64,000 bases of DNA from Xylona heveae TC161 (Eukaryota; Ascomycota; Xylonomycetes; Xylonales; Xylonaceae), in assembly GCF_001619985.1 (NCBI RefSeq), contig NW_017264200.1, positions 310,001 to 374,000 of the forward strand. The letters run 5' to 3'. A program made the position numbers and the translations under genes. Below, piece by piece: positions 1 to 64,000 of the stretch; the first letter of the stretch is position 1, and every line of letters starts with the position of its first letter. The notes beneath the pieces are model-generated. The model ran no database searches, was not told the DNA's origin, and worked only from the letters and a program-made list of their open reading frames with translations.

Positions 1-3000
1 CTTCATCCGGCATTCTCACGGGCTTGACCGGCACTCTCGAGCCCGTGACAGGAGCTTCTCCAGGCTTATCTCCGAGGACTTGACGCAACGCGGCCTCTGA
101 CCCACTTTCCGGCCGAGAGTTTGTGCGCCTCGCTGAGCGACTGGGGGCATTGGGTACTGAGAGATGTGACTCTGTCGGTTCACCTTGAACGCCATGAGTC
201 GTTGATTTCGCCTTTGGGCTGACCACGGTTGGTTCTTGAATGGCGTCAATCAATCTTTCGACGTCACTCTTTCCACTTCCACTTCTGACACTCATTGCGC
301 TCATAAAGCTTTTTGTACTCTCGAGGCTGCGAAGACTCTTCCGGCTTGCTACGCTGTCGTTACTATCCTTTCGAGCCATGGAAATATCCCTTGGTAGAGA
401 GCGTGACGGGCCAACAGTGTTGGCAGCAGCACCTCTATCCACAAGCAACAATTCACCCTCTACGGGAGCAGGGGAAGGCGAAGCCTCCGAAACACGACGA
501 GGCTCTGGAGCTTTTTCACCAGCCTGTGTCAATGCTGGAGGAGTCTTTTGTTCTTCCGGGAGATCGAACAGGAGCTGGATCACAAACCGGGAACCCTTGC
601 CCTCTTCCGACTTCACCCTCAACTGCCCATTCATGTTACGAATTGTTCGCGACACAACCGCCAGGCCCAATCCGAGGGTCTTCTTTGACAGCGAATCTTG
701 TACAAGTGCCTTGGAACTCGGGGCCAAAGCATCGCCAATAGACCCATCGCCGCCGGCCTGCACTTGCTCCAGTTCAGTGAATAAAGTGTCAAGCTTATCA
801 ACTGACATGCCAACTCCAGAGTCTTCGACCGAGATTTCTACTTCAGCCTTGCCCTCTTCGAATCTTGTAGGCCATGCCTCTATGCGCACAAATCCTTCGG
901 TAGTATGTTGTATCGCATTGGCGATTATATTCGAAATCGCTTGTCGAATCTTCCGTTGGTCCCCAATGACTTTGGTCGGCAAGCCCGGATGCTCCACCAA
1001 TTGGTAGTCAATCTGTTTGCGTTTTGCATCTCCCTGGAACATTTCAAATGCCTCCCGAATCGTGAAGATCAAATCCAACGGCTCAAATTTGACAAGGTTA
1101 TGCCCTTCCTCTGCTTTGGTCAGGTCGAGTAAATCATTGATGACGTAAATGAGAGATTTAGAAGCCGAATGCGACTTTGCGAGATATTCCCGTGTTTCGC
1201 TGTCAATGGCACCTTCGAGTGCTATTTCGAGATAATTGATGATGGCATTGAGCGGTGTTCGAACTTCGTGCGCCGAATTGGCAAGGAGGAGTCGCGTGAG
1301 TTCGCTGGTTTGCAATGCCGCCTCCTTTTGTCGCCAAACATCAATAAATTTACCATACACTAGGCAAAGCACGGCGGCGGTCTCAATCTGTTCCTCGGAC
1401 CATTCACGGCATTTGCCAACGACCGTCTCGCTCCATGTTTTGAAGCTTGTCCGGGGCTCAAGGTAACCTTCGGTGCCTTCTTTAATGACCTTGTCATAGG
1501 GGTTCCCGGCCCATTTCACATGTTTGACTTGAGCTTTACGGAAGAACACAATAAAATCAAGCCCGCCAATCGACAAAGGCACAAAGAGGAGACCTGCTAT
1601 GAACTGGAAGCCTGGAGGATACCTCAGATCCGGAAAGTCTTCTCGAATATCTTGCGAGGTCATCACAGAGGTAAACTTTCGCATGCGGAGATATTCCAAG
1701 AGGGCCAACGCTTCTTGCGGCTGCTCCAGCTTTCCCAGAATCTTTGTCTCGTCCCTGATCGAAAGCAGGCCCAGGTCGGCGTCGAACAGATTAAGCAAGT
1801 CCTCAGAGGAGGCGATTATGTATCCAGAGGGATTGGAGGGCGTTGAGACGGTATTGATCAGCTTCCGCGCTTGGAGACGAGAGGCATAGGAAAGCCGCTC
1901 AATGTTTCGAGAGACGGAATCTCCAATCAACCGGCACATTTTCCGAATAGGAAAAGACACCCTCATGCCCTGAGATCCGTACGAATGGCAGGAGATGAGG
2001 CCCCAAAGTTCATTGAATGCATTGATCGAAATGGACATGGAAGCCCTCACGCCCATGTTAGCCAAGTATTTGATGTGAATCGGCGACATGGCGCGCAGGT
2101 ATGCATAGGTCATGTCGAGCGGGGTCTCCAGGTCGGCAACCGTTCGACAAACGAGCCGCGCCGTGACCTGCTCACGGTCGTACAAAAGCCGCACCTTGTT
2201 GATCTTGTAGAGGTCTCGGGCCTGTTTTGGAATATCTGAGGCGGGGAAATGGAGGCCATTGTACAGATCGAGCGTCGCTCGTGGATCCACCAATTCGGTG
2301 ACGACTTTACCATTCCATGCCTGGTCGAATTGGTAAATCATGACGCGATGAAATCCCGTTAATTCCTTGACGACGCCCACAAGCACCTTGAGCAGCCTCT
2401 CAAGAGTGGGTGCGGCTGACAGCTGTTCTTGGATCTGGGACATGATGTTGAACACCTCCATGGCAGCGGCTTCACTCTTGCGCTTCCGCGCGCTTCGAAG
2501 GATCCGGAGCGGCTTGCTCAGCGTCTCTGTACTTTCGGCATATTCTTCGGGGTTAGGTTGGCTGTTGAGGGTGTCCTCGGGTCCTTCTAAGCCCGGCTCA
2601 CCCGCTGGAACAAGAGGATAGAGGGTGTCGTCCTCGAGCTCAAATTCGCAAATGACGAGCTCCGGGTGACGCTCGTTCACGTGCATTGCACACCAGAGCT
2701 TTTGGGATCGCCGCTGCCCGGGCGGCCGGATGGACATGGTAAAAACCTCGGGCCCGTTGGTCGCGGGATCGGCGTCATCCTCGCGCACAAAATCAACGTG
2801 ATCGAGCATATTGTCCGCTTGCTCCTCCGAGAGAATGTCTGTAAAACTTTCCAGGTCGAATAGCTCGCGCGGCGAGTAACCAATAAATCGTTTCGAATTT
2901 TCGCTGACGATTCGCACGACAAGTCTGCCATCGCTTTCTTCCTGCAACGCCAAGAGAAAGCCAAAGGACTGGACGGCTCCCGGGATGTGGATGGGCTCGT

Positions 3001-3805
3001 CCTCGCAACGCTGCAGGGTCTCACCGCCCCGACCGGTGATGACGGCATGGCCACCATCGACAACAGTGTGTTTGAACCTCGACGTCACAAGCATGCCGCT
3101 CTCGCTATCCTGCCCATCATGGACACTCTTGGTACTCTTGATACTCTTGATGGATGGACTTTGGGGACGCAGTGGCCCAGGGCCACTGGTACTGTTGGTC
3201 TCCGACTTCCCCGTCGAGCCACCCTCGCTGAACAAGCGCAGCTGCTTAATGTCGATTGTAGCTGAGCTCGCGGTGGGCCTGCGCTTGCTGGCCTGTCGAC
3301 TAGCGGCGGCAGAGGTGGCGTCCTGCGGCGTGTGACTGACCGAGGGCGTGCCATGTCTTCCAGGTCGGCCTTCTGGTTGCGACGAGAGATCGGAGATGCG
3401 GCTTTGGGCGATGCTATCGACCGAATCTCTCCGAGCATCGTTATTGCGAACGGAACCAAAGGGAAATCCGTCTGTGAAGCTGCCGCTCTGCTCGGAGCGA
3501 ACCGCAGGGGTCTGGTAGGGATCAACGGAGACCACCGATCGAATGGGAAAGACCCTGTCCGTGGATGCTGGACTGAAGATTTCGGACGGAGGTTCGGATA
3601 AGGCGGAGGGAGAAAAGGCAGGGCCCTCTCGAGTGGGCGGAGAGGAAGAGGTGGGACCGGTAAGCGGCAGATGCAAGTTCCCTGGGGGAACGGTTGAACG
3701 GCTTGGTTCTGCAGTAGTTTTCTGAGACTGAGCTAAAGACTGCGCCGTCAATGGCGCACTCATGTGCGAATCCCTCCTGGGCGATCCATCTCCTGCTGCA
3801 GACAT
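1..3805 (-). CDS. fphA: Fungal phytochrome hybrid histidine kinase, 3' end cut by window edge
   Basis: Red/far-red photoreceptor and sensor kinase; in fungi it represses or tunes sexual development and feeds stress signalling. One open frame of at least 1268 codons runs off the left edge, starting at 3805 (an in-frame Met at 3763 is an alternative). Residues 1-250 are a disordered Ser/Pro-rich extension. The PAS domain follows, with Cys267 in RCEDEPIHIPG, the expected biliverdin-attachment Cys of fungal and bacterial phytochromes. A GAF domain (about 449-610) has the DIP motif at 524-526, and a PHY domain lies at about 620-800. The phospho-acceptor His846 is in NSAHEVRTPLNAI, and the ATPase domain has an N box near 962, DSGVGM near 995 and GLGLAVV near 1045. 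A Ser-rich linker follows. The C-terminal receiver domain, usual in this family, would lie outside the window. No intron is needed. Family identity is very secure; the chromophore is inferred. Confidence 0.96.
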   Translation of the reverse strand, partial: MSAAGDGSPRRDSHMSAPLTAQSLAQSQKTTAEPSRSTVPPGNLHLPLTGPTSSSPPTREGPAFSPSALSEPPSEIFSPASTDRVFPIRSVVSVDPYQTPAVRSEQSGSFTDGFPFGSVRNNDARRDSVDSIAQSRISDLSSQPEGRPGRHGTPSVSHTPQDATSAAASRQASKRRPTASSATIDIKQLRLFSEGGSTGKSETNSTSGPGPLRPQSPSIKSIKSTKSVHDGQDSESGMLVTSRFKHTVVDGGHAVITGRGGETLQRCEDEPIHIPGAVQSFGFLLALQEESDGRLVVRIVSENSKRFIGYSPRELFDLESFTDILSEEQADNMLDHVDFVREDDADPATNGPEVFTMSIRPPGQRRSQKLWCAMHVNERHPELVICEFELEDDTLYPLVPAGEPGLEGPEDTLNSQPNPEEYAESTETLSKPLRILRSARKRKSEAAAMEVFNIMSQIQEQLSAAPTLERLLKVLVGVVKELTGFHRVMIYQFDQAWNGKVVTELVDPRATLDLYNGLHFPASDIPKQARDLYKINKVRLLYDREQVTARLVCRTVADLETPLDMTYAYLRAMSPIHIKYLANMGVRASMSISINAFNELWGLISCHSYGSQGMRVSFPIRKMCRLIGDSVSRNIERLSYASRLQARKLINTVSTPSNPSGYIIASSEDLLNLFDADLGLLSIRDETKILGKLEQPQEALALLEYLRMRKFTSVMTSQDIREDFPDLRYPPGFQFIAGLLFVPLSIGGLDFIVFFRKAQVKHVKWAGNPYDKVIKEGTEGYLEPRTSFKTWSETVVGKCREWSEEQIETAAVLCLVYGKFIDVWRQKEAALQTSELTRLLLANSAHEVRTPLNAIINYLEIALEGAIDSETREYLAKSHSASKSLIYVINDLLDLTKAEEGHNLVKFEPLDLIFTIREAFEMFQGDAKRKQIDYQLVEHPGLPTKVIGDQRKIRQAISNIIANAIQHTTEGFVRIEAWPTRFEEGKAEVEISVEDSGVGMSVDKLDTLFTELEQVQAGGDGSIGDALAPSSKALVQDSLSKKTLGLGLAVVSRTIRNMNGQLRVKSEEGKGSRFVIQLLFDLPEEQKTPPALTQAGEKAPEPRRVSEASPSPAPVEGELLLVDRGAAANTVGPSRSLPRDISMARKDSNDSVASRKSLRSLESTKSFMSAMSVRSGSGKSDVERLIDAIQEPTVVSPKAKSTTHGVQGEPTESHLSVPNAPSRSARRTNSRPESGSEAALRQVLGDKPGEAPVTGSRVPVKPVRMPDE

Positions 3806-6800
3806 GCTCTCTAAAATCCAAGTGTATTCCTCCTTGCGTAGTGGGTACTTCTATTTTGATCAAGTCGACGGTCGTCGGAGGGTGGGATTGGTGATGCGCA
3901 CTATCTGGCCCGCATTCGTAGTCGTGCAAAGTCAAGGAGCCGTATGAAGCTCACAATCGAGGACCATCTAATAATGACCTTTATTCCCACGATATGCCGG
4001 GGTGTGCTCTGACGAAGGCGACGACGACGACGACGACGGTGCCGAAGACGATTGCTAGGATTCCAAAACGGCTTCAACAACGAGGAAAAGGACGACTGAA
4101 AGAGCGAAGACGAGGAGGAAAAGGTGTTGAAGGGGCAAAAATGCGAGATAGGGCTCGACCAGGGGTGGAGCAAGCCTGTGTGCGCAGCTGCACACGCGAG
4201 ATGATCGGTGCAAGGTTGCTGAGAGGGAAGAGTGCAAGGACGAAATGGTAAAAAGCCCGCTTTCCTTTTCTCCCGCCGACTTGTAAGATGTAGGAAAGGA
4301 TCGTCTTGGTCCCAGGGAGAAAGAAAGGGTTTCGCCAGCTACCGAGGCCGAGAGTGGGGTGGGAAATGAGAGAGCTTGTGGAGGAGCAACGTCAAGTAAA
4401 CTAACGTAAGAGGTGAGAGGACGACATCAGCACGCAGTAGGGCAGAAGAAAGAGAGGTTATCGGAATGCTGTAATCCCCGATCGCATCGAGTAAGACTGT
4501 TGTAATTTAGGTGTGGATGACTCTTTCCGACACGACTTTCTTCCGTCCTCATCGCACTTCCATAGAGACAGAGGCAGGAAAGAGGTACAAGTTGTAGGGC
4601 GGCGAAACAGTATACTTTAGTGACAGGGGGCCACCGGGGTTTGATCGTCTCCAGTCTGGACGTGGTGGGGAGGGAGGGGGGATGTACAGTATTAGAGCGG
4701 GATTATTGGTTAGGGGAGGGGAAATCACCATGGGCAAAATGGACTCCAAATGGGCGAGAAGTCGAAAAGTCCCTGGGGGAGAAAATCTGGCCCACCGGGT
4801 GATCCACTCCTTGCCCACTGTGGCGTTGGGGGGGAGGTCTTGGTAGTCGTCTCTTGTCTTGCCCGTGCCCCAGTGAAGAAAATAATGAGCCTTGTCCGAT
4901 CTGGTGGATCACTTGGGCTTGGCTGATTGTCTGCCGGGGGCTAAAGATACCGACCACGCAATCTGCCCAAGGTAACTGTACCGCTACGAGGGCTGGCGCT
5001 ATACCCGTACCAGGTGTTCACTTAATTTACGCCCTGTTGGAGTCTGACAAAGTATGAGCGCGATCATAACTTGTGCTCACGAACACTGCTGCATAGTAAA
5101 GTAATGCAATTGCTCCGACTGAAAATTGCCCATGCCAGGATTTTCTCAATTCGATGCTTGCTGTACTGCTCATTGTACGAGTATTGTATTAAAGTTCGTC
5201 TCTTCAAGAAAAGCGATGCATTGATCAGCCAGAGGCTTTCCACGAGACGATCTTCATAGACAATACTCGCCACACCTGCTTGCGTGGCCGGCAATGAAGA
5301 TCGTCCATCTCTCGGCCCATGGCGGCGGAAACGGAAAAAGAAGAGAGAAAGATATGATTTTTGGTTTTGAATCAGATCGTCGATCTGATCGCTGGGGGGG
5401 AAAAGAAAGGAAGAAGCACTTCTTTCTCTGGATGGGATGCCCTGAGCTCTCAGTTTTGCTCTCATTAGGATATTCGCATCTCGGTATCGGCATCCCTGCA
5501 GTTCGCTTGATATCGTGCAGCCCTCTCACGTCAAAAATGCCAGATGAGATCAGCTCCCGGACGCCGCTGACTATTTGGGAGGGAAGCCACTGATCCTTCC
5601 GACAGGCCATGACACTCTGAAACGAAGCGCCACACCTTTCTCGTCGATCTTTTGCCTCTTCTGATCAAGCATATCCAGTGTCTCACACTTTTTCTGTGCA
5701 CGGGCAGCGCAAGGGTACCTGTACTTTAAACAAGTACCTGTACTCATCAACAGACTATCGGAGTACTCTCTTCACGTTGCATCAATCCTGGTCGCGGCAG
5801 TCAACTGTCAATCGTCATCTGAATGGTGTAGATGATTAATAATAACAAGAAACCGAGCACTCTTTGATGAGTTGTCCAAGATCATCATGATTGTTCGTCA
5901 ATGCTCGTGTCAGCCAACATATTGAATGACTTTCAAATCGCATTAGATTCAGATCAGCTCGATTCATAAATAACTGCAGCTCATTGCGATTGTATAAGAC
6001 AGTATTCCCAAACAAGGTACACATCTTCCAAAAAAATGTGTCGAAATGTTTTGCTATCAAAGACAATCACATATTTCCGCGGCATGGAGACAAAACAATA
6101 ACTCGAAAGGTACAGAGGTACGGAGTAGTGCAATGTAAAAAGCAGCGGAGATGATTTGGGTTCAGTGTGCGACAAGATCCATTCAATCGCTTAGTAAGCA
6201 CAACAGATGGACAAGTAAAAATATTCAAAGGGAAAAAAAATCGAGATAAAACGTACGTGTGCTTCGACTGTACCGGATCCGCTTGATGGGGAAAGTAACA
6301 TCAACGTTTTCGAATTTGGCATTTGGAATCTAATGGAAATTTGAACGGGGGTATTCCCAGAGGGACGGGAACAAGTGGAGATTAATGCCTTTCTTTTGCC
6401 GGTGGAAAAGGTGATATGATTGGATGTTCGGAGCAGTTTCCGGCGCTTGCGGCTCGACAATGAAATGGACAGCTGCATCTCATTCGTTGTCGTCGCTAAA
6501 GAGAATTGTTGCAACGATCCAAACAGCGAGGCTAGATTATTGATTGCTTAGGCGCAAAGGGATCAATGACGTGAGCCTTGGTCCACGGTGGAGCACTGGA
6601 GCGTTGTCGACCCAGCAGTGGTTTCCAACGCCACACTCACAAGCCTCGGCCCATCCACCATTATTTACTTCGTACTACCTACACTCAATAGAATTCTAAG
6701 GCTCTCTTTGCCTACCTACCTACCTTATACTCGACCCAACTATCGATTGGCACACAATCATGGAAGATGCATATAATCTAGGTACCCAAAGTATATCAAG

Positions 6801-7502
6801 ATTTCCCCGCGTGGATGTCCAATACGGCTTGATTCGTCTCATTATCCGTTGCTGCATGATGTGGCGTACATTTACCGCCACGGGCAAAGTGAGCCGGTGC
6901 TTATTGACGGGCGAAAAACGCGCCCTCACAAGCATCCAGCTGGACGACCGTGTCATTTTTCATGGAGAAGATGGAAGCGCTAACACTAGAGAAGCATATA
7001 CTCCATTGTTTCTCATCTTCTCGTTGCTGGTAAAGCTATAATGCAAATGCAGTTGGACAAGAAGAAAAACCAATAGGATGATAACAGAAGAATATGGTGC
7101 ATACTAATCTTTAGGTTCAATACAAGTTCTAACATCATCAGGTCCAGGCACCGCGGATGTTTTCCGCCTCAAGTTGGCTCGTCTTCTTTTGCATTATATT
7201 TCCGCACTTTGAATTGATTACAACGATTCATGTCTTCAGGAAGGGCAAGAGCAAGAGCAATTAACAAATGTATAGATGAAATGTGTTGGAAAATACATAG
7301 GATGATATGAAAATGCCGAACGGACAAAAAAAAAAAAAAGAGAAGCTAAGAAAGTCTGAGAGAGAGCGAGTAATTACTCAAGTAGATGGGACGAGGAAGA
7401 AAAAATGCCCAAGGCATGCAATCTAGTACCAAAAATCCCATCTCTACCCAGCAAATGGGAAAACAAGCACGTCGCAAGCACGGCTTCTGAAAAAGCCTTT
7501 GA
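3806..7502. other. Gene-poor interval upstream of the phytochrome gene
   Basis: About 3.7 kb with no reading frame that resembles a known protein and no convincing spliced gene; all frames are short and lack plausible composition. The part next to 3805 should contain the phytochrome promoter and 5' UTR. It holds a CGA trinucleotide run near 4018-4038, a G/A-rich stretch around 4620-4860, a TACGGAGTA motif at 6119-6127 and an A run near 7326-7341. An unannotated non-coding RNA or long leader cannot be excluded from sequence alone. Confidence 0.5.
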
Positions 7503-8441
7503 TCAAGGATCTCCAGGGGAAGTCTGGGGAGCTTCCTTGTAGGCGGGGTTGTTCTCTCGGCTGGGACGACTGTCGCTGAACGCAATGTTCAACTTGCGAA
7601 AATCCCAATTGCGGGAGAAGAACAAGAACCCGAAGCTGAGGCCCGGGACCATGAGCACGTCGAGGACGCCGAAGAAGACATGGCCACTGGTGACGCCGAT
7701 GATGTTGCCGCCATCCGTCAGCCCAAAAGCGATTGGGTAAAGCACCCACAGGACATTCAACCAGACGGAAAGGATGAGATAGTCGCGGTCCACGGCCAAC
7801 AGGGCCGCGGCTTCCCGGCTCTCATTGATAGTGCTCATGGCGAGGATGAGCCAGGCGAAAGTGCCAAAGGCGAAGAAACCCCACTTGTAGCTTGTGGTCG
7901 TGTACGCGGCCACGAGGTAGGTGATGACCCAGAACCACGCGCAAACAATGTTGGTGACAATAGTGGTCCAGGAAACGCCGGACACGAGACCGAGTGCCAG
8001 GGCGAGCGAAGGGAAGGCGACGACCCAGTTGACGTATTTGGCCCAGAACATTTGGCGGACAAGTCCGTTACCGACATGATCGACCTGCTTCACTGCACTC
8101 CAACCAAGATCGGAAGCCTGGGCGAAATACGTGGTGGCGCCGACTAGGAGGACCAAGGTGAACAGGTAGTGGAAAACTCTCTCGCTCTCTTTGCTGGTGA
8201 AGGAGAAGGATAAAAGGACAATCTAACAGAACTCGTGGTGTTAGTGGATTGGCCTGAAGCTGGGAAAATTGAAGACAATTCAGTCCCCCAATGAAGGGAG
8301 AAAGGGGGAACGTACCAAGGACAGGCAATAGATGGCCATGACGGCCCAGAGCCAGTCCGACCCATGCAAGGACAGAGCTTCATCAACCCCCGTTATGGGA
8401 TTGACATTGAGCGCATCGTTTCCTCGCTCGAAAAGAATCAT
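7503..8441 (-). CDS. Opsin-related protein (ORP/HSP30-Yro2 type), lacks retinal-binding lysine
   Basis: Seven-helix membrane protein of the microbial rhodopsin superfamily. Exons are 8316-8441 and 7503-8222 (intron with GTACGT donor and GTTAG acceptor), giving 281 aa. Helix A starts at SDWLWAV; helix C is FWAKYVNWVVAFP; helix G is FFGVLDVLMVP. Aligned by eye to bacteriorhodopsin, the helix G Schiff-base Lys position is Val234 (Asp230 is kept). The helix C Arg is Lys104, the proton acceptor Asp is Asn107 and the donor Asp is Ala118. It therefore belongs to the non-photochemical opsin-related group rather than to the NOP-1/CarO pumps. Members of that group are plasma-membrane proteins linked to stress, heat and organic-acid response, with unclear biochemistry. 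It lies 3.7 kb from the phytochrome gene on the same strand, and a GATA-rich repeat array lies about 0.4 kb upstream. Confidence 0.93.
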
Positions 8442-9059
8442 GGTCAAATGCTCAATGTCACGTGGATCTCGTATATATTGGCCTCGTTATATGGCCCGTA
8501 AATATTCGAAGACCTTGGAGGGGAAAAAGAAAACAGCTGGGCAGTTGAAGGATCAAGCCAGGTAGCGGAGAGCTGCCCTCCTTATAAGTAGGGCACCACT
8601 TACAAGTTCAGCCGCTGGAGATACAATGAAAGGGTCCTGGGCATGTGGGAAGTCGGAGATTGGCGCAAGAGATGGTGGACCAAGATGGCATCCATGGTCG
8701 CTTTCTCTCCCTTCTCCATCCAGGATTAAGATTATTATCAATCATTGCATGCGACGGGATTCATAGTTGCCCCGATGCCTGCTCGGGGGGATTGTTTCTT
8801 GTGAGTGTAGAACTGTGGCTTTGTGCTGCAGCCAAACGGTTTCAATCTATTTCTCCGAATTGTTTCTCCGAATCTTTATCGCCATATTTATCCGATATAT
8901 TTATCCGATCAGTTTATCCGATAGTTTATCCGAGGCTGACCTTCAGGTGGCCGAATTCTTAAAGCTCCCTCGGGGACGTCAAATGCAAGCTTGACGGCTA
9001 GAGGAATGTCGGTTATTCAGGCTACGATGATATGGGCAGCCAGAGCTGAGGGTGGACCT
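8442..9059. promoter_or_regulatory. Upstream region of the opsin-related gene
   Basis: The 618 bp between the start of the opsin-related gene and the 3' end of the neighbouring regulator. No coding potential is seen. Its main feature is the degenerate array at 8850-8935, described separately. A TATATA-like stretch lies at about 8471-8480 and a CTTATAAGG-like element near 8579-8588 when read on the minus strand; either could be core promoter, but neither is proven. Confidence 0.45.
8850..8935. repeat. Array of about seven 12-13 bp TTTATCCGAT-like units
   Basis: Units of the form (G/A/C)TTTATCCGAT recur at roughly 12-13 bp spacing. Two early copies read TTTCTCCGAAT, one is degenerate (CTTTATCGCCAT), and four are near-identical TTTATCCGA(T/G). 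Every TTTATC copy is a GATA core on the other strand (GATAAA). The array sits about 410-495 bp upstream of the opsin-related gene. It could be a binding array for GATA-type factors, which include the white-collar light regulators, or simple slippage product. Confidence 0.75.
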
Positions 9060-10971
9060 CTACTCGTTTGGAGTGGCTCCCTCGACACTATGACGATATA
9101 GCTCCTTGGTTTTATCGATGCATGACCGCGGTAGCAGATCCAAGTAGCTTTGCTCGTGATTGTTAATGTTCTTCAACTCACCGAAGAGGTGAAAGAACTC
9201 CTGGAGACGCCGTTGGAAAGATTTGCCTGTGTGCATATTGTCGTAGAGGAACTCGGCGCAGAGGAAGAGGGGAATGGGCATCAACGGATGTATCTAGACG
9301 AAAAGCCATCAGCATACCATGGCTTGCTGGGAGAATATAGCTTACCTTGGAGGAGGGTAGATCGCGCAGCGTTACAGCAAGATGGACTATAGTGGCGGAA
9401 GCGTCCAAAGCTCGATTTTGATAGTAGAACACGTCGCTATCTCCCTGCGATGAGTCGATAGGTGATCCCACCGACTCCACCATGGCTTTGCAGAAGTATA
9501 CAACGGTGGCTTGGCCCAGGATATTGGCAAACAGAAGCAGAGGTTCAAATACTTCGGTGGGTGACGGATAGCATTGAGACAAGACTTGAAGCCGGGTCGT
9601 TAAGAGGCTTTCTAATGACCTACGCTGCTCGGGGCTGTCCGATTCCATGTCACCGTACGCTTTGGAAATGTGATACCGTTGGCTCTGAAGCAGGCTACGC
9701 CCGCCAAGTGTCGCCAAGATCAGGCACTCATTGAACGAAGACCGTCCTTGAAGATTAGGCTCTGTCATGGCTTCAGATAGGAGTGGTCCTAGCTCTTCGC
9801 GCCCGCTCTGGAAGGCTGCATCTGGAGCTGGCAGTCTGGTGCATATCTGTGATTGATTCATCCCAAGGGGTCATCAGTTAGCCCGGCATTCGTCACTCGC
9901 TTTCGCCTACTTGGCAGGTGGCATTTTTTCCCCTTACCATGTGCTCGTTCAGCGTGATGGGCCAGTCGCCGCGCATGCTCATGACATGATCAAGGAAGTA
10001 AGCCATCCAGAACACCCGGCGCCTCTCCTCAACCTCGATGAAGTCACCGCACTGGGGAGAGGAGGGGCCATATTTGTCAACAGGACGGTCGATTTCATGA
10101 AACCGCAAGGCCTGCACTACTCGGAATGCCCGACCAGCGCTCATCCATGCCTGTCGATGATAGGTCCGCATCGACTCGAACGTTGCGATCAGCACCCACG
10201 CCTGGGCCACTTCGGTGCCTACGCTGCCATGCTCATCGCCGTCGACATTCAGAGACTCGAGAATCTGCTTGGTCTCCTGGTAGAGTGGCTCAATCATTTC
10301 GCGGAACTGAGCGGACATTAGCGCGGCCAGCGCCCACGTAGCATACTGCAAGCATTTCTGCGACGCCGTTTTGTCGCTGGATTTGGCCCATGACAAGTAC
10401 CGCCGCTGGTGTAGAATGGGGATCGAAGCATGCACCCGGTCCATGTAGAGCTGGCCTCTGGCAGAGAAGGTGTCAGCACTCATGTAGGATTCCCTTACTC
10501 TCTCAAGGAGTTTTACAGTTCCTCCTGCACGACATCCAATGGAGGAAGCAGAGGGTTGTGGACAGGCAATGACCGTAAACTAGTGACTGATGCCACTGCA
10601 GGTGGGGAGCAATCAGGCGTCAAGACCTCAGGATCCCCCGCCGTGTCTGGCATATCCACTGACAATGCTGAAGGTGTTGGCCTGTGGCTGCCTGGGAAGA
10701 CGTCCTGGCCTCGTTGTTGGGTCGCCAATAGCGTCTCCAGGTGCGCAATTCGATTCCTTAGAGCCTTCAGGTGGCCTTTCTTAGGTCCTCGAGCACCCCT
10801 CTCCGTCACTTCACAGGCGATACCGGTCTCTTGACAGATGCCGCATCGAGGCTGGCGCCCATCGCAGCGCAGCTTGCGGCGTCGGCACTCGTCACATGCG
10901 GTACTTGTGCACTGGCGACCTTGAGTTGCACGTAGCGGCGACCTCCCGTCAGTGTCAGTGTTGAATTCCAT
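9060..10971 (-). CDS. Zn2Cys6 transcription factor with fungal-specific regulatory domain
   Basis: Nuclear sequence-specific regulator; target unknown. Proposed exons: 10581-10971, 9938-10524, 9346-9846, 9060-9293 (570 aa, in frame). The binuclear zinc cluster is Cys26, 29, 36, 43, 46 and 53 (spacing 2-6-6-2-6), followed by a basic linker (GPKKGHLKALRNRIAHLE) and a short leucine-containing helix likely to dimerise. The middle-homology region is recognisable from YMDRVHASIPILHQ and from EERRRVFWMAYFLDHVMSM to WPITLNEHM. Introns 2 and 3 have strong signals (GTAAGG with GCTAAC branch; GTAAGC with CTGATG and TCTAG). Intron 1 (10525-10580) has a weak donor, GTTTAC, chosen because it is the only donor found giving the right phase. 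The neighbouring opsin-related gene is on the same strand, but no regulatory link is visible. Confidence 0.87.
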
Positions 10972-12391
10972 GGCAGTGAAGTATCTCGGAGATATGACGG
11001 ATAATCTGTTTCGCAGCTGGGGTATGGTGGGGAAAGAGTGGGCGAGGACACAAGCATGGGGGAGAGCAAAAAGGCTAATTGTCGGCCCAGCACCGGATTA
11101 ATATCAGAATTACACAATTATAAGTATAATACTCGGGATTTTTCGGTGCATATTGCGATAAGCTGTTTTATCCAGTGCTATGGTGTTTGTAAGCAGCAGA
11201 ATGCTAGTTAATTAGAATACCAAGTACTCACGAACCAGGGTCGGTGGCTGTTGCTTACCCTGCAGCCCCTGCCGGGGTCTTTGTGCCTTACAAGTTAGTG
11301 GACTTTCGGTTAAAGTTCCCACTGTTGAGCTAACGAGTGGGAGGTTTCTTTGGCAAGCTTCGAGGTATCTCTGTTCACGAGAGAGCGGTAAAATTCAGAA
11401 GAAGGCAAACGGAAAAACTATGGGAGAAAATAAAACGCAGTGGGTTCAGCTAAAGCCATCCCCCATAATCGGGTAGTACGTCGGTTATCAATATACAGGC
11501 TCCTCCCCTACTAGCCATTAATTACCAGCCATCCTTAGCTATTATTTATTGCTCGAAACCCATATCCTTCAGTATAGCTTATGTTTAGGCTGCCTTGTCC
11601 TTTACCAGTGCCTGCTCCACACTACCTCCGTCAACGAAGTTAACCTACTAAGATCCTTTAATCAAGCAAGAAATTCTACGAATAACTTCCTTACCTTTCT
11701 AGCAATCCAGAAACAAGCCAAGGAAATCATATGGCCGTGATGCTGATACATGACAGCATGGCTGGACCATGAGAAAAATGTGATCAGGTTGCTTGTGAAA
11801 TATTAGATCATATTGATACCTGAGAAGTATGCAAGTTTATTCAATATGATAACATCAATTATTTATAAATTTCCTCTCTAGTTTTTTTAACGTGAGTGAC
11901 AAGAAGAGCATGACATTTGGACTACTAAGATAGATACGAATAACAATCACAATCAAGGACGATTGACGGATTAGGTTGTGGAAGACGTCGTTCCGCCTTT
12001 GATAATGGGGAAGGATCTAGCGAAAGGGTCCGGCTAGACATACCCTACGCTGCTCACTATCAACTCGCTCGTCCAACTAGAATGAGCCTAAATCGTCTTG
12101 TTTGACATCAGTGGAACTATTGGAGACAACATTTCCCTACGGCTGCATTTGAACCGCACTGGACTTGTCCTTTTCTCGGTGCATTCGTGTCACCTCTCAC
12201 CGCATCTTTTTTTCCCTGCGCGGAGTAATTCGATTTGCTCGTCTGTCCTGCCCCAGCAGGAAAATCCCTGGCCAGCAAAAGTCGACTTGCAGTGGGTCGA
12301 CTTCGGCCGCCACCCCTGACAGTTCTCGTTTCGAGAAGAATAATGATCGAGGCTCTTTCGATCGTCTTCGGTCTCACCACGACGAAACCAG
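10972..12391. other. Intergenic, partly AT-rich
   Basis: 1.4 kb separating two divergently transcribed genes, so it should contain both promoters. The stretch from about 11.44 to 11.96 kb is AT-rich with short TA-rich runs and no coding signal. It could be an old decayed insertion, but no element family, terminal repeat or target duplication is recognisable. No RNA gene is seen. Confidence 0.4.
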
Positions 12392-14635
12392 ATGGCGGTC
12401 TCGCGGACACCATCGACGATTCCTGTCCCTGATATGCGGACCATGGACATGCCGCGAGAGCTACGCCTGCTTGTGGCCTCGACCGGCTCGACCGCGGTGG
12501 GCTTTGCCGAACGTCTCTTTCCTCAACTCTTGCAGCAACCACACGTGGTTGTCGAGGGGTTGGTTGACTCGGAGTTATGGAAAGATAGTACGATATTGCA
12601 TGATTACACCATCACCTCGAACACCCAATACGAGCATGTGTCGTCGCGCGAGCAGTACGTCCGCAACCTTGCATTGCAGCGAAAGGCGGCCAGCCTGAGC
12701 GAATGGGCCGATTTATTAGTTCTCGCCCCCATAGATGCAGATACACTTTCCAAAATGCTTCATGGCATGGCCGATACGCTGTTACTGGATCTCTTGCGGA
12801 ATTGGGATGTATCGAAGAAGATTCTGCTTGTGCCCGGCATGTCCGTCACCGCCTGGGAAAACCCAATGACCAAGAAGCAACTGAACAAAATTCGTCGCAA
12901 ATGGAACTGGATTCGGGTTCTGCAACCACTTTTGTACCGCTTTCGAAAGGGAGTCGACTTGGAAATGCTCGACTGGAACTGCCTGGACGACCTCGCCGAC
13001 ACGATTCGGAACCAAGTTGATCTGATGACAATTGGCCAAGAAGTGGACATGACCATGGGGAGCGTGTCGGAAAACTACCAGGGCCGTAATGCGCGGCCAA
13101 AGAGTACTTCCATCAAGCTTCCGCCCGAAATATGGACCATGGTGTTTGAGTATCATGGCGACTGGGAGCTCGCCAAAGCCCTGGGCGTTTACACGACGCT
13201 ACCAACACCTCCAGAGTGGCAACGACATGGTCATTTGGATAAAAGTCAAACGTACATGAGAGAGCTTGAATCTACTATTCTTACCGGATCGGTATCCGAC
13301 GTTGCTAACAAGCTTCGGTCATGCGAGCCGCCTGTCTACCTGTCGCGGCTATGCGTGAAGCTAATCATCAAATTTGGCCTAACAAATCTTCTATCCTACC
13401 TAGAGAGCAATCACAAGGATCTATTTTGGGCAACATTCGGACATACCCTCCTACCTACTAAAGCCAGCGCGGCATTTGGGCGTGTAGAAATTCTCGAATG
13501 GTGGCGAACGTCGCCGTCATTCCTTACGAAAGAATACACCTCTGAGGCGATTGACGGCGCCAGCAAAGCAGGCTTTGTCCACGTTCTGGACTGGTGGAGA
13601 AAGTCTGGTCTCCCACTACGCTACACTGAGGCGGCACTCGAACAAGCCAGTTCCAAGGGACACATTGACGTGCTAGAATGGTGGAAGAGCGCGTCCATGC
13701 ACGAGGGCAGCTGCTCCACTGACGTCGAGAACGTAAAGCACACTCTGACCGGATCGAACGCTGCCGGAGGGCCCAACCTTGACCGCAGTTCCAGCGGATA
13801 TCCAATTCCCACTTCTCGCCGCGGCAGCCACCTCTTAACGCCTCCAAAACATTCTCCCTCATCATCATCATCATCATCTCCCATCCGCGATCCCCACTCT
13901 CTAGCATTCTATTCTTCCGCGCCTACAATCAAGCCCTCCATCTCGTCTTCTCCATCTGCTTCTTCCTGCCCACCCTCGACCGCCTCCGCTTTCTCCTTCC
14001 CGCCGATCCCGCCCGCCATCCAAACCAAATACCACACTCGAATTTCTACCGCCACCTCCTCTTCCCACAACAACAACCCTCTCTCTTCCGACCGACCCAA
14101 CTCTACCCCTCCTTGCTTCCCAACCGTCTCCTTCTCTCCCTCCCACACCGACCCCCACCACACTGATACCTTCTCCGCCCCCTCCTCCTCCTCTTCTTCT
14201 TCCTCATCATCATCATCCCCGCTCCACCTAAAAGTCGGCCGCTCCATCTGTTTCGCCGCACAAGCTGGCCAAACCAGCGCCGTCAAATGGTGGGACGAGT
14301 CGGGTATCCCCTACTCGCACGAAGAAACCGTCGCCAAGATCGCCTCCACGCACGGCCACGTCGCCGTCCTGGTCCTCTGGAAATCCCTCAAAGCCGAGAA
14401 AATGATCTACGATAACCAAGTCCTCGTCGGCCCTACCAAAAACGGCCATGCCAACGTCCTCGAGTGGTGGAAACGCTCGGGCTTCAGAGTCGAGTACAAG
14501 ACGTGCGATATCGAGGAGGCCCTCGAAGATTCCCTCGGTGGCAAAGGCGAAGAAGAGGTCCGCGTCTGGTGGGCCCGCAATGGACTCAATTTGGGCGTCG
14601 GCACGAGCGAGTGGATGAAGGTCAAGGTTTTGTGA
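12392..14635 (+). CDS. Degenerate HFCD (HAL3/CoaC-like) flavoprotein domain fused to F-box-like and WW-containing repeats
   Basis: Single-exon 747-aa protein. Residues about 24-190 have the homo-oligomeric flavin-containing Cys decarboxylase fold: LRLLVASTGSTAVGF (Rossmann-like start), WADLLVLAPIDADT (105-118) and VPGMSVTAWENPM. In the phosphopantothenoylcysteine decarboxylase/HAL3 family the matching motifs are HxELxxWAD, ANT and PxMNxxMW. Here the catalytic His position is Ala99, the Asn of ANT is Asp, and the Asn of the clamp motif is Ser151. Decarboxylase activity is therefore unlikely. Residues about 243-260 (KLPPEIWTMVFEYHGDW) look like an F-box. Ankyrin-like units with VEILEWW, VHVLDWW, IDVLEWW, AVKWW and ANVLEWW follow, interrupted by about 165 residues rich in Ser/Pro. 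Function unknown; inferred scaffold or flavin/ligand sensor. Confidence 0.85.
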   Translation: MAVSRTPSTIPVPDMRTMDMPRELRLLVASTGSTAVGFAERLFPQLLQQPHVVVEGLVDSELWKDSTILHDYTITSNTQYEHVSSREQYVRNLALQRKAASLSEWADLLVLAPIDADTLSKMLHGMADTLLLDLLRNWDVSKKILLVPGMSVTAWENPMTKKQLNKIRRKWNWIRVLQPLLYRFRKGVDLEMLDWNCLDDLADTIRNQVDLMTIGQEVDMTMGSVSENYQGRNARPKSTSIKLPPEIWTMVFEYHGDWELAKALGVYTTLPTPPEWQRHGHLDKSQTYMRELESTILTGSVSDVANKLRSCEPPVYLSRLCVKLIIKFGLTNLLSYLESNHKDLFWATFGHTLLPTKASAAFGRVEILEWWRTSPSFLTKEYTSEAIDGASKAGFVHVLDWWRKSGLPLRYTEAALEQASSKGHIDVLEWWKSASMHEGSCSTDVENVKHTLTGSNAAGGPNLDRSSSGYPIPTSRRGSHLLTPPKHSPSSSSSSSPIRDPHSLAFYSSAPTIKPSISSSPSASSCPPSTASAFSFPPIPPAIQTKYHTRISTATSSSHNNNPLSSDRPNSTPPCFPTVSFSPSHTDPHHTDTFSAPSSSSSSSSSSSSPLHLKVGRSICFAAQAGQTSAVKWWDESGIPYSHEETVAKIASTHGHVAVLVLWKSLKAEKMIYDNQVLVGPTKNGHANVLEWWKRSGFRVEYKTCDIEEALEDSLGGKGEEEVRVWWARNGLNLGVGTSEWMKVKVL

Positions 14636-15750
14636 TTTTCTCACATTCTGTTTTTTCCCCCCCTCTTTCATTCTTTAATTTACTTTTCTGACTTGTTTTC
14701 TTTTCTTTCTTTTCTTTCTTTCTTTTTTTTCTTTCTTTTTTTTCTATTTTTCTTTTCATATTTTTTTTTGGATCATTTACTTTTCTTTCATTCTTCCTTC
14801 TTTTTTGTGTCAATTTCTTTAATCGGAGTCTCGAAATCCCTGTTGAGTTGTCGGAGGATAAAAGTTCCCCTGTAGCGAAGGCGCATCGGATGTAGCGCGT
14901 ATTCCTCACGATTTCTTACTATCTAGGTACTTGCATTATTATCATTTTACTCGCAGCATAGCATAGCATGGCATGGCAATGGTTGGACATGGACACGGGA
15001 CACGGGCAGGTGCGATATCGGGGAGTTACCGGGACCAGTGTCGCACCTTTTTATTTCAATTGTAAGCGGAGTTACCTGGAAAAGAAAAACACAAATCAAA
15101 AACGGAGCGACAGCCCCATGGTATGATAGGCGCAGTGTATATTTATATTTTCTTTCTTTTTTTTTTGTCGATTGAGAAAAGTGAAAAGTATATAATTTAA
15201 CAAAAAGAAAATGCTTTCCAGTGTTGAATATTTCAGTCTTTTCCGCTTGAGTGAAATTATCGGTAAAGGCTGGGTTGTTGTCAGTCACGGTGTGTCAATA
15301 TGTGTCAATATGTATCGACTGTCAATGATTAATTTATGGCACGTGGGTAGTATTTGGGTTGTTGAAGCTTAGTGTGAGGGTAAGATTTTGTTTGTCATTG
15401 GGAGTAATAGTAGTGGCATATATTTGCGATAGCAGTAATTTTTGAGAGCTCAGGTCTTCAATGAAGCAAAAAAGAAATCAACTAGATTTGCCGTGCCAAA
15501 AAAATAAGAAGCCACTAGAGAGGAACAAAAAGGAAAAAGAGAAGTAAGCTGCAAAAATTGAAGAGAAAGGAGACCGAGATGTGGCGCCATTTCAAAGCAC
15601 GGGAGTCCCAAAAGATCAAGCAGAGATAAGTTAAGCAAAAAAGAGAATATCAGAAGAAAGCCAAGATTGCCAGTCGAGGGGTATGCTAACAAGAAGGCAG
15701 CAAGTGAGGAAATGTCGCAATTTCAAAGACCCCGGATATCAAAAAATATT
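14636..15750. other. Intergenic with pyrimidine-rich tract
   Basis: Between convergent 3' ends. The tract at about 14650-14820 is almost pure C/T, built of (TTTC)n-like units with long T runs; part is probably 3' UTR of the flavoprotein-fusion gene. The rest (to 15750) is AT-rich with short A runs. No gene is supported. Confidence 0.5.
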
Positions 15751-18006
15751 TTAAGTAGCTGTTTCACCTCCTTCGTTCGGTGACTTTGGCTTTTCTTCGG
15801 AACGGACAGAGTCGATTTTTGGACGATTATAAAAGAGGATATAGATGATGATGATAATGGCTGTAGCCACTATCACCACGCCCAGAATATAAAGCAAGAA
15901 AACTAGCCGAGGGCCGTGGGCAAGATGACTGTCCTGTATTCCTTCGAGGCTGGTAGTGTTAAGTTGAGATTGCGCCGGCTGTCCAAGCTTCACTAAGGGG
16001 TGATATAACGCTTTGCCGGCAGAAAAAGCGCCTGAGGAATGAGTCAGCCGCTTCATGAGCGCAAAGAAAGAGCCAGATATTGGAAAAATATATTGATCTT
16101 CTGGGACTCACCAACAGTGATGGCTATTGCTCCAGCAGTTCTCCGGCTGAAAAGAGCAAAGCCTATTGTGACCATCATCAACCAGCTCCATCGGCCTCCA
16201 GTGCCAGATAGTCCCGAGAAAAGCCCCAGTTCGCTGACACGGGCCGATGTCTCTTCGACAGTAGATTGCAGGCTCTTTGCGGCGGCATTCACTTGGGAGA
16301 GAAGGGATTGCGCGAGTAGGATGTCTGAACGAAGGGACTCGCCAAGCTGGTTTTGGGTCTCCGCTTGTTGACTCTGTGCAGCGTGAAAAGAGATTGCTTT
16401 GGCTTCAAGCTGCTCAAATGCCTTGTTTAACGTTTCAATGCGCTGTTCAGAGCGCAGTATTAGAGAAGTATGATGGATCAAGGAGACTGGGGATAGCGTG
16501 CGCCACGTACCCCGTCCAAAGAATTTTGCCGTTCATGCATTACGGATACCAAATCATTGGAGACTTTCTGATACAATGTATTTGTCAATCCCAACCTCGG
16601 AAAGTTTTGGAAACTAATGAGTGGATGCTCGTACCAAATGAGATTGTATATCTCCAATGACGCTCAAGAGTCCCTGCATTTCAGCGTCTTTGATCACTAC
16701 TAGTGTTTCTTGGAGACCCGATATCAACTCGTGGCTTGTAGTCAGATCCTCAGATTGACTCTTTGCAAACTCGGAACTGTGAGATTTTGCATCTTCAAAA
16801 ACCTGAGCAAAATTTCCACGCAGCTGCTGGATATCCTTGACAGAAGCCTGAATATTCTATCGATGATTAGTAACGCTGGGCAAATTCGGAGGAAAGTCCC
16901 TACACTTTTCATGTGCTGGAGCTCTTGGGTAACCGCCTCTCCAGCGGATGTGGCCTGCTTCCTAAATACCAAGATGATGTCTCCCATATCATTGACTAAT
17001 TGTTTAAAGAAGCTCTGGCTCCACAGCTTGGTTGCTTCCATATCCTGAACAATTGACTTTTGGAATGCCTTGACAATCTCTGCGAATGCTTTCTGATCAT
17101 GAATCTCAGCTTTGGAGACTTTGAGAGTTTTCGAGAGCGCGCCGTTGATTTCAGAAGCCACTCCTGCCATAGTCCGGTGAATTTCCAGCAGCTCATCTTG
17201 ATTTATATTTGAAGTCAGCGGGGAGTTCTAGAGTATCCAATGCTCTGAGTGCGGCTGATAGCCCACCTTTCTCGACCTCAGCCCGTGCTGCCTGACACAT
17301 GATGACTGCATTCTGTCTGCTATTGCTGTAGCTCATCCACCATTGTGGTCGTGATTCCAGGCTCTTTAAACACTGGCTTAGGCCATTCTCGACGGCGCTG
17401 TCAAATTCTTCTTCGCCGGTATCGCCTTTCCTCTGCTTCGTCAATGAGTGCATCAATCTTCTCAAATGTGGCTTTTGCTTCTCGCCCTTTTGAGGGACCA
17501 AGGGCGAGCACTGAGTCGGTACTGGGGCACCAGCTCCTTGGAGCTCACATATAGCAAGCCGAGCGGCATAGATCTCTTTGATGTTCTCCAAAGTGATCGG
17601 AGTGGGGTTAGCTTTTGCTAAAGTTCCAGGACCCTTCACTGATCCGTCAAATTCCCTACAAGAAACCAAAAGGTGTGCGGTTGCGAGCTTATAGCAGGAT
17701 GTTGATTCCTGAATGGAAGCAATCAGCTTCAAAGCTTCGGAGAAGATCTCCGTCTCGCTCCCAGCAGGGTCTGAGATGATCATTGCCAAGTCATGCTCTC
17801 TCAGGCTTGTTGAAGATGCCTTGATAGGGTTCCTGTCTGTTTACCAGATACTGAGACATCTTTTGCAATTTGAGAAGCGGTGGATTTGACATGGACTTAC
17901 CACTTATCACTTTCAGCGCTCCTAGGCAAAAGGCCAATTGGCCACAATACCCTAAAAGGAGAAGAATCACAAGCAAAGGATATTTTGGATAGTTGAAGAT
18001 ATACAT
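15751..18006 (-). CDS. kar5: Nuclear-fusion (karyogamy) protein, Kar5/Tht1 family
   Basis: ER/nuclear-envelope membrane protein needed for nuclear fusion after mating. Seven exons: 17901-18006, 17267-17836, 16904-17196, 16635-16856, 16511-16567, 16112-16442, 15751-16031, totalling 619 aa in frame. A signal peptide covers about residues 1-28 (hydrophobic LLVILLLLGYCG). The luminal domain carries the family's Cys pattern: CYKLATAHLLVSC, then LSQCLKSLESRPQWWMSY and MCQAARAEVEK. A long helical, coiled-coil-prone part follows (DELLEIHRT through LETLNKAFEQLEAK-like segments). Near the C terminus are hydrophobic stretches in exon 6 (WSWLMMVTIGFALF) and exon 7 (LVFLLYILGVVIVATAIIII), then a short charged tail. 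Introns carry clear signals (for example GTAAGT, GTACGA, GTACGT, GTGAGT). Exon 5 is only 57 nt. The domain assignment rests on the luminal Cys/Trp pattern and topology. Confidence 0.88.
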
Positions 18007-18602
18007 TGTGTAAGGAGATGAATCCGTATGAGAGAATTATAGATTAGAATTTAAAGTATATGACATGGATATAATGTGGATTGGTGATGGGAAAAGACCA
18101 AGGAAGGCTGAAAGGCTAGGTGCACGATGAATGACGCATGCAAAAAAAAAAACAGGAAAAAGAGAATTCGATGTAACAGAATACGCGTCTTGACTGAGAT
18201 TTGGTGGCATATGCATGGGATTTAGAAATCCGTGGGCCACACACTTTGAGACAAGTGAGAGCTCCGTTAGTTACAAGGAAGTCAGATATGATAGGGAAGC
18301 AATTCAACTTCAGTACGCAGTCAAGGAATTCAGCATACATGATGCTAATTTAAAAGCATACGGAGTATGCGGAATTCAATACAAAACATACTTGGAATTG
18401 ATGCCCGTGGCGGAGTGTACGCGACATCAAAAATCACAGCAATTGCAGTTCTCAGCTTTGGGCCGAATTCCCAGCTGGAAAACTGTTGCTCACGTGACCA
18501 CGTGGCCCGTGCACCAATTGTCGCCGGTGTTGCAGATTCGACGAACATCACGAAATAATCAAGGGAGCTGGGGCATCAATTGATACCTTCACCTCGCCCA
18601 AA
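18007..18602. promoter_or_regulatory. Bidirectional promoter between kar5 and mrpl6
   Basis: 596 bp between two genes transcribed away from each other. It contains TACGGAGTA at 18359-18367 inside a near-palindrome (GCATACGGAGTATGC) and a CACGTGACCACGTGG segment near 18491-18505, two overlapping E-box-like CACGTG sites. No coding signal. Confidence 0.5.
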
Positions 18603-19489
18603 ATGTTTGCGATATCAAGGCGGAGCTGCCTCCGTGAGGTGCTATCTGCATCGACTGTCTCTGTTTCTCCGCCGCCTTTTCTCCTACCTGCTTTTCAAAG
18701 CGCCCCCAGCAGCCGGTCGTTTACCTCGTCCTCACCATGCATGTCGCAGGTTGGAAGGACCCCAATTTCACTGCCGCCCGGCGTTTCAGTTACAATCTTC
18801 GAGCCACCGGTCCCCAAGGCGAAGACGCGGGTTTTGCGGACGGAACCAGAAACAAAGGTAGAGATTGAGGGTCCATTGGGTATGCAGATAGTAAAATCTT
18901 CCCCAGCTTTCTAGAAGATTACTGAACGACTGCTATAGGCAAAGTGAGCATGACGCTGCCCTCGTTCATCAATCTGGAGCAGGACCTTCAGGCGAGAAAG
19001 GCTCTCATTAGAGTACAAGATTCCAGTATTCGACACCAGCGCGAGATGTGGGGTAGGTAGACTCTTCGTTTTAAGCCCTTAAAAATGGATCGCAACTTAC
19101 CCTTTGACTTAATAGGTACCACGCGCGCGTACCTTCAAAACCATATTCTCGGCGTTTCGGAAGGCCATACTGCTATTTTGCGTCTTGTCGGAGTTGGATA
19201 CCGTGCATCAGTCGAGCCTTCTGCGGTGACCGTTTCTCCCGAATACGAGGGCCAGCAATTTGTCTCTCTCAAGGTCGGATTCTCTCACCCTGTTGAGTTG
19301 GGAGTACCAAAGGGCGTGACAGCAAGCACGCCGCAGCCTACACGCATTCTGCTCGAGGGACCAGACAAGGAAATAGTCAATGAGTTCGCGGCAAATATTA
19401 GGGCGTGGAGAAGACCGGAGCCTTACAAGGGCAAGGGCATTTTCGTCAATGGAGAGACGATCAAGCTCAAGGCGAAAAAGATTAAATAG
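18603..19489 (+). CDS. mrpl6: Mitochondrial large-subunit ribosomal protein uL6m
   Basis: Structural protein of the mitochondrial large ribosomal subunit, near the sarcin-ricin loop in the bacterial counterpart L6. Exons 18603-18879, 18939-19052 and 19116-19489 give 254 aa. Intron donors are GTATGC and GTAGGT, acceptors TATAG and AATAG. The first 45 or so residues are Ser/Arg-rich without acids (MFAISRRSCLREVLS), a typical mitochondrial presequence. The body starts at RTPISLPPGVSVTI. The L6 signature appears near the end as PEPYKGKGIFVNGE followed by IKLKAKKIK. It runs toward met22, and their 3' ends are only about 127 bp apart. Confidence 0.95.
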
Positions 19490-19616
19490 ATAACGGCAGC
19501 ATTTTGGCCCAGGGTAGGTTGGGTCTTCGATTTTTGTACAATAGTCTCCTGTGTGTAATTTACTTTTATTTTTCTGCTCTGGGATTGTAGAGCGGCTAAA
19601 TTTAGATCAAACATAT

Positions 19617-20861
19617 CTATTTGGCTCCCAGTACAGCCATAACGGCGTCCAAGACCTGGCCGTGAATCGCTTTGGGCGCGGCAACAACACCCTTGTTGTC
19701 ACGCAAAGTTCGTCCTTTGCTAAAATCTAACCTTAAGCCATTTGCATCAGTCACTTGACCACCAGCCTCACGAACAACCAGATCGCCAGCAGCATGGTCC
19801 CAGATCTTCTCCTGGTAGTCCTTCTTTACAGGGAGACGCAAGTAGAGATCACCTGCTCCGCGGGCAATTGAGCCATACTTTGCCTGAGAGTCCATCCGGA
19901 CACTCGGCTTCGTGATACCGAGGCGCTGGGCGATCTGGGATTGCTCGTCATGCGAGGAGTGACCAGCCTCTACGCTCTCGCAAAAGGTAGCCTGAGTAAT
20001 GTCCGTGACAGGCTTCATAGAAATGGGATGACCAGGCTGGAGAGCGCCCCGGCTCAACGGTCGGCCCGTAGCGCCTTTGCCAGCAACGGCGCTGAAGATG
20101 ACACCCTTGCCTGCATCATCTGTTTGGTCCTTGCCGTCTTCGGCAGATAGCGACAGAGAGTCATCTACAGGCAGGTTCGGGCATCCGAGAACGCCTACCT
20201 TCACCTCACCGTCTACCATAAGGGCAAGACAAACCGCGTATTGGCCACCACGGAGGAAACCCTTGGTGCCATCGATAGGGTCAAGTGCCCAGATTCTTCC
20301 CTTCGCACCACCGGCACTGTTTCCCGCATCGATAGCACTCAGCATGTCCTCGACCGTCTGGATGGGGCCGCCAAGCTCTTTCTCGGCGGCATCATCCTCA
20401 AGGCGCGCGACCTTGACTTGGTCCCAAATCTGCGATCTCAGATCATCATTCTCTCGTAGCGTAGCAGCCTCCTCTTCTCCAACAACCTCGTCGTCAGGGA
20501 AGTTCTTCTTGATGGCCTGAACGATCAAAGCCTGTGCGCCAAAATCACCAATGGTCACCGGAGACTTGTCATCTTTGGAAGCAGTGCCTTTGGCCTTGTC
20601 GTGGAAAACCTTTTTCGTAAGAAGAGTCGCTCGTTGCACTGCAAGTTGCGCAACGTGCAGTTCCTTTGCGTATGGCGAAGCCATGCTTGCTGATGTGTTG
20701 AGGTACCTGGTGGTGAAGCGGGGCGTTAAATGCCCGAACAAAAGGGAAAGACGGAGGCTCGGAAAGATGATACCAGCCAGAATTGCAATCAACAAAATGG
20801 CAAAGCAGTACAAAGAAAATTGAAATGGAGCTCGACGAGTTTGAGAATTCACGAGCCGCAT
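19617..20861 (-). CDS. met22: 3'(2'),5'-bisphosphate nucleotidase with possible mitochondrial N-terminal form
   Basis: Mg-dependent, Li/Na-sensitive phosphatase that removes 3'-phosphoadenosine 5'-phosphate, the by-product of PAPS reduction in sulfate assimilation; homologue of yeast Met22/Hal2. It carries the inositol-monophosphatase superfamily metal motifs: VVGEEEA, DPIDGT (135-140 counted from the internal Met) and WDHAAGD (from 295). No intron. Two starts are plausible. Met at 20684 gives 355 aa, the usual cytosolic length. Met at 20861 gives 414 aa with a hydrophobic segment (FSLYCFAILLIAILAG), a basic acid-free stretch and a presequence-like end (RFTTRYLNTSAS). The upstream frame continues open to a further Met at 20981, probably 5' UTR. 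It shares a short divergent promoter with the Rsm1-like gene. Confidence 0.94.
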   Translation of the reverse strand: MRLVNSQTRRAPFQFSLYCFAILLIAILAGIIFPSLRLSLLFGHLTPRFTTRYLNTSASMASPYAKELHVAQLAVQRATLLTKKVFHDKAKGTASKDDKSPVTIGDFGAQALIVQAIKKNFPDDEVVGEEEAATLRENDDLRSQIWDQVKVARLEDDAAEKELGGPIQTVEDMLSAIDAGNSAGGAKGRIWALDPIDGTKGFLRGGQYAVCLALMVDGEVKVGVLGCPNLPVDDSLSLSAEDGKDQTDDAGKGVIFSAVAGKGATGRPLSRGALQPGHPISMKPVTDITQATFCESVEAGHSSHDEQSQIAQRLGITKPSVRMDSQAKYGSIARGAGDLYLRLPVKKDYQEKIWDHAAGDLVVREAGGQVTDANGLRLDFSKGRTLRDNKGVVAAPKAIHGQVLDAVMAVLGAK

Positions 20862-21166
20862 AAAAAGTAATGGATGAGAGTATAAACCACAAGTTTCAGC
20901 ACCCGTAGGAGGATGTTGCTCTTTAGCTGCGGTATCGGTACCGGATAATCCATTAACTCTGCAGGGGTATCGGCAAAACAATTTGCCGTCACTGACTTGA
21001 TCGTCGGGAAACTCCGAGACCCTTGCCTATTCAACCATTGGTTCATTGTGCTTCAGCTCGAGCTTGTACTCTACTACAGTACGCGCTGGGCGCGAAGACA
21101 TTACAACCCGTTGGCTCCTCAATCACCACCTTGCCTTTGCTCACAGCTTCAGCAAGGCATTGCACA
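20862..21166. promoter_or_regulatory. Divergent promoter of met22 and the Rsm1-like gene
   Basis: About 305 bp (483 bp if the shorter met22 start is used). It must hold both promoters; no distinctive site was recognised. Confidence 0.4.
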
Positions 21167-22743
21167 ATGTCATATTCGCTGGTCACATCGAAACGGAAGT
21201 TTCACAAAATTCTAGACTCTTTAACCAATAGCCCAACGGCGAAACATCAAACTCGTCCGGATCAGGATGGGTCGCGTTCTACGGTTGCAGAAGAAATTGG
21301 AACACCATTGAAGAGGCGTCGAATAGATGTAGTTTCAACAAGATATTCTCTGGCCAGACTACGGTCAAATACCGAGCGGACGGCTTTCGCGAAACCTGGA
21401 CTTCCTGCGGACAAAGATCGGATAGAAAGAACTACTTCGACACTCCCCAACTATGCTCCCTGGGATCGCGGACAGTTTCTAGAACGACTTGAAACATATA
21501 GACATGTGGATAAATGGTCACCAAAACCTCCTAAAGTGAACGAGGTTGAATGGGCCAGAAGGGGCTGGCGATGTGTTGGGAAGGAACGGGTTGGATGCGT
21601 TGGTGGCTGTGAACGTCAGCTGCTTTTGAAGCTGGAGTCTTCAAGGGAAGAGGCTGAGCCACAGATATCAGAGTCTAACGATGAAGTAGAGGAAAGTTGG
21701 GACACTGGAGTTGGTAGGTTACTGCTGTGCAGTTGAAAGTATCAAAAAGATTCTAACCGAGTTACAGAGGAGAGGATCATTGATCGCTATGCTAGAATGA
21801 TAGTTGATGAACATGATGCGTCTTGCTTATGGAAGAAACGTGGCTGTGATGGTAAATTTTGGCCCAGATAGTGAATAACCTGGTGTAGAAGCTGACTTCG
21901 TACGTTACAGATAAGATTTATCGTCTACCGCTGGCTCAGTCCACAGCTGCTCTCGCAGCAGTCCGGACACGTTACGAGTCATTGCTTAATGTTTCTGAAG
22001 AATTGCCGAAAAATTTGCGGCTTCCAGCTGAGCTGGATGCTGATATTCTTCTTCGACATTATCCTGCTGACCTTTGCATGAAATCGGCTGCCGAAGTAGC
22101 AAATTCAGAAAAGGCAAAGCCAGCGAATAGCCAGGTTAACAAGAGTGCTTTGGTTCTTTCCATGTTCGGCTGGCGCGCCGAGGATGGACAACCCAAGGGA
22201 CTTGCTACTTGTGAAGCTTGCTTCCGACGGCTAGGGCTCTGGTTGTTCAAAGAAGCTCCAGTGACCGAGAGCGATGAAGTGGACGAAACGAGTCAGCTCA
22301 ACGTCATTCAAGAGCATAGATATTTTTGTCCATGGGTCAACGCTGAATCTCAGTGTGGTTCCGGTCCTGTCAAGGGCAGCACTAATCGACCTCAACCGGG
22401 ATGGCAAATACTGTTGCAAGTGATCAAAAACGCCCAACACTTCCGAGCTGAAAGTCAAGAATTGGCCCCTACAGAGCCTGAAACTGAGATTATTGCCGCG
22501 GAGGATGACGCAAGTGAAACTCAGAGCATCGTCAGCACAATAGCTTCCGAAGTCAATGATGACCGTAGTGCCCGCGATGCGAAGGACAAAGAGCGCTGGA
22601 CAAAACTGCGGCAACTGAAGAGAATGTTTGATATTAGGAAACAAAAAAAGCCCAGAAAAGGCATCGACAATGCTCGAGATCCAAAGTCAATTGCCACCAT
22701 TTCAGGCCCATCAAGCAGAGCATCAAGCATCACACGTCTTTGA
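21167..22743 (+). CDS. rsm1: C3HC zinc-finger / Rsm1 domain protein (NIPA/ZC3HC1 family)
   Basis: Family members include fission yeast Rsm1, implicated in mRNA export, and human ZC3HC1/NIPA, a nuclear-basket component. Exons 21167-21713, 21768-21851 and 21911-22743 give 487 aa. Splice sites are GTAGGT/TTACAG and GTAAAT/TTACAG. The C3HC finger is spread over exons 1-2: YAPWDRGQFLERLETY, then ARRGWRCVGKERVGC, and DEHDASCLWKKRGCDD. This gives the typical Cys and His-x3-Cys ligands and tryptophans. The Rsm1 half follows, with VLSMFGWRAED, LATCEACFRRLGLWLF and HRYFCPWVNAESQCG. The C-terminal 100 residues are charged and likely disordered, with a basic stretch (RKQKKPRKG) that may be a nuclear signal. 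The neighbour on the left is met22 in divergent orientation. Confidence 0.94.
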
Positions 22744-23114
22744 ACGCAAATTATGTTTTGTCATTTTCTTGGTCATGATTTCCTAGTTAAGCGTCTAAAG
22801 CGATTTCATTTGCCTATTTGCTCCTAATTCCACGTAGTTCTTTATAGGACTGTAATAAATAAGTTTTTTTGATCTTGCTCGAAATGATTACACGAGTCTT
22901 ATGAATGTGCATGTGGTGGAGGTTTATAGGGCTGACGGATAAGCACAGGCCCGGCGTGATTTGGGAGGGTCCCTCGCTGGTTGCCAATGGCAACAGGACT
23001 GCGGTTTAGTGATTAACGCCTCCTTCTATAATCCGCGGAAAACGCCGTCATAATCGTCTTGCTTTGTTGCTTCCAACGCCCGCTGCAAACGCCCATGGGA
23101 ACAGGTGTTAAAAG
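22744..23114. other. Intergenic between same-strand genes
   Basis: 371 bp holding the 3' end of the Rsm1-like gene (AATAAATAAG near 22855, a possible polyadenylation element) and the promoter of the Snf2 gene. Nothing else stands out. Confidence 0.4.
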
Positions 23115-26100
23115 ATGGCAAGAAGTAACGATCAATATGGGCTACCTCACCGACCTCTCAACACTTTGAACAGAGATCGAGGGTCAAATGATGGTACGAA
23201 AACGCCGTCTCGACTATCTCATCAGCAAGGCTCGGGGTATCAAACACCTTCACTACCGGATCGATCCTCCCCTTGGACTGAAGAAACTCGATATAGTCCT
23301 CAACTTGGTGATTCGAGTTCCCTTTTTTCAGACTCTATTGCATCTTCGGCCGTGAAAGAGATTCCACATGTCGACTTGACGACAACGCCACAAAATCTTC
23401 CGCCCAGACCCAAACCCAAACCCGTCAGCCGCGCGACCTCTGAGACACCAAGCGTTGTATCCGTGGACTCAACCGAGTCTTTTGCCTCGACTGCCAGCGA
23501 CTTCTCCACACTGTTTCCAACGGGCTCGCGGCCAGGAAATAACGGGATGGTGACGGAAAGAGAACCCCCACGGCCAACGACACAAGCTGCCAATACTTCA
23601 AGCCTACTCAATAACAAGCCTCAGCTGGCCGGCGGCAAACCAGAATTTGGAATACCAAGTCCGTTGCGAAACTCTCTTCATTCAAAGGTCTTCAATCAGC
23701 CAAAACCCTTTCAGAGACGCCCTGAGCATCACCGTCCCCCGCCTTCGCAGGGCCCCAAGAGTACGCTTCCAGGTCAAGACCCTAGATCTCGAATTTCTCC
23801 CAAGTATGCTGCCCCTGATGGCAGGGGATCAGAATCGATAATCCGGCCGGGGACGAATAGGACAGCCAGTTCGAAGCCTATTGCTCCGCCTACTTTTGCC
23901 TCGATGGGTGGAGAAGACTCGCCGTTCATGGTGAAGGATCCTAGAGTGAAGCCCAAAAATATCATCGATCTTACTGGTAGCACAGATGAATTCAATCCTG
24001 ATGCTTGTCTTTACAGCAACAAGTTTGGCTCTGAAGACCCATATGCCTATGTGGACACTGCTAAGGCAAACGAGAATATAAAGGCATTGCTGGAAGGAGC
24101 TTTCGAGGATGAGGATGACGGAAAAGCGGCAAACCAGTCTGCGAGAAGAAAGAAACTAAACCAGGCTGCTGACAGCCTTGCCGACCAGCTTCAGGGACTA
24201 AGCGTGAAGGGCCAAGAAAATGATGAGCCCGATGGGGCTGAAGACGACGAGGAAAACGAAGAAAATGAAGCGACCGTCGAAGGATTGGATGTCCAGCTCT
24301 TGCCACATCAGGTTAAGGGCGTGAGTTGGATGAAGAATAAGGAAATTGGATCTGCCAAGAAGAATGGAATTCTACCTAAAGGCGGAATTCTGGCTGATGA
24401 TGTACGGAGTTCACTTATGGTATGATGAGTTGAAGCTAACAATTGACTTTTAGATGGGTCTGGGAAAGACTATACAATCGATTGCCCTGATTTTATCTAA
24501 TCCTAGACCAGAACCTCTACCCTCCGAAAATGATAAACAGCCTCACAAATCAGTTGATAAGGGAACTCTGGTGGTGGCACCTCTTGCTTTGATCAAGCAA
24601 TGGGAAGAGGAAATAGAAAAGCGCGTTCTCCCTTCCCACAAGCTTCGCGTGTGCCTTCATCATGGGCCCCAACGGACAAAGTACTATCAAGACTTGAAAA
24701 AGTATGACGTCGTGATTACTACTTACAACATCCTGGTCTCTGAACATGGTGGTTCTGATGGAGCTTGCTTTGGTGTTAAGTGGCATCGAGTTATCCTTGA
24801 TGAGGCCCACACAATCAAAAACCGAAATGCAAAAGCGACACAAGCATGCTACGCGTTGAGAGCAGACTACAGGTGGTGTCTCACAGGCACCCCTATGCAG
24901 AATAACTTGGAAGAACTCCAGAGTCTAATTAAATTTCTGAGAATCAAGCCCTATGATGATCTTAGCATCTGGAAAGATCAAATTCAACGGCCGATGAAAA
25001 ACGGGCGCGGTGGTGTTGCCATTAAACGGCTGCAATTTTTCCTTATGGCATTCATGAAACGACGAACTAAAGATATACTGAAGCAAGAAGGGGCCCTTAA
25101 CCCCGGCGGTAAACCAAGTCAAAAAAAAACAACCAAGACTGGATTCAAAATTACGAAGCGACAAATTGAAAAAGTGGAAGTGGACTTTTCTCCCGAGGAG
25201 CGCCGATTGTATGATCGATTGGAGGAGAGAGCCGACAGTAGTCTTGAGAAGTTGTTACAAGGCGAAAAGGTCAATTATGCAAGCGCCTTGGTTTTACTTC
25301 TGCGACTTCGCCAGGCTTGCAATCACCCTGAGCTCCTAGGGAAAAGTATCTCGAAAGATAAAGATGCGCTTTCCACAAGCAACCCCGCGCCTGCTCAGAC
25401 CCCCCGGAAGCAACGAACACCCGATAACCAAGACGTCGATGACATTGCCAACCTCCTCGGAGGTCTCAGTGTCGCCGTAAAACGATGTGATATTTGCCAG
25501 CTTGAACTGAAATCTTCCGAAGTGTCTCAAGGCTCGGTCCGATGCGCCGCATGCGAGGAAGATCTTGCTGTTCATTCTGGCAAGAAGAGCAAGAAGTTGA
25601 GGGGTCATTTACGAAGAACCACGCTTGAAAGCCATAACCCTGATGACTCGCCCCTTCGCCGTGTCAACGCGAAGAAACAGAAAGATAAAGCGCACCAACG
25701 AAGACAAAAATTGCAGGTACTCGATAGCGACGATGAGGAAGAGGATGGCGACTGGCTTGTGCCCGAAGGCCAGCGTGAATCCCTTCGACTAGGAAAAGCA
25801 GGTGGAACTGATGATGAAGACGCAGAAGGTGGGGGCGATTGGATCGGATCTGAAGACTCTTCAACTGAAGAAAGCGGCGATGATGAAAGCGATGCTGATG
25901 GAGATTCGGGTAAAAGACGAAGGGGCCAGCTCAAGCACCATCAAAAATCCGCCCAGCAACCCGCGTCCGACAGCGATGAAGGATCTGACAGCGACAGTGA
26001 GGTCTCGGCCAGTGATGATGAAAAGCAGTCATCTCCTGGCGCTTCCGCCAAGATTCGAAGTCTCATTCACATCCTTCATCGCGAGTGCGACGAGCACAAG

Positions 26101-26796
26101 TTTATCGTCTTTTCTCAATTCACTTCCATGCTGGATGTACTAGAACCATTTCTTAGGGAGGAGGGTATCGTCTTCACACGTTACGATGGTAGTATGAGGA
26201 ATGATATGCGAGAAATGAGCTTGGACAGATTGCGGAATGATCGGAGGACACGCGTTCTTCTCTGCAGTCTGAAATGCGGTTCCTTGGGTTTGAACCTTAC
26301 TGCTGCCACCAGAGTTGTCATCTTGGAACCTTTCTGGAATCCAGTAAGTCATTAACAACCTATGGATTTAAGGCGAACCAATGCTGACAGAAGAAAAAAG
26401 TTTATAGAAGAGCAGGCCATTGACCGTGTTCATCGTCTTACTCAGACCATTGATGTTATTGTCTACAAGATTACTGTCAAGGACACTGTTGAGGAAAGAA
26501 TTCTCGAGCTGCAGGAAAAGAAGAGGGAGCTTGCAAATGCGGCAATTGAAGGCAAGGCGGTTGGTAACTTGGACATGAGGGACATTATGCGACTCTTCGG
26601 ACGCGATGCCGAGCGCCATCATGTCGTAGATTCCAAGGCGACAATTGGCACGCCGGTGAGGGTCCTCAGCCCTACCAAGGAGAACGGCCGCTATCCCGTT
26701 CCAGACACAAGCACACAAGCCAAGAGACTCTTCCCGGCAAAGATGGAGAAGCCGAAGAGTATGCAGGAGCACTCAGTTTTCGGTAGGCGCTGGTAA
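23115..26796 (+). CDS. Snf2-family DNA-dependent ATPase, Rad5/16-like group
   Basis: Nuclear chromatin or DNA-repair translocase. Exons 23115-24401, 24454-26343 and 26401-26796 give 1190 aa. Introns: GTACGG with GCTAAC branch and TTTTAG; GTAAGT with an AAAAAAG acceptor that restores EPFWNP-FIEEQAIDRVHR. The N-terminal 390 residues are disordered. Helicase motifs: GGILADDMGLGKTIQS (I), ILDEAHTIKN (II), RWCLTGTPMQNN (III), FIVFSQFTSMLD (IV), SLKCGSLGLNLTAA (V), IDRVHRLTQT (VI). Between the lobes lies a Cys-pair element (CDIC near 772, CAAC near 795) where Rad5/Rad16 relatives carry a full RING. A highly acidic, Ser-rich insert follows (about 841-955). The exact orthologue (Uls1, Rad16 or a fungal-specific member) cannot be settled by eye. 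Confidence 0.93.
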
Positions 26797-27898
26797 GTTG
26801 GTTGGACATAAGGTGGAGCCATGAACGGCAATTCCATACCCGGAAGTTATTACTGTTTATGCGGAGCTGGAGTTAGGTTATGGGTATTAGATACTGGGAG
26901 CAGGCATCATTTACAGAAAGCCTTTGTTTGTATTCAATGGGGAGGGGTGCTTTCTTATACTAGCCTTTCAATATGTTTCAATTATTGTTGATCAATATTC
27001 TCTCTAAGACGTCAAGTGATTATACTGATCGTCTTATGTTGTAATTCACCAAATCATGGTTATGGCGGTGAAAGCGGTACAAATGGCGTGACGGGGCGCC
27101 TTAACCGAAGTATAACTGATTCTGTCTTAGCTCTTTAAAAGACGGGGAACCCGCCCCTCGCCAGGCCGGGAACTTTCTCCGCATTTTCGGGTATTCTGGG
27201 TTAAAGAACTTTAGTTCATCCCCTTCCCCTCTTGTCCCCCAGTGTTTTCCCTCATGACGTAGTGTATACGGCATGTCGCGCCCTGTCCTTCCGGTACTTG
27301 AAAGGATGTTTAGGAACAAAACAGATATCTTTTGATTCCGTACTTTGAAACAAGTGTATAGATCAAGTACTTCAACATGATTTTAGAATAGTATTGAACG
27401 CATCTCGGTCGAATCAATTCGTCGTGAATTGTCACGATCAAATCGCTGGAAAAGTGCTCGTACAGGTAACCAGCTTGCTTACCTCTCTTCTGTATGAAAC
27501 TTGTTTCCGTCAGTTGTAAGGTCACTACAGTATAAATCCTTGGCAGTATAGCTGTGACATTCAGTCCACCAGACGGTAACAGGACTGTTCCCCTCGCCCC
27601 AGACACTCAAGCTACATCCGGTTCTCACCTGTCGCTGTCGCTGTCCCTGACACTGTCATTTCCCTAACTGGCAAAGCACCCTAGTAATTGTGCAGCGCAG
27701 ATTTGGTACCATTACAAGCCCAATCGAAATCGGAGTGTCTTGTGTCTTTTCTGTAGCACCATACCACGCTTTCCCCAACAAAAACTGGGAGACTTTCATT
27801 GAGCTGCTTGACGATACTTACTTTTTACACAAATTACGATACTCAAACTTCAGCTCTTGTGATCTCTAATCATCCATCAAGAATCAAATAACGCAACC
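26797..27898. other. Intergenic, no gene seen
   Basis: 1.1 kb between two same-strand genes: 3' region of the Snf2 gene, then AT-rich DNA and the upstream region of the small mitochondrial-type gene. No coding or RNA signal recognised. Confidence 0.4.
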
Positions 27899-28453
27899 AT
27901 GTTTTCGCGCTCATCAGCAGCAGCGACGCGAAACCTAGCTGTTGTCAATGGTAGCCTTTACCGCCTCCGCCAAACATGCCCGCGAGGCACACGAATCGCT
28001 TTGGTCCGCGGCCTGTCTCAATCACAGACGCAATCCCTTTCCAGCTCAGCAATTCTGTCGGCTCGCAAAGATGCACAGGATAAGGATAGCCTGAAGCCCG
28101 AACCGACCGAGTATTCAAAGAGTGGATCCGATGCGCAGGCTGCGCAGACAGAGGAAGCAGCCTTTGATCCACAGAAAACAAGTCCTGAGACGGAAAAGGG
28201 GACCGCAGGCTCGGAAGCTAATGTATGTTTTTTTTGGACTGCGTTCAATTCAATATATTCCAGTATTCGTGACCTTTCTGACTCTACTCTGTTGCAGGAT
28301 TCGAATCCGCTTGAAGTCAGTCCTGCAAACCAAGAAGTATCGAAGCCTCGAGGAAGCACCGAAGGTGGGCCCGAAGGATCAGCGCCTGGTGGGCGCGAGA
28401 GAGCCAGTGGAGGCGGATCACCTAAAAAGCATGGAAAGACGCCTGCATCATGA
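27899..28453 (+). CDS. Small conserved-looking mitochondrial protein of unknown function
   Basis: Two exons, 27899-28222 and 28298-28453, joined in phase 0 across an intron with GTATGT donor and GTTGCAG acceptor, giving 159 aa. The first ~50 residues are rich in Arg, Ser and Ala with almost no acidic residues (MFSRSSAAATRNLAVV, RLRQTCPRGTRIALVRGL), a strong mitochondrial-presequence pattern. The rest is hydrophilic and low in hydrophobic residues (KDAQDKDSLKPEPTEYSKSG; NPLEVSPANQEVSKPR) and ends in a Gly-rich basic tail (RERASGGGSPKKHGK). No enzyme motif or membrane segment is seen. It looks like a small disordered mitochondrial factor found widely in filamentous fungi, but I cannot name it. 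Confidence 0.78.
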   Translation: MFSRSSAAATRNLAVVNGSLYRLRQTCPRGTRIALVRGLSQSQTQSLSSSAILSARKDAQDKDSLKPEPTEYSKSGSDAQAAQTEEAAFDPQKTSPETEKGTAGSEANVCFFWTAFNSIYSSIRDLSDSTLLQDSNPLEVSPANQEVSKPRGSTEGGPEGSAPGGRERASGGGSPKKHGKTPAS

Positions 28454-28833
28454 ATGAGCACTATTGGGGTCCGAAAAAGGGCACTGATGATGCGAGTGTT
28501 CTTTTCTTCTGGTATCCCTGGTCGATTTGATGAAGCAATGAACATTCCAATGCATGTCTTATGTGGCTTCATGGCGTAACCTATACGAACAGAGAAAATA
28601 TCACTGCATGGCCATGCGTGACGCGAGGACTTTTTCCTTAATTGAACATGCTTTTAATCATTTGCATTTGAAACACAGCAACTGATAATGAATTTTTATC
28701 AAATATATATGTGAACTCCTCTCATAAAATTAACCCAGGTATCAATACATGCACACAACATCGAAAGCACAGCCTAAATATGGACAGAATGTAACCTCCC
28801 AAAGTTCAACTGCTTCTCCCGACCCTCTTTAAC
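28454..28833. other. Convergent 3' intergenic region
   Basis: 380 bp between the 3' ends of two facing genes. AT-rich, with AATTTTTATC and ATATATAT runs; nothing coding. Confidence 0.4.
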
Positions 28834-29664
28834 TTACTCTGCTGCAGGCGTTTTGACATCCCACTCGGTCCTTCCCAATCGCACGATATCAGCCTGCTTC
28901 AATACCCACACCTTCTCCTTGCCCTCGGGAATTCGCCCCTCCTTGCACGACAGACCAGCCGCCACCGCAGCTTGAGCAATAACATTGGCATCCTGTGCCC
29001 ATCCGTCTTTCAGCCAAGTCGTATTCAGCGCCCCCAAGCAGTTCGCGACCCCGCGCATAATCGCCTCTGGGGGTCTACTTTCGTTGCGTTTTCCTACAAT
29101 CAAGCCTGGTCGCAGAATAACCGTATGCTCAAACCCCAGCGCTGTCACGGCATCTTCTAATTCGCCTTTCATACGCATATACTCGAACCGCGACGTCGCA
29201 CTTGCGCTGGCGGAAGACATGAGCACATATGTCTTAATTCCGGCGTCTTTGGCTGCCTTGGCCATCGCAAGGTTCAGGTCATAGTCGATCTTGCGCTGGC
29301 CGGCAACACTGCCAGCGCTACCGCGTGTCGTGCCCAGAGTCGAGAAGAAAATGTCTGGTGTGGGTTGGATGGATTCCAGAGCCGAAGGCCAGTCGTCGGT
29401 AGACGATGGCACGACAGGGTGAAGTTTGGAAGAGGATGCTGAGGTGGATGGGGCTTTGCGAGAAATGGTCGATACAGACGAAAAGGCTGGATGAGAGAGA
29501 AGCGTCTCAAGCACGAGGGAGCCCTAGAAAAGGTCAGCTGGTGCTGTTATCGCGAAAAGGTGCAGCGTTGGGATTGAAATTGTTGGTTGAAACAAGGTTT
29601 CATTCTTGGGAGGGGAGTAGCGTACAGTTAAACCGGTGCTGCCCACTGTTGCCGCAGATGCCAT
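28834..29664 (-). CDS. fmp52: Fmp52-like mitochondrial NAD(P)-binding protein
   Basis: Atypical short-chain dehydrogenase-like protein of the Fmp52 family; the yeast member is found with mitochondria and ER-linked outer membrane, and its reaction is not known. Exons 29626-29664 and 28834-29523 give 242 aa. The first exon is only 13 codons and the intron (GTACGC donor, CTGAC branch, TCTAG acceptor) splits the nucleotide-binding motif GSTGLTGSLVL, which is restored exactly on joining. Other family marks are PDIFFSTLGTTRG, YVLMSSASASA, YMRMKGELE and the RPGLIVGKRNESRP block. It shares a 673-bp divergent promoter with met10. Confidence 0.93.
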
Positions 29665-30337
29665 TTTGACCAAATTGAGGCCAGATATTTGAATTGTTAG
29701 TATATAGAAGAGATGGTGATAGAGTATATATGGGTTTTTGAGCTGTTTTGTTGTTAGGAGATGATGTAACCTACCTAACGCACATGATTTGATCCAAATT
29801 GAGCTTATTGATAAGATGGAATTGATGAATATCAGATAAGATGATCGTATCATTATCCGCCACCTTTCGTTGCCTAATTAGTCATCTGGGGATTTTCTCA
29901 TCGTCTTGTCTGAGCACGCCATCCTGTCTAAACCCGTAAGGGCAACTTTACAACACCATTTTTTTGCTAGATTGATGGAAAAGATGCGGATGCTCCGTAG
30001 AGTCTCCGAGGGGCAATGGGGGCACTCATCCCATTGCTCTTTTGGTGTACCCTGGTCTTATTTCTGAATGTCATATCGTCGTTGATTCGCAGATCTAGTA
30101 TCTGTCCCTCCTTTTAGACTCTTTTTCTGTTTTGCCCGCAATTCGCCGCCCCATCCGTTGCGGCACTCAGTGGTCATATCTGTGCTTGTCTTTTCTTCTT
30201 TTTTTCTTGTCTTCTTACACCTCCTGCAGGAGTTCAAGAATCTTGACACTTCTCTTGTGTTGTGTCTTGTCTTTTCATTCCCTTGAATTCCCTTTGCAAT
30301 CTTTTTCTGCTGCAAAAGGATAATCCCTTGACTCGAG
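29665..30337. promoter_or_regulatory. Divergent promoter of fmp52 and met10
   Basis: 673 bp. The met10-proximal half (about 30150-30330) is a pyrimidine-rich leader with CTTTTCTTC-type runs, common upstream of well-expressed fungal genes. No clear sulfur-regulator (CYS3/MetR-type) palindrome was picked out by eye. Confidence 0.45.
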
Positions 30338-33300
30338 ATGCGTTTCCAAACGGCCGAGTCATCTGGGCCCGCTGGCCCGGAGGCCCTTCAGAATGGCTAC
30401 GATAAGCGTTCGCCTTCTCCAGAACCCTCTACCAGTCTTCCTTTTGGTCAGGGACTGGCATTGAGTGCCATTCGTGGCCCAACTTACTTGACTGCGCAGA
30501 CTCTCATCCAGCAAGTCGCCTACACTTTGTCGGATAAGCTGTTCACCTACTCCCCCGAGACTTTCGACCTCGATCTCGCTGTCAAGGACTGGTCCGCTCA
30601 GGACGAGTTGAATGCTCATGGATATACTACCAAAGTTTCTGCCATGGAAACCCGCCTTGGCGCTGGCGCCATTGCTTTGGGTTACATGTTCTCCAAGGAC
30701 TTTGATCTCAAGAAGCGTCACATTCCCCAGGGTATCCTTGCGTCTTCCTCAACCCTGACTTTCCTCCGCTCTGCGCTGGACCAATTGTCTCTTCTCTACT
30801 CTGTGGCAAACCCGTTTGTTGCCCACATTGCTGCGGTTGATTATGCTGCTGGTACTACGAACGGCCTCGTGACCGACTATGCCTTGGCCCTGGACCTCGC
30901 TGAAGATCTTGGCTTCGGTCTCGTCTCCAGCACTTCGGCTTACGAGTCGCAGCACATGGCTCTCTTCGCGACTTTGCTTGCAAGCATTCTGCCTACTATC
31001 CACGTTTACGATGGCATTCGCGTTGGCCGTGAGACCACTCGCATTGTTGACGCCCTAGACCAGTCTGCCCTCTCTAGCAGCTACAACACCGTTCGCGCTG
31101 AGGCCGACAAGGTTGACAAGAGTGAGGATGCTGGCCGCCGCACCACCGAGCTGCTCAAGGCTTTCAACGACGAGCTGGGCACTGCTTACAAGCTTTTCGA
31201 GTACCACGGCCACAGCGAGGCCGAGGCAGTTCTTGTGGTCTTTGGCAGCGTCGAGGCCTCTCTGGCTGCTCAGGTTGCCGCTGAGCTTGCCAAGCGTGGC
31301 GCAAAGATTGGCGTTGTCAACGTTCGCGTGTATCGACCTTTCGTCGAGGAGGCCTTCCTCGCCGAGCTCCCCGTCTCTGTGCGCAACATTGTTGTGCTCG
31401 GCCAGGTACAGGATGCTCTCTCCGTTGCCGAGTCCACGGTCCACTCTAAGCTCTACGACGATGTTCTCGCCTCCATTGTCTTCTCTGCTGGCAAATTTGC
31501 CAAGCAGCCTGAGGTTGTCGACCTGAAGTATGCTCGGGAGCAAGTCTTCACTCCCAGCGTGTTCTCGACTCTGTTCCAGCAGATTGCCTCTCAGGCTCCT
31601 CTTCAATTGAACACTGCTGCCGAGGAGCAAGCCGACGTAGACTTGCTCGACCAAACCTCTGTTCAGCAGTACTCCTTCTGGGATGTGGACGACTCCGTCT
31701 CGGCCACCGCTCCCGTCGCTCTCGGTCAGCTCTTGTCCAAGGACTCCTCCAGCAACGTCTTTGTCCGCACGGGCCACGACAACCTGGTTCAGGGTGGCTC
31801 TGTGCGCACCGATATTCGATCCTCCAAGAAGGCCATTGAGGCGCCTTATGCCATTGCCAATGGTGATGTTGCTGTCGTGCTCGACGCTAAGCTGTTCGAG
31901 TCCTTTGATATTATCAGCAGCATCAAGGTTGGCGGATCTGTCCTTGTTCGCCTTCCCGGCGTCAAGGACGAGGATGTTGAGAAGAAACTGCCCGTGGGCG
32001 TTCGCAAGGCCCTCGTTGAGAAGAAGATTGAATTCTTTGTCCTCGACCCACAGGCTTCTGAGACTGTCTCCAAGGATGAGACTGCCGAGTCCTACCTGAC
32101 TCAGCTCGCCTTCTTGTCTGTTGCCCGCAAGGACCTCGTTTCCAATGCTTCTGAGAAGCTCGCTGCCGTCAATGGCAACCCCGAGGCGCTCCAGAGCCTC
32201 GATAAGGAGCTCGAAAAGGCTCTTCGCGCGTTCGAGGTGCCCGAAGCCTGGGCTACTGTTGAGGCCGAGGTCGAGATTCCATCTCTCCCGACCGACGTCA
32301 ACGTCAACAGCTTCGCCGGGTTTGACAAGAGCGAGTCCGAACCCGTGACTCTCTCTCGTGACTGGAAGACTGTTGCCCAGGGTCTTGCCTTTAAGGAAGC
32401 CTTTGACACCAAGGCTGCTCTCCGTCCCGACCTGCCCGTCAAGACCTACACCATCAAGGTCAAGGAGAACAAGCGTCTCACGCCGACCAGCTACGACCGT
32501 AACATTTTCCACATTGAATTCGACCTTGGCGACTCTGGCCTCAAGTACGACATTGGCGAGGCCCTCGGTATCCACGCGCACAATGACACGGAAGAAGTCA
32601 ACGACTTCATCACCTTCTACGGCCTCAACCCCGAAGAAGTTGTCCAAGTGCCCTCGCGCGAAGACCCCGACGTTCTCGAGAGCCGCACCATCTTCCAGGG
32701 TCTGCAGCAGAACGTCGACCTGTGGGGCCGTCCCCCCAAGCGCTTCTACCAGGCCCTCTCCGAGTTCGCCACCGACGAAAAGGAGAAGCGCGAGCTGCTC
32801 GCACTCGGCGGCGCCGAAGGTGCCACTGAATTCAAGCGCCGCGCTGAAGTTGACACGGTCACTTATGCCGATATTCTGCTCGAGTTCCCCTCTGCGCACC
32901 CTTCGTTCGACGACATTGTGCGCATTGTCGACCCCATGAAGCGCCGCGAGTACTCCATCTCGTCGAGCCAGATTGTCAACCCCACGACCGTCTCGCTCCT
33001 CATCGTCGTCGTCTCCTGGGTCGACCCCCACGGCCGCGACCGCTGGGGCCAAGCCACGCGCTACCTCCACCGCCTCCGCCCCGGCGACAGCCTCACCGCC
33101 AGCGTCAAGCCCTCGGTTATGAAGCTCCCTCCCAAGTCGACCCAGCCTCTGATCATGGCCGGCTTGGGTACCGGTCTTGCCCCCTTCCGCGCCTTTGTCC
33201 AGTACCGCGCGTGGCAAAAGAGCCAGGGCCTCCCCATCGGCGCCGTCCTGCTGTACATGGGCTCGCGCACGCAGCGCGAAGAGTACCTCTACGGCGAGGA

Positions 33301-33616
33301 ATGGGAAGCCTACCGCGACTCCGGCATTGTGACCCTCCTCGGCCGTGCCTTTTCCCGTGACCAGCCCCAGAAGATCTACATCCAGGACCGCATGCGCGAG
33401 ACCCTGCCCGACATCATCCAGGCGTACATTCGCGAAGAAGGCGCCTTTTATCTCTGCGGTCCTACCTGGCCTGTTCCCGATGTCACGAGCGTGCTCGAAG
33501 AGGCTATCACCACTGAGACTCGTGCCCGCGCAAACGACCCGGCCAAGAAGGTCGATGCCAGACGCGAGATTGAGAACCTCAAGGAGGAAGAGCGCTACAT
33601 TCTTGAAGTGTACTAA
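30338..33616 (+). CDS. met10: Sulfite reductase [NADPH] flavoprotein (alpha) component
   Basis: Electron-input subunit of assimilatory sulfite reductase: NADPH to FAD and on to the haemoprotein subunit, for sulfite to sulfide reduction. Intronless, 1092 aa, near the usual fungal Met10 length. The N-terminal half is a pyruvate:ferredoxin-oxidoreductase-like region (GPTYLTAQTLIQQVAY; YHGHSEAEAVLVVFGS) rather than the flavodoxin domain of bacterial CysJ. The C-terminal half is the FNR-like module: KRREYSISSSQ (FAD, near 868), DRWGQATRYLHR, AGLGTGLAPFRAFVQYR (NADPH, near 942), YLCGPTWPVPDV, and the family-typical end ERYILEVY. Strongly biased, GC-ending codons suggest high expression and create long open frames on the opposite strand. 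Met22, also in sulfate assimilation, lies about 9.5 kb away. Confidence 0.96.
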   Translation: MRFQTAESSGPAGPEALQNGYDKRSPSPEPSTSLPFGQGLALSAIRGPTYLTAQTLIQQVAYTLSDKLFTYSPETFDLDLAVKDWSAQDELNAHGYTTKVSAMETRLGAGAIALGYMFSKDFDLKKRHIPQGILASSSTLTFLRSALDQLSLLYSVANPFVAHIAAVDYAAGTTNGLVTDYALALDLAEDLGFGLVSSTSAYESQHMALFATLLASILPTIHVYDGIRVGRETTRIVDALDQSALSSSYNTVRAEADKVDKSEDAGRRTTELLKAFNDELGTAYKLFEYHGHSEAEAVLVVFGSVEASLAAQVAAELAKRGAKIGVVNVRVYRPFVEEAFLAELPVSVRNIVVLGQVQDALSVAESTVHSKLYDDVLASIVFSAGKFAKQPEVVDLKYAREQVFTPSVFSTLFQQIASQAPLQLNTAAEEQADVDLLDQTSVQQYSFWDVDDSVSATAPVALGQLLSKDSSSNVFVRTGHDNLVQGGSVRTDIRSSKKAIEAPYAIANGDVAVVLDAKLFESFDIISSIKVGGSVLVRLPGVKDEDVEKKLPVGVRKALVEKKIEFFVLDPQASETVSKDETAESYLTQLAFLSVARKDLVSNASEKLAAVNGNPEALQSLDKELEKALRAFEVPEAWATVEAEVEIPSLPTDVNVNSFAGFDKSESEPVTLSRDWKTVAQGLAFKEAFDTKAALRPDLPVKTYTIKVKENKRLTPTSYDRNIFHIEFDLGDSGLKYDIGEALGIHAHNDTEEVNDFITFYGLNPEEVVQVPSREDPDVLESRTIFQGLQQNVDLWGRPPKRFYQALSEFATDEKEKRELLALGGAEGATEFKRRAEVDTVTYADILLEFPSAHPSFDDIVRIVDPMKRREYSISSSQIVNPTTVSLLIVVVSWVDPHGRDRWGQATRYLHRLRPGDSLTASVKPSVMKLPPKSTQPLIMAGLGTGLAPFRAFVQYRAWQKSQGLPIGAVLLYMGSRTQREEYLYGEEWEAYRDSGIVTLLGRAFSRDQPQKIYIQDRMRETLPDIIQAYIREEGAFYLCGPTWPVPDVTSVLEEAITTETRARANDPAKKVDARREIENLKEEERYILEVY

Positions 33617-35204
33617 CGTACTCGTTTCCCCCATATCTTTGTTATTTTTTAAACTCCATGTCATTTTCACGTTTGACCTTTTTATTTAAGATATCATTGT
33701 CTTCTTTCCATTATCCTATATTACAGTTATAGAATGGCGGCTCAAGCATCTTTTACATACTCGAAATATTTCTCCATCATTGGTTCATGTCCGAATGGAG
33801 AGTAAAAGTCAATGAAATTCATATATATACTCTTCCTTGACAGTCCATACACATCAAAGTAAATTTAAAAATGTCAATATATGTATATCACAAAACTCTT
33901 GCATTTATCTATCCTCCATAAATTAGTGTTATAAATGTGTATGTGCATGCCAGATATTCATGATATCTATGAAACACCTACGACATGTAAAAGACACCAG
34001 TAAGCCAAGCCCATGCCCGAAGCCCGAAGTACGAAGCCTAAGTCTGAAGTCATAAGCCAGTAGCCAGTACCCCAAAACCAGTAGCCCGAAGCTAGTGAGT
34101 AGTAAGTACCAAACACATGTGACAATGTAACACAAAGACTGAATGAATGAATGAATTATTAACAAACAATCAAACAAATGAAGAAAAGAGAGTAACATAA
34201 AGTAAAGGAAAGGAAAGGAAAGGAAAGTAACAAATTTGAATTATAGCATAGAGTAGGTGAACACAGCATTTGTGCACAGATGATTCACATATACACCCCC
34301 ACCCATGCATATTGTCATACATACTGCAGTACACACATACAAACATAATAGATATAATGGTAGGTAAGTAGGTAGATAGGTAAGTAGGCAAGTAAGGTAG
34401 GTACAAGTTACAACGTAAACAAGCAACACAAGCAACACAATTACATTTACACAGTAACAGTTAGACAAGTATACTTCACTTGCCATACATGGAAACATGA
34501 AAACATGCAAACATGAAAAATGAAATAATGGATACTTGGAAACATGGAATCGTGGAATAATAGACACAGAAACACTTAACATCAAAAGAGCAAACAGGCA
34601 AACAAGCAAGTAGGCAACGGGTACAAAAAAGGGAAAAGCAAAGCAAAGCAAAGCAAAATGGACGAACTGGCAAAGGGACGAGAAACAAAGACGAGAAAAA
34701 AGGACGGATAAAGAGTATATAAAAGCACAGCGAATAGAGAGTATATATACTAAATATGAACGAACATACAAGTACGAGCAAGGTAGGTATCTTCAATGAA
34801 TGAAACGAAACGAAACGAGACGAGACGAAAAATATCAAGACTCTGAATCTGACAGGAATTTGGACAAGCAAAGGGAAACCCCATAAAAAATATGAAAATG
34901 ATAAAAAAAAAAAAAAAAAGAATAGAAAAGAAAAGAAAAAGAAAAAGAAACTCCTGCAAATCAACAAGATGTGAGGCAACCAAAACTAAAAACTAAAATG
35001 GTTGGAACGGGTAAAAGTTCAGAAATATCAAACATTTAAATCGACCAAGGGATAGACACGGGATAGGAAATGACCAAATATCAAATACCAAATACCAGAT
35101 TGACAATGCAGGCATGCTGAAAACCAGACAAACAGAAATTAAAAAAAAGAATAAGGGGAAAAATAAACAAACGAATAAATGAATAAATTTCATAAAGAAA
35201 ATTA
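33617..35204. repeat. A-rich cryptically simple sequence between met10 and exgD
   Basis: 1.6 kb between convergent genes. From about 33990 to 35200 it is a patchwork of short, imperfect tandem repeats: AGCC/GAAG-type units at 34000-34100, (GAAT)n near 34141, (AAAGG)n near 34204-34228, a TAGG/TAAG patchwork at 34358-34402, ACAAGCAAC units near 34419-34440, AAACATG units near 34490-34520, (GCAAA)n near 34635, (ACGAA/ACGAG)n near 34803-34828 and A/G runs at 34900-34950. The + strand is depleted in T, so the minus strand shows long spurious frames. No gene is supported; part may be 3' UTR of exgD. Confidence 0.7.
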
Positions 35205-37484
35205 TTAATAATTCTCCGGCAAACCGAGGCCTGCAAAATCCGGAATGTCCTGACTGCAATTAAAATCCGGCGCATAGGCCTTTTGCGGGAGGATGCCTGC
35301 CGCGAGACCGGCTTTCCACGACCACTGCGGCGAGGTTTCGGTCTGCCAGGTCCAGTAGAACCAGCCCCAGCCTTTTTCGAAACTGGCCATTTGGGCCTCG
35401 GCAAACATCTTGAGCCACTGCTTGTAGACGGTCGAGAAGGTGGTGGGGTCGGCATTGGCGTCGGCGCACTCGCAGGTGCCGCTGTTGGGGGGACACATGG
35501 GGGACAGGACGTTGAGGGAGGGGTCGTTCATGTTCATGGTGCCTTGCCAGCGGGAGCCAACGTTGACGTTGTTGAGGTATTTGGCGCAGTCCGTGTCGGC
35601 TTGGGACCATTCGCCGTTGATGGTGGGGCCGAATCTAGAGGTAAGAAGGGAAATGTAAGCAGGCCAGAAGGTGACTATTGTGATGCTGAATAAGGTTGGA
35701 TAAAAATGTGATAAATGGAAAAATGCTAAAGAAAGATAAGCATAATAACATTGCGTATACGTACCCCGTAGATCGATCCATGCTTTGTTCCGTCTGGGCA
35801 GTCCAACCGGAACATGCAAATTCAATCTTGGTCTGATGGTTGAGCGAGATTTGAGCAACGTTGAAAATGACGTATTGGTGGGCATCCAGAATCAACTTGT
35901 CGATTCCTTGGAGCTTGCCTTGCCAATGAGCGAGACCGAGGAAACCATCGCCAAACGCAATATACGCATTCATGTTATTCTTTCGTATCAAGGAAATGGC
36001 GTTTTGGGTCCAGTTGACGACGCGGTCCGTATCGAGCATCATCATCTTTGGCTCGTTACAGAGTCCATAGACGGCAACTATATTCTTGTACCGATCCTGC
36101 GCGAAGAAGGTCGAGAGCTGGTTATGGACGTCGAGCGAACGTTGGCCGTTGAGGTCGCCGTCGGTCCCATTGAGCCATGCAACGACTCCTTGTCGGCCGC
36201 TGTGGTTCCATCCGTTTTGACTGCCCGGTAAGGCATGGAGGTCCAAGTTCACTCTCAAGCCGTGTTTTCTGGCCCACTCAATGCCTCGAAGGAGATAACG
36301 CCATGCGATTTGAGGGACATAGGGGTCTCCGGGGTACGTGCAAACCGCCCAGTAAGGAAAAGGAATACGGACATGGTCGAGTCCAGCGGCCTGAATATCG
36401 GCGAATGTCTGTTCAGTCACAAAGGTCGAATAGTGTTGCTCGATCAGTTGCGCGGCCTTGCCGGGTCCGAGATGATTCGTCAAGGTATATTCGTCGACGA
36501 TGCCAAGGTTTGCTGAATAAATATCAAACAATGATGGCGTGATCCAGGGTTCAATCGACAGCCAGCCTCCAATGTTCACTCCGCGAATTGGGTTCTGAGT
36601 AGAATAGTTCCATGGTTGGTCCAGCGGCAGGGAATACTCGTTTGCCCGCGTGCTGTCATCCCAGGTCGAGTTCAGTCCCATGACCGAAAGTCCACCGACA
36701 GTTTCATCTGTATAAGTCAGGTTAAAATCGGTCGTATCGAGCCATGTACTAGGATCAAGCAAGCTTCCTTTGGCAGAAATCTGGGGATTATACTGTCAGC
36801 TCATTCAGAGAACCTGTATATTTGGAGCCTACCGGAACCGTATTGCTTGGCCTTGGTGACGTTGTCGTCGTATTACTTACTGCCGAATGCGCTGATTTTG
36901 CTGCATTTTCATTGTTGTGTTTTCCAATGACGAGGACGCCCACTGGTACGAGAATAACTAGTAAAAGTACGAGTAGAACAATCAAGATCACTATAGCGCG
37001 CCGTTAGCTTCTGCTCCCCTAGACGTCTTTTGTCTCCGCTGGTGGGTACGGGTAACGCACAACAACAGAACCTTCTCCTTCTTTTCTGCGCTGCATGTGG
37101 ATCATCATATCCGTCGTCTCCGCCTCTATGTCGACGACGATGAGATCGTGCACCTTCTTCCAATAATGCGCCGCTGACGATCCGACCTCCTTTGCGTCGA
37201 TGGTTTCGATGATGCTTAGGCTCCACGCCGGACGCAACCTTTTCTGTCGGCGGGCTGACCGACTTTTCCACCGTTAAAAGCCCAGTATTTTCAGCATCGA
37301 GTTTTCCCAAAGAACTGGTCGACACGTCTTGGGTCTCTGAAGCCGATGTCCCAAGCGCAGCTGCTTTGACCGGCGAATCCGACCGTTTATGCTTATGTTT
37401 GTGTGCGCCAGAACGACGTACTTTCCCAGTTTCCATGTCACGGAGCGCAGGCGGCAAATTGCTGATCCGTTGCGACGGCGCCAT
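35205..37484 (-). CDS. exgD: Membrane-anchored GH5 exo-1,3-beta-glucanase (ExgD type)
   Basis: Type II membrane glucan 1,3-beta-glucosidase acting at the cell wall. Exons 37061-37484, 36833-36990, 35765-36780 and 35205-35634 give 675 aa. The N-terminal 141 residues are cytosolic, basic and disordered (HKHKHKR, HRRRHRGG, KRRRRF). A transmembrane segment spans about 142-163 (LILIVLLVLLLVILVPVGV). After a Thr/Ser stalk comes the GH5 domain: NIGGWLSIEPWITPSLF, HVRIPFPYWAV, the acid/base Glu437 in LCNEPK and the nucleophile Glu541 in NGEWSQADTDC, ending with WGWFYWTWQTE. Introns 2-4 sites are clear. For intron 1 I chose donor GTGCGT (37060) with a GCTAAC branch because it alone, among plausible donors, keeps frame into the membrane segment. 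The stop lies near the simple-sequence region. Confidence 0.93.
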
Positions 37485-39823
37485 CGTCCAAGCTAGAGAT
37501 CAGGGTCTCCGAGCTTATCAATGTCGCTGCGCTTCGATTTATGCCTATGTCGGCTCCACGTGGTTATCGGTCTGAATGCACGCCACAAATGTCGATAGAA
37601 TGATGGTCAACCGGCAAGCTGCACGTGGGAATCGCTTTTCTCCGAGGAATGTAGGATCGCAACTTCTAGTTCTTTGGTCAAGTTTGCCAAACCCCGTTCG
37701 TAGTTTGTAGTTTGTATTTTGTGGTTTGAAAGTCGCGCTTAGAGATTTTGTATCTCAGTCCCAGTCGTTATGATTGTTAGAATGTTTCGTCACTCGTAGT
37801 AATCCTTTTGTGTTTTCTCGAAATTTCTGGCAAGGGTCTAAAGGTCGTAGAGGGTCAATTTCTGGCGTCAAAACATGAGAGAAAGACAAAGCCTTGGCGT
37901 GAATCGTGTGCGGTCTGCGCCTAAGAGGCTTGGCAACTCCAGAGACGGGTATTATTCTCGTTCCTTTTTAATTCAGAATTCGACGCTTGACGTAGAGGGG
38001 GGCGTTGCGGGCAAGGATAGAGGAACAATCAAGGCAGGGCTAAACGGTATTCCCGAAGCGGTAAGAGTCTCCAGGGCAACGAGTTGAGTGACAGCTGGAA
38101 CGAACGTGAACCGGCTCGAGACGAGGGACGAATCGACGCGAGCGGGGCGAGACCGCGTGAACAACCGAACTCACGGGTCCAGCGACAGACTGAGCAAATT
38201 GAACCTTGCGTTTTCAACTGAGATTAGAGCAATAGTATCTGAGATGAGATCTATTCAGTAGCTGCTGTCCGTTAGCACATGGTATCAAGAAAACCATTTT
38301 ATCGCTTCGATCGAGTCGTACCTTATACAATCACTTTAAAAACGTCCCGTGGCCTGCTTATTATATTATTTGATCGCTCAATTCAGGAACGAACGAATGA
38401 ATCGACCACTCAATGAAAAGTCAAAGACTGGCGCTCAGCAGGGAATCTAGACAGAAACCTGGTGAAATGTACCCCGCAAATTTCAGCAGGGCCGAACGGT
38501 CTAGCGATGGACACAAAAGCCAAAGCGTCAGAAATCTGACAGCTTTATGCGGGGAAGTGAACGAGCGATAGGATCCTGGCTACTTGAAATAAAAGAAGAA
38601 ACGAGGGGAGCGGGGGAAAGGGAGGAAAAGGAGAGGAAGGAGAGAGAGAGAGAGCGAGAGAGAGCGGACAGGGCATGATTGAATAAATGTGATTCTACAT
38701 ATTCCCTGAATCTTTGCCTGATTCAATCAAGGTTTTTACTCTGAGAAGACGCCAAATATGACTTGCTTGATTTGATCTTGACTTGGAGTCCAAGAGCGGG
38801 TTTTGCTTGGTTGACTACTGCATACAGGACCTTGTTCCGTCCTTGGCCGCATTTTGTGGCTGCACAGGAGCAGTCCAGTAGTCACTTGAATGGATGCTTT
38901 TGACGGACGGGAACAGGTTATTACTTGTACTAGAATGCCAAAGTGTCCTGTATTGAGCGTGCCCGCCGTAACTGTCTACGGTGTAAGCGGTGGGACACGA
39001 TACGAGAAAGACTCTCTCTTCACTTGGCACGCCGAATCTGGATAGTCACAACTGTACTTACCTAGTGCAAAAGGACAATCTGGGGTAAAGGCCAAGACCT
39101 TGTCAGTCTGTCGTCTCTCTCATCTTGGCCGTCAGTCCATCTTCGCCCGGCCAATACAGAGTACTACGTAGTGACCTGTCCAGCTATTCGCCCATTGAAA
39201 ATGATCCCTGAAAACACAATTCAGCCATCCAATTTCATCGGGCAGCCACCGACCAGCACATGACGTTGTGGCGATTGACCGGATTTGGTGTGCCGACGAA
39301 AAATACCATGTGTAGTAGTATGTCTGAGCACAGTGATGAAGTTGCCTGAAAGGGAATAGTGTAGATCTGCTATCAATCACGTCTTTTATCTCCACCGTGA
39401 TGTTCATCCACCCCAAGACGCTCCACTTGACTGGCATGGTGAGATATCGTTGCTTTTCCTCTGCGTATCCGAGTACATTACTTTGTATATTATTTGATAA
39501 GTTTCACATTAATGAAAAATGGTTACCTGATCCAATCTCTGGCCCGGCAGTTGCCGATAGTAGATTGCGCACTGCAAAAAAGAAATGGTTTAATTCGTTG
39601 CATCGACAGTAATTGACTAAACCAGAGCCCTTGACCATTCCCTTGCTCGATGGTGCCATTTTCTCTTCCACGTGGGCAAGGCGGGGTAGTTAAATATATA
39701 CTCTCTCATCTCTCATCTTTTTCTAATCTGCTCTTCACATCTACTGTACATTAACATACATATCTCGAGCATAATTCCCTTATATACATAGCTACCTAGC
39801 TTACATCAAAGCGTACTATCAAC
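37485..39823. promoter_or_regulatory. Long divergent intergenic region (exgD / dioxygenase)
   Basis: 2.3 kb without a supported gene, containing the promoters of two genes transcribed outward. A purine-rich stretch at about 38590-38667 ends in a (GA)n microsatellite (38640-38665). CAGAGTACTACGTAGT lies near 39159-39174. The 39690-39820 segment is a pyrimidine/TATA-rich leader (TTAAATATATACTCTCTC) just before the dioxygenase start. Confidence 0.45.
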
Positions 39824-41355
39824 ATGGTCGACGTTCAGGCTCCCGTTCCTGTGCCCACTCAGCCTGATATCCAGTACCACCCCGACTTTGAGAAATACAC
39901 TGCTCGCACCTCGCGACGCCAGGCCACAGAATCTCTTGAAAAGAGCTTACCTGACGGCTTCCCCGCACAATTGAACTCGCCTCTGGTCTGGGAAGGAAAG
40001 GATGTCGAAAAGCGAGACGACTGGATCTACGCCTTCAACGACGCGCAATTGGATGAGATTGATGCTGCCCTGAAAAGCTTTAAATGTACGTTTCGAAAGT
40101 ACATGTGATTGCACTAAACATGACATTAACATACTCGACAACAGCTCTCAATCTTTCCCTCGGACACATTAACAAATCCACATTCCCCTTACCTACCGTT
40201 GGTCCTAGTCTGCGGGAATTGTCCAGGGAATTGCATGTCGGGCGCGGCTTCTTTGTCCTTCGCGGGCTGCGAGTAGACAACTACCCGCGCGAAGACAATG
40301 TCATCATCTACGCCGGTATCTCCTCTCACGTGGGCAACCTTCGTGGCCGGCAAGAAGATACCAGATTCGCCAACGGCACATCTTTGGTGCTGTCCCACAT
40401 CAAGGACCTGTCGAGCACTGTCAAGGCCGGAACAATTGGTGCTCCGTCCAACACGGCAGATAAGCAAGTCTTCCACACAGACGCAGGTGACATTATCTCG
40501 CTTCTGTGCCTGAATCCTGCTGTCGAGGGAGGCGAGAGCAAGATTGCCAGCAGTTGGCTGGTCTATAACATTTTGGCCAAGGAGAGACCGGATTTGATTC
40601 ACACTCTCTCAAAAGATTGGCCTGTCGATGGGTGAGTTTTCTCTTTTACCCCCTCATTATATTTACCCTTTTTACCTGTAAGGGCCCTATACGTAAGTAA
40701 CACTCAACTGATATACAAACCAGATTCAACAACCCCCAAAAGCCGTATACCCTCCGCCCACTCCTGTACCATCAGCCCGCGACCGCTTCGACCCCCGAGC
40801 GGGTCCTGATCCAGTACGCCCGACGATACTTTACCGGGTTCCAGGCGCAGCCGCGCTCAAAAGATATCCCGCCCATCAGCGAAGCCCAGGCCGAAGCGCT
40901 CGACGCACTACACTTTCTCGCCGACAAGCACAGCGCGTCACTGGATTTCCAAAAGGGCGATGTACAGTATATCAACAACCTCAGCATCTTTCATGCGCGT
41001 AACGGCTTCCGTGACGAGCCTGGAAAGGAGTACGTCAATTGATCCCCCTTATTTGTCTCCCCTTCTTATTTGTCTCCCCTTCTTATTTGTCTCCCCTTTT
41101 TCTTGATTTCCCATCATGAAAATGCTTTCCAACGATGCCGTAAGGAAGAAGAAAAAAAAAAAAAAATAATCGCACAGCGCTAATACCTATTTCCACAGAC
41201 GCCATCTCATCAGACTCTGGCTGCGCGACCCCGAAAACGCATGGGAGACGCCCGCCCCGCTCCGGCCCCGATGGGACAATGTGTACAAGGACGTCAAAGT
41301 CGACGAGCAAGTGTTTCCGCTCGAACCGCGCATCAGAAGGACTGTTGGTTCTTAG
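39824..41355 (+). CDS. TauD/TfdA-like Fe(II)/2-oxoglutarate-dependent dioxygenase
   Basis: Non-haem iron oxygenase; related fungal enzymes release sulfite from taurine or other sulfonates, but the substrate here is not known. Exons 39824-40085, 40145-40631, 40724-41029 and 41199-41355 give 403 aa in frame. Donors are GTACGT, GTGAGT and GTACGT; acceptors ACAG, CCAG and ACAG. The iron triad is His198-x-Asp200 (VFHTDAGD) and His340 (IFHARNGF). A conserved Arg for the 2-oxoglutarate carboxylate lies in RHLIRLWLRDP (353-363). GRGFFVLRGL and the TRFANGTSLVLSH stretch are typical of the fungal subgroup. No signal peptide, so probably cytosolic. Its 3' end faces the YANK-type kinase. Confidence 0.93.
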
Positions 41356-42392
41356 TTGACTTTTGTTTTTGTTGCCATACCTTTCATCTCTTCCATATCT
41401 TCCATCACTTGCATACCTTACCTCCCTTCCATCTTACGTCCCTTCCATACCCTCTCTCTCTATATATAGACCTTGACCTTTCTGTATGCCAATTCAATCC
41501 TTTCCAAAAAGCACATGACACATGACACATGATACATGACACATAAATATCAAAAATAGCATGGATAATACAAGATTTATTCTTCATTCATATTTGAGAA
41601 ACCTCTGGTAATATTTCTGCACAAGAGGAGAGATATAGTGGGAGAGAGATATGCATGTTGAGCCAACCACGTCATGTACAAATGTACAAATAGACAAGCT
41701 TGTGCTTATAAGTCAACAAGTCAAAAGACTACTTGTGTACACGTGGAAAACATCCCGCATGATTAAATTGAAAAGAGATACACAGATTGAAAAAAAGTAA
41801 AGAGTGAGGTGAGGGCGTTGGGAAAAAACTGTCGGTACGTGATGGATGTACGTAGAAGGCTCATTTAAAAAGGTTGAAAAAGTAAAGAGATGAAGATCAA
41901 AGTGTAAAAGCCAGAAAAATAAAATGAGAGTACCTAAGGTATCTGTTGAAAAAAGGTAAATGCTCGCGCCTGGTATAAATGCTTTCGAGTGTGCTCGAGA
42001 CTAATAAAGTAATTGATGAACTGAAAAAGAGAGAGAAAGGAAATAGATCTAAAAATGGAAAATTATAACGATTGGAAAATATAAAAAGAAAGGAAAAAAG
42101 GTATTTGGTAATCCCGCCGCCCAGACGCAGAAAGTGATGCAAAATAAAAATAAAATCGATGATGATGGCGAGGACGACGATGAATGATCAGAACCAAACG
42201 CCGATAATTACGACACAATCTTTCCAGCATGATATGATGCCGACGAAAACGACGCTGATTATGATTGGTGATGCGGGGATCATACAAGCCACAAAGGCTC
42301 TAAAAAGTCTGCCTCGATTCTATTGCGACAATTCTTTCGGGCATTGAGAAGAAAGTCACACAATCGGCAATGTTCCCAGGTAAAATTTGGTA
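41356..42392. other. Convergent 3' intergenic region
   Basis: 1.0 kb between two facing genes. It contains a short ACATGACAC tandem repeat (about 41511-41543) and A/G-rich DNA from 41750 to 42130. No gene seen. Confidence 0.45.
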
Positions 42393-44430
42393 TCATTCAA
42401 TAATGACCCGTGCTCCGTCCTTGCCGATGATGCCCCTCTCCAAGGGCTTAGGAGACCGATCACGTCCCTTTTTGCGCGACAAAAATCCGAGCATGCCACC
42501 GGGCTTCGCTGTTCCTCGGCCTTCGATTCCTTCAAATCCTTCAGCGGGCATTGTAGAGCTCCGATCGGCGAGGTCAGACCAGCTGCCAGCACCGTCAAGG
42601 ACAACCTGGACTCCACCAGAGGCACTGACCGTTTTGGTTCCACCACGAGGGCGAGGAGCCGGTGGCCGATGTATCGTTGTCGCGTGGTCTGTGGAAATCG
42701 CTTCACCGACACCATAAGTCTCTGGATTTTGACCCGGAAAGGGGGGCTGCTGGCGACCAGGTGGGCCCATAATCTGCGGTGGAAGCGGCGGCGAGCCATT
42801 GACCGACTTGGTTCCTGGGGTAAATATCGGAGAAGTCGGTTCGCTCGGGCTCGGACTAACCGAGCCCTCCGCCATAACTGCCCTAGGAGGAGGCTGAAGT
42901 AGGTCAACTGGCTTAGTACCAGGGGGATGATCACTGCATTCTCCGAGCGGTGGTGGCTGAGAGTAACTAAAGGAGTAACGGTCAGCATATAGTTTGGAAA
43001 GGATTCAATTTTGACAAGACCGCTGACTTACCTGACAGTCGTATAGTCAAATGGCTCAAATAGAGTCTCAATCATTTTATGCAGTTCATCCTCGCGGATT
43101 TCCTTCTCCGATGCATCCGCTCTTAGCTGATCTCGGGGCCGTTGCCGGCGAGTTCGAGCTTCAAGCGGTGCCTCTTCAAGCAGTAACTCCTCCAGGTCGT
43201 AGGTGGCGTCAAAATTGGCTTTATCGGCTGAAGGACGGAAGACCGGTTCGATTTCCTTGCGCTCAAGCGCTACAAAGTCAATTGGTTGGAAAAATGGATG
43301 ATCTGTAAATGTCTCGAAGCCAGCAGCGCCGATACGCTTCGTCTTATCCTTCTCTAATAGACTAGTCATTGCACTCACGCATTGCGGAGACACGGCAGGT
43401 CTAGTGAGAGGATAGCGCGGGTTCGCCGCCATGATTTCATTCGTCAATCCATCGTGCGTTCTGGCCTCAAACGGTCTCTGGTGTCCAGTCAGCATATGCT
43501 GAACCTTGGTTCTCCAAGAGAATATAAAAAAAGGTGGACGGACCTTGTTGTAAATGCATTCGTAAAAAGTTACCCCCATTGCCCACCAGTCAACTTCGTC
43601 CAAATATCCTTCCTTGCTGTAGACTTCCGGCGCCAAGTAAGCCAGAGTTCCAGACCTGCTGGTCAGCGGCCGGCGGGGCGAGAAGTTGGAAGCGACATTC
43701 TGTTCAAGGGTCAGAAAAAGCAAACACAAAGACAAGGTAACAAGAAACATACAAAGTCTGCAAGGTGAATGTGTCCTTCGCCGTCGAGGAGAATATTGTC
43801 AGGTTTCACATCACGGTGCACAATGCCCTGTTGATGAATATAGCGAAGAGCGCATCCAAGTTCTGCAAGCCAGAACCTTATAGCGTCTTCGGTAAAAGTA
43901 CGTCTGGAAATGTGGAACCGAATGTCTCCTCCATTCATGAGATCAACAACCAAATACCTGATACTGCTTGTTAGGACCCAAAGTACATAAATCTCGCCAG
44001 ATGGAACCCTACAAGTATTGATAGTCTTGAAAGCTGTACCGTAAGTTACAAAGAAATGGGTGATTGAGTTGCTGAAGCATGCGGCGTTCCCGGATAATGT
44101 TTCGCACACTCTCTGTCTGCACGACTGGTTTGAGGTCAGTATACTCATTGGCCCTTTGAACGGGAGTACAAGCGATGCGATGCAATTACCTTCGTCTTTG
44201 CGAATATACTTGAGTGCAAATGTTAACCCAGTATCCTTTCGTTCAACGATTCTCACTTTGCCAAAAGCACCTTTTCCAACCACTCGCAGGAGACGGAAGT
44301 GATGGAGGTTCACTGAAACAGGCTGCATTAGCACCAGGAGCAAAACTCGACATCCTTATCTTTACAGCAACAGTTGAGATAACTTACCCTCGTCGGTGAA
44401 GACTACAGGCTTTCCCTGTGAGTTTCCCAT
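42393..44430 (-). CDS. AGC-group Ser/Thr kinase, YANK/STK32 type, N-myristoylation motif
   Basis: Seven exons: 44388-44430, 44190-44312, 44013-44124, 43753-43957, 43544-43699, 43032-43477, 42393-42966; 552 aa, all phases closing. Kinase landmarks are GKGAFGKV (27-34), catalytic Lys49 (FALKY), IVHRDVKPDN with Asp142, and LAYLAPEV. The magnesium loop reads DFN (160-162) instead of DFG, a hallmark of the YANK/STK32 family. The protein begins MGNSQGKP, a good N-myristoylation site, as in human STK32A, pointing to membrane attachment. A Pro-rich, disordered C-terminal tail of about 190 residues follows the kinase extension (HPFFQPIDFVALE; LLEEAPLE). The first exon is 43 nt, just enough to encode the acyl-anchor peptide. 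Signalling partners are unknown. Confidence 0.92.
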
Positions 44431-46541
44431 TGTTCAATGGCAAACCGCCCAGAATGCGAACCAATCAGTGTCTGCTCTTGCAATCACCGTGCATGCTTAT
44501 GCATTTATCCCAGTTTTTGTAGAGAGATGAAACCAAGCAAAGTCGAAAGAGTAGCTTGTGAAGCTTAATTGGCTTCTATTCAAAGTAGTTTCTGAGACGG
44601 CAGAGTGCGGACGAGAGTGACAGAGGGAAATTTTGCAGTGGAGCAGGAATTTGGTGCTTAAAGATGTCGAGAGGATCTGTAGGTGCTGCAGTTGCACGAG
44701 ACAACCAAGGATCTAGCGTCGACGACGAGATACCCACGTGGGCCGGGAATCGCGAGGGTCAAGGATACGGAGTATGCAGCTGTTGAGGTTGACGTATTAT
44801 TGAGAGATCGTTTCCTGTTTGAGAGACAGAGTGTCTCAAAGAATGAATTGTCGCGTGTGGTTGATCTTCTGGCGAATCTATCTGCACGTTCCTTTGACGG
44901 GGTTCAACCAGCTGAACGGTGAGGATCGGTGAGAGAGTCGAATCTCGGAGATAAAACAAGACGTGCTTGGCCAGTTTAGTCAATTAGCAAGGAGATAGCT
45001 GACCCGCAAAAGAAACGGCGGAGAGGTAATTGACGCTGAGTTCTCTTCAAAGCAGGGGCCGAGTGTCCCACAGAGGGAAGAGAAGCGGTGTTAGAGAGGG
45101 GCGATCCAAAGAGCTTGACAGTGGACGAAGAGAGAAAGAGAAGAGGCCGATCAGATGGGGCACGAGATGATATGGCAGGCAGGGTACCAGCAACACCATC
45201 CCTGAAAATTCACGAGCGGCAGTTGATGGAGGTAGGAGCAATAATAGTAGCTGTGGTGGGTAAATAATAATACATGGCGTACCTCCGTACTGTAATAGTC
45301 AGTACAGCAGTTAAAGCTTCCGGTAAGAAAAACGGGAATTAATCGACGCCCTTGGTGGTTCCAGGGGTTGACGAATAGGCATCCCGGGCCCGCACGTGGC
45401 AAACCTTGCGCATTGCTCGTGTTTCACCCGAGTGGAACCCAACAGTCCGTTCTAGACTAAAATCTACGGAAAGAATCGCAGCAATGATTCAAGGCCAAAG
45501 CAGATGAAAGACGAGGGCAGAAGCGAAAGAACATGCCACTTCCCATGCCATCAACTGGTCGGTGATAAAGCAGCATATTAAGTAGGTATACTGTACCTCT
45601 GTACTGTGTTTGAAGTATTTCTGCCATTTCGACTCCTCGGCTCTCGTAGTCGGCATCCCGTGCCACGCGAACAGACAATGGGCTTAAAGATGGGTCCCTG
45701 GACCCCCCAACTCGCGCACCCCCTTTCACTGACCTTAGCTTGGGGCTTCAGCAGGCTTTCAAAGCAAAGTCGCTGACCATCAACCTCATTGAGGTAAATT
45801 CCCCGCGATCGTCATGCCCCGTCAATGATAACATAACAGCGCTATGCAATTACCACGCGAACATACCTTGTAGCTGAAAGAATGCTTATCAACTGCCGTC
45901 CGTCCCATAACTATTTATCTGGAAAATAGTGCAGAAAACCCCTTCGGCCCAGCCCAGCTCCCCTCCCAGGTTTTGGACCACTGCCGGTGCTCAGGGACCA
46001 GTCAATCACATCAAGGGCAAGAGGAGTCAAAAACTTTGTTCCTTTTGTGGCACGTGCGATCCACACCAAGCACTGTACACTGCTTGAACCATGTCAAAGG
46101 AAGCGATCTTGGCAGGAGCTATAATAATTGATAGATACAAATCTTGTCCATTTAAAAAACCAGATGAATGAAATCGATATGTATATCTGAAATGTAAACC
46201 CTTCAACTGGTAGAAAGGAGAATCTCACACGACACTATATTCCTCCGTTGCCGTCATCGAAGTAATAGCATCTGCGACCGAACCCCGCGGGAAAGAAAAG
46301 GAAGACGAGACAATTTAAAGTCCAAGAAAAATAAACACGAATGTTCGCCGCGCGAAAACCCCAAATGGCATCAAAATGACTTCCAATACAACACCAGAAA
46401 CCCCTCTTCCACCAGGCCGACGCAATAGATGCTGCAAATATGGGAGAGTTCCGCAAGAACTAATGGAAAAGCACGAATATGGATTCCAGGTGAAACATCG
46501 CATCGCGAAAAAAAAGACGATTGCTGCAGCACAAATGGCAA
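44431..46541. other. Intergenic between same-strand genes
   Basis: 2.1 kb with no supported gene: the kinase upstream region and the 3' flank of ubc8. TACGGAGTA occurs at 44766-44774, and related TACCTCCGTACTG / TACCTCTGTACTG sequences near 45279-45291 and 45593-45605. Short frames here have no protein-like character. Confidence 0.45.
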
Positions 46542-47643
46542 TCACACTTCCATCAGGCCTGCAGGCTCTTCGTCACCAGAATCATAACTGCCGACTGAGC
46601 TCATCTCGTCATCTGACTCGCTATCCTCACCAGCCTCATCGACGACGTCTTTACTGGCGTACTTGGCAACGTATTCTGCTCCGGCAACATATTAACAACT
46701 ACTATTCATCACGTGGTTTGAGAAAAGTATGCACCCACCTTTAACCTTTGCCTCGTAACTCTTCGGTTCTCGCATGAGTAGAGCTGCTGCCTCGCCATTC
46801 AGGGGGTCAGTGGGATTAGGGTAGCGTAGAAGCTGCGGAAGAAAGACTTCGAAAATGTTGATCATGTCGAACATGGGTGACCACGTCTGGTTGATAACGT
46901 CAAGACAGACTGAGCCAGATCTATTTTCTCGTCAGAACATATTCGAAAATTTACCCTCGAATCCTGACACACAGCTCATCAATGTTCGGGTGGAATATCC
47001 TGTTTACGAATCCGATGCTTGGGCTCTTGTAAGGGTATTGATCCGGTAACTCGACGTGTATCTTCCACAGCCCGCCAGAGAACGGCGCTATGATGCAAAG
47101 TTAGTACATGCAAACAACTTGCTACAAGGCTCGAATAAGCGCATACTCTCTTCTGGTCCCTTGAATCTAACGTAGAATTCCTGCCTAAATATTCCTCAGT
47201 ATAAAGAATCACGCGACAACAGAAACAGTATAGATTTCCGTTGAAGAATTCGACATACACTAAAGCCAAAAGAGTCAGTAGGAATCATGACAGCAGTTCT
47301 AGCAGCAATATAAAATATTGGGGAGCGTTTTTGTTGGAGACGTACTATTGTCATTGACCAATGTGACCTCATAATCACTCATGAGCCTGGCCATTATCGC
47401 TCAAATTAGCATTGACAGAACCCGACGACAGAAACTGTTCAAGATTCGGAGAGGCATACATCCTGGTAGCATGTCAGCAGAAAGTACTTGTATTTGAATA
47501 CAGTTGGTTACACTTACTTCATGACCTGTAGAGGAAAAAAGTGTAATTACCGCGGTCAGTAACGAGCTCTGATCGCCACACAGTCCGATTACAATCCTGG
47601 AGTTACTCACATCGGTTTCGATTCTCCGCTTCGGACTACTCAT
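46542..47643 (-). CDS. ubc8: E2 ubiquitin-conjugating enzyme Ubc8 (UBE2H type), with micro-exons
   Basis: E2 of the GID/CTLH pathway that in yeast marks gluconeogenic enzymes such as fructose-1,6-bisphosphatase for degradation. Proposed nine exons: 47611-47643, 47518-47525 (8 nt), 47460-47462 (3 nt), 47346-47386, 47259 (1 nt), 47147-47184, 46973-47087, 46739-46920, 46542-46675; 555 nt, 184 aa. The joined protein follows the Ubc8/UBE2H family with no visible gap in the catalytic fold: start [22 protein letters not shown] with the HPN motif, and catalytic Cys85 in [33 protein letters not shown] and an acidic Ser-rich tail follow. Donors, branch points and acceptors are good for most introns. 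Alternative: a donor GTCTCC four bases downstream of exon 4 avoids the 1-nt exon and replaces Met29 with Ser-Thr. Confidence 0.92.
47259..47259 (-). other. ubc8: Candidate single-nucleotide exon of ubc8
   Basis: Between two introns that each look complete: 47260-47345 (GTACGT donor, TACTGAC branch, CTTTAG acceptor) and 47185-47258 (GTATGT donor, ACTGAG branch, ATTTAG acceptor). The lone T completes an ATG codon (A+T+G) giving NDN-M-QEFYV. Confidence 0.6.
47460..47462 (-). other. ubc8: Candidate 3-nt exon of ubc8
   Basis: GAT flanked by intron 47463-47517 (GTAAGT donor, GCTGAC branch, ACCAG acceptor) and intron 47387-47459 (GTATGC donor, GCTAAT branch, GCCAG acceptor). It restores VMKML, matching the family's length at this helix; skipping it leaves the frame intact but one residue short. 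Confidence 0.68.
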
Positions 47644-49045
47644 CTTGATAGTGTAGTCCCCCTTCTTCTTTCACACAAACAAGTACGAAATATTCGCCGC
47701 AAATACGAGGGTTTGGTGTCCTGATTGTCGGTAATGGGCGATGGAAGCGTCGATTGACCAACAGAGCTATGAGCTTCGCTATGGGACCAAGGCAGTCTTT
47801 TCGAAAGAGCAAGAAATTGGACAGCTTATGTTTCGACGGATGGGGTTTTACTGTTTCAGCGGATTGTACTGGATGGTGAGCTGTAGAAGAGTGCTGTTGC
47901 GAGGATAAAAGGCGGTGGTTGACAGCGTGACGAACGTGGGGTCATATGGGTCACTTGGAGGTCGCATCATAGAGCTGTGCATAAAATGTGCACAACAGTG
48001 CACTGAATACTAGGCGATATCGGCATCATCCCACCGACCCCACCACATGGTGTCACAGTATTCACCACAAGTTACCTTATGCAAGTCGCATACCTACCTT
48101 AAGCTCAATGAACTCTGCCCGACAAGGATAAGAGTTGTACTTTAATATCCAAATTGGTCAGGTATCAAGGCACATGACAACTTACTGTTGCCTGCAATTT
48201 CTGAAAAACAGCAAAAGTGCCACATATCATTTTACGGATAAAGAACCATTGTATTGTTCTGCTTGCAAATGGCGGCCGGGTTTTGTAATGCATGCATGAG
48301 TCGCATGCGCAGGTTTTAGGTGCCGAGGGGGAAGCAATGTTAGCCGCCCCGTCGTACGAGTTTATAAGGGGAAGAAGGCCTGAGCTCAAAGGGAGAACTG
48401 AACGATGTTGCTTTTACGCTGTATTTACCCGGGGCCTTCTATCCGTACACTCCGGGAGCCCAACAACCTCGGTGTTGAGATTATAGTAGCTATTCGACTA
48501 CTCCTCCGGTACAGTAATAATCTGACCCCCAGTTGCCCCTCGCTGCCCCTCATGGCCACCCCCAGCCTCCGTACCTTTTAAGCGGTAAGTTCCTGGCCGT
48601 TCGGGGCTCAACTAAGCCTCTTAGAGCTCACCACCCTTCACCTCGGTCTCCGTCCAGAAGAGGGTCCCTTTTGTGCCCACGCTGCGCGTGTTTTTACTAA
48701 TACTTTAGCTCATCCAGGTAAGTGGAAGAAGCAACTTAACCCCATATTGGCTAGAGCGCCTGCGCTGGGAATCAAAACGACGCAGCGGAACACGCTGGGG
48801 AACTGGAGACAGACAAGAACCGAACAACGACAAAAAAAGTTCGCTACTCTTCCAAAGGGACACCGCCTACGCGGCAGTATCCATCACGACAATTACTCAC
48901 TTAAAAACATCGAACGCCCGCCGCTCGCCATGGATCCGGTCATCCGAGCTGACATTGTTGAGTCGTTTCAAGTGGCGCGCAGCCCTTGACAATCATAGAA
49001 TTTCAACTCCCATCGTAAAGAGTGCCAGTATCGTTCATCGCCGCT
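47644..49045. promoter_or_regulatory. Divergent intergenic region of ubc8 and panB
   Basis: 1.4 kb between outward-facing starts, holding both promoters. No coding signal; no strong named motif recognised apart from GC-rich and CCCC-rich stretches near 48520-48560. Confidence 0.4.
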
Positions 49046-50186
49046 ATGTCGCGTGTTGTCTTGTCTTCTATGCGATCCGCATTCCAACAAGGTCTTCTTC
49101 GCCCTACGCCTTTAGCGTCCTTGCCGCCTCGAGTCCTTCTTTCACAGACTCAAGCGCGATGGAGCTCGCACTCGCCGTTGGGCACTCCGTCGGTCAACCC
49201 CCGAAAGAAGGTCACTTTAGGGACTCTGCGATCGCTTTACCAAAAGCAAGAGCCTATAACCATGATCACTGCTCACGACTTTCCCAGTGCTCATGTGGCT
49301 GATGCAGCTGGCATGGACATGGTACTGGTCGGAGACAGCTTGGCCATGGTTGCCTTGGGCATGGAAGACACCAGTGAGGTAGTCCTGGAAGAAATGATCC
49401 TGCACTGCAGATCAGTTGCACGCGCAACCAAAGCTGCCTTTACCGTAAGTCACACAATCACTCGCCAAATGTCTGCCATCCTTCTCATGCTAATAAAAAA
49501 TTTTTTTGTTCAGGTAGGAGATCTTCCTATGGGTTGTTATGAAATCGCACCGGAGCAAGCCCTCGAATCTGCTATCAGAGTAATCAAGGAAGGTCGTGTT
49601 CAAGGCATCAAACTGGAGGGCGGTCTTGAGATGGCGCCAACCATTGCCAAAATCTCTGGCGCTGGCATTCCAGTCCTTGGGCACATTGGCCTAACACCGC
49701 AACGACAACATTCCCTTGGGGGCTTCCGTGTACAAGGCAAGACCACGGTTGGAGCCCTGAAGGTGTTGGAAGACGCTCTGGCCGTTCAGGAGGCGGGTTG
49801 TTTTGCCGTTGTACTAGAGGCCGTCCCAGCTGAGGTTGCCAGCCTTGTGACAAAGAAGCTTCACATTCCAACCATTGGTATTGGTGCTGGTAGTGGTTGC
49901 TCTGGTCAGGTCCTTGTCCAAGTCGACATGTCTGGCAACTTCCCGCCTGGGCGTTTCCTGCCAAAATTCGTAAAGAAATACGGCGATGTATGGGGCGAGA
50001 GCTATAAAGCGATAGAGACTTATAAGAGTAAGTAAGAAGCTTTGTAAAAATATATTGCAGATGGCTGACATCAACATAGCCGAAGTAAAGAGCCGTGCGT
50101 ACCCGGCGCAAGAGCATACTTACCCAATGCCAAAGGAAGAATTCAATGAGTTCGAGTCTTTGGTTGAAGGAAGGAATCTTGCTTAA
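49046..50186 (+). CDS. panB: 3-methyl-2-oxobutanoate hydroxymethyltransferase (ketopantoate synthase)
   Basis: First committed step of pantothenate/CoA synthesis: 3-methyl-2-oxobutanoate plus methylene-tetrahydrofolate gives ketopantoate. Exons 49046-49444, 49514-50027 and 50080-50186 give 339 aa. Introns have GTAAGT donors and TTCAG/ATAG acceptors. The last short exon supplies the family's C-terminal TEVKSRAYPAQEHTYPMP. The N-terminal ~45 residues are basic and Ser-rich (MSRVVLSSMRSAFQQG, ending near ARWSSHS), a mitochondrial presequence, in line with fungal PanB location. Active-site blocks: MITAHDFPSAHVADAAGMD (metal Asp near 78), LVGDSLAMVALGM, KLEGGLEMA, GHIGLTPQ, VVLEAVPAEVA, GIGAGSGCSGQVLV. 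It faces Atg12, with 252 bp between their 3' ends. Confidence 0.96.
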
Positions 50187-50438
50187 ACTCCTTTCCCTTT
50201 CTTCTCTTCTTTAAAACTTCGATTATACCATTTCTAATTTGGCGTAAACTGCGTGGCCGCAGCAGCGTTTGGCATATCCGCATGGGAATTGGCGTCTATA
50301 CAGCATAGTCTGAATTTTCCTGAACTGAGTGCATTTTGGATGAAAATTTGGTGGCTTGTAACCTTTTAATGTTATACAATCAGATTTTCTGTCTTCAGAG
50401 ACCTAATATAAGCTGATACATTACCTTTCATAAAAGTA

Positions 50439-51426
50439 CTACCCGAAAGCTGGAGTTGTGGAGTATGCGATGATTAATTGATCATCCCGCTTGAAGCACT
50501 ATATAACTTATGAATGATGGACGGAGAATGAGAGACACAGCTTATTTGAGAAACCTACCCTGTACAAATTCCCTACCTCCTCGTCCAAGCTTGGTGCAAA
50601 CACACTATTGACATAGAGAAACACTGAATCGTTCCCCTTGATTTCGGGTCTTTTACGGAGAAAGTTAACAACAGCAGCGAAAGGCGATTTTGCTTTGATT
50701 GTGTAGACTTTCTTCCGAAGTATCGGTGCTGACCCCACAGCTTGAAACCGAACAGTGACTTTCGACAATGTCAGCAAAGATTGAAACACATGTTCATTTC
50801 ACAGAAGGCAAAATTCCTAGCTTGGATGTACATGTAGCGGCCGAGCAAAATACGTGCAGCAAAAGCCAAAATCACAACAGCATAGCAAATAGGGTATCAG
50901 GTTAAGATCCAGTTAGACATGGTGCATAATAATGCTAGTAACCAACATTAAACAATAATTGTAGCATATCAACAGCTGTTGCGAGAATGAGGGAAACAAG
51001 AACACCATATCACACATATAAAAACAAAGCTGGCTTTGAAAAGTTCTGTGCATGAACCAGTCTAGAAACGAAATTGCACCGACCTTTCTCTTGTGGCAAT
51101 GAGCCTGCATTTTCCAGGGCAGCATGAGCATCATGAGGCAACGCAGCAATCATGACTGAGGCTGCCATAGTGAGTGGAACATCAGCGAGGTAGTGCTGGT
51201 CGCTTTCATCGTCAGGAATAGCAGGCGCTGCTGCACCAGCTGCTGCTCCCAATGTAATCTCTGAGCCCGACCGAGAAGCTCCCAAAGCAGGGCTTGGGCT
51301 GGAGCCATTGCTTGCATTCGCGCCTGAATTTTGGTTATTGCCTGATACTGGACCACGAGTGGAGGGACGGCGGTCTTCCCGAGAAAGGAGCTGGCTCTCG
51401 CCCAAATTCTGACTGTGGCTCGCCAT
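50439..51426 (-). CDS. atg12: Ubiquitin-like autophagy protein Atg12
   Basis: Ubiquitin-fold protein conjugated through its C-terminal Gly to Atg5; the conjugate with Atg16 is the E3 for Atg8 lipidation. Exons 51084-51426, 50559-50758 and 50439-50498 give 200 aa. The N-terminal ~80 residues are a disordered Ser/Ala/Gly-rich extension. The conserved part begins [19 protein letters not shown] and continues [19 protein letters not shown], then [17 protein letters not shown] and [19 protein letters not shown] with the terminal Gly exposed without processing. The Trp usually seen before RCFK in this family (GNLWRCFK) is Tyr here. Intron 1 is 325 nt, by far the longest in the window; intron 2 is 60 nt (GTAGGT donor, TATAG acceptor). 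Confidence 0.94.
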
Positions 51427-52221
51427 TAAAGAAAATAAAAGGCAAACGGATGATTTAATAGAAGTAGGACTCAGGATCCTGTCAACGACAGCTTTGAATA
51501 CGAAGTCTTCCAAGCTCTAACTTTTGACGATTAACTTATCATTTGTTGTGTATATTATGCAAGAGGACGCGATATATACACAAGTGCGGAACTCCAGCGG
51601 CGGAACTTACCGGGTGATTCTTGGTCGCCAGAGGGAGGAATTGTCCAGACCACCGTTTGATAATTCATTTTGGATTGCACATTACGCACATCAACATCAA
51701 ATGCAGACATAGACCATTTACAAGATCACCTGATGCACGGAACTAGTTACTAGAGCTAAAACATACATTTGCAGCTAAAGTGGCAGGTGCCAGTGAGCAA
51801 AATTCATATCATATACATCTTATCAGCGTTCCTGTATAAAAGCCGCGGCTTCCAATATCAATGCAATGAAACGCGTTCCAAATAAATGCATTACCTGGGA
51901 CGAAAGAGAATGATGAAGTGAGAAGCAGAGAACATCTAAACAGTAATGCCTCACAAGCGCCGCGCCATGCAGTCCGTTTCAAAAAAAAAAAAAAAAAAAT
52001 TAACAAAGCAGAGAAAACAAACTCAAAATCGGGCTTGGTCCGACTCTAGAGATAAGAGTATAAAAAAAGAAAAGAATAAAGAGAATGGGTAGAAGAATCA
52101 GTGTAAGCTGCGCCACTTGCCTCCGAACACTGCTGTGACGGAATATCGCAATAACAGGCTCCTGAGGAGTGACAGATCAAGGTTTCGATAAGTTCGAAGG
52201 TAAGGCAGATTTGGTTAGGTG
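51427..52221. other. Intergenic between same-strand genes
   Basis: 795 bp containing the atg12 upstream region and the dbf4 3' flank. An A-run of about 19-20 lies near 51980-51999. No gene seen. Confidence 0.4.
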
Positions 52222-54497
52222 TCACATTCCCTTGAGCGGCCGATCCAATTGGGCAAGGAGAGCATCGAGTTCGGCCCAGTTGTCCAACGAAAGGGCAAAT
52301 CTTCGGTGCCTACGCGAGAAAGTATGCTATGAAGATGTTTAGTACCAGATAACAACAAGGAGTCCAAGGGGGCCACTCATACCTCGTCAAAATCGTCAAA
52401 TTTCTCTCGGCAGTTCTCGCAATATCCTGGTTTAGGCTCCTTCCGTTCAACCCTTCTCTGGGGCTCGCGAAATTTTCGAACCCCTTGTTGCCTTCTTGCG
52501 GCTTCTTCCTCTTCAGACGGGGTTGGTTCCTCTTCAATGTCGCCAAGTTCATCATGAATGCCGTCTGGTTTTCTCTTGGCCAATCGAGTTTGCGGGATAG
52601 GTCGACTATGCCTTGTCGTGGCAGCAGCCGCCGCGGCCGCAGCAGCATCTGTCACTCGGAAAGAAGAGGACACACTATTTGCTGATGGGACACTGTTCCG
52701 CTCGAGGACCTTTCTTTTCAGCTCCTGGACCTCTTTGCTAGTGCCAGCTTTTGCGCCGGGTGCAGCGGCCGTAGACGAGATCATCTGAGATCTGATTGCT
52801 GAAGTGATATTAGATGGTTGCACGCCGGAGGCAACAGGCTCGCCCCCATGTAGGCGCGATAGCCCATTAAGTCCGCCAAAAGCAGAATACGTAGTAGGTT
52901 GGGATTCGCGCGCAACTCTATCAAGGCTCCCTCGCTTTGCGGGAACGGCTTTTGGTGGCTCAAATAATTTAACACTGGGCATTTCTGGCGTCTGCTTCGA
53001 AGTAGGTTTGTCTGTGGGTTCCACTTGATTTGAATCTCGCTTCTCTGTCTCAACGACCGCAGATTGTTGTCTGGAAGCTTCCAGTGCCGTTACTGCTCGA
53101 GTTTTCGGTGCTGTCTCCAGTCTCTTCTGAGCTTCAACTTCCCGGAGCCGCGCACGCTCCTTTTCACGATCTCTTTTACTAGAGCCGTCATGGATGAAGG
53201 GGCATCTTCCGTTACCCACACTGCGAAATTGCGGCCATTCGCCATCCTCACGATGGGCGACTTTTGGGTATTCCCTCACCATGATAGGTCTATTTTTTTC
53301 CTCCATGTCATGAATGTAGATGAAAGGGCCTCGAAAATGAATAAGTTCTTTTGTGGAAACGGTAGGATCTCGGTCCGCGGGGCCTTTCAGCTTCTCATTA
53401 CGCAGGAGGACAGACAGGGCATCTAGCTTGGTGCCAGCAGCCGTTGCAGCGGCATTCCCTCTTGTGTTGTGGGTGTGCTGCGGATAAGAACCAGTATCCG
53501 TATCAAACAGCGTTGTCATCATACGCTGAAATTTTTCTAGAGCCCATATTTTCATTCCCATCTCTCTGGCTCTATGTAGCACGTCACCGCTACTACCCTG
53601 CTGTTTCTTAGAGTGTGCATCCTGAAAAGGCAGCGTGGTCGGGATTTTCCGACCTAATGGGGCTTCAAAAGTGAACTTGCACCTCAACTGAGACGCTTGT
53701 GACTGGGCGTGGGTTGCATCTGACGATCGTTCCAGTAGAGACGGGTCGATGGTGCGAGGTTGATCAGGTTGGTCGACGCGCGTCTGATCCTCTTGGGCAG
53801 TATTCACGGCAGGCGTATGATCTAAATTGGCTGCAGTTTTTGCATCGAGTTCAGGAGGGATCGGACGGGTTGTGACAACATGTGTCACAGCCTTGGAAAA
53901 GAACTTTTCCTCTTGCTGTATTGTAGAGATAATATTAGATAAGGTTCCAAAACATTGACAGAGTGAGCTTACCGCTCCTAGGGCCTTGATCTGCTTGGAA
54001 CATTTGACCCGTATATCTTCTGGAATGCTCTCAAAGAAGAAGGTGAAATGGGGAAAGACTTTTCGATAATGTTTTTGCCATTGTCGAATAGTTTCAAGGT
54101 TTTCATTGACAATCTTTTCATTCTTTGCCGTCTTCAATTGTACAGCCTTATCACGTGCAGCAACTAGTCTTCTTTCAAATGCAGTGGGCTGCGAGTTTGT
54201 AGACCTTTTGGTGAAGACTCGACCCTCGGCACTCTGAGCCAGTTGTTGTTGTTTGCTCGCTTCGAGCGAGTTCGACGGGTTGAGCTCATACATGAGCTTT
54301 TTTGCTGGCGGTGCTTGACCGTATGGGAGCTCGCGTTGGACGCTACTTTGGGATCGAGATCGTTTTGAAGCTGCTGCAGCTGCCACGGCCCTATATGGAG
54401 AATTGGCGGCATTCGGGACGTTTGCCAGAGGGACCCTTCGAGACGACATGGTAGATGGCAGTGCTTGGGGTGAGGGAGGAACAGAAACAGCTGCCAT
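52222..54497 (-). CDS. dbf4: Dbf4/NimO-type regulatory subunit of the Cdc7 replication kinase
   Basis: Activator of Cdc7, which phosphorylates Mcm proteins at replication origins in S phase. Exons 53973-54497, 52383-53915 and 52222-52326 give 720 aa. Motif N (BRCT-like): SIPEDIRVKCSKQIKALGA joined to QEEKFFSKAVTHVVTTR. Motif M: ELIHFRGPFIYIHDMEEK and RPIMVREYPKV. Motif C zinc finger: Cys674, Cys677 (GYCENC), His687 and His693 (HTFSRRHRRF), completed only when exon 3 is joined through the TTCATAG acceptor. Intron 1 (53916-53972) is 57 nt, in frame and free of stops, so an unspliced message would still read through. Low-complexity Ala and acidic runs occur near the C terminus. A second Met at residue 17 is an alternative start. 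Confidence 0.94.
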
Positions 54498-55673
54498 TCA
54501 GAAAGGATGATCGGGCACAATAAGCCCAATCGTCTTGTGAGGAGGGGTAAGAAAGCTAGAGCTCGACACGCGACAGACACGTCTAAAGCCCCGGCAGTGG
54601 ATCAGAGAGCGGCCATGGTCGAAAGACTAAAACGAGACGAAGGTTGAGAATTTTCTCTCAAATGAATGTAGAAGCAAAAGAGTAAAAGAAAGGTAAGACG
54701 AGGTATAGAAGAAGAGAAAAAGAGAGTCGTGTGGGTAGAAGAGACACGGCCAAGATTAGGGAGGAGAGAGGGCAGTTCTATGAGGTTTGGGTTGTTGTGG
54801 AGTTAGTGGTTGGTGTTTATTGTGAGGACGCTAACACTTACCTGGCGACGTTTACTATTTGAGCGCGAATCCCGGTAACACTGGCTGTGTGTGTCGCCTT
54901 CGCTTTGGGTTTAACCTACAAGTTAATTAACCTTGCATAACGTAAACCCAACTTGAAAAAACAAACACTTTCAAAGCTCTTCCTTCCCGACTTGTTTCCA
55001 AACATGGCACAAGTGAAGCCATTAGACAAATGATTAAGCAGACGGTTGTATCATACAGTTCTTTGCAATCAAGGAATGCTTTTGAAATATCTCCATCTTG
55101 TAGATAAAAGGCGCTGAAATTACAATAATGCCCCACAGATCCGCGTACTGAACCACGCGATGACAGCAATGTGTGTCGTTGGCTAACATGAGGAGACAAG
55201 AACTACACAATGTCCAAAATAAAACCCCTTTTTAGTAGATTGAGATGTTGCTTCATGCAAGATTCGACACTTGAAATTTGCCTGCAGAAAAAATTATTGT
55301 AGTTGAGACGAGAGTCTAAAAAGCAAGGATTGTTTACATTAAGCTCTACTATTTGTATGATATGTTTTTTATTGCATCATATATTGTACTGCAGTAGCAC
55401 TGAGTGTACAGCGACGGCACTCTTCGTTAGTAGTGGCTGACTTGATGGATTATCAATCAGAATTTGAACGAGTGCAAGAGAACTTAGATCTTGGTTCTCC
55501 TTCCGGTTCCATCCAGGCAACTTTAGTTTTCGGGATCCTCGCGACCCTTTGTCATCATCGTCATGCCATTCCGAAACCGACAGTTGGATTGAACCTCGAC
55601 ACTTCCCAATTCCATGCGCAGCATGAAATTTCTTTGAATGACAGCCTTGATGTGGACAGCGTAGCTGTCTACA
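54498..55673. promoter_or_regulatory. Divergent intergenic region (dbf4 / Zn2Cys6 regulator)
   Basis: 1.2 kb with no supported gene. The dbf4-proximal 400 bp are purine-rich; the right half is AT-rich. No cell-cycle box of canonical sequence (ACGCGT) was spotted in the dbf4 upstream DNA; one ACGCGA is present near 54568. Confidence 0.4.
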
Positions 55674-57419
55674 ATGGAGAACTCTGAACCTCGCACGGCT
55701 CGCAGCCGGGTGAGATCCAAAAAGGCCTGTGACAGTTGTCGACAGCGGAAGCGCAAGTGCGATGGAAACCGTCCCTGCGGCACATGTATGCGCTACGAAT
55801 ATGAATGCACCTATCCCAAGACCAATCGCCGAAAGCATGCAACAATTACAAACGATCCGACCTCACCTCCTGTTGCAGAGGGGCCTGGATCTTATACTGC
55901 GCTCTCGCCGGTGAGCTCCGAGAAGCCCCCAAACCCCGGGGAAGGCCACAATGACGGGACATTGGAGCAAAAAAGCGACTCCCAACCCTCAGTTGCACCT
56001 CGGGATATGACACAGTATAAATGCAGATTTATTGGACCGGGCAGCGCTGTTGCTTTTACGCGTGATGTTGGGGTTGATTTGCAGTTGAGCAGTGTCCCAA
56101 GATTACATTCGTACGCTTGGAATACTGGCATGAGGCTGGAGAACATTCCTCGAATAGATTCCCGCATCACCACTCTAATATCGCTTGATTGTTGTCAACG
56201 CTTCTCGAGCGCCTATTTTCAAGCGGTGAACCCTCTTTTTCCTCTCCTGGACGCCGAACAGTATGCGACTCAATGCGCTCATCATTGGAGTCGAGCAAAT
56301 GCCGGAACTGATTTTGAGGCCGTAGTCAGTATCGTTATTGCGCTGGGCTCTTTGTTTTCGCCACAGATGCCCTGTCTTGCTGAGGCAGAACTCGTCGGAC
56401 ATGCTCACACAATTTTGGATGCAGCCATATCGCAACCGCCAACGACGCTATCCTTATACATTGTGATCGGATGGATCTTGCTCTCACTATATCAACGCCT
56501 TACCACGCGTCCTACTATATCGTGGATGTCGATCAACATAGCAATGCACCTTGCCGAATCGACGGGATTACATCAAGAAATCGTTTCCGTTCAAAACGAT
56601 AGAAATGTACCGCCCAGAGTACTCGAACCAGAAGAACTTGAAACTAGACGCAGGGTCTTTTGGGTAGCGTGGTCACTCAACCGATTCTTCGCAGGTGAAA
56701 TGGCCCGATCAAGAGTCAAACTTAACAATATTCACTGCTTGAAACCTGCGCAAAAAGAGGGTGATTTCGTTAACAAACTTATATCCTTGACTGAATTGAT
56801 ACCCGACAATGTCGGATACTCGGTCAACAACGACGTTGAAGCGGATATGAAAACGCTTCTAGAAAAGCTGCCTGACCTCGGAGATGGCCCGCCAATCTTC
56901 TCCCTTCTCAAAGCAGACGTGTGTTTCCAATGCTACAGACGGCTTCGACTTTTCCGCAGGGGCCTCAAGGGCGAACAGACTGAATCCATTTTAGGTGTGA
57001 TCCGCAGTTCCGTCGCTGAAGCTAGAAAACTTTGCAATGAGCAACAGCCTTGGTGGAACATTCTGAGCACAACCTTTCAAAGTCTTCTTGTTCTCATCTC
57101 TATCAACACGGCCAGCAGTATAAGCTTAATTCCGGACGTAACCCAAGCTCTAGGGGAGATCGCCGCCGGCTACAATACGCATAATGCCAGAGAGGCACTG
57201 CAGATCTCACAGCAAATGGTCCGCAAGCTGTTAGAAAGGAAACGCGAAGAAGTCTGTGCATTGGAAAATGCCAGCTTGGAAATGGAGTCTGCAATTCTCC
57301 AGCCTATGTCAGACGTTGCTTCCGACTCGAACTTGTTTGAAGGAATGACTGCCGATAACATGGCCTGGACTCAATTCTTCTCTCCACAAATGCTTGGCGA
57401 TTATTTATTTTCTGTCTGA
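55674..57419 (+). CDS. Zn2Cys6 transcription factor
   Basis: Intronless 581-aa fungal regulator. The zinc cluster is Cys19, 22, 29, 35, 38 and 45 (spacing 2-6-5-2-6: CDSCRQRKRKCDGNRPCGTC), with basic flanks. The fungal-specific middle-homology domain is seen from SSAYFQAVNPLFPLLDAEQY to RRRVFWVAWSLNRFFAGEMA, about residues 180-345, then a helical C-terminal region. The target genes are unknown. It lies 3' to 3' with the MDR-family reductase and 2.7 kb from the MFS transporter, so the three could form a small inducible efflux/detoxification unit; that is inference from position only. Confidence 0.92.
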   Translation: MENSEPRTARSRVRSKKACDSCRQRKRKCDGNRPCGTCMRYEYECTYPKTNRRKHATITNDPTSPPVAEGPGSYTALSPVSSEKPPNPGEGHNDGTLEQKSDSQPSVAPRDMTQYKCRFIGPGSAVAFTRDVGVDLQLSSVPRLHSYAWNTGMRLENIPRIDSRITTLISLDCCQRFSSAYFQAVNPLFPLLDAEQYATQCAHHWSRANAGTDFEAVVSIVIALGSLFSPQMPCLAEAELVGHAHTILDAAISQPPTTLSLYIVIGWILLSLYQRLTTRPTISWMSINIAMHLAESTGLHQEIVSVQNDRNVPPRVLEPEELETRRRVFWVAWSLNRFFAGEMARSRVKLNNIHCLKPAQKEGDFVNKLISLTELIPDNVGYSVNNDVEADMKTLLEKLPDLGDGPPIFSLLKADVCFQCYRRLRLFRRGLKGEQTESILGVIRSSVAEARKLCNEQQPWWNILSTTFQSLLVLISINTASSISLIPDVTQALGEIAAGYNTHNAREALQISQQMVRKLLERKREEVCALENASLEMESAILQPMSDVASDSNLFEGMTADNMAWTQFFSPQMLGDYLFSV

Positions 57420-57746
57420 ACAATCAATGAAGCCGAGGCAACTTGAACAATGGTAACGGTAAATCGATATACTCCATAGTTTTTTTGCAAATACGATATC
57501 ATGATCACAATTTATAGCGAGATATGCAACTCACGTTCAATGTCGCAGGCTGTCAAATGGTACAACATGCGATCGGGATAGTCATTGTATAAAATTCTAG
57601 TGAATATATTTTCTCTTGGAGGTATGAATAATTTAAATAGGCTAGAAAAGCAAAAATCATGGCAAACTGACAAGCTCTAATTATCTGGGCCACATTGCGA
57701 AAATGGCAGCCGTTTCGGTAGTTGAGCGACAGACTCAGCAAGAGCA
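57420..57746. other. Short convergent intergenic region
   Basis: 327 bp between facing 3' ends; AT-rich, nothing recognised. Confidence 0.4.
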
Positions 57747-58700
57747 TCATGGAACGACAACAAATCGTTTCTTTGCTGCTCTGAAATTATTGTAGACATC
57801 CACCACCTCTTCACCAAGCTTCACTTGAGTAAACTCATCGTCTCCCTTCATCTTGTATCTGCCATCATCAAAACCAGGTGCTATTTCGGCCAAGAGGGCG
57901 GCTGTTTCCTCGGGCTCATAAGCAAGGGAGTTGGTGCCAACAATCGTCTGCTCCTGGCGATAGACAGTTTTCAAGGAAAAAGTGAGCTCAGAGTCTGGAG
58001 GGTTGCTTGCGATATAAGACAGCCGACCTCTAAACCCCAGCGCTTTGAGCGCATTGGACATTAATTGCGGGTCGCCGACTGTATTGATAATGACGTCTGC
58101 GCCACGACCGTCGGTCAACTTCTTGACACTCTCGAGCGTAGGGTCAGAGGTCAGGTTGATATCCGTGGTGTCGCCGCGGGAAGCGGTAATCGTCTTACAA
58201 CCAATGGAGCGGGCCAACTGAGTGGTAGCATCTCCTACCGCGCCAGTCGCTCCGAGGATGACGACGACATCCTTTGACTGCGTGTGCGCACGCTTTAAGG
58301 TGAGCAATGCTGTAGTCCATGGAACACCAATTGATGCCGCCTGGACAAACGACAGGCGTTTCGGGATCTCGGTCAATCCTTTTTCGGAGACGAGACAATA
58401 TTCTGCATGCGTGCCGTCTTCGGTATAAGAGAGAATATGACCACTGGTGCCAAATACGCGTTTGCCATTGAGCGACGAGGAAGGATCCTCGACGACGCCG
58501 GCAAAGTCACGCCCGGGAATCCGCGGGAAGGTGGTATTAGGAAAATATCCTTTGGCGTTGCTGGTGTCACTGTTATTAATACCAGCGGCATGAATCTTGA
58601 CCAGCGCAGATCCGGGTTTTGATTTCGGAATAGGAAGGCTGACGGCATTCAGGGAAAACGCGCCAGAAGCATCCTTGTTGATGCGGAGTGCTTTCATCAT
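57747..58700 (-). CDS. MDR-superfamily NADPH-dependent quinone/enone reductase-like protein
   Basis: Medium-chain dehydrogenase/reductase of the zinc-free quinone oxidoreductase type; substrate unknown. Intronless, 317 aa; starts MMKALRINKD, the second Met being an equal candidate. GroES-like N-terminal fold: VKIHAAGINNSDTSNAKGYF, then RIPGRDFAGVVEDPSS. The nucleotide-binding half has VVILGATGAVGDATTQLA, with the expected Ala/Gly loop, then RSIGCKTITASRGD. The Cys ligands of the structural zinc are absent. No signal peptide. Its upstream region is the same intergenic stretch that precedes the MFS gene and contains the 117-bp duplication, about 390 bp from the start codon. Confidence 0.92.
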   Translation of the reverse strand: MMKALRINKDASGAFSLNAVSLPIPKSKPGSALVKIHAAGINNSDTSNAKGYFPNTTFPRIPGRDFAGVVEDPSSSLNGKRVFGTSGHILSYTEDGTHAEYCLVSEKGLTEIPKRLSFVQAASIGVPWTTALLTLKRAHTQSKDVVVILGATGAVGDATTQLARSIGCKTITASRGDTTDINLTSDPTLESVKKLTDGRGADVIINTVGDPQLMSNALKALGFRGRLSYIASNPPDSELTFSLKTVYRQEQTIVGTNSLAYEPEETAALLAEIAPGFDDGRYKMKGDDEFTQVKLGEEVVDVYNNFRAAKKRFVVVP

Positions 58701-60163
58701 CTTGTTGGAAGGCAGAAGAGTGAGAAAAGATTACGGAAATGGGAGGCAAAATTTTTCAGAATAAATGATACAAATGAACTGAAACGAAAACAATCGATTT
58801 ATTTGCCAATGAAGAAACAAAAACGACAAAAAAAAACCTTTATGCACTTGAAATTGGTGAGTACGTGATAACTCTTTAATTTAAATCGATGCACAATAGA
58901 TTTTGTGGTCCTGCAGGGCAGCTTATTACCCGCTCAGGAGCTTCTCATCCGCAAATCAGAGCTCGATCCCAGTGCAATTTTTCCTAACATACGATATCTA
59001 GAAGGCCAATGTGGAGTATGATTCGAATGATCATTCAATGTAATTGCTATCATTTGCTTGATTCCAGGTCATCATTGCCTTATCTCGGGGTTCGGAGCGG
59101 ATCAGGTGCGGGTAATGCGGGGATTGCCCTTTATGTACATACTGGACGGTGGCGGGTAGAGCGGGCTTGTTTGTAGGGGGAGGGGGATTTATTTCCGCGT
59201 CAACTCCGTTCGGAGCGGATCAGGTGCGGGTAATGCGGGGATTGCCCTTTATGTACATACTGGACGGTGGCGGGTAGAGCGGGCTTGTTTGTAGGGGGAG
59301 GGGGATTTATTTCCGCGTCAACTCCAGCACACCGTAATGTGGTTAACTGTGTTGCGTTAGTCACGGGTGGCTAGATGACTGATGATTAAATAATTTGGAG
59401 TGGGATTGACTAAGGTGGGTACTCGTAGTTAACCAAGTGTGTCGCTTTGGTACCTGCGTGGCTGAAGAATACCTACCGTAGTAGGTAGGTAAGAAGAGGC
59501 TGCGGAAGAGACAAGGCGGAAATTCCGCAGGTGCATCTGGCTAAGTCAATACCGTTAGTGAAGGCAGTTAGGGTACCCTTACCACCAGTCCTACCACTGT
59601 CAGCTCTCATAGTTACGTCGCCCAACCTCAGACAATAATTTGGGCGGAAGAAGAACGAGCTGGGGGATCGTCAGCCATGATGAGGCACGTAATCTATTCA
59701 TTCTAGATCGATGGCTCTCCAGGACAGTCCTATTATACCGTTTTCCACCCTTCGTATGCCCTTGTTCGTGTCTCTCTTTTGTATCACAATCCTGATTAGA
59801 CATTAAGAAATAGCCTAAATTCTTTCCGCCCTCACCCTAAATCTGCCTACCACACTATTTTTCTCTTGTCCTCCCTTCCCTTGCTTGGTAATCCAAGGGA
59901 TGTTCGGTGTTATCGCACAATATAAGCTGTCAAATGCTCCGAAGTCGTCCGACTAAGATGGAGCTGTTATTCTATATCGCCTTTGAATTCTTTTTTTGAC
60001 ATATTGCCGCCGATTGCCCCCACTAGGTGGCTTCACCATCGGAGCTTAGGGTGTTGAACCCCCTGCAATAGACGTCCGATACCATTGACGGAGAACCCTA
60101 AACATAAAATTAAAAAAAAATACATATAAATCGCCCTTCTCCCTTTCCATTGGATACCATCCT
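58701..60163. promoter_or_regulatory. Divergent promoter region of the reductase and the MFS transporter
   Basis: 1.46 kb between outward-facing starts. Besides the tandem duplication at 59091-59325 it has short GTAGGTAGGTA-like runs near 59478-59490 and a T/A-rich leader before the transporter. No gene seen. Confidence 0.6.
59091..59325. repeat. Perfect two-copy tandem duplication, 117 bp matching, 118-bp period
   Basis: Copy 1 is 59091-59208 and copy 2 is 59209-59325; by eye they are identical over 117 bases, so the event is recent or conversion keeps them alike. Each copy has seven CGG triplets on the + strand, including CGGGTAATGCGG, plus an AGGGGGAGGGGG run. The joint creates CCGTTCGG, a CCG-N2-CGG palindrome not present at the left end. 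CGG triplets are half-sites for Zn2Cys6 regulators. Confidence 0.95.
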
Positions 60164-61921
60164 ATGTTCTCTCCTGATCGATCAGCCAGCCTGGCAGCAG
60201 CAAGAGACCTCGAACTCGAACCTCGTGCATTCAAAATGAGACTCGAAGAAGAAAGGGGAGAAGCTCCCAACCCGAGCCCGTCGGGACCACCGCCGGCGCC
60301 CAAACTAAGCCTCCTACATGAAATTGCTTTTGTGGCCATCATCTGCTCAGCTCAATTGATGACCCAAGCCGGCTTGGGTCAGATTATTGCCACACAATAC
60401 ATCGTCGGAAAGGACTTTGGCATCACCAACCCTGGCCTTCTCAGCTGGTTTTCCGCCTCGTACAGCTTGACCGTGGGCACATTTATTCTCATTGCCGGCC
60501 GACTGGGCGACATGTACGGCCATCGACTCATGTTTTGCTCGGGTTTCATATGGTTTGCTTTGTGGTCCCTGATTGCTGGCTTGAGCGTCTACTCGGGTCA
60601 TGTGCTGTTCAATTTCTGTCGAGCCATGCAAGGCATTGGTCCGGCATTTATTTTACCAAACGGCTTGGCTCTTCTGGGCCGCTTCTATCCTCCGGGACCG
60701 AGAAAGGGAATGGTATTTGGCATGTTTGGAGCCACGGCGCCCAATGGTTTCATCGTTGGTGCCGTCTTTGGATCTCTCTTCTCGCAGCTGGCATGGTGGC
60801 CATGGACGTACTATTCCTTTGCCATTGCTTGCGTTGGCCTGTCTATTGGAGGCTACTTGATCATCCCCACGATGGAATCATCCGCCGCCGACAATGTTCA
60901 CAGAAGAGCCGGCTTCGATTGGGCTGGCTCCATCACTGGAGTGACCGGTCTCGTGCTCGTCAATTTTGCCTGGAACCAAGGACCTGCCTACGGCTGGGAC
61001 AAACCGTACGTCTACATTCTTCTCATCATCGGCCTCATAATACTCGGGCTATTCGTCTTCATTGAGCTGCGGGCCGCACAGCCCTTGGTCCCACTGCACA
61101 GCTTATCGGGCGAGACAGGCTACGTACTAGCATGCGTTGCAGCGGGGTGGAGCAGCTTTGGTATCTGGATCTACTACATGTTCCGGTTTATGCTTGTGAC
61201 TCGGCATCTCACGCCGCTCAATGCAGCCGCGCAGATGACACCGGCGGGTATTTCTGGCCTGCTCGCGTCCATGACGACTGGGTTCTTGATCCACAAGGTA
61301 CCTGTTGCGAGGCTGATGGTGGTTGCAATGATTGCATTTTGCGTCGGCCTGATTCTCATTTCGACTGCGCCGGTACACCAGACGTATTGGGCACAATGGT
61401 TTGTCGCGATCCTCGTCACGCCATGGGGAATGGATATTAGCTTTCCGGCATCAACAATCATGCTCAGCAACTTTGTCTCCCACGAGCATCAGGGGATTGC
61501 GGCTTCACTCGTCGCAACTGTGGTCAATTACTCCATCTCAATTGGTCTCGGTATTGCCGGCACAGTTGAGGTCCAAGTCGCCGGCGGCGATCCGCTCAAG
61601 GGATTCCGCTGCGCCACCTGGACTGGAATTGGTCTCGCCGGGATGGGAATCGTGATTTCCATCATCTTTGCCGTCCGCATGAGCATGAAGTCCAGCCACG
61701 AGGCCAAGATGCAGAAAATGCACGCCGAGCATGCCGCGAGGGCGGATGCCTTTTCTGCGCATTCGGAAATGACACATTCTCGGACAGGCTCGGTCCAGGA
61801 AAAGGACAATTTCGATGACGTTGAGCTTCAGCAACATCCTGCAACACGCCAGCCGCGGATGCCACCGGCGACGTATATTCGTTCAGGAGGCTCGGCCGGG
61901 TCCCATCCTTCTCGTATTTAG
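60164..61921 (+). CDS. MFS transporter, 14-TM DHA2 type (Atr1/Amf1-like)
   Basis: Proton-coupled major facilitator of the plasma membrane; relatives export toxic compounds (aminotriazole, boron) or move ammonium. Intronless, 585 aa. An N-terminal cytosolic ~48 residues rich in Glu and Pro precede the first helix (LHEIAFVAIICSAQLM). Motif A: AGRLGDMYGHRLMFCSG between helices 2 and 3; RAMQGIGPAFILPNGLALLG is the helix 4-5 region typical of DHA2 members. About 14 hydrophobic segments can be counted, ending near MGIVISIIFAVRMS. The C-terminal tail (about 75 residues) is hydrophilic with Ser/Glu and possible phosphosites. Substrate is unknown. The duplicated CGG-rich element lies about 840 bp upstream. 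Confidence 0.93.
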   Translation: MFSPDRSASLAAARDLELEPRAFKMRLEEERGEAPNPSPSGPPPAPKLSLLHEIAFVAIICSAQLMTQAGLGQIIATQYIVGKDFGITNPGLLSWFSASYSLTVGTFILIAGRLGDMYGHRLMFCSGFIWFALWSLIAGLSVYSGHVLFNFCRAMQGIGPAFILPNGLALLGRFYPPGPRKGMVFGMFGATAPNGFIVGAVFGSLFSQLAWWPWTYYSFAIACVGLSIGGYLIIPTMESSAADNVHRRAGFDWAGSITGVTGLVLVNFAWNQGPAYGWDKPYVYILLIIGLIILGLFVFIELRAAQPLVPLHSLSGETGYVLACVAAGWSSFGIWIYYMFRFMLVTRHLTPLNAAAQMTPAGISGLLASMTTGFLIHKVPVARLMVVAMIAFCVGLILISTAPVHQTYWAQWFVAILVTPWGMDISFPASTIMLSNFVSHEHQGIAASLVATVVNYSISIGLGIAGTVEVQVAGGDPLKGFRCATWTGIGLAGMGIVISIIFAVRMSMKSSHEAKMQKMHAEHAARADAFSAHSEMTHSRTGSVQEKDNFDDVELQQHPATRQPRMPPATYIRSGGSAGSHPSRI

Positions 61922-64000
61922 TTTCATGTGTTCTTTTGTTGTTATTTCCTATCTTTTTTTTATTTCTTCATTCTCTTTTTTTTTTTTTTTCACACCGTAT
62001 GGTATTGAGCATTTTCTTATACGAGGTAATGTCCTGCCTGATACGACCTTATTCCCTACTTGTATTCCCTGTCCATTGGCTTTTAATCTTTTTATCATCA
62101 AGCTTGTTTGCATCGGTTCTTAGACTACGGAGCAATTTCTTATGCTAGGCATTTGGCAGCGGAGAATGGAATAAATGAAAGGAAATAGACTCTATTTGTC
62201 GTGGGCTGGATTTCGTTTTGCTATTTTATTTTAAATCTCCATTATCTCTATTTTCCATTTCCTATCATCTATTTCCGATTTTCTATTCTCCGTTTTTATT
62301 CACCATCTCCATTTTCCATCCTTTTCTTTTTTTCCTATCATTTTATCTTATTTTTTATTTCCTTTCTATTCCATTTACCCAAATATTGCTATTTCGGTTA
62401 CCATGTACAATACCAATGCCATTCATCGATATTCTCATCTTATTATCTTGCTACTATCCACATTATCTACTTTACTCTCAGCATACAACCTCAACCGTGC
62501 ACTCTTTACACTCTGTACGCTCTGTACATTATGGAGGAGTCGCAGTATCACTATACATTGTGTAACCCGTTCAAGCGCCCCTTTGGTTCCAGGATGGGTG
62601 GCAACGCCAAACTGCCAAGCTGCCAAGCAGCAGGACGCAGGACGCCAGCCGCAGGTAGACTTTCCCCGGGAGCGAGGAGGGGGCCGCCTGGGGCGAAGGG
62701 GTCGTGCGTATTCCTCGCTACTGCATACCAAATGCAAGGAACACGATCACGATGCCTTGACCCCCTTTTTTCGATTTTGATTTTACTTTATCTGTTTTTA
62801 TTTTATCTTACTATTTTGGTTTGGTTTGGTTTGTTTTATTTTATTCAATTTTTTTTTTACCTTTCTTTTCATTTTTTGTTTTGTTTTGTTTTGTTGTTGT
62901 TTTTTACCTTTGTTTTTTGGGGGGTTTTTATTTTCTGTTTCTTTTTCTTATTATTTTTTTTTTAACTTTTAATTGTTTACTATATTGGGACATACACCTG
63001 CCTTATGACCCTGTAACCTTGCAGGCTTGCGACATTACCCCCTCCCTTTGATCTACTCGATAAAGATATAGTTTTTTCTGGATCTCGATCTGCTGCTACC
63101 CATACACGCTGCCCACACACACACATCGGTAGGATCGGTAGGCGGGTCAGACTGTAGGACTATACGGAGGTAGGGGATCAACATTCCTGTGGTTTGCCAC
63201 GGTATCCACATCCAACCATCCTCTAACCCTCTCTATCCCTCCAACTCTCCAGCCCTTCAGCCTTCCAGCTCTCCGGTCGATTAAACGTTAACGTTAACGT
63301 TATTCAACATCTATCTATTGCTTATATGGCAGAAGAGTAGATGTGTGTTGTGGGCTGTGGGTTGGTTTTCGGTATTAGGACTATGCCCGTGCCGTGCCTA
63401 TGCCAGTGCCATTCAAATGAATTATTGTACTCCCTCTACCTTATCTTATTTAGTATCGTGACTCATCCTCCCTCCAATATGCGCTAATTGTCCCAGTTCA
63501 AATCCTTCTATCTGTTGGATTAAACACCCTCTCCTATCATAGCCTCATAGGGATCCTTGTATTACTATGCAGTCCTATTGGTGTCACCATGTCATACAGA
63601 GTCCGTTATATCAATGACAATTTGACAAAATGACAAAATGACAAATTGACAAATTGACAATCAGACAATCAGACAATCTGCTTGTGAACAGTGAATTCGT
63701 GGTCATGGCTCATACGCGGTTCCTATCGTACGAGTATGCAGGCAGCGGGCAGCAGGTAGTCCTGACTCCCATGATCCATTGCTCTATTGTCTAGTGTCTA
63801 TGTCCTCTACTACGTACACGGAGTATAGAGCCAATAATCCAAGAATCTCGGGTATCGGTTTATTTTATTTTATTTTATTTTATACCTTTGGCTTTCCCTC
63901 CCCAAACAAACAAACAAACCAACAAACCAACAAATAAGGCAGAACAAAACTCTAAAAAAGAAAGAAAGAGAGAAAAGGGAGAAAGAGAGAAAAGAAAAAG
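61922..64000. repeat. Low-complexity, pyrimidine-rich right end with several short tandem repeats
   Basis: No gene supported. 61930-62480 and 62760-62970 are strongly T/C-rich with TTTTATTTT-like units. A GC-richer island at about 62580-62710 has GCCAAG/GCAGGACGC mini-repeats. Further right are an (ACGTTA)n palindromic run at about 63286-63301, a tandem TGACAAAAT/TGACAAATT array then CAGACAAT units at 63614-63678, and (TTTTA)n at about 63859-63884. (CAAA)n runs at 63906-63930 and a GA-rich end follow. CACGGAGTA occurs near 63818. Long open frames here are composition artefacts. Confidence 0.65.

What the first reader, a model, noticed from the sequence alone, without database searches (positions are those of the whole stretch)
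47259..47259. Candidate single-nucleotide exon in ubc8
To keep the Ubc8 fold in frame between VTLVNDN and [10 protein letters not shown], the most economical model uses two consecutive, complete-looking introns separated by one T. The upstream intron (47260-47345) has GTACGT, TACTGAC and CTTTAG. The downstream one (47185-47258) has GTATGT, ACTGAG and ATTTAG. The joined codon A-T-G gives Met before QEF, matching from memory the yeast protein (NDSMQEF) in residue and length. One-nucleotide exons are almost unknown; one was reported in Arabidopsis APC11. The competing model uses the poor donor GTCTCC and reads NDN-Ser-Thr-QEF, one residue longer.
Basis: partly seen in the sequence, partly recalled or inferred. 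Interest (0 to 1): 0.8.

Follow-up and report, generated by a model that had tools for sequence, protein, structure and literature searches.

The report
One-nucleotide exon in fungal ubc8 gene
In a filamentous fungus, the gene for a ubiquitin-conjugating enzyme appears to carry an exon one DNA letter long, and faulty database annotations of the same gene suggest that many related fungi share it.

Summary
The minus-strand gene at 47643-46542 encodes a Ubc8/UBE2H-type E2. Exon 4 ends AAT A, exon 6 starts G CAG, and the only well-supported splice chain between them removes 47345-47260 and 47258-47185, leaving one T at 47259 (A-T-G = Met29). It scores 12.3; the best of 15 other in-frame chains scores 3.1. 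A second microexon, not in the finding, lies upstream: GAT, 47462-47460. With both, the protein aligns with yeast Ubc8 without a gap over residues 1-154.

Relatives give the strongest support. Of 65 non-NCBI homologues that cover the joint, mostly short transcript-like contigs, 65 have exactly one residue there, Met. NCBI models assigned to Pezizomycotina are garbled at this joint in 103 of 120 listed cases; 28 of them, in 14 genera, read NDN-M-(Y/F/S)-, as expected if A|T|GTATG is read through. Outside Pezizomycotina 22 of 22 models have one residue. The exon is therefore probably ancient in this subphylum.

One-nucleotide exons are known (plant APC11 and VPS55; Fusarium CYP621A, 2026), so this is a new member of a known kind. 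No RNA from this species, and no relative's genomic DNA, was available.

The parts
47259..47259 (-). exon 5, one nucleotide (T), middle base of the Met29 codon A|T|G
   Evidence: relatives
47260..47345 (-). intron 4, 86 nt, GTACGT ... TACTGAC ... CTTTAG
47185..47258 (-). intron 5, 74 nt, GTATGT ... ACTGAG ... ATTTAG
47346..47386 (-). exon 4, 41 nt, ends GTC AAT GAC AAT A
47147..47184 (-). exon 6, 38 nt, starts G CAG GAA TTC
47460..47462 (-). exon 3, three nucleotides (GAT), AA|GAT|G gives Lys14-Met15; not in the finding
   Evidence: protein length against yeast Ubc8; 16 VMK-MY read-through models; does not pass the strict signal test because its donor is GTATGC
47463..47517 (-). intron 2, 55 nt, GTAAGT ... 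GCTGAC ... CCAG
47387..47459 (-). intron 3, 73 nt, GTATGC ... GCTAAT ... CCAG
47518..47525 (-). exon 2, eight nucleotides (GTCATGAA)
47526..47610 (-). intron 1, 85 nt
47611..47643 (-). exon 1, 33 nt, start codon at 47643
47088..47146 (-). intron 6, 59 nt
46973..47087 (-). exon 7, 115 nt
   Evidence: PF00179 match
46921..46972 (-). intron 7, 52 nt
46739..46920 (-). exon 8, 182 nt, holds the SGSVCLDV motif
   Evidence: PF00179 match
46676..46738 (-). intron 8, 63 nt
46542..46675 (-). exon 9, 134 nt, acidic tail and stop codon

Best explanation
Position 47259 is a one-nucleotide coding exon of the ubc8 orthologue (a Ubc8/UBE2H-type E2) of a Pezizomycotina fungus. Two complete GT-AG introns flank it. 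Each is probably recognised by intron definition and removed one after the other: removing intron 4 leaves AAUAU next to the intact GUAUGU donor, or removing intron 5 first leaves CUUUAG|UG as the acceptor. The two inner sites overlap too closely to be used at once, so splicing should be sequential, in either order. The mRNA then reads AAT-ATG-CAG. The same exon, and a 3-nt exon (GAT) upstream, are probably inherited from the base of Pezizomycotina. Shown here: sequence, frame, signals and protein length. Indirectly shown: the residue in likely transcripts of relatives, and read-through patterns in relatives' gene models. Inferred: splicing in this species, the order of removal, constitutive use, and the age.
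For: (1) Coordinates and signals exact. (2) Best of 16 in-frame chains by a wide margin; full pattern once in the window, rates 6.5e-5 and 2.3e-4 in controls. (3) With both microexons the protein aligns without a gap to yeast Ubc8 (PDB 8pmq) over residues 1-154, E = 3.4e-69. (4) Of 74 non-NCBI homologues, 65 cover the joint and 65 of 65 have one residue there, Met (9 lack that part); Met has only the codon ATG. (5) Of 154 NCBI models that I assign to Pezizomycotina, 120 keep the NDN anchor: 17 correct, 103 garbled at this joint. Of the 29 garbled models with M after NDN, 28 go on Y, F or S and then V (20), A (4), G (3) or M (1), as read-through of A|T|GTnnG predicts (M does not fit a G at donor position 5; S fits only as TCN, 2 cases), in 14 genera; 46 start with S, as read-through of A|GT predicts. 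(6) Seventeen models end V-QEF, the residue before V being L, A, T or I, compatible with YAG|T|G in 16 and ATAG|T|G in one. (7) Outside Pezizomycotina 22 of 22 models have one residue there, 21 Met and 1 Leu.
Against: No RNA from this species and no relative's genomic DNA could be read, so conservation of the exon rests on protein models. The branch-like site of intron 5 is ACTGAG rather than CTRAY. The donor matrix rests on 14 donors that I chose partly by eye; one unclear E2 joint that I left out had a candidate donor GTCCGT, with C at +3. The 3-nt exon fails the strict test (donor GTATGC), and a bare AG-NNN-GT arises in 8.8% of simulated introns. The second homologue search used a garbled query and so favours garbled models; in the first search, which used the intact protein, 11 of 62 Pezizomycotina models are correct. 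Seventeen garbled models fit neither class (for example NDN-R-QEF in five), one M-class model ends in V (P0122), and 7 S-class models end in R.
Confidence: 0.94

Rival explanations
1. One long intron 47341-47185 with the poor donor GTCTCC; protein reads NDN-Ser-Thr-QEF, one residue longer.
For: In frame without stops. Twenty NCBI models of other fungi look like the same kind of shifted donor, NDN-S-x-QEF.
Against: Donor score -6.4 against 3.0 (GTACGT) and 4.5 (GTATGT). None of the 14 training donors has C at +3 or C at +5. 0 of 65 non-NCBI sequences show an extra residue. The shift is open to any GTNNGT donor, so it is what a predictor that cannot place a 1-nt exon may choose.
Confidence: 0.03
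2. Another single intron: 47345-47195 (GTACGT...ACTGAG; protein NDN-Arg-Ile-Phe-Arg-QEF), or 47358-47181 (GTCAAT...GGCAG; protein loses VNDN-x-Q).
For: Both are in frame; they are the two best single-intron chains, at -0.52 and -0.05. A Morchella model (P0246) reads TL-EFYV like the second.
Against: The first has a GAG acceptor without a branch-like site in my scan and adds three residues; the second has a weak donor (-2.35) and removes six. 65 of 65 non-NCBI relatives have neither change.
Confidence: 0.01
3. A base is missing from or added to the assembly near the joint, so that one intron of about 160 nt with ordinary ends would be in frame.
For: Only one base is at stake, and no second assembly of this genome was available.
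Against: The two inner splice sites with branch-like signals would then be coincidence. The same phase gap shows in gene models from many separately sequenced genera. At 161 nt the joined intron would be far longer than the other six introns of the gene (52-85 nt).
Confidence: 0.01
4. The 1-nt exon is real but often skipped or its introns retained, giving regulated non-productive mRNA (a control on Ubc8 level) rather than constitutive splicing. This does not exclude the best explanation of the exon itself.
For: Skipping gives a frameshift with stops. Nothing in the sequence excludes it.
Against: 65 of 65 non-NCBI sequences that cover the joint are spliced correctly, but broken isoforms would not appear as long ORFs, so this is weak.
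Confidence: 0.1

Closest known systems
CYP621A one-nucleotide exon, Fusarium (PMC12940212, Int J Mol Sci 2026; main text parts 1-2 of 3 read)
   Same: 1-nt exon in a nuclear gene of Pezizomycotina, middle base of a codon, flanked by two ordinary introns, missed by nearly all gene models, found through a phase gap.
   Different: Base G in AGGGT in a P450 gene of one genus, with RNA reads. Here base T in AGTGT in an E2 gene, apparently across many classes, without RNA reads of this species.
APC11 single-nucleotide exon, Arabidopsis (PMC4674806; main text part 1 of 3 read)
   Same: Constitutive 1-nt exon in a small gene of the ubiquitin system; loss of the base breaks the frame.
   Different: Plant; base A; proven with minigene mutants. 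No homology between the two exons is claimed.
APC11 and VPS55 1-nt microexons conserved in land plants (PMC8831610; passages read)
   Same: Deep conservation and pervasive misannotation of the exon.
   Different: Plants, with RNA-seq and RT-PCR.
Stwintrons (spliceosomal twin introns) of fungi (PMC12403724 and others; search listing; PMC5639578 and PMC6616335 searched by term only)
   Same: Two adjacent introns removed by consecutive splicing.
   Different: In a stwintron one intron interrupts a splice signal of the other. Here both introns have their own complete donor and acceptor, and the T between them is coding.
Single-nucleotide exon between two group II introns in mitochondrial rnl, Ophiostoma (PMC12308204; passages read)
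   Same: One nucleotide between two introns.
   Different: Mitochondrial group II introns in an rRNA gene, not spliceosomal.

Membership tests
Ubc8/UBE2H-type E2 ubiquitin-conjugating enzymes | Best sequence match to yeast Ubc8 and human UBE2H over the whole E2 fold | tested here: met
   8pmq (residues 1-171, E 3.4e-69), 8pjn (1.2e-65), 2z5d (2e-65); then two further entries, 2onu (9e-62) and 1yf9 (2.8e-54), then a drop to 3.8e-27
Ubc8/UBE2H-type E2 ubiquitin-conjugating enzymes | Catalytic cysteine in SGSVCLDV and acidic C-terminal tail | tested here: met
   translation; alignment with 2z5d (8pmq and 8pjn carry K at the Cys position)
One-nucleotide exon of a nuclear gene | Exactly one exonic base between a complete acceptor and a complete donor | tested here: met
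One-nucleotide exon of a nuclear gene | Base needed to keep the reading frame of a conserved protein | tested here: met
One-nucleotide exon of a nuclear gene | Base present in the mature mRNA | not testable with these tools
   no RNA from this species; relatives' likely transcripts carry Met (65 of 65)
Stwintron (spliceosomal twin intron) | Internal intron interrupts the donor, branch site or acceptor of an external intron | tested here: not met
   sequence: both introns have their own donor and acceptor, and the letters before intron 4 (AATA) do not form the start of a split GTRNGY donor; judged by eye

The most novel reading that the evidence does not exclude
The 1-nt exon, with the 3-nt and 8-nt exons before it, has been kept since the base of Pezizomycotina because its forced two-step splicing acts as a control on Ubc8 output: delay or failure at either step gives a frameshifted message that is destroyed, so the exon works as a built-in splicing checkpoint on the E2 that, in yeast, serves glucose-induced protein degradation (role recalled, not from a call).
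Probability: 0.1. Interest if true: 0.85.

Novelty: new member of a known kind. Interest (0 to 1): 0.7.

Why it matters
A 2026 paper reports the first one-nucleotide exon of a fungal gene, in Fusarium P450s (PMC12940212). Here the same extreme appears in a conserved E2 gene, and the listed gene models of many Pezizomycotina genera fail at exactly this joint, which suggests a far older and wider case. It gives a natural test of how small an exon the fungal spliceosome can use and in what order it removes introns with overlapping sites, in genera that include tractable laboratory fungi. It also means that most of the listed NCBI Ubc8 models from these fungi are wrong near the N-terminus (103 of 120 that keep the anchor; one of the three queries favoured such models).

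Tried and rejected
Rival splice chains: all 4 one-intron and 12 two-intron in-frame chains found were scored; only the 1-nt chain has good signals at all four sites. Stwintron: rejected, see the membership test. An unsupervised intron finder on the window and E2 loci failed (17 candidates, 1 over the threshold; codon bias too weak), so the donor matrix uses 14 donors from ubc8 (6, the two tested introns left out) and other E2 genes of this genome (8), chosen by frame and partly by eye. In one search several E2 joints stayed unclear (L009, L018, L025); a candidate of L018 was GTCCGT and was left out. L004 was set up wrongly there. The Markov control was trained on eight introns of this gene, the two tested ones included. 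The strict pattern is not met by the 3-nt exon. Some later exon ends were set a base off and were corrected.

Relatives' DNA: genome contigs gave no relative; viral contigs gave one distant match (L032, 17 residues), not followed. No fungal relative's DNA was obtained. Rfam found nothing in the window at gathering scores. In one search the label 'one residue M' matched nothing because of a faulty pattern, so its class counts were replaced; the cross table was used only for R and V ends. The split into Pezizomycotina and others follows the organism names in the listings, mostly by recalled taxonomy; six names were looked up. Among the 22 'others' three are labelled as plants (P0001, P0027, P0159), one is listed from UniRef only (P0159), and one has its organism cut off in the listing (P0168).

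Literature: ten searches found no report of a 1-nt exon in ubc8; most subscription papers and all bioRxiv preprints are missing from that library.

Full report
The window lies in a 24.28 Mb, 17-contig genome without a name. The gene in question runs on the minus strand from 47643 to 46542 and encodes a 184-residue E2. By sequence its nearest solved relatives are yeast Ubc8 (8pmq) and human UBE2H (8pjn, 2z5d). By its C-terminal tail the nearest listed proteins are from Geoglossum and Lasallia, both Pezizomycotina (Geoglossum checked). So the host is very likely a filamentous ascomycete; its species was not determined. PF00179 matches only two exons at this locus (exons 7 and 8); the small 5' exons were not found by that search.

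On the minus strand exon 4 ends GTC AAT GAC AAT A (47346). Then come GTACGT...TACTGACTCTTTTGGCTTTAG (47345-47260), a single T (47259), GTATGT...ATACTGAGGAATATTTAG (47258-47185), and G CAG GAA TTC TAC (47184 onward). Joining exon 4 to exon 6 without the T shifts the frame and meets stops. AG-N-GT occurs once in these 161 nt. Of the 16 chains with one or two introns that keep the frame without a stop, the 1-nt chain scores 12.3 summed over its two introns; the other two-intron chains score at most 3.1 and the best single-intron chain -0.05. The score uses a donor matrix from 14 donors of this genome plus simple acceptor and branch terms, so it is a ranking, not a probability.

Chance. AG-N-GT at usable distances is not rare: 15% of 200,000 simulated introns and 20% of 25,540 window slices have one. 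With GTRNGT, YAG and branch-like signals on both sides the rates are 6.5e-5 and 2.3e-4, and a regular expression for the double-intron pattern matches once in the window on both strands, here.

A second microexon. The intron upstream of exon 4, if read as one, would be 131 nt (47517-47387) and would give VMK-LMSD, one residue shorter than yeast Ubc8. It contains CCAG|GAT|GTATGC at 47462-47460, which splits it into introns of 55 and 73 nt and gives VMK-M-LMSD. Its signals are weaker: it does not pass the strict pattern (donor GTATGC, not GTRNGT), and a bare AG-NNN-GT arises in 8.8% of simulated introns of 131 nt. Protein length and relatives carry this one. With both microexons the protein aligns to yeast Ubc8 without a gap over residues 1-154. 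The exon lengths are then 33, 8, 3, 41, 1, 38, 115, 182 and 134 nt.

Relatives. Three searches (the best 120 rows listed in each, of 5,765, 1,005 and 804 matches) gave 250 distinct proteins, sorted. The 74 non-NCBI entries (sources lgn, jgi, ena, merc) lie mostly on short contigs: of the 65 that cover the joint, 57 are on contigs of at most 2,523 bases, 4 on contigs of 3.3-7.3 kb, and 4 have no contig length listed. An unbroken frame on such a contig, for a gene with this many introns, points to spliced RNA; that is my inference. All 65 have exactly one residue at the joint, and it is Met; the other 9 lack that part. Since Met has one codon, these sequences read ATG at the joint.

NCBI models tell the reverse. 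Of 154 entries that I assign to Pezizomycotina, 34 lack the NDN anchor. Of the other 120, 17 have the single Met, 28 read NDN-M-(Y/F/S)-(V/A/G/M)..., 46 read NDN-S..., 12 skip ahead and 17 are garbled otherwise. The M-Y-V class is what A|T|GTATGT gives when intron 4 is removed and the donor of intron 5 is missed; it occurs in Aspergillus, Penicillium, Paecilomyces, Emmonsiellopsis, Coniosporium, Hortaea, Salinomyces, Friedmanniomyces, Septoria, Aureobasidium, Lasallia, Sclerophora, Fusarium and Lachnellula (14 genera; names). One further M-start model (P0075, M-H-P) does not fit. The S class is what A|GT gives when the donor of intron 4 is missed. Full retention gives mirror-image ends. If intron 5 is kept to its end, the last codon before CAG is AGG (Arg): 7 of the 18 M-class models tabulated end R-QEF. 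If intron 4 is kept and intron 5 removed, the last codon is G-T-G (Val): 5 of 41 S-class models end V-QEF. Read as whole retained introns, these imply lengths of 57-75 nt and 54-72 nt (my arithmetic). One M-class model ends in V (P0122), against the pattern, and 7 S-class models end in R, which needs a further predicted intron inside. Of all 17 V-QEF models the residue before V is L (9), A (4), T (3) or I (1), compatible with YAG|T|G, or ATAG|T|G in one. Together these two kinds of error point to an exon of exactly one T in those genomes.

Twenty of the 46 S-class models read NDN-S-x-QEF with x = K, E, T, M, G or Q, residues whose codons can be NNG: the predictor seems to have used the second GT of GTNNGT, adding 4 nt instead of 1. 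In this window that second GT is the GTCTCC donor.

Age. Pezizomycetes (Tuber, Terfezia, Kalaharituber, Morchella) are garbled at the joint too (Tuber checked), while 22 of 22 models from outside Pezizomycotina (among them Lipomyces, Saitoella, Taphrina, Pneumocystis, Microbotryum and Rhizophagus) have one residue there, 21 Met and 1 Leu (two lineages checked). This suggests an origin on the stem of Pezizomycotina. It is an inference from protein models; no relative's DNA was read, and a clean model does not prove that introns are absent there. The second search used a garbled query (P0031), which favours garbled rows; in the first search alone 11 of 62 Pezizomycotina models are correct. The third search used only residues 120-184 and so does not select on the joint.

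Mechanism. The acceptor of intron 4 and the donor of intron 5 lie one base apart. From general knowledge of splicing, two spliceosomes cannot sit on both at once, and fungi recognise introns rather than exons, so sequential removal is the likely route. Either order restores a usable site. The order and any regulation are not shown.

Literature. One-nucleotide exons are published for Arabidopsis APC11 (PMC4674806, part 1 of 3 read), plant APC11 and VPS55 (PMC8831610, passages) and Fusarium CYP621A (PMC12940212, parts 1-2 of 3 read), the last described by its authors as the first for a fungal gene. A 20-nt switch-like microexon is known in Trichoderma Xlr2 (PMC11121469, passages). My ten searches found none for ubc8. 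The finding is thus a new member of a known kind, notable for its gene and its apparent age.

Noticed in passing
window 47460-47462 (-): A 3-nt exon (GAT) in the same gene, 201 nt upstream of the 1-nt exon; 16 database models show VMK-MY read-through at this place.
   Followed up: yes
window 47518-47525 (-): An 8-nt exon precedes it, so the first 44 coding bases of ubc8 are split over exons of 33, 8 and 3 nt.
   Followed up: partly
L031, about 1500-1860 (own genome G000:C2 near 2660629-2661153): The UBC9-like E2 gene seems to have a 24-nt microexon (EYPTKPPK) that restores the usual UBC9 reading (usual reading recalled).
   Followed up: partly
L009, L025, L026 (own genome, other E2 genes): Long best in-frame gaps (123-439 nt) between E2 exons at or just after HPN may also hide small exons.
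   Followed up: no
database entries P0177, P0178, P0205 and others: Ubc8 models of well-used genomes, such as A. nidulans AN1761.2 and A. fumigatus, are garbled near the N-terminus.
   Followed up: partly
window 31058-33685 (-) against 30332-33613 (+): An 876-aa open frame with no Pfam match at 1e-5 lies antisense to a 1094-aa frame with FAD-binding and POR-like domains; probably a shadow frame.
   Followed up: no
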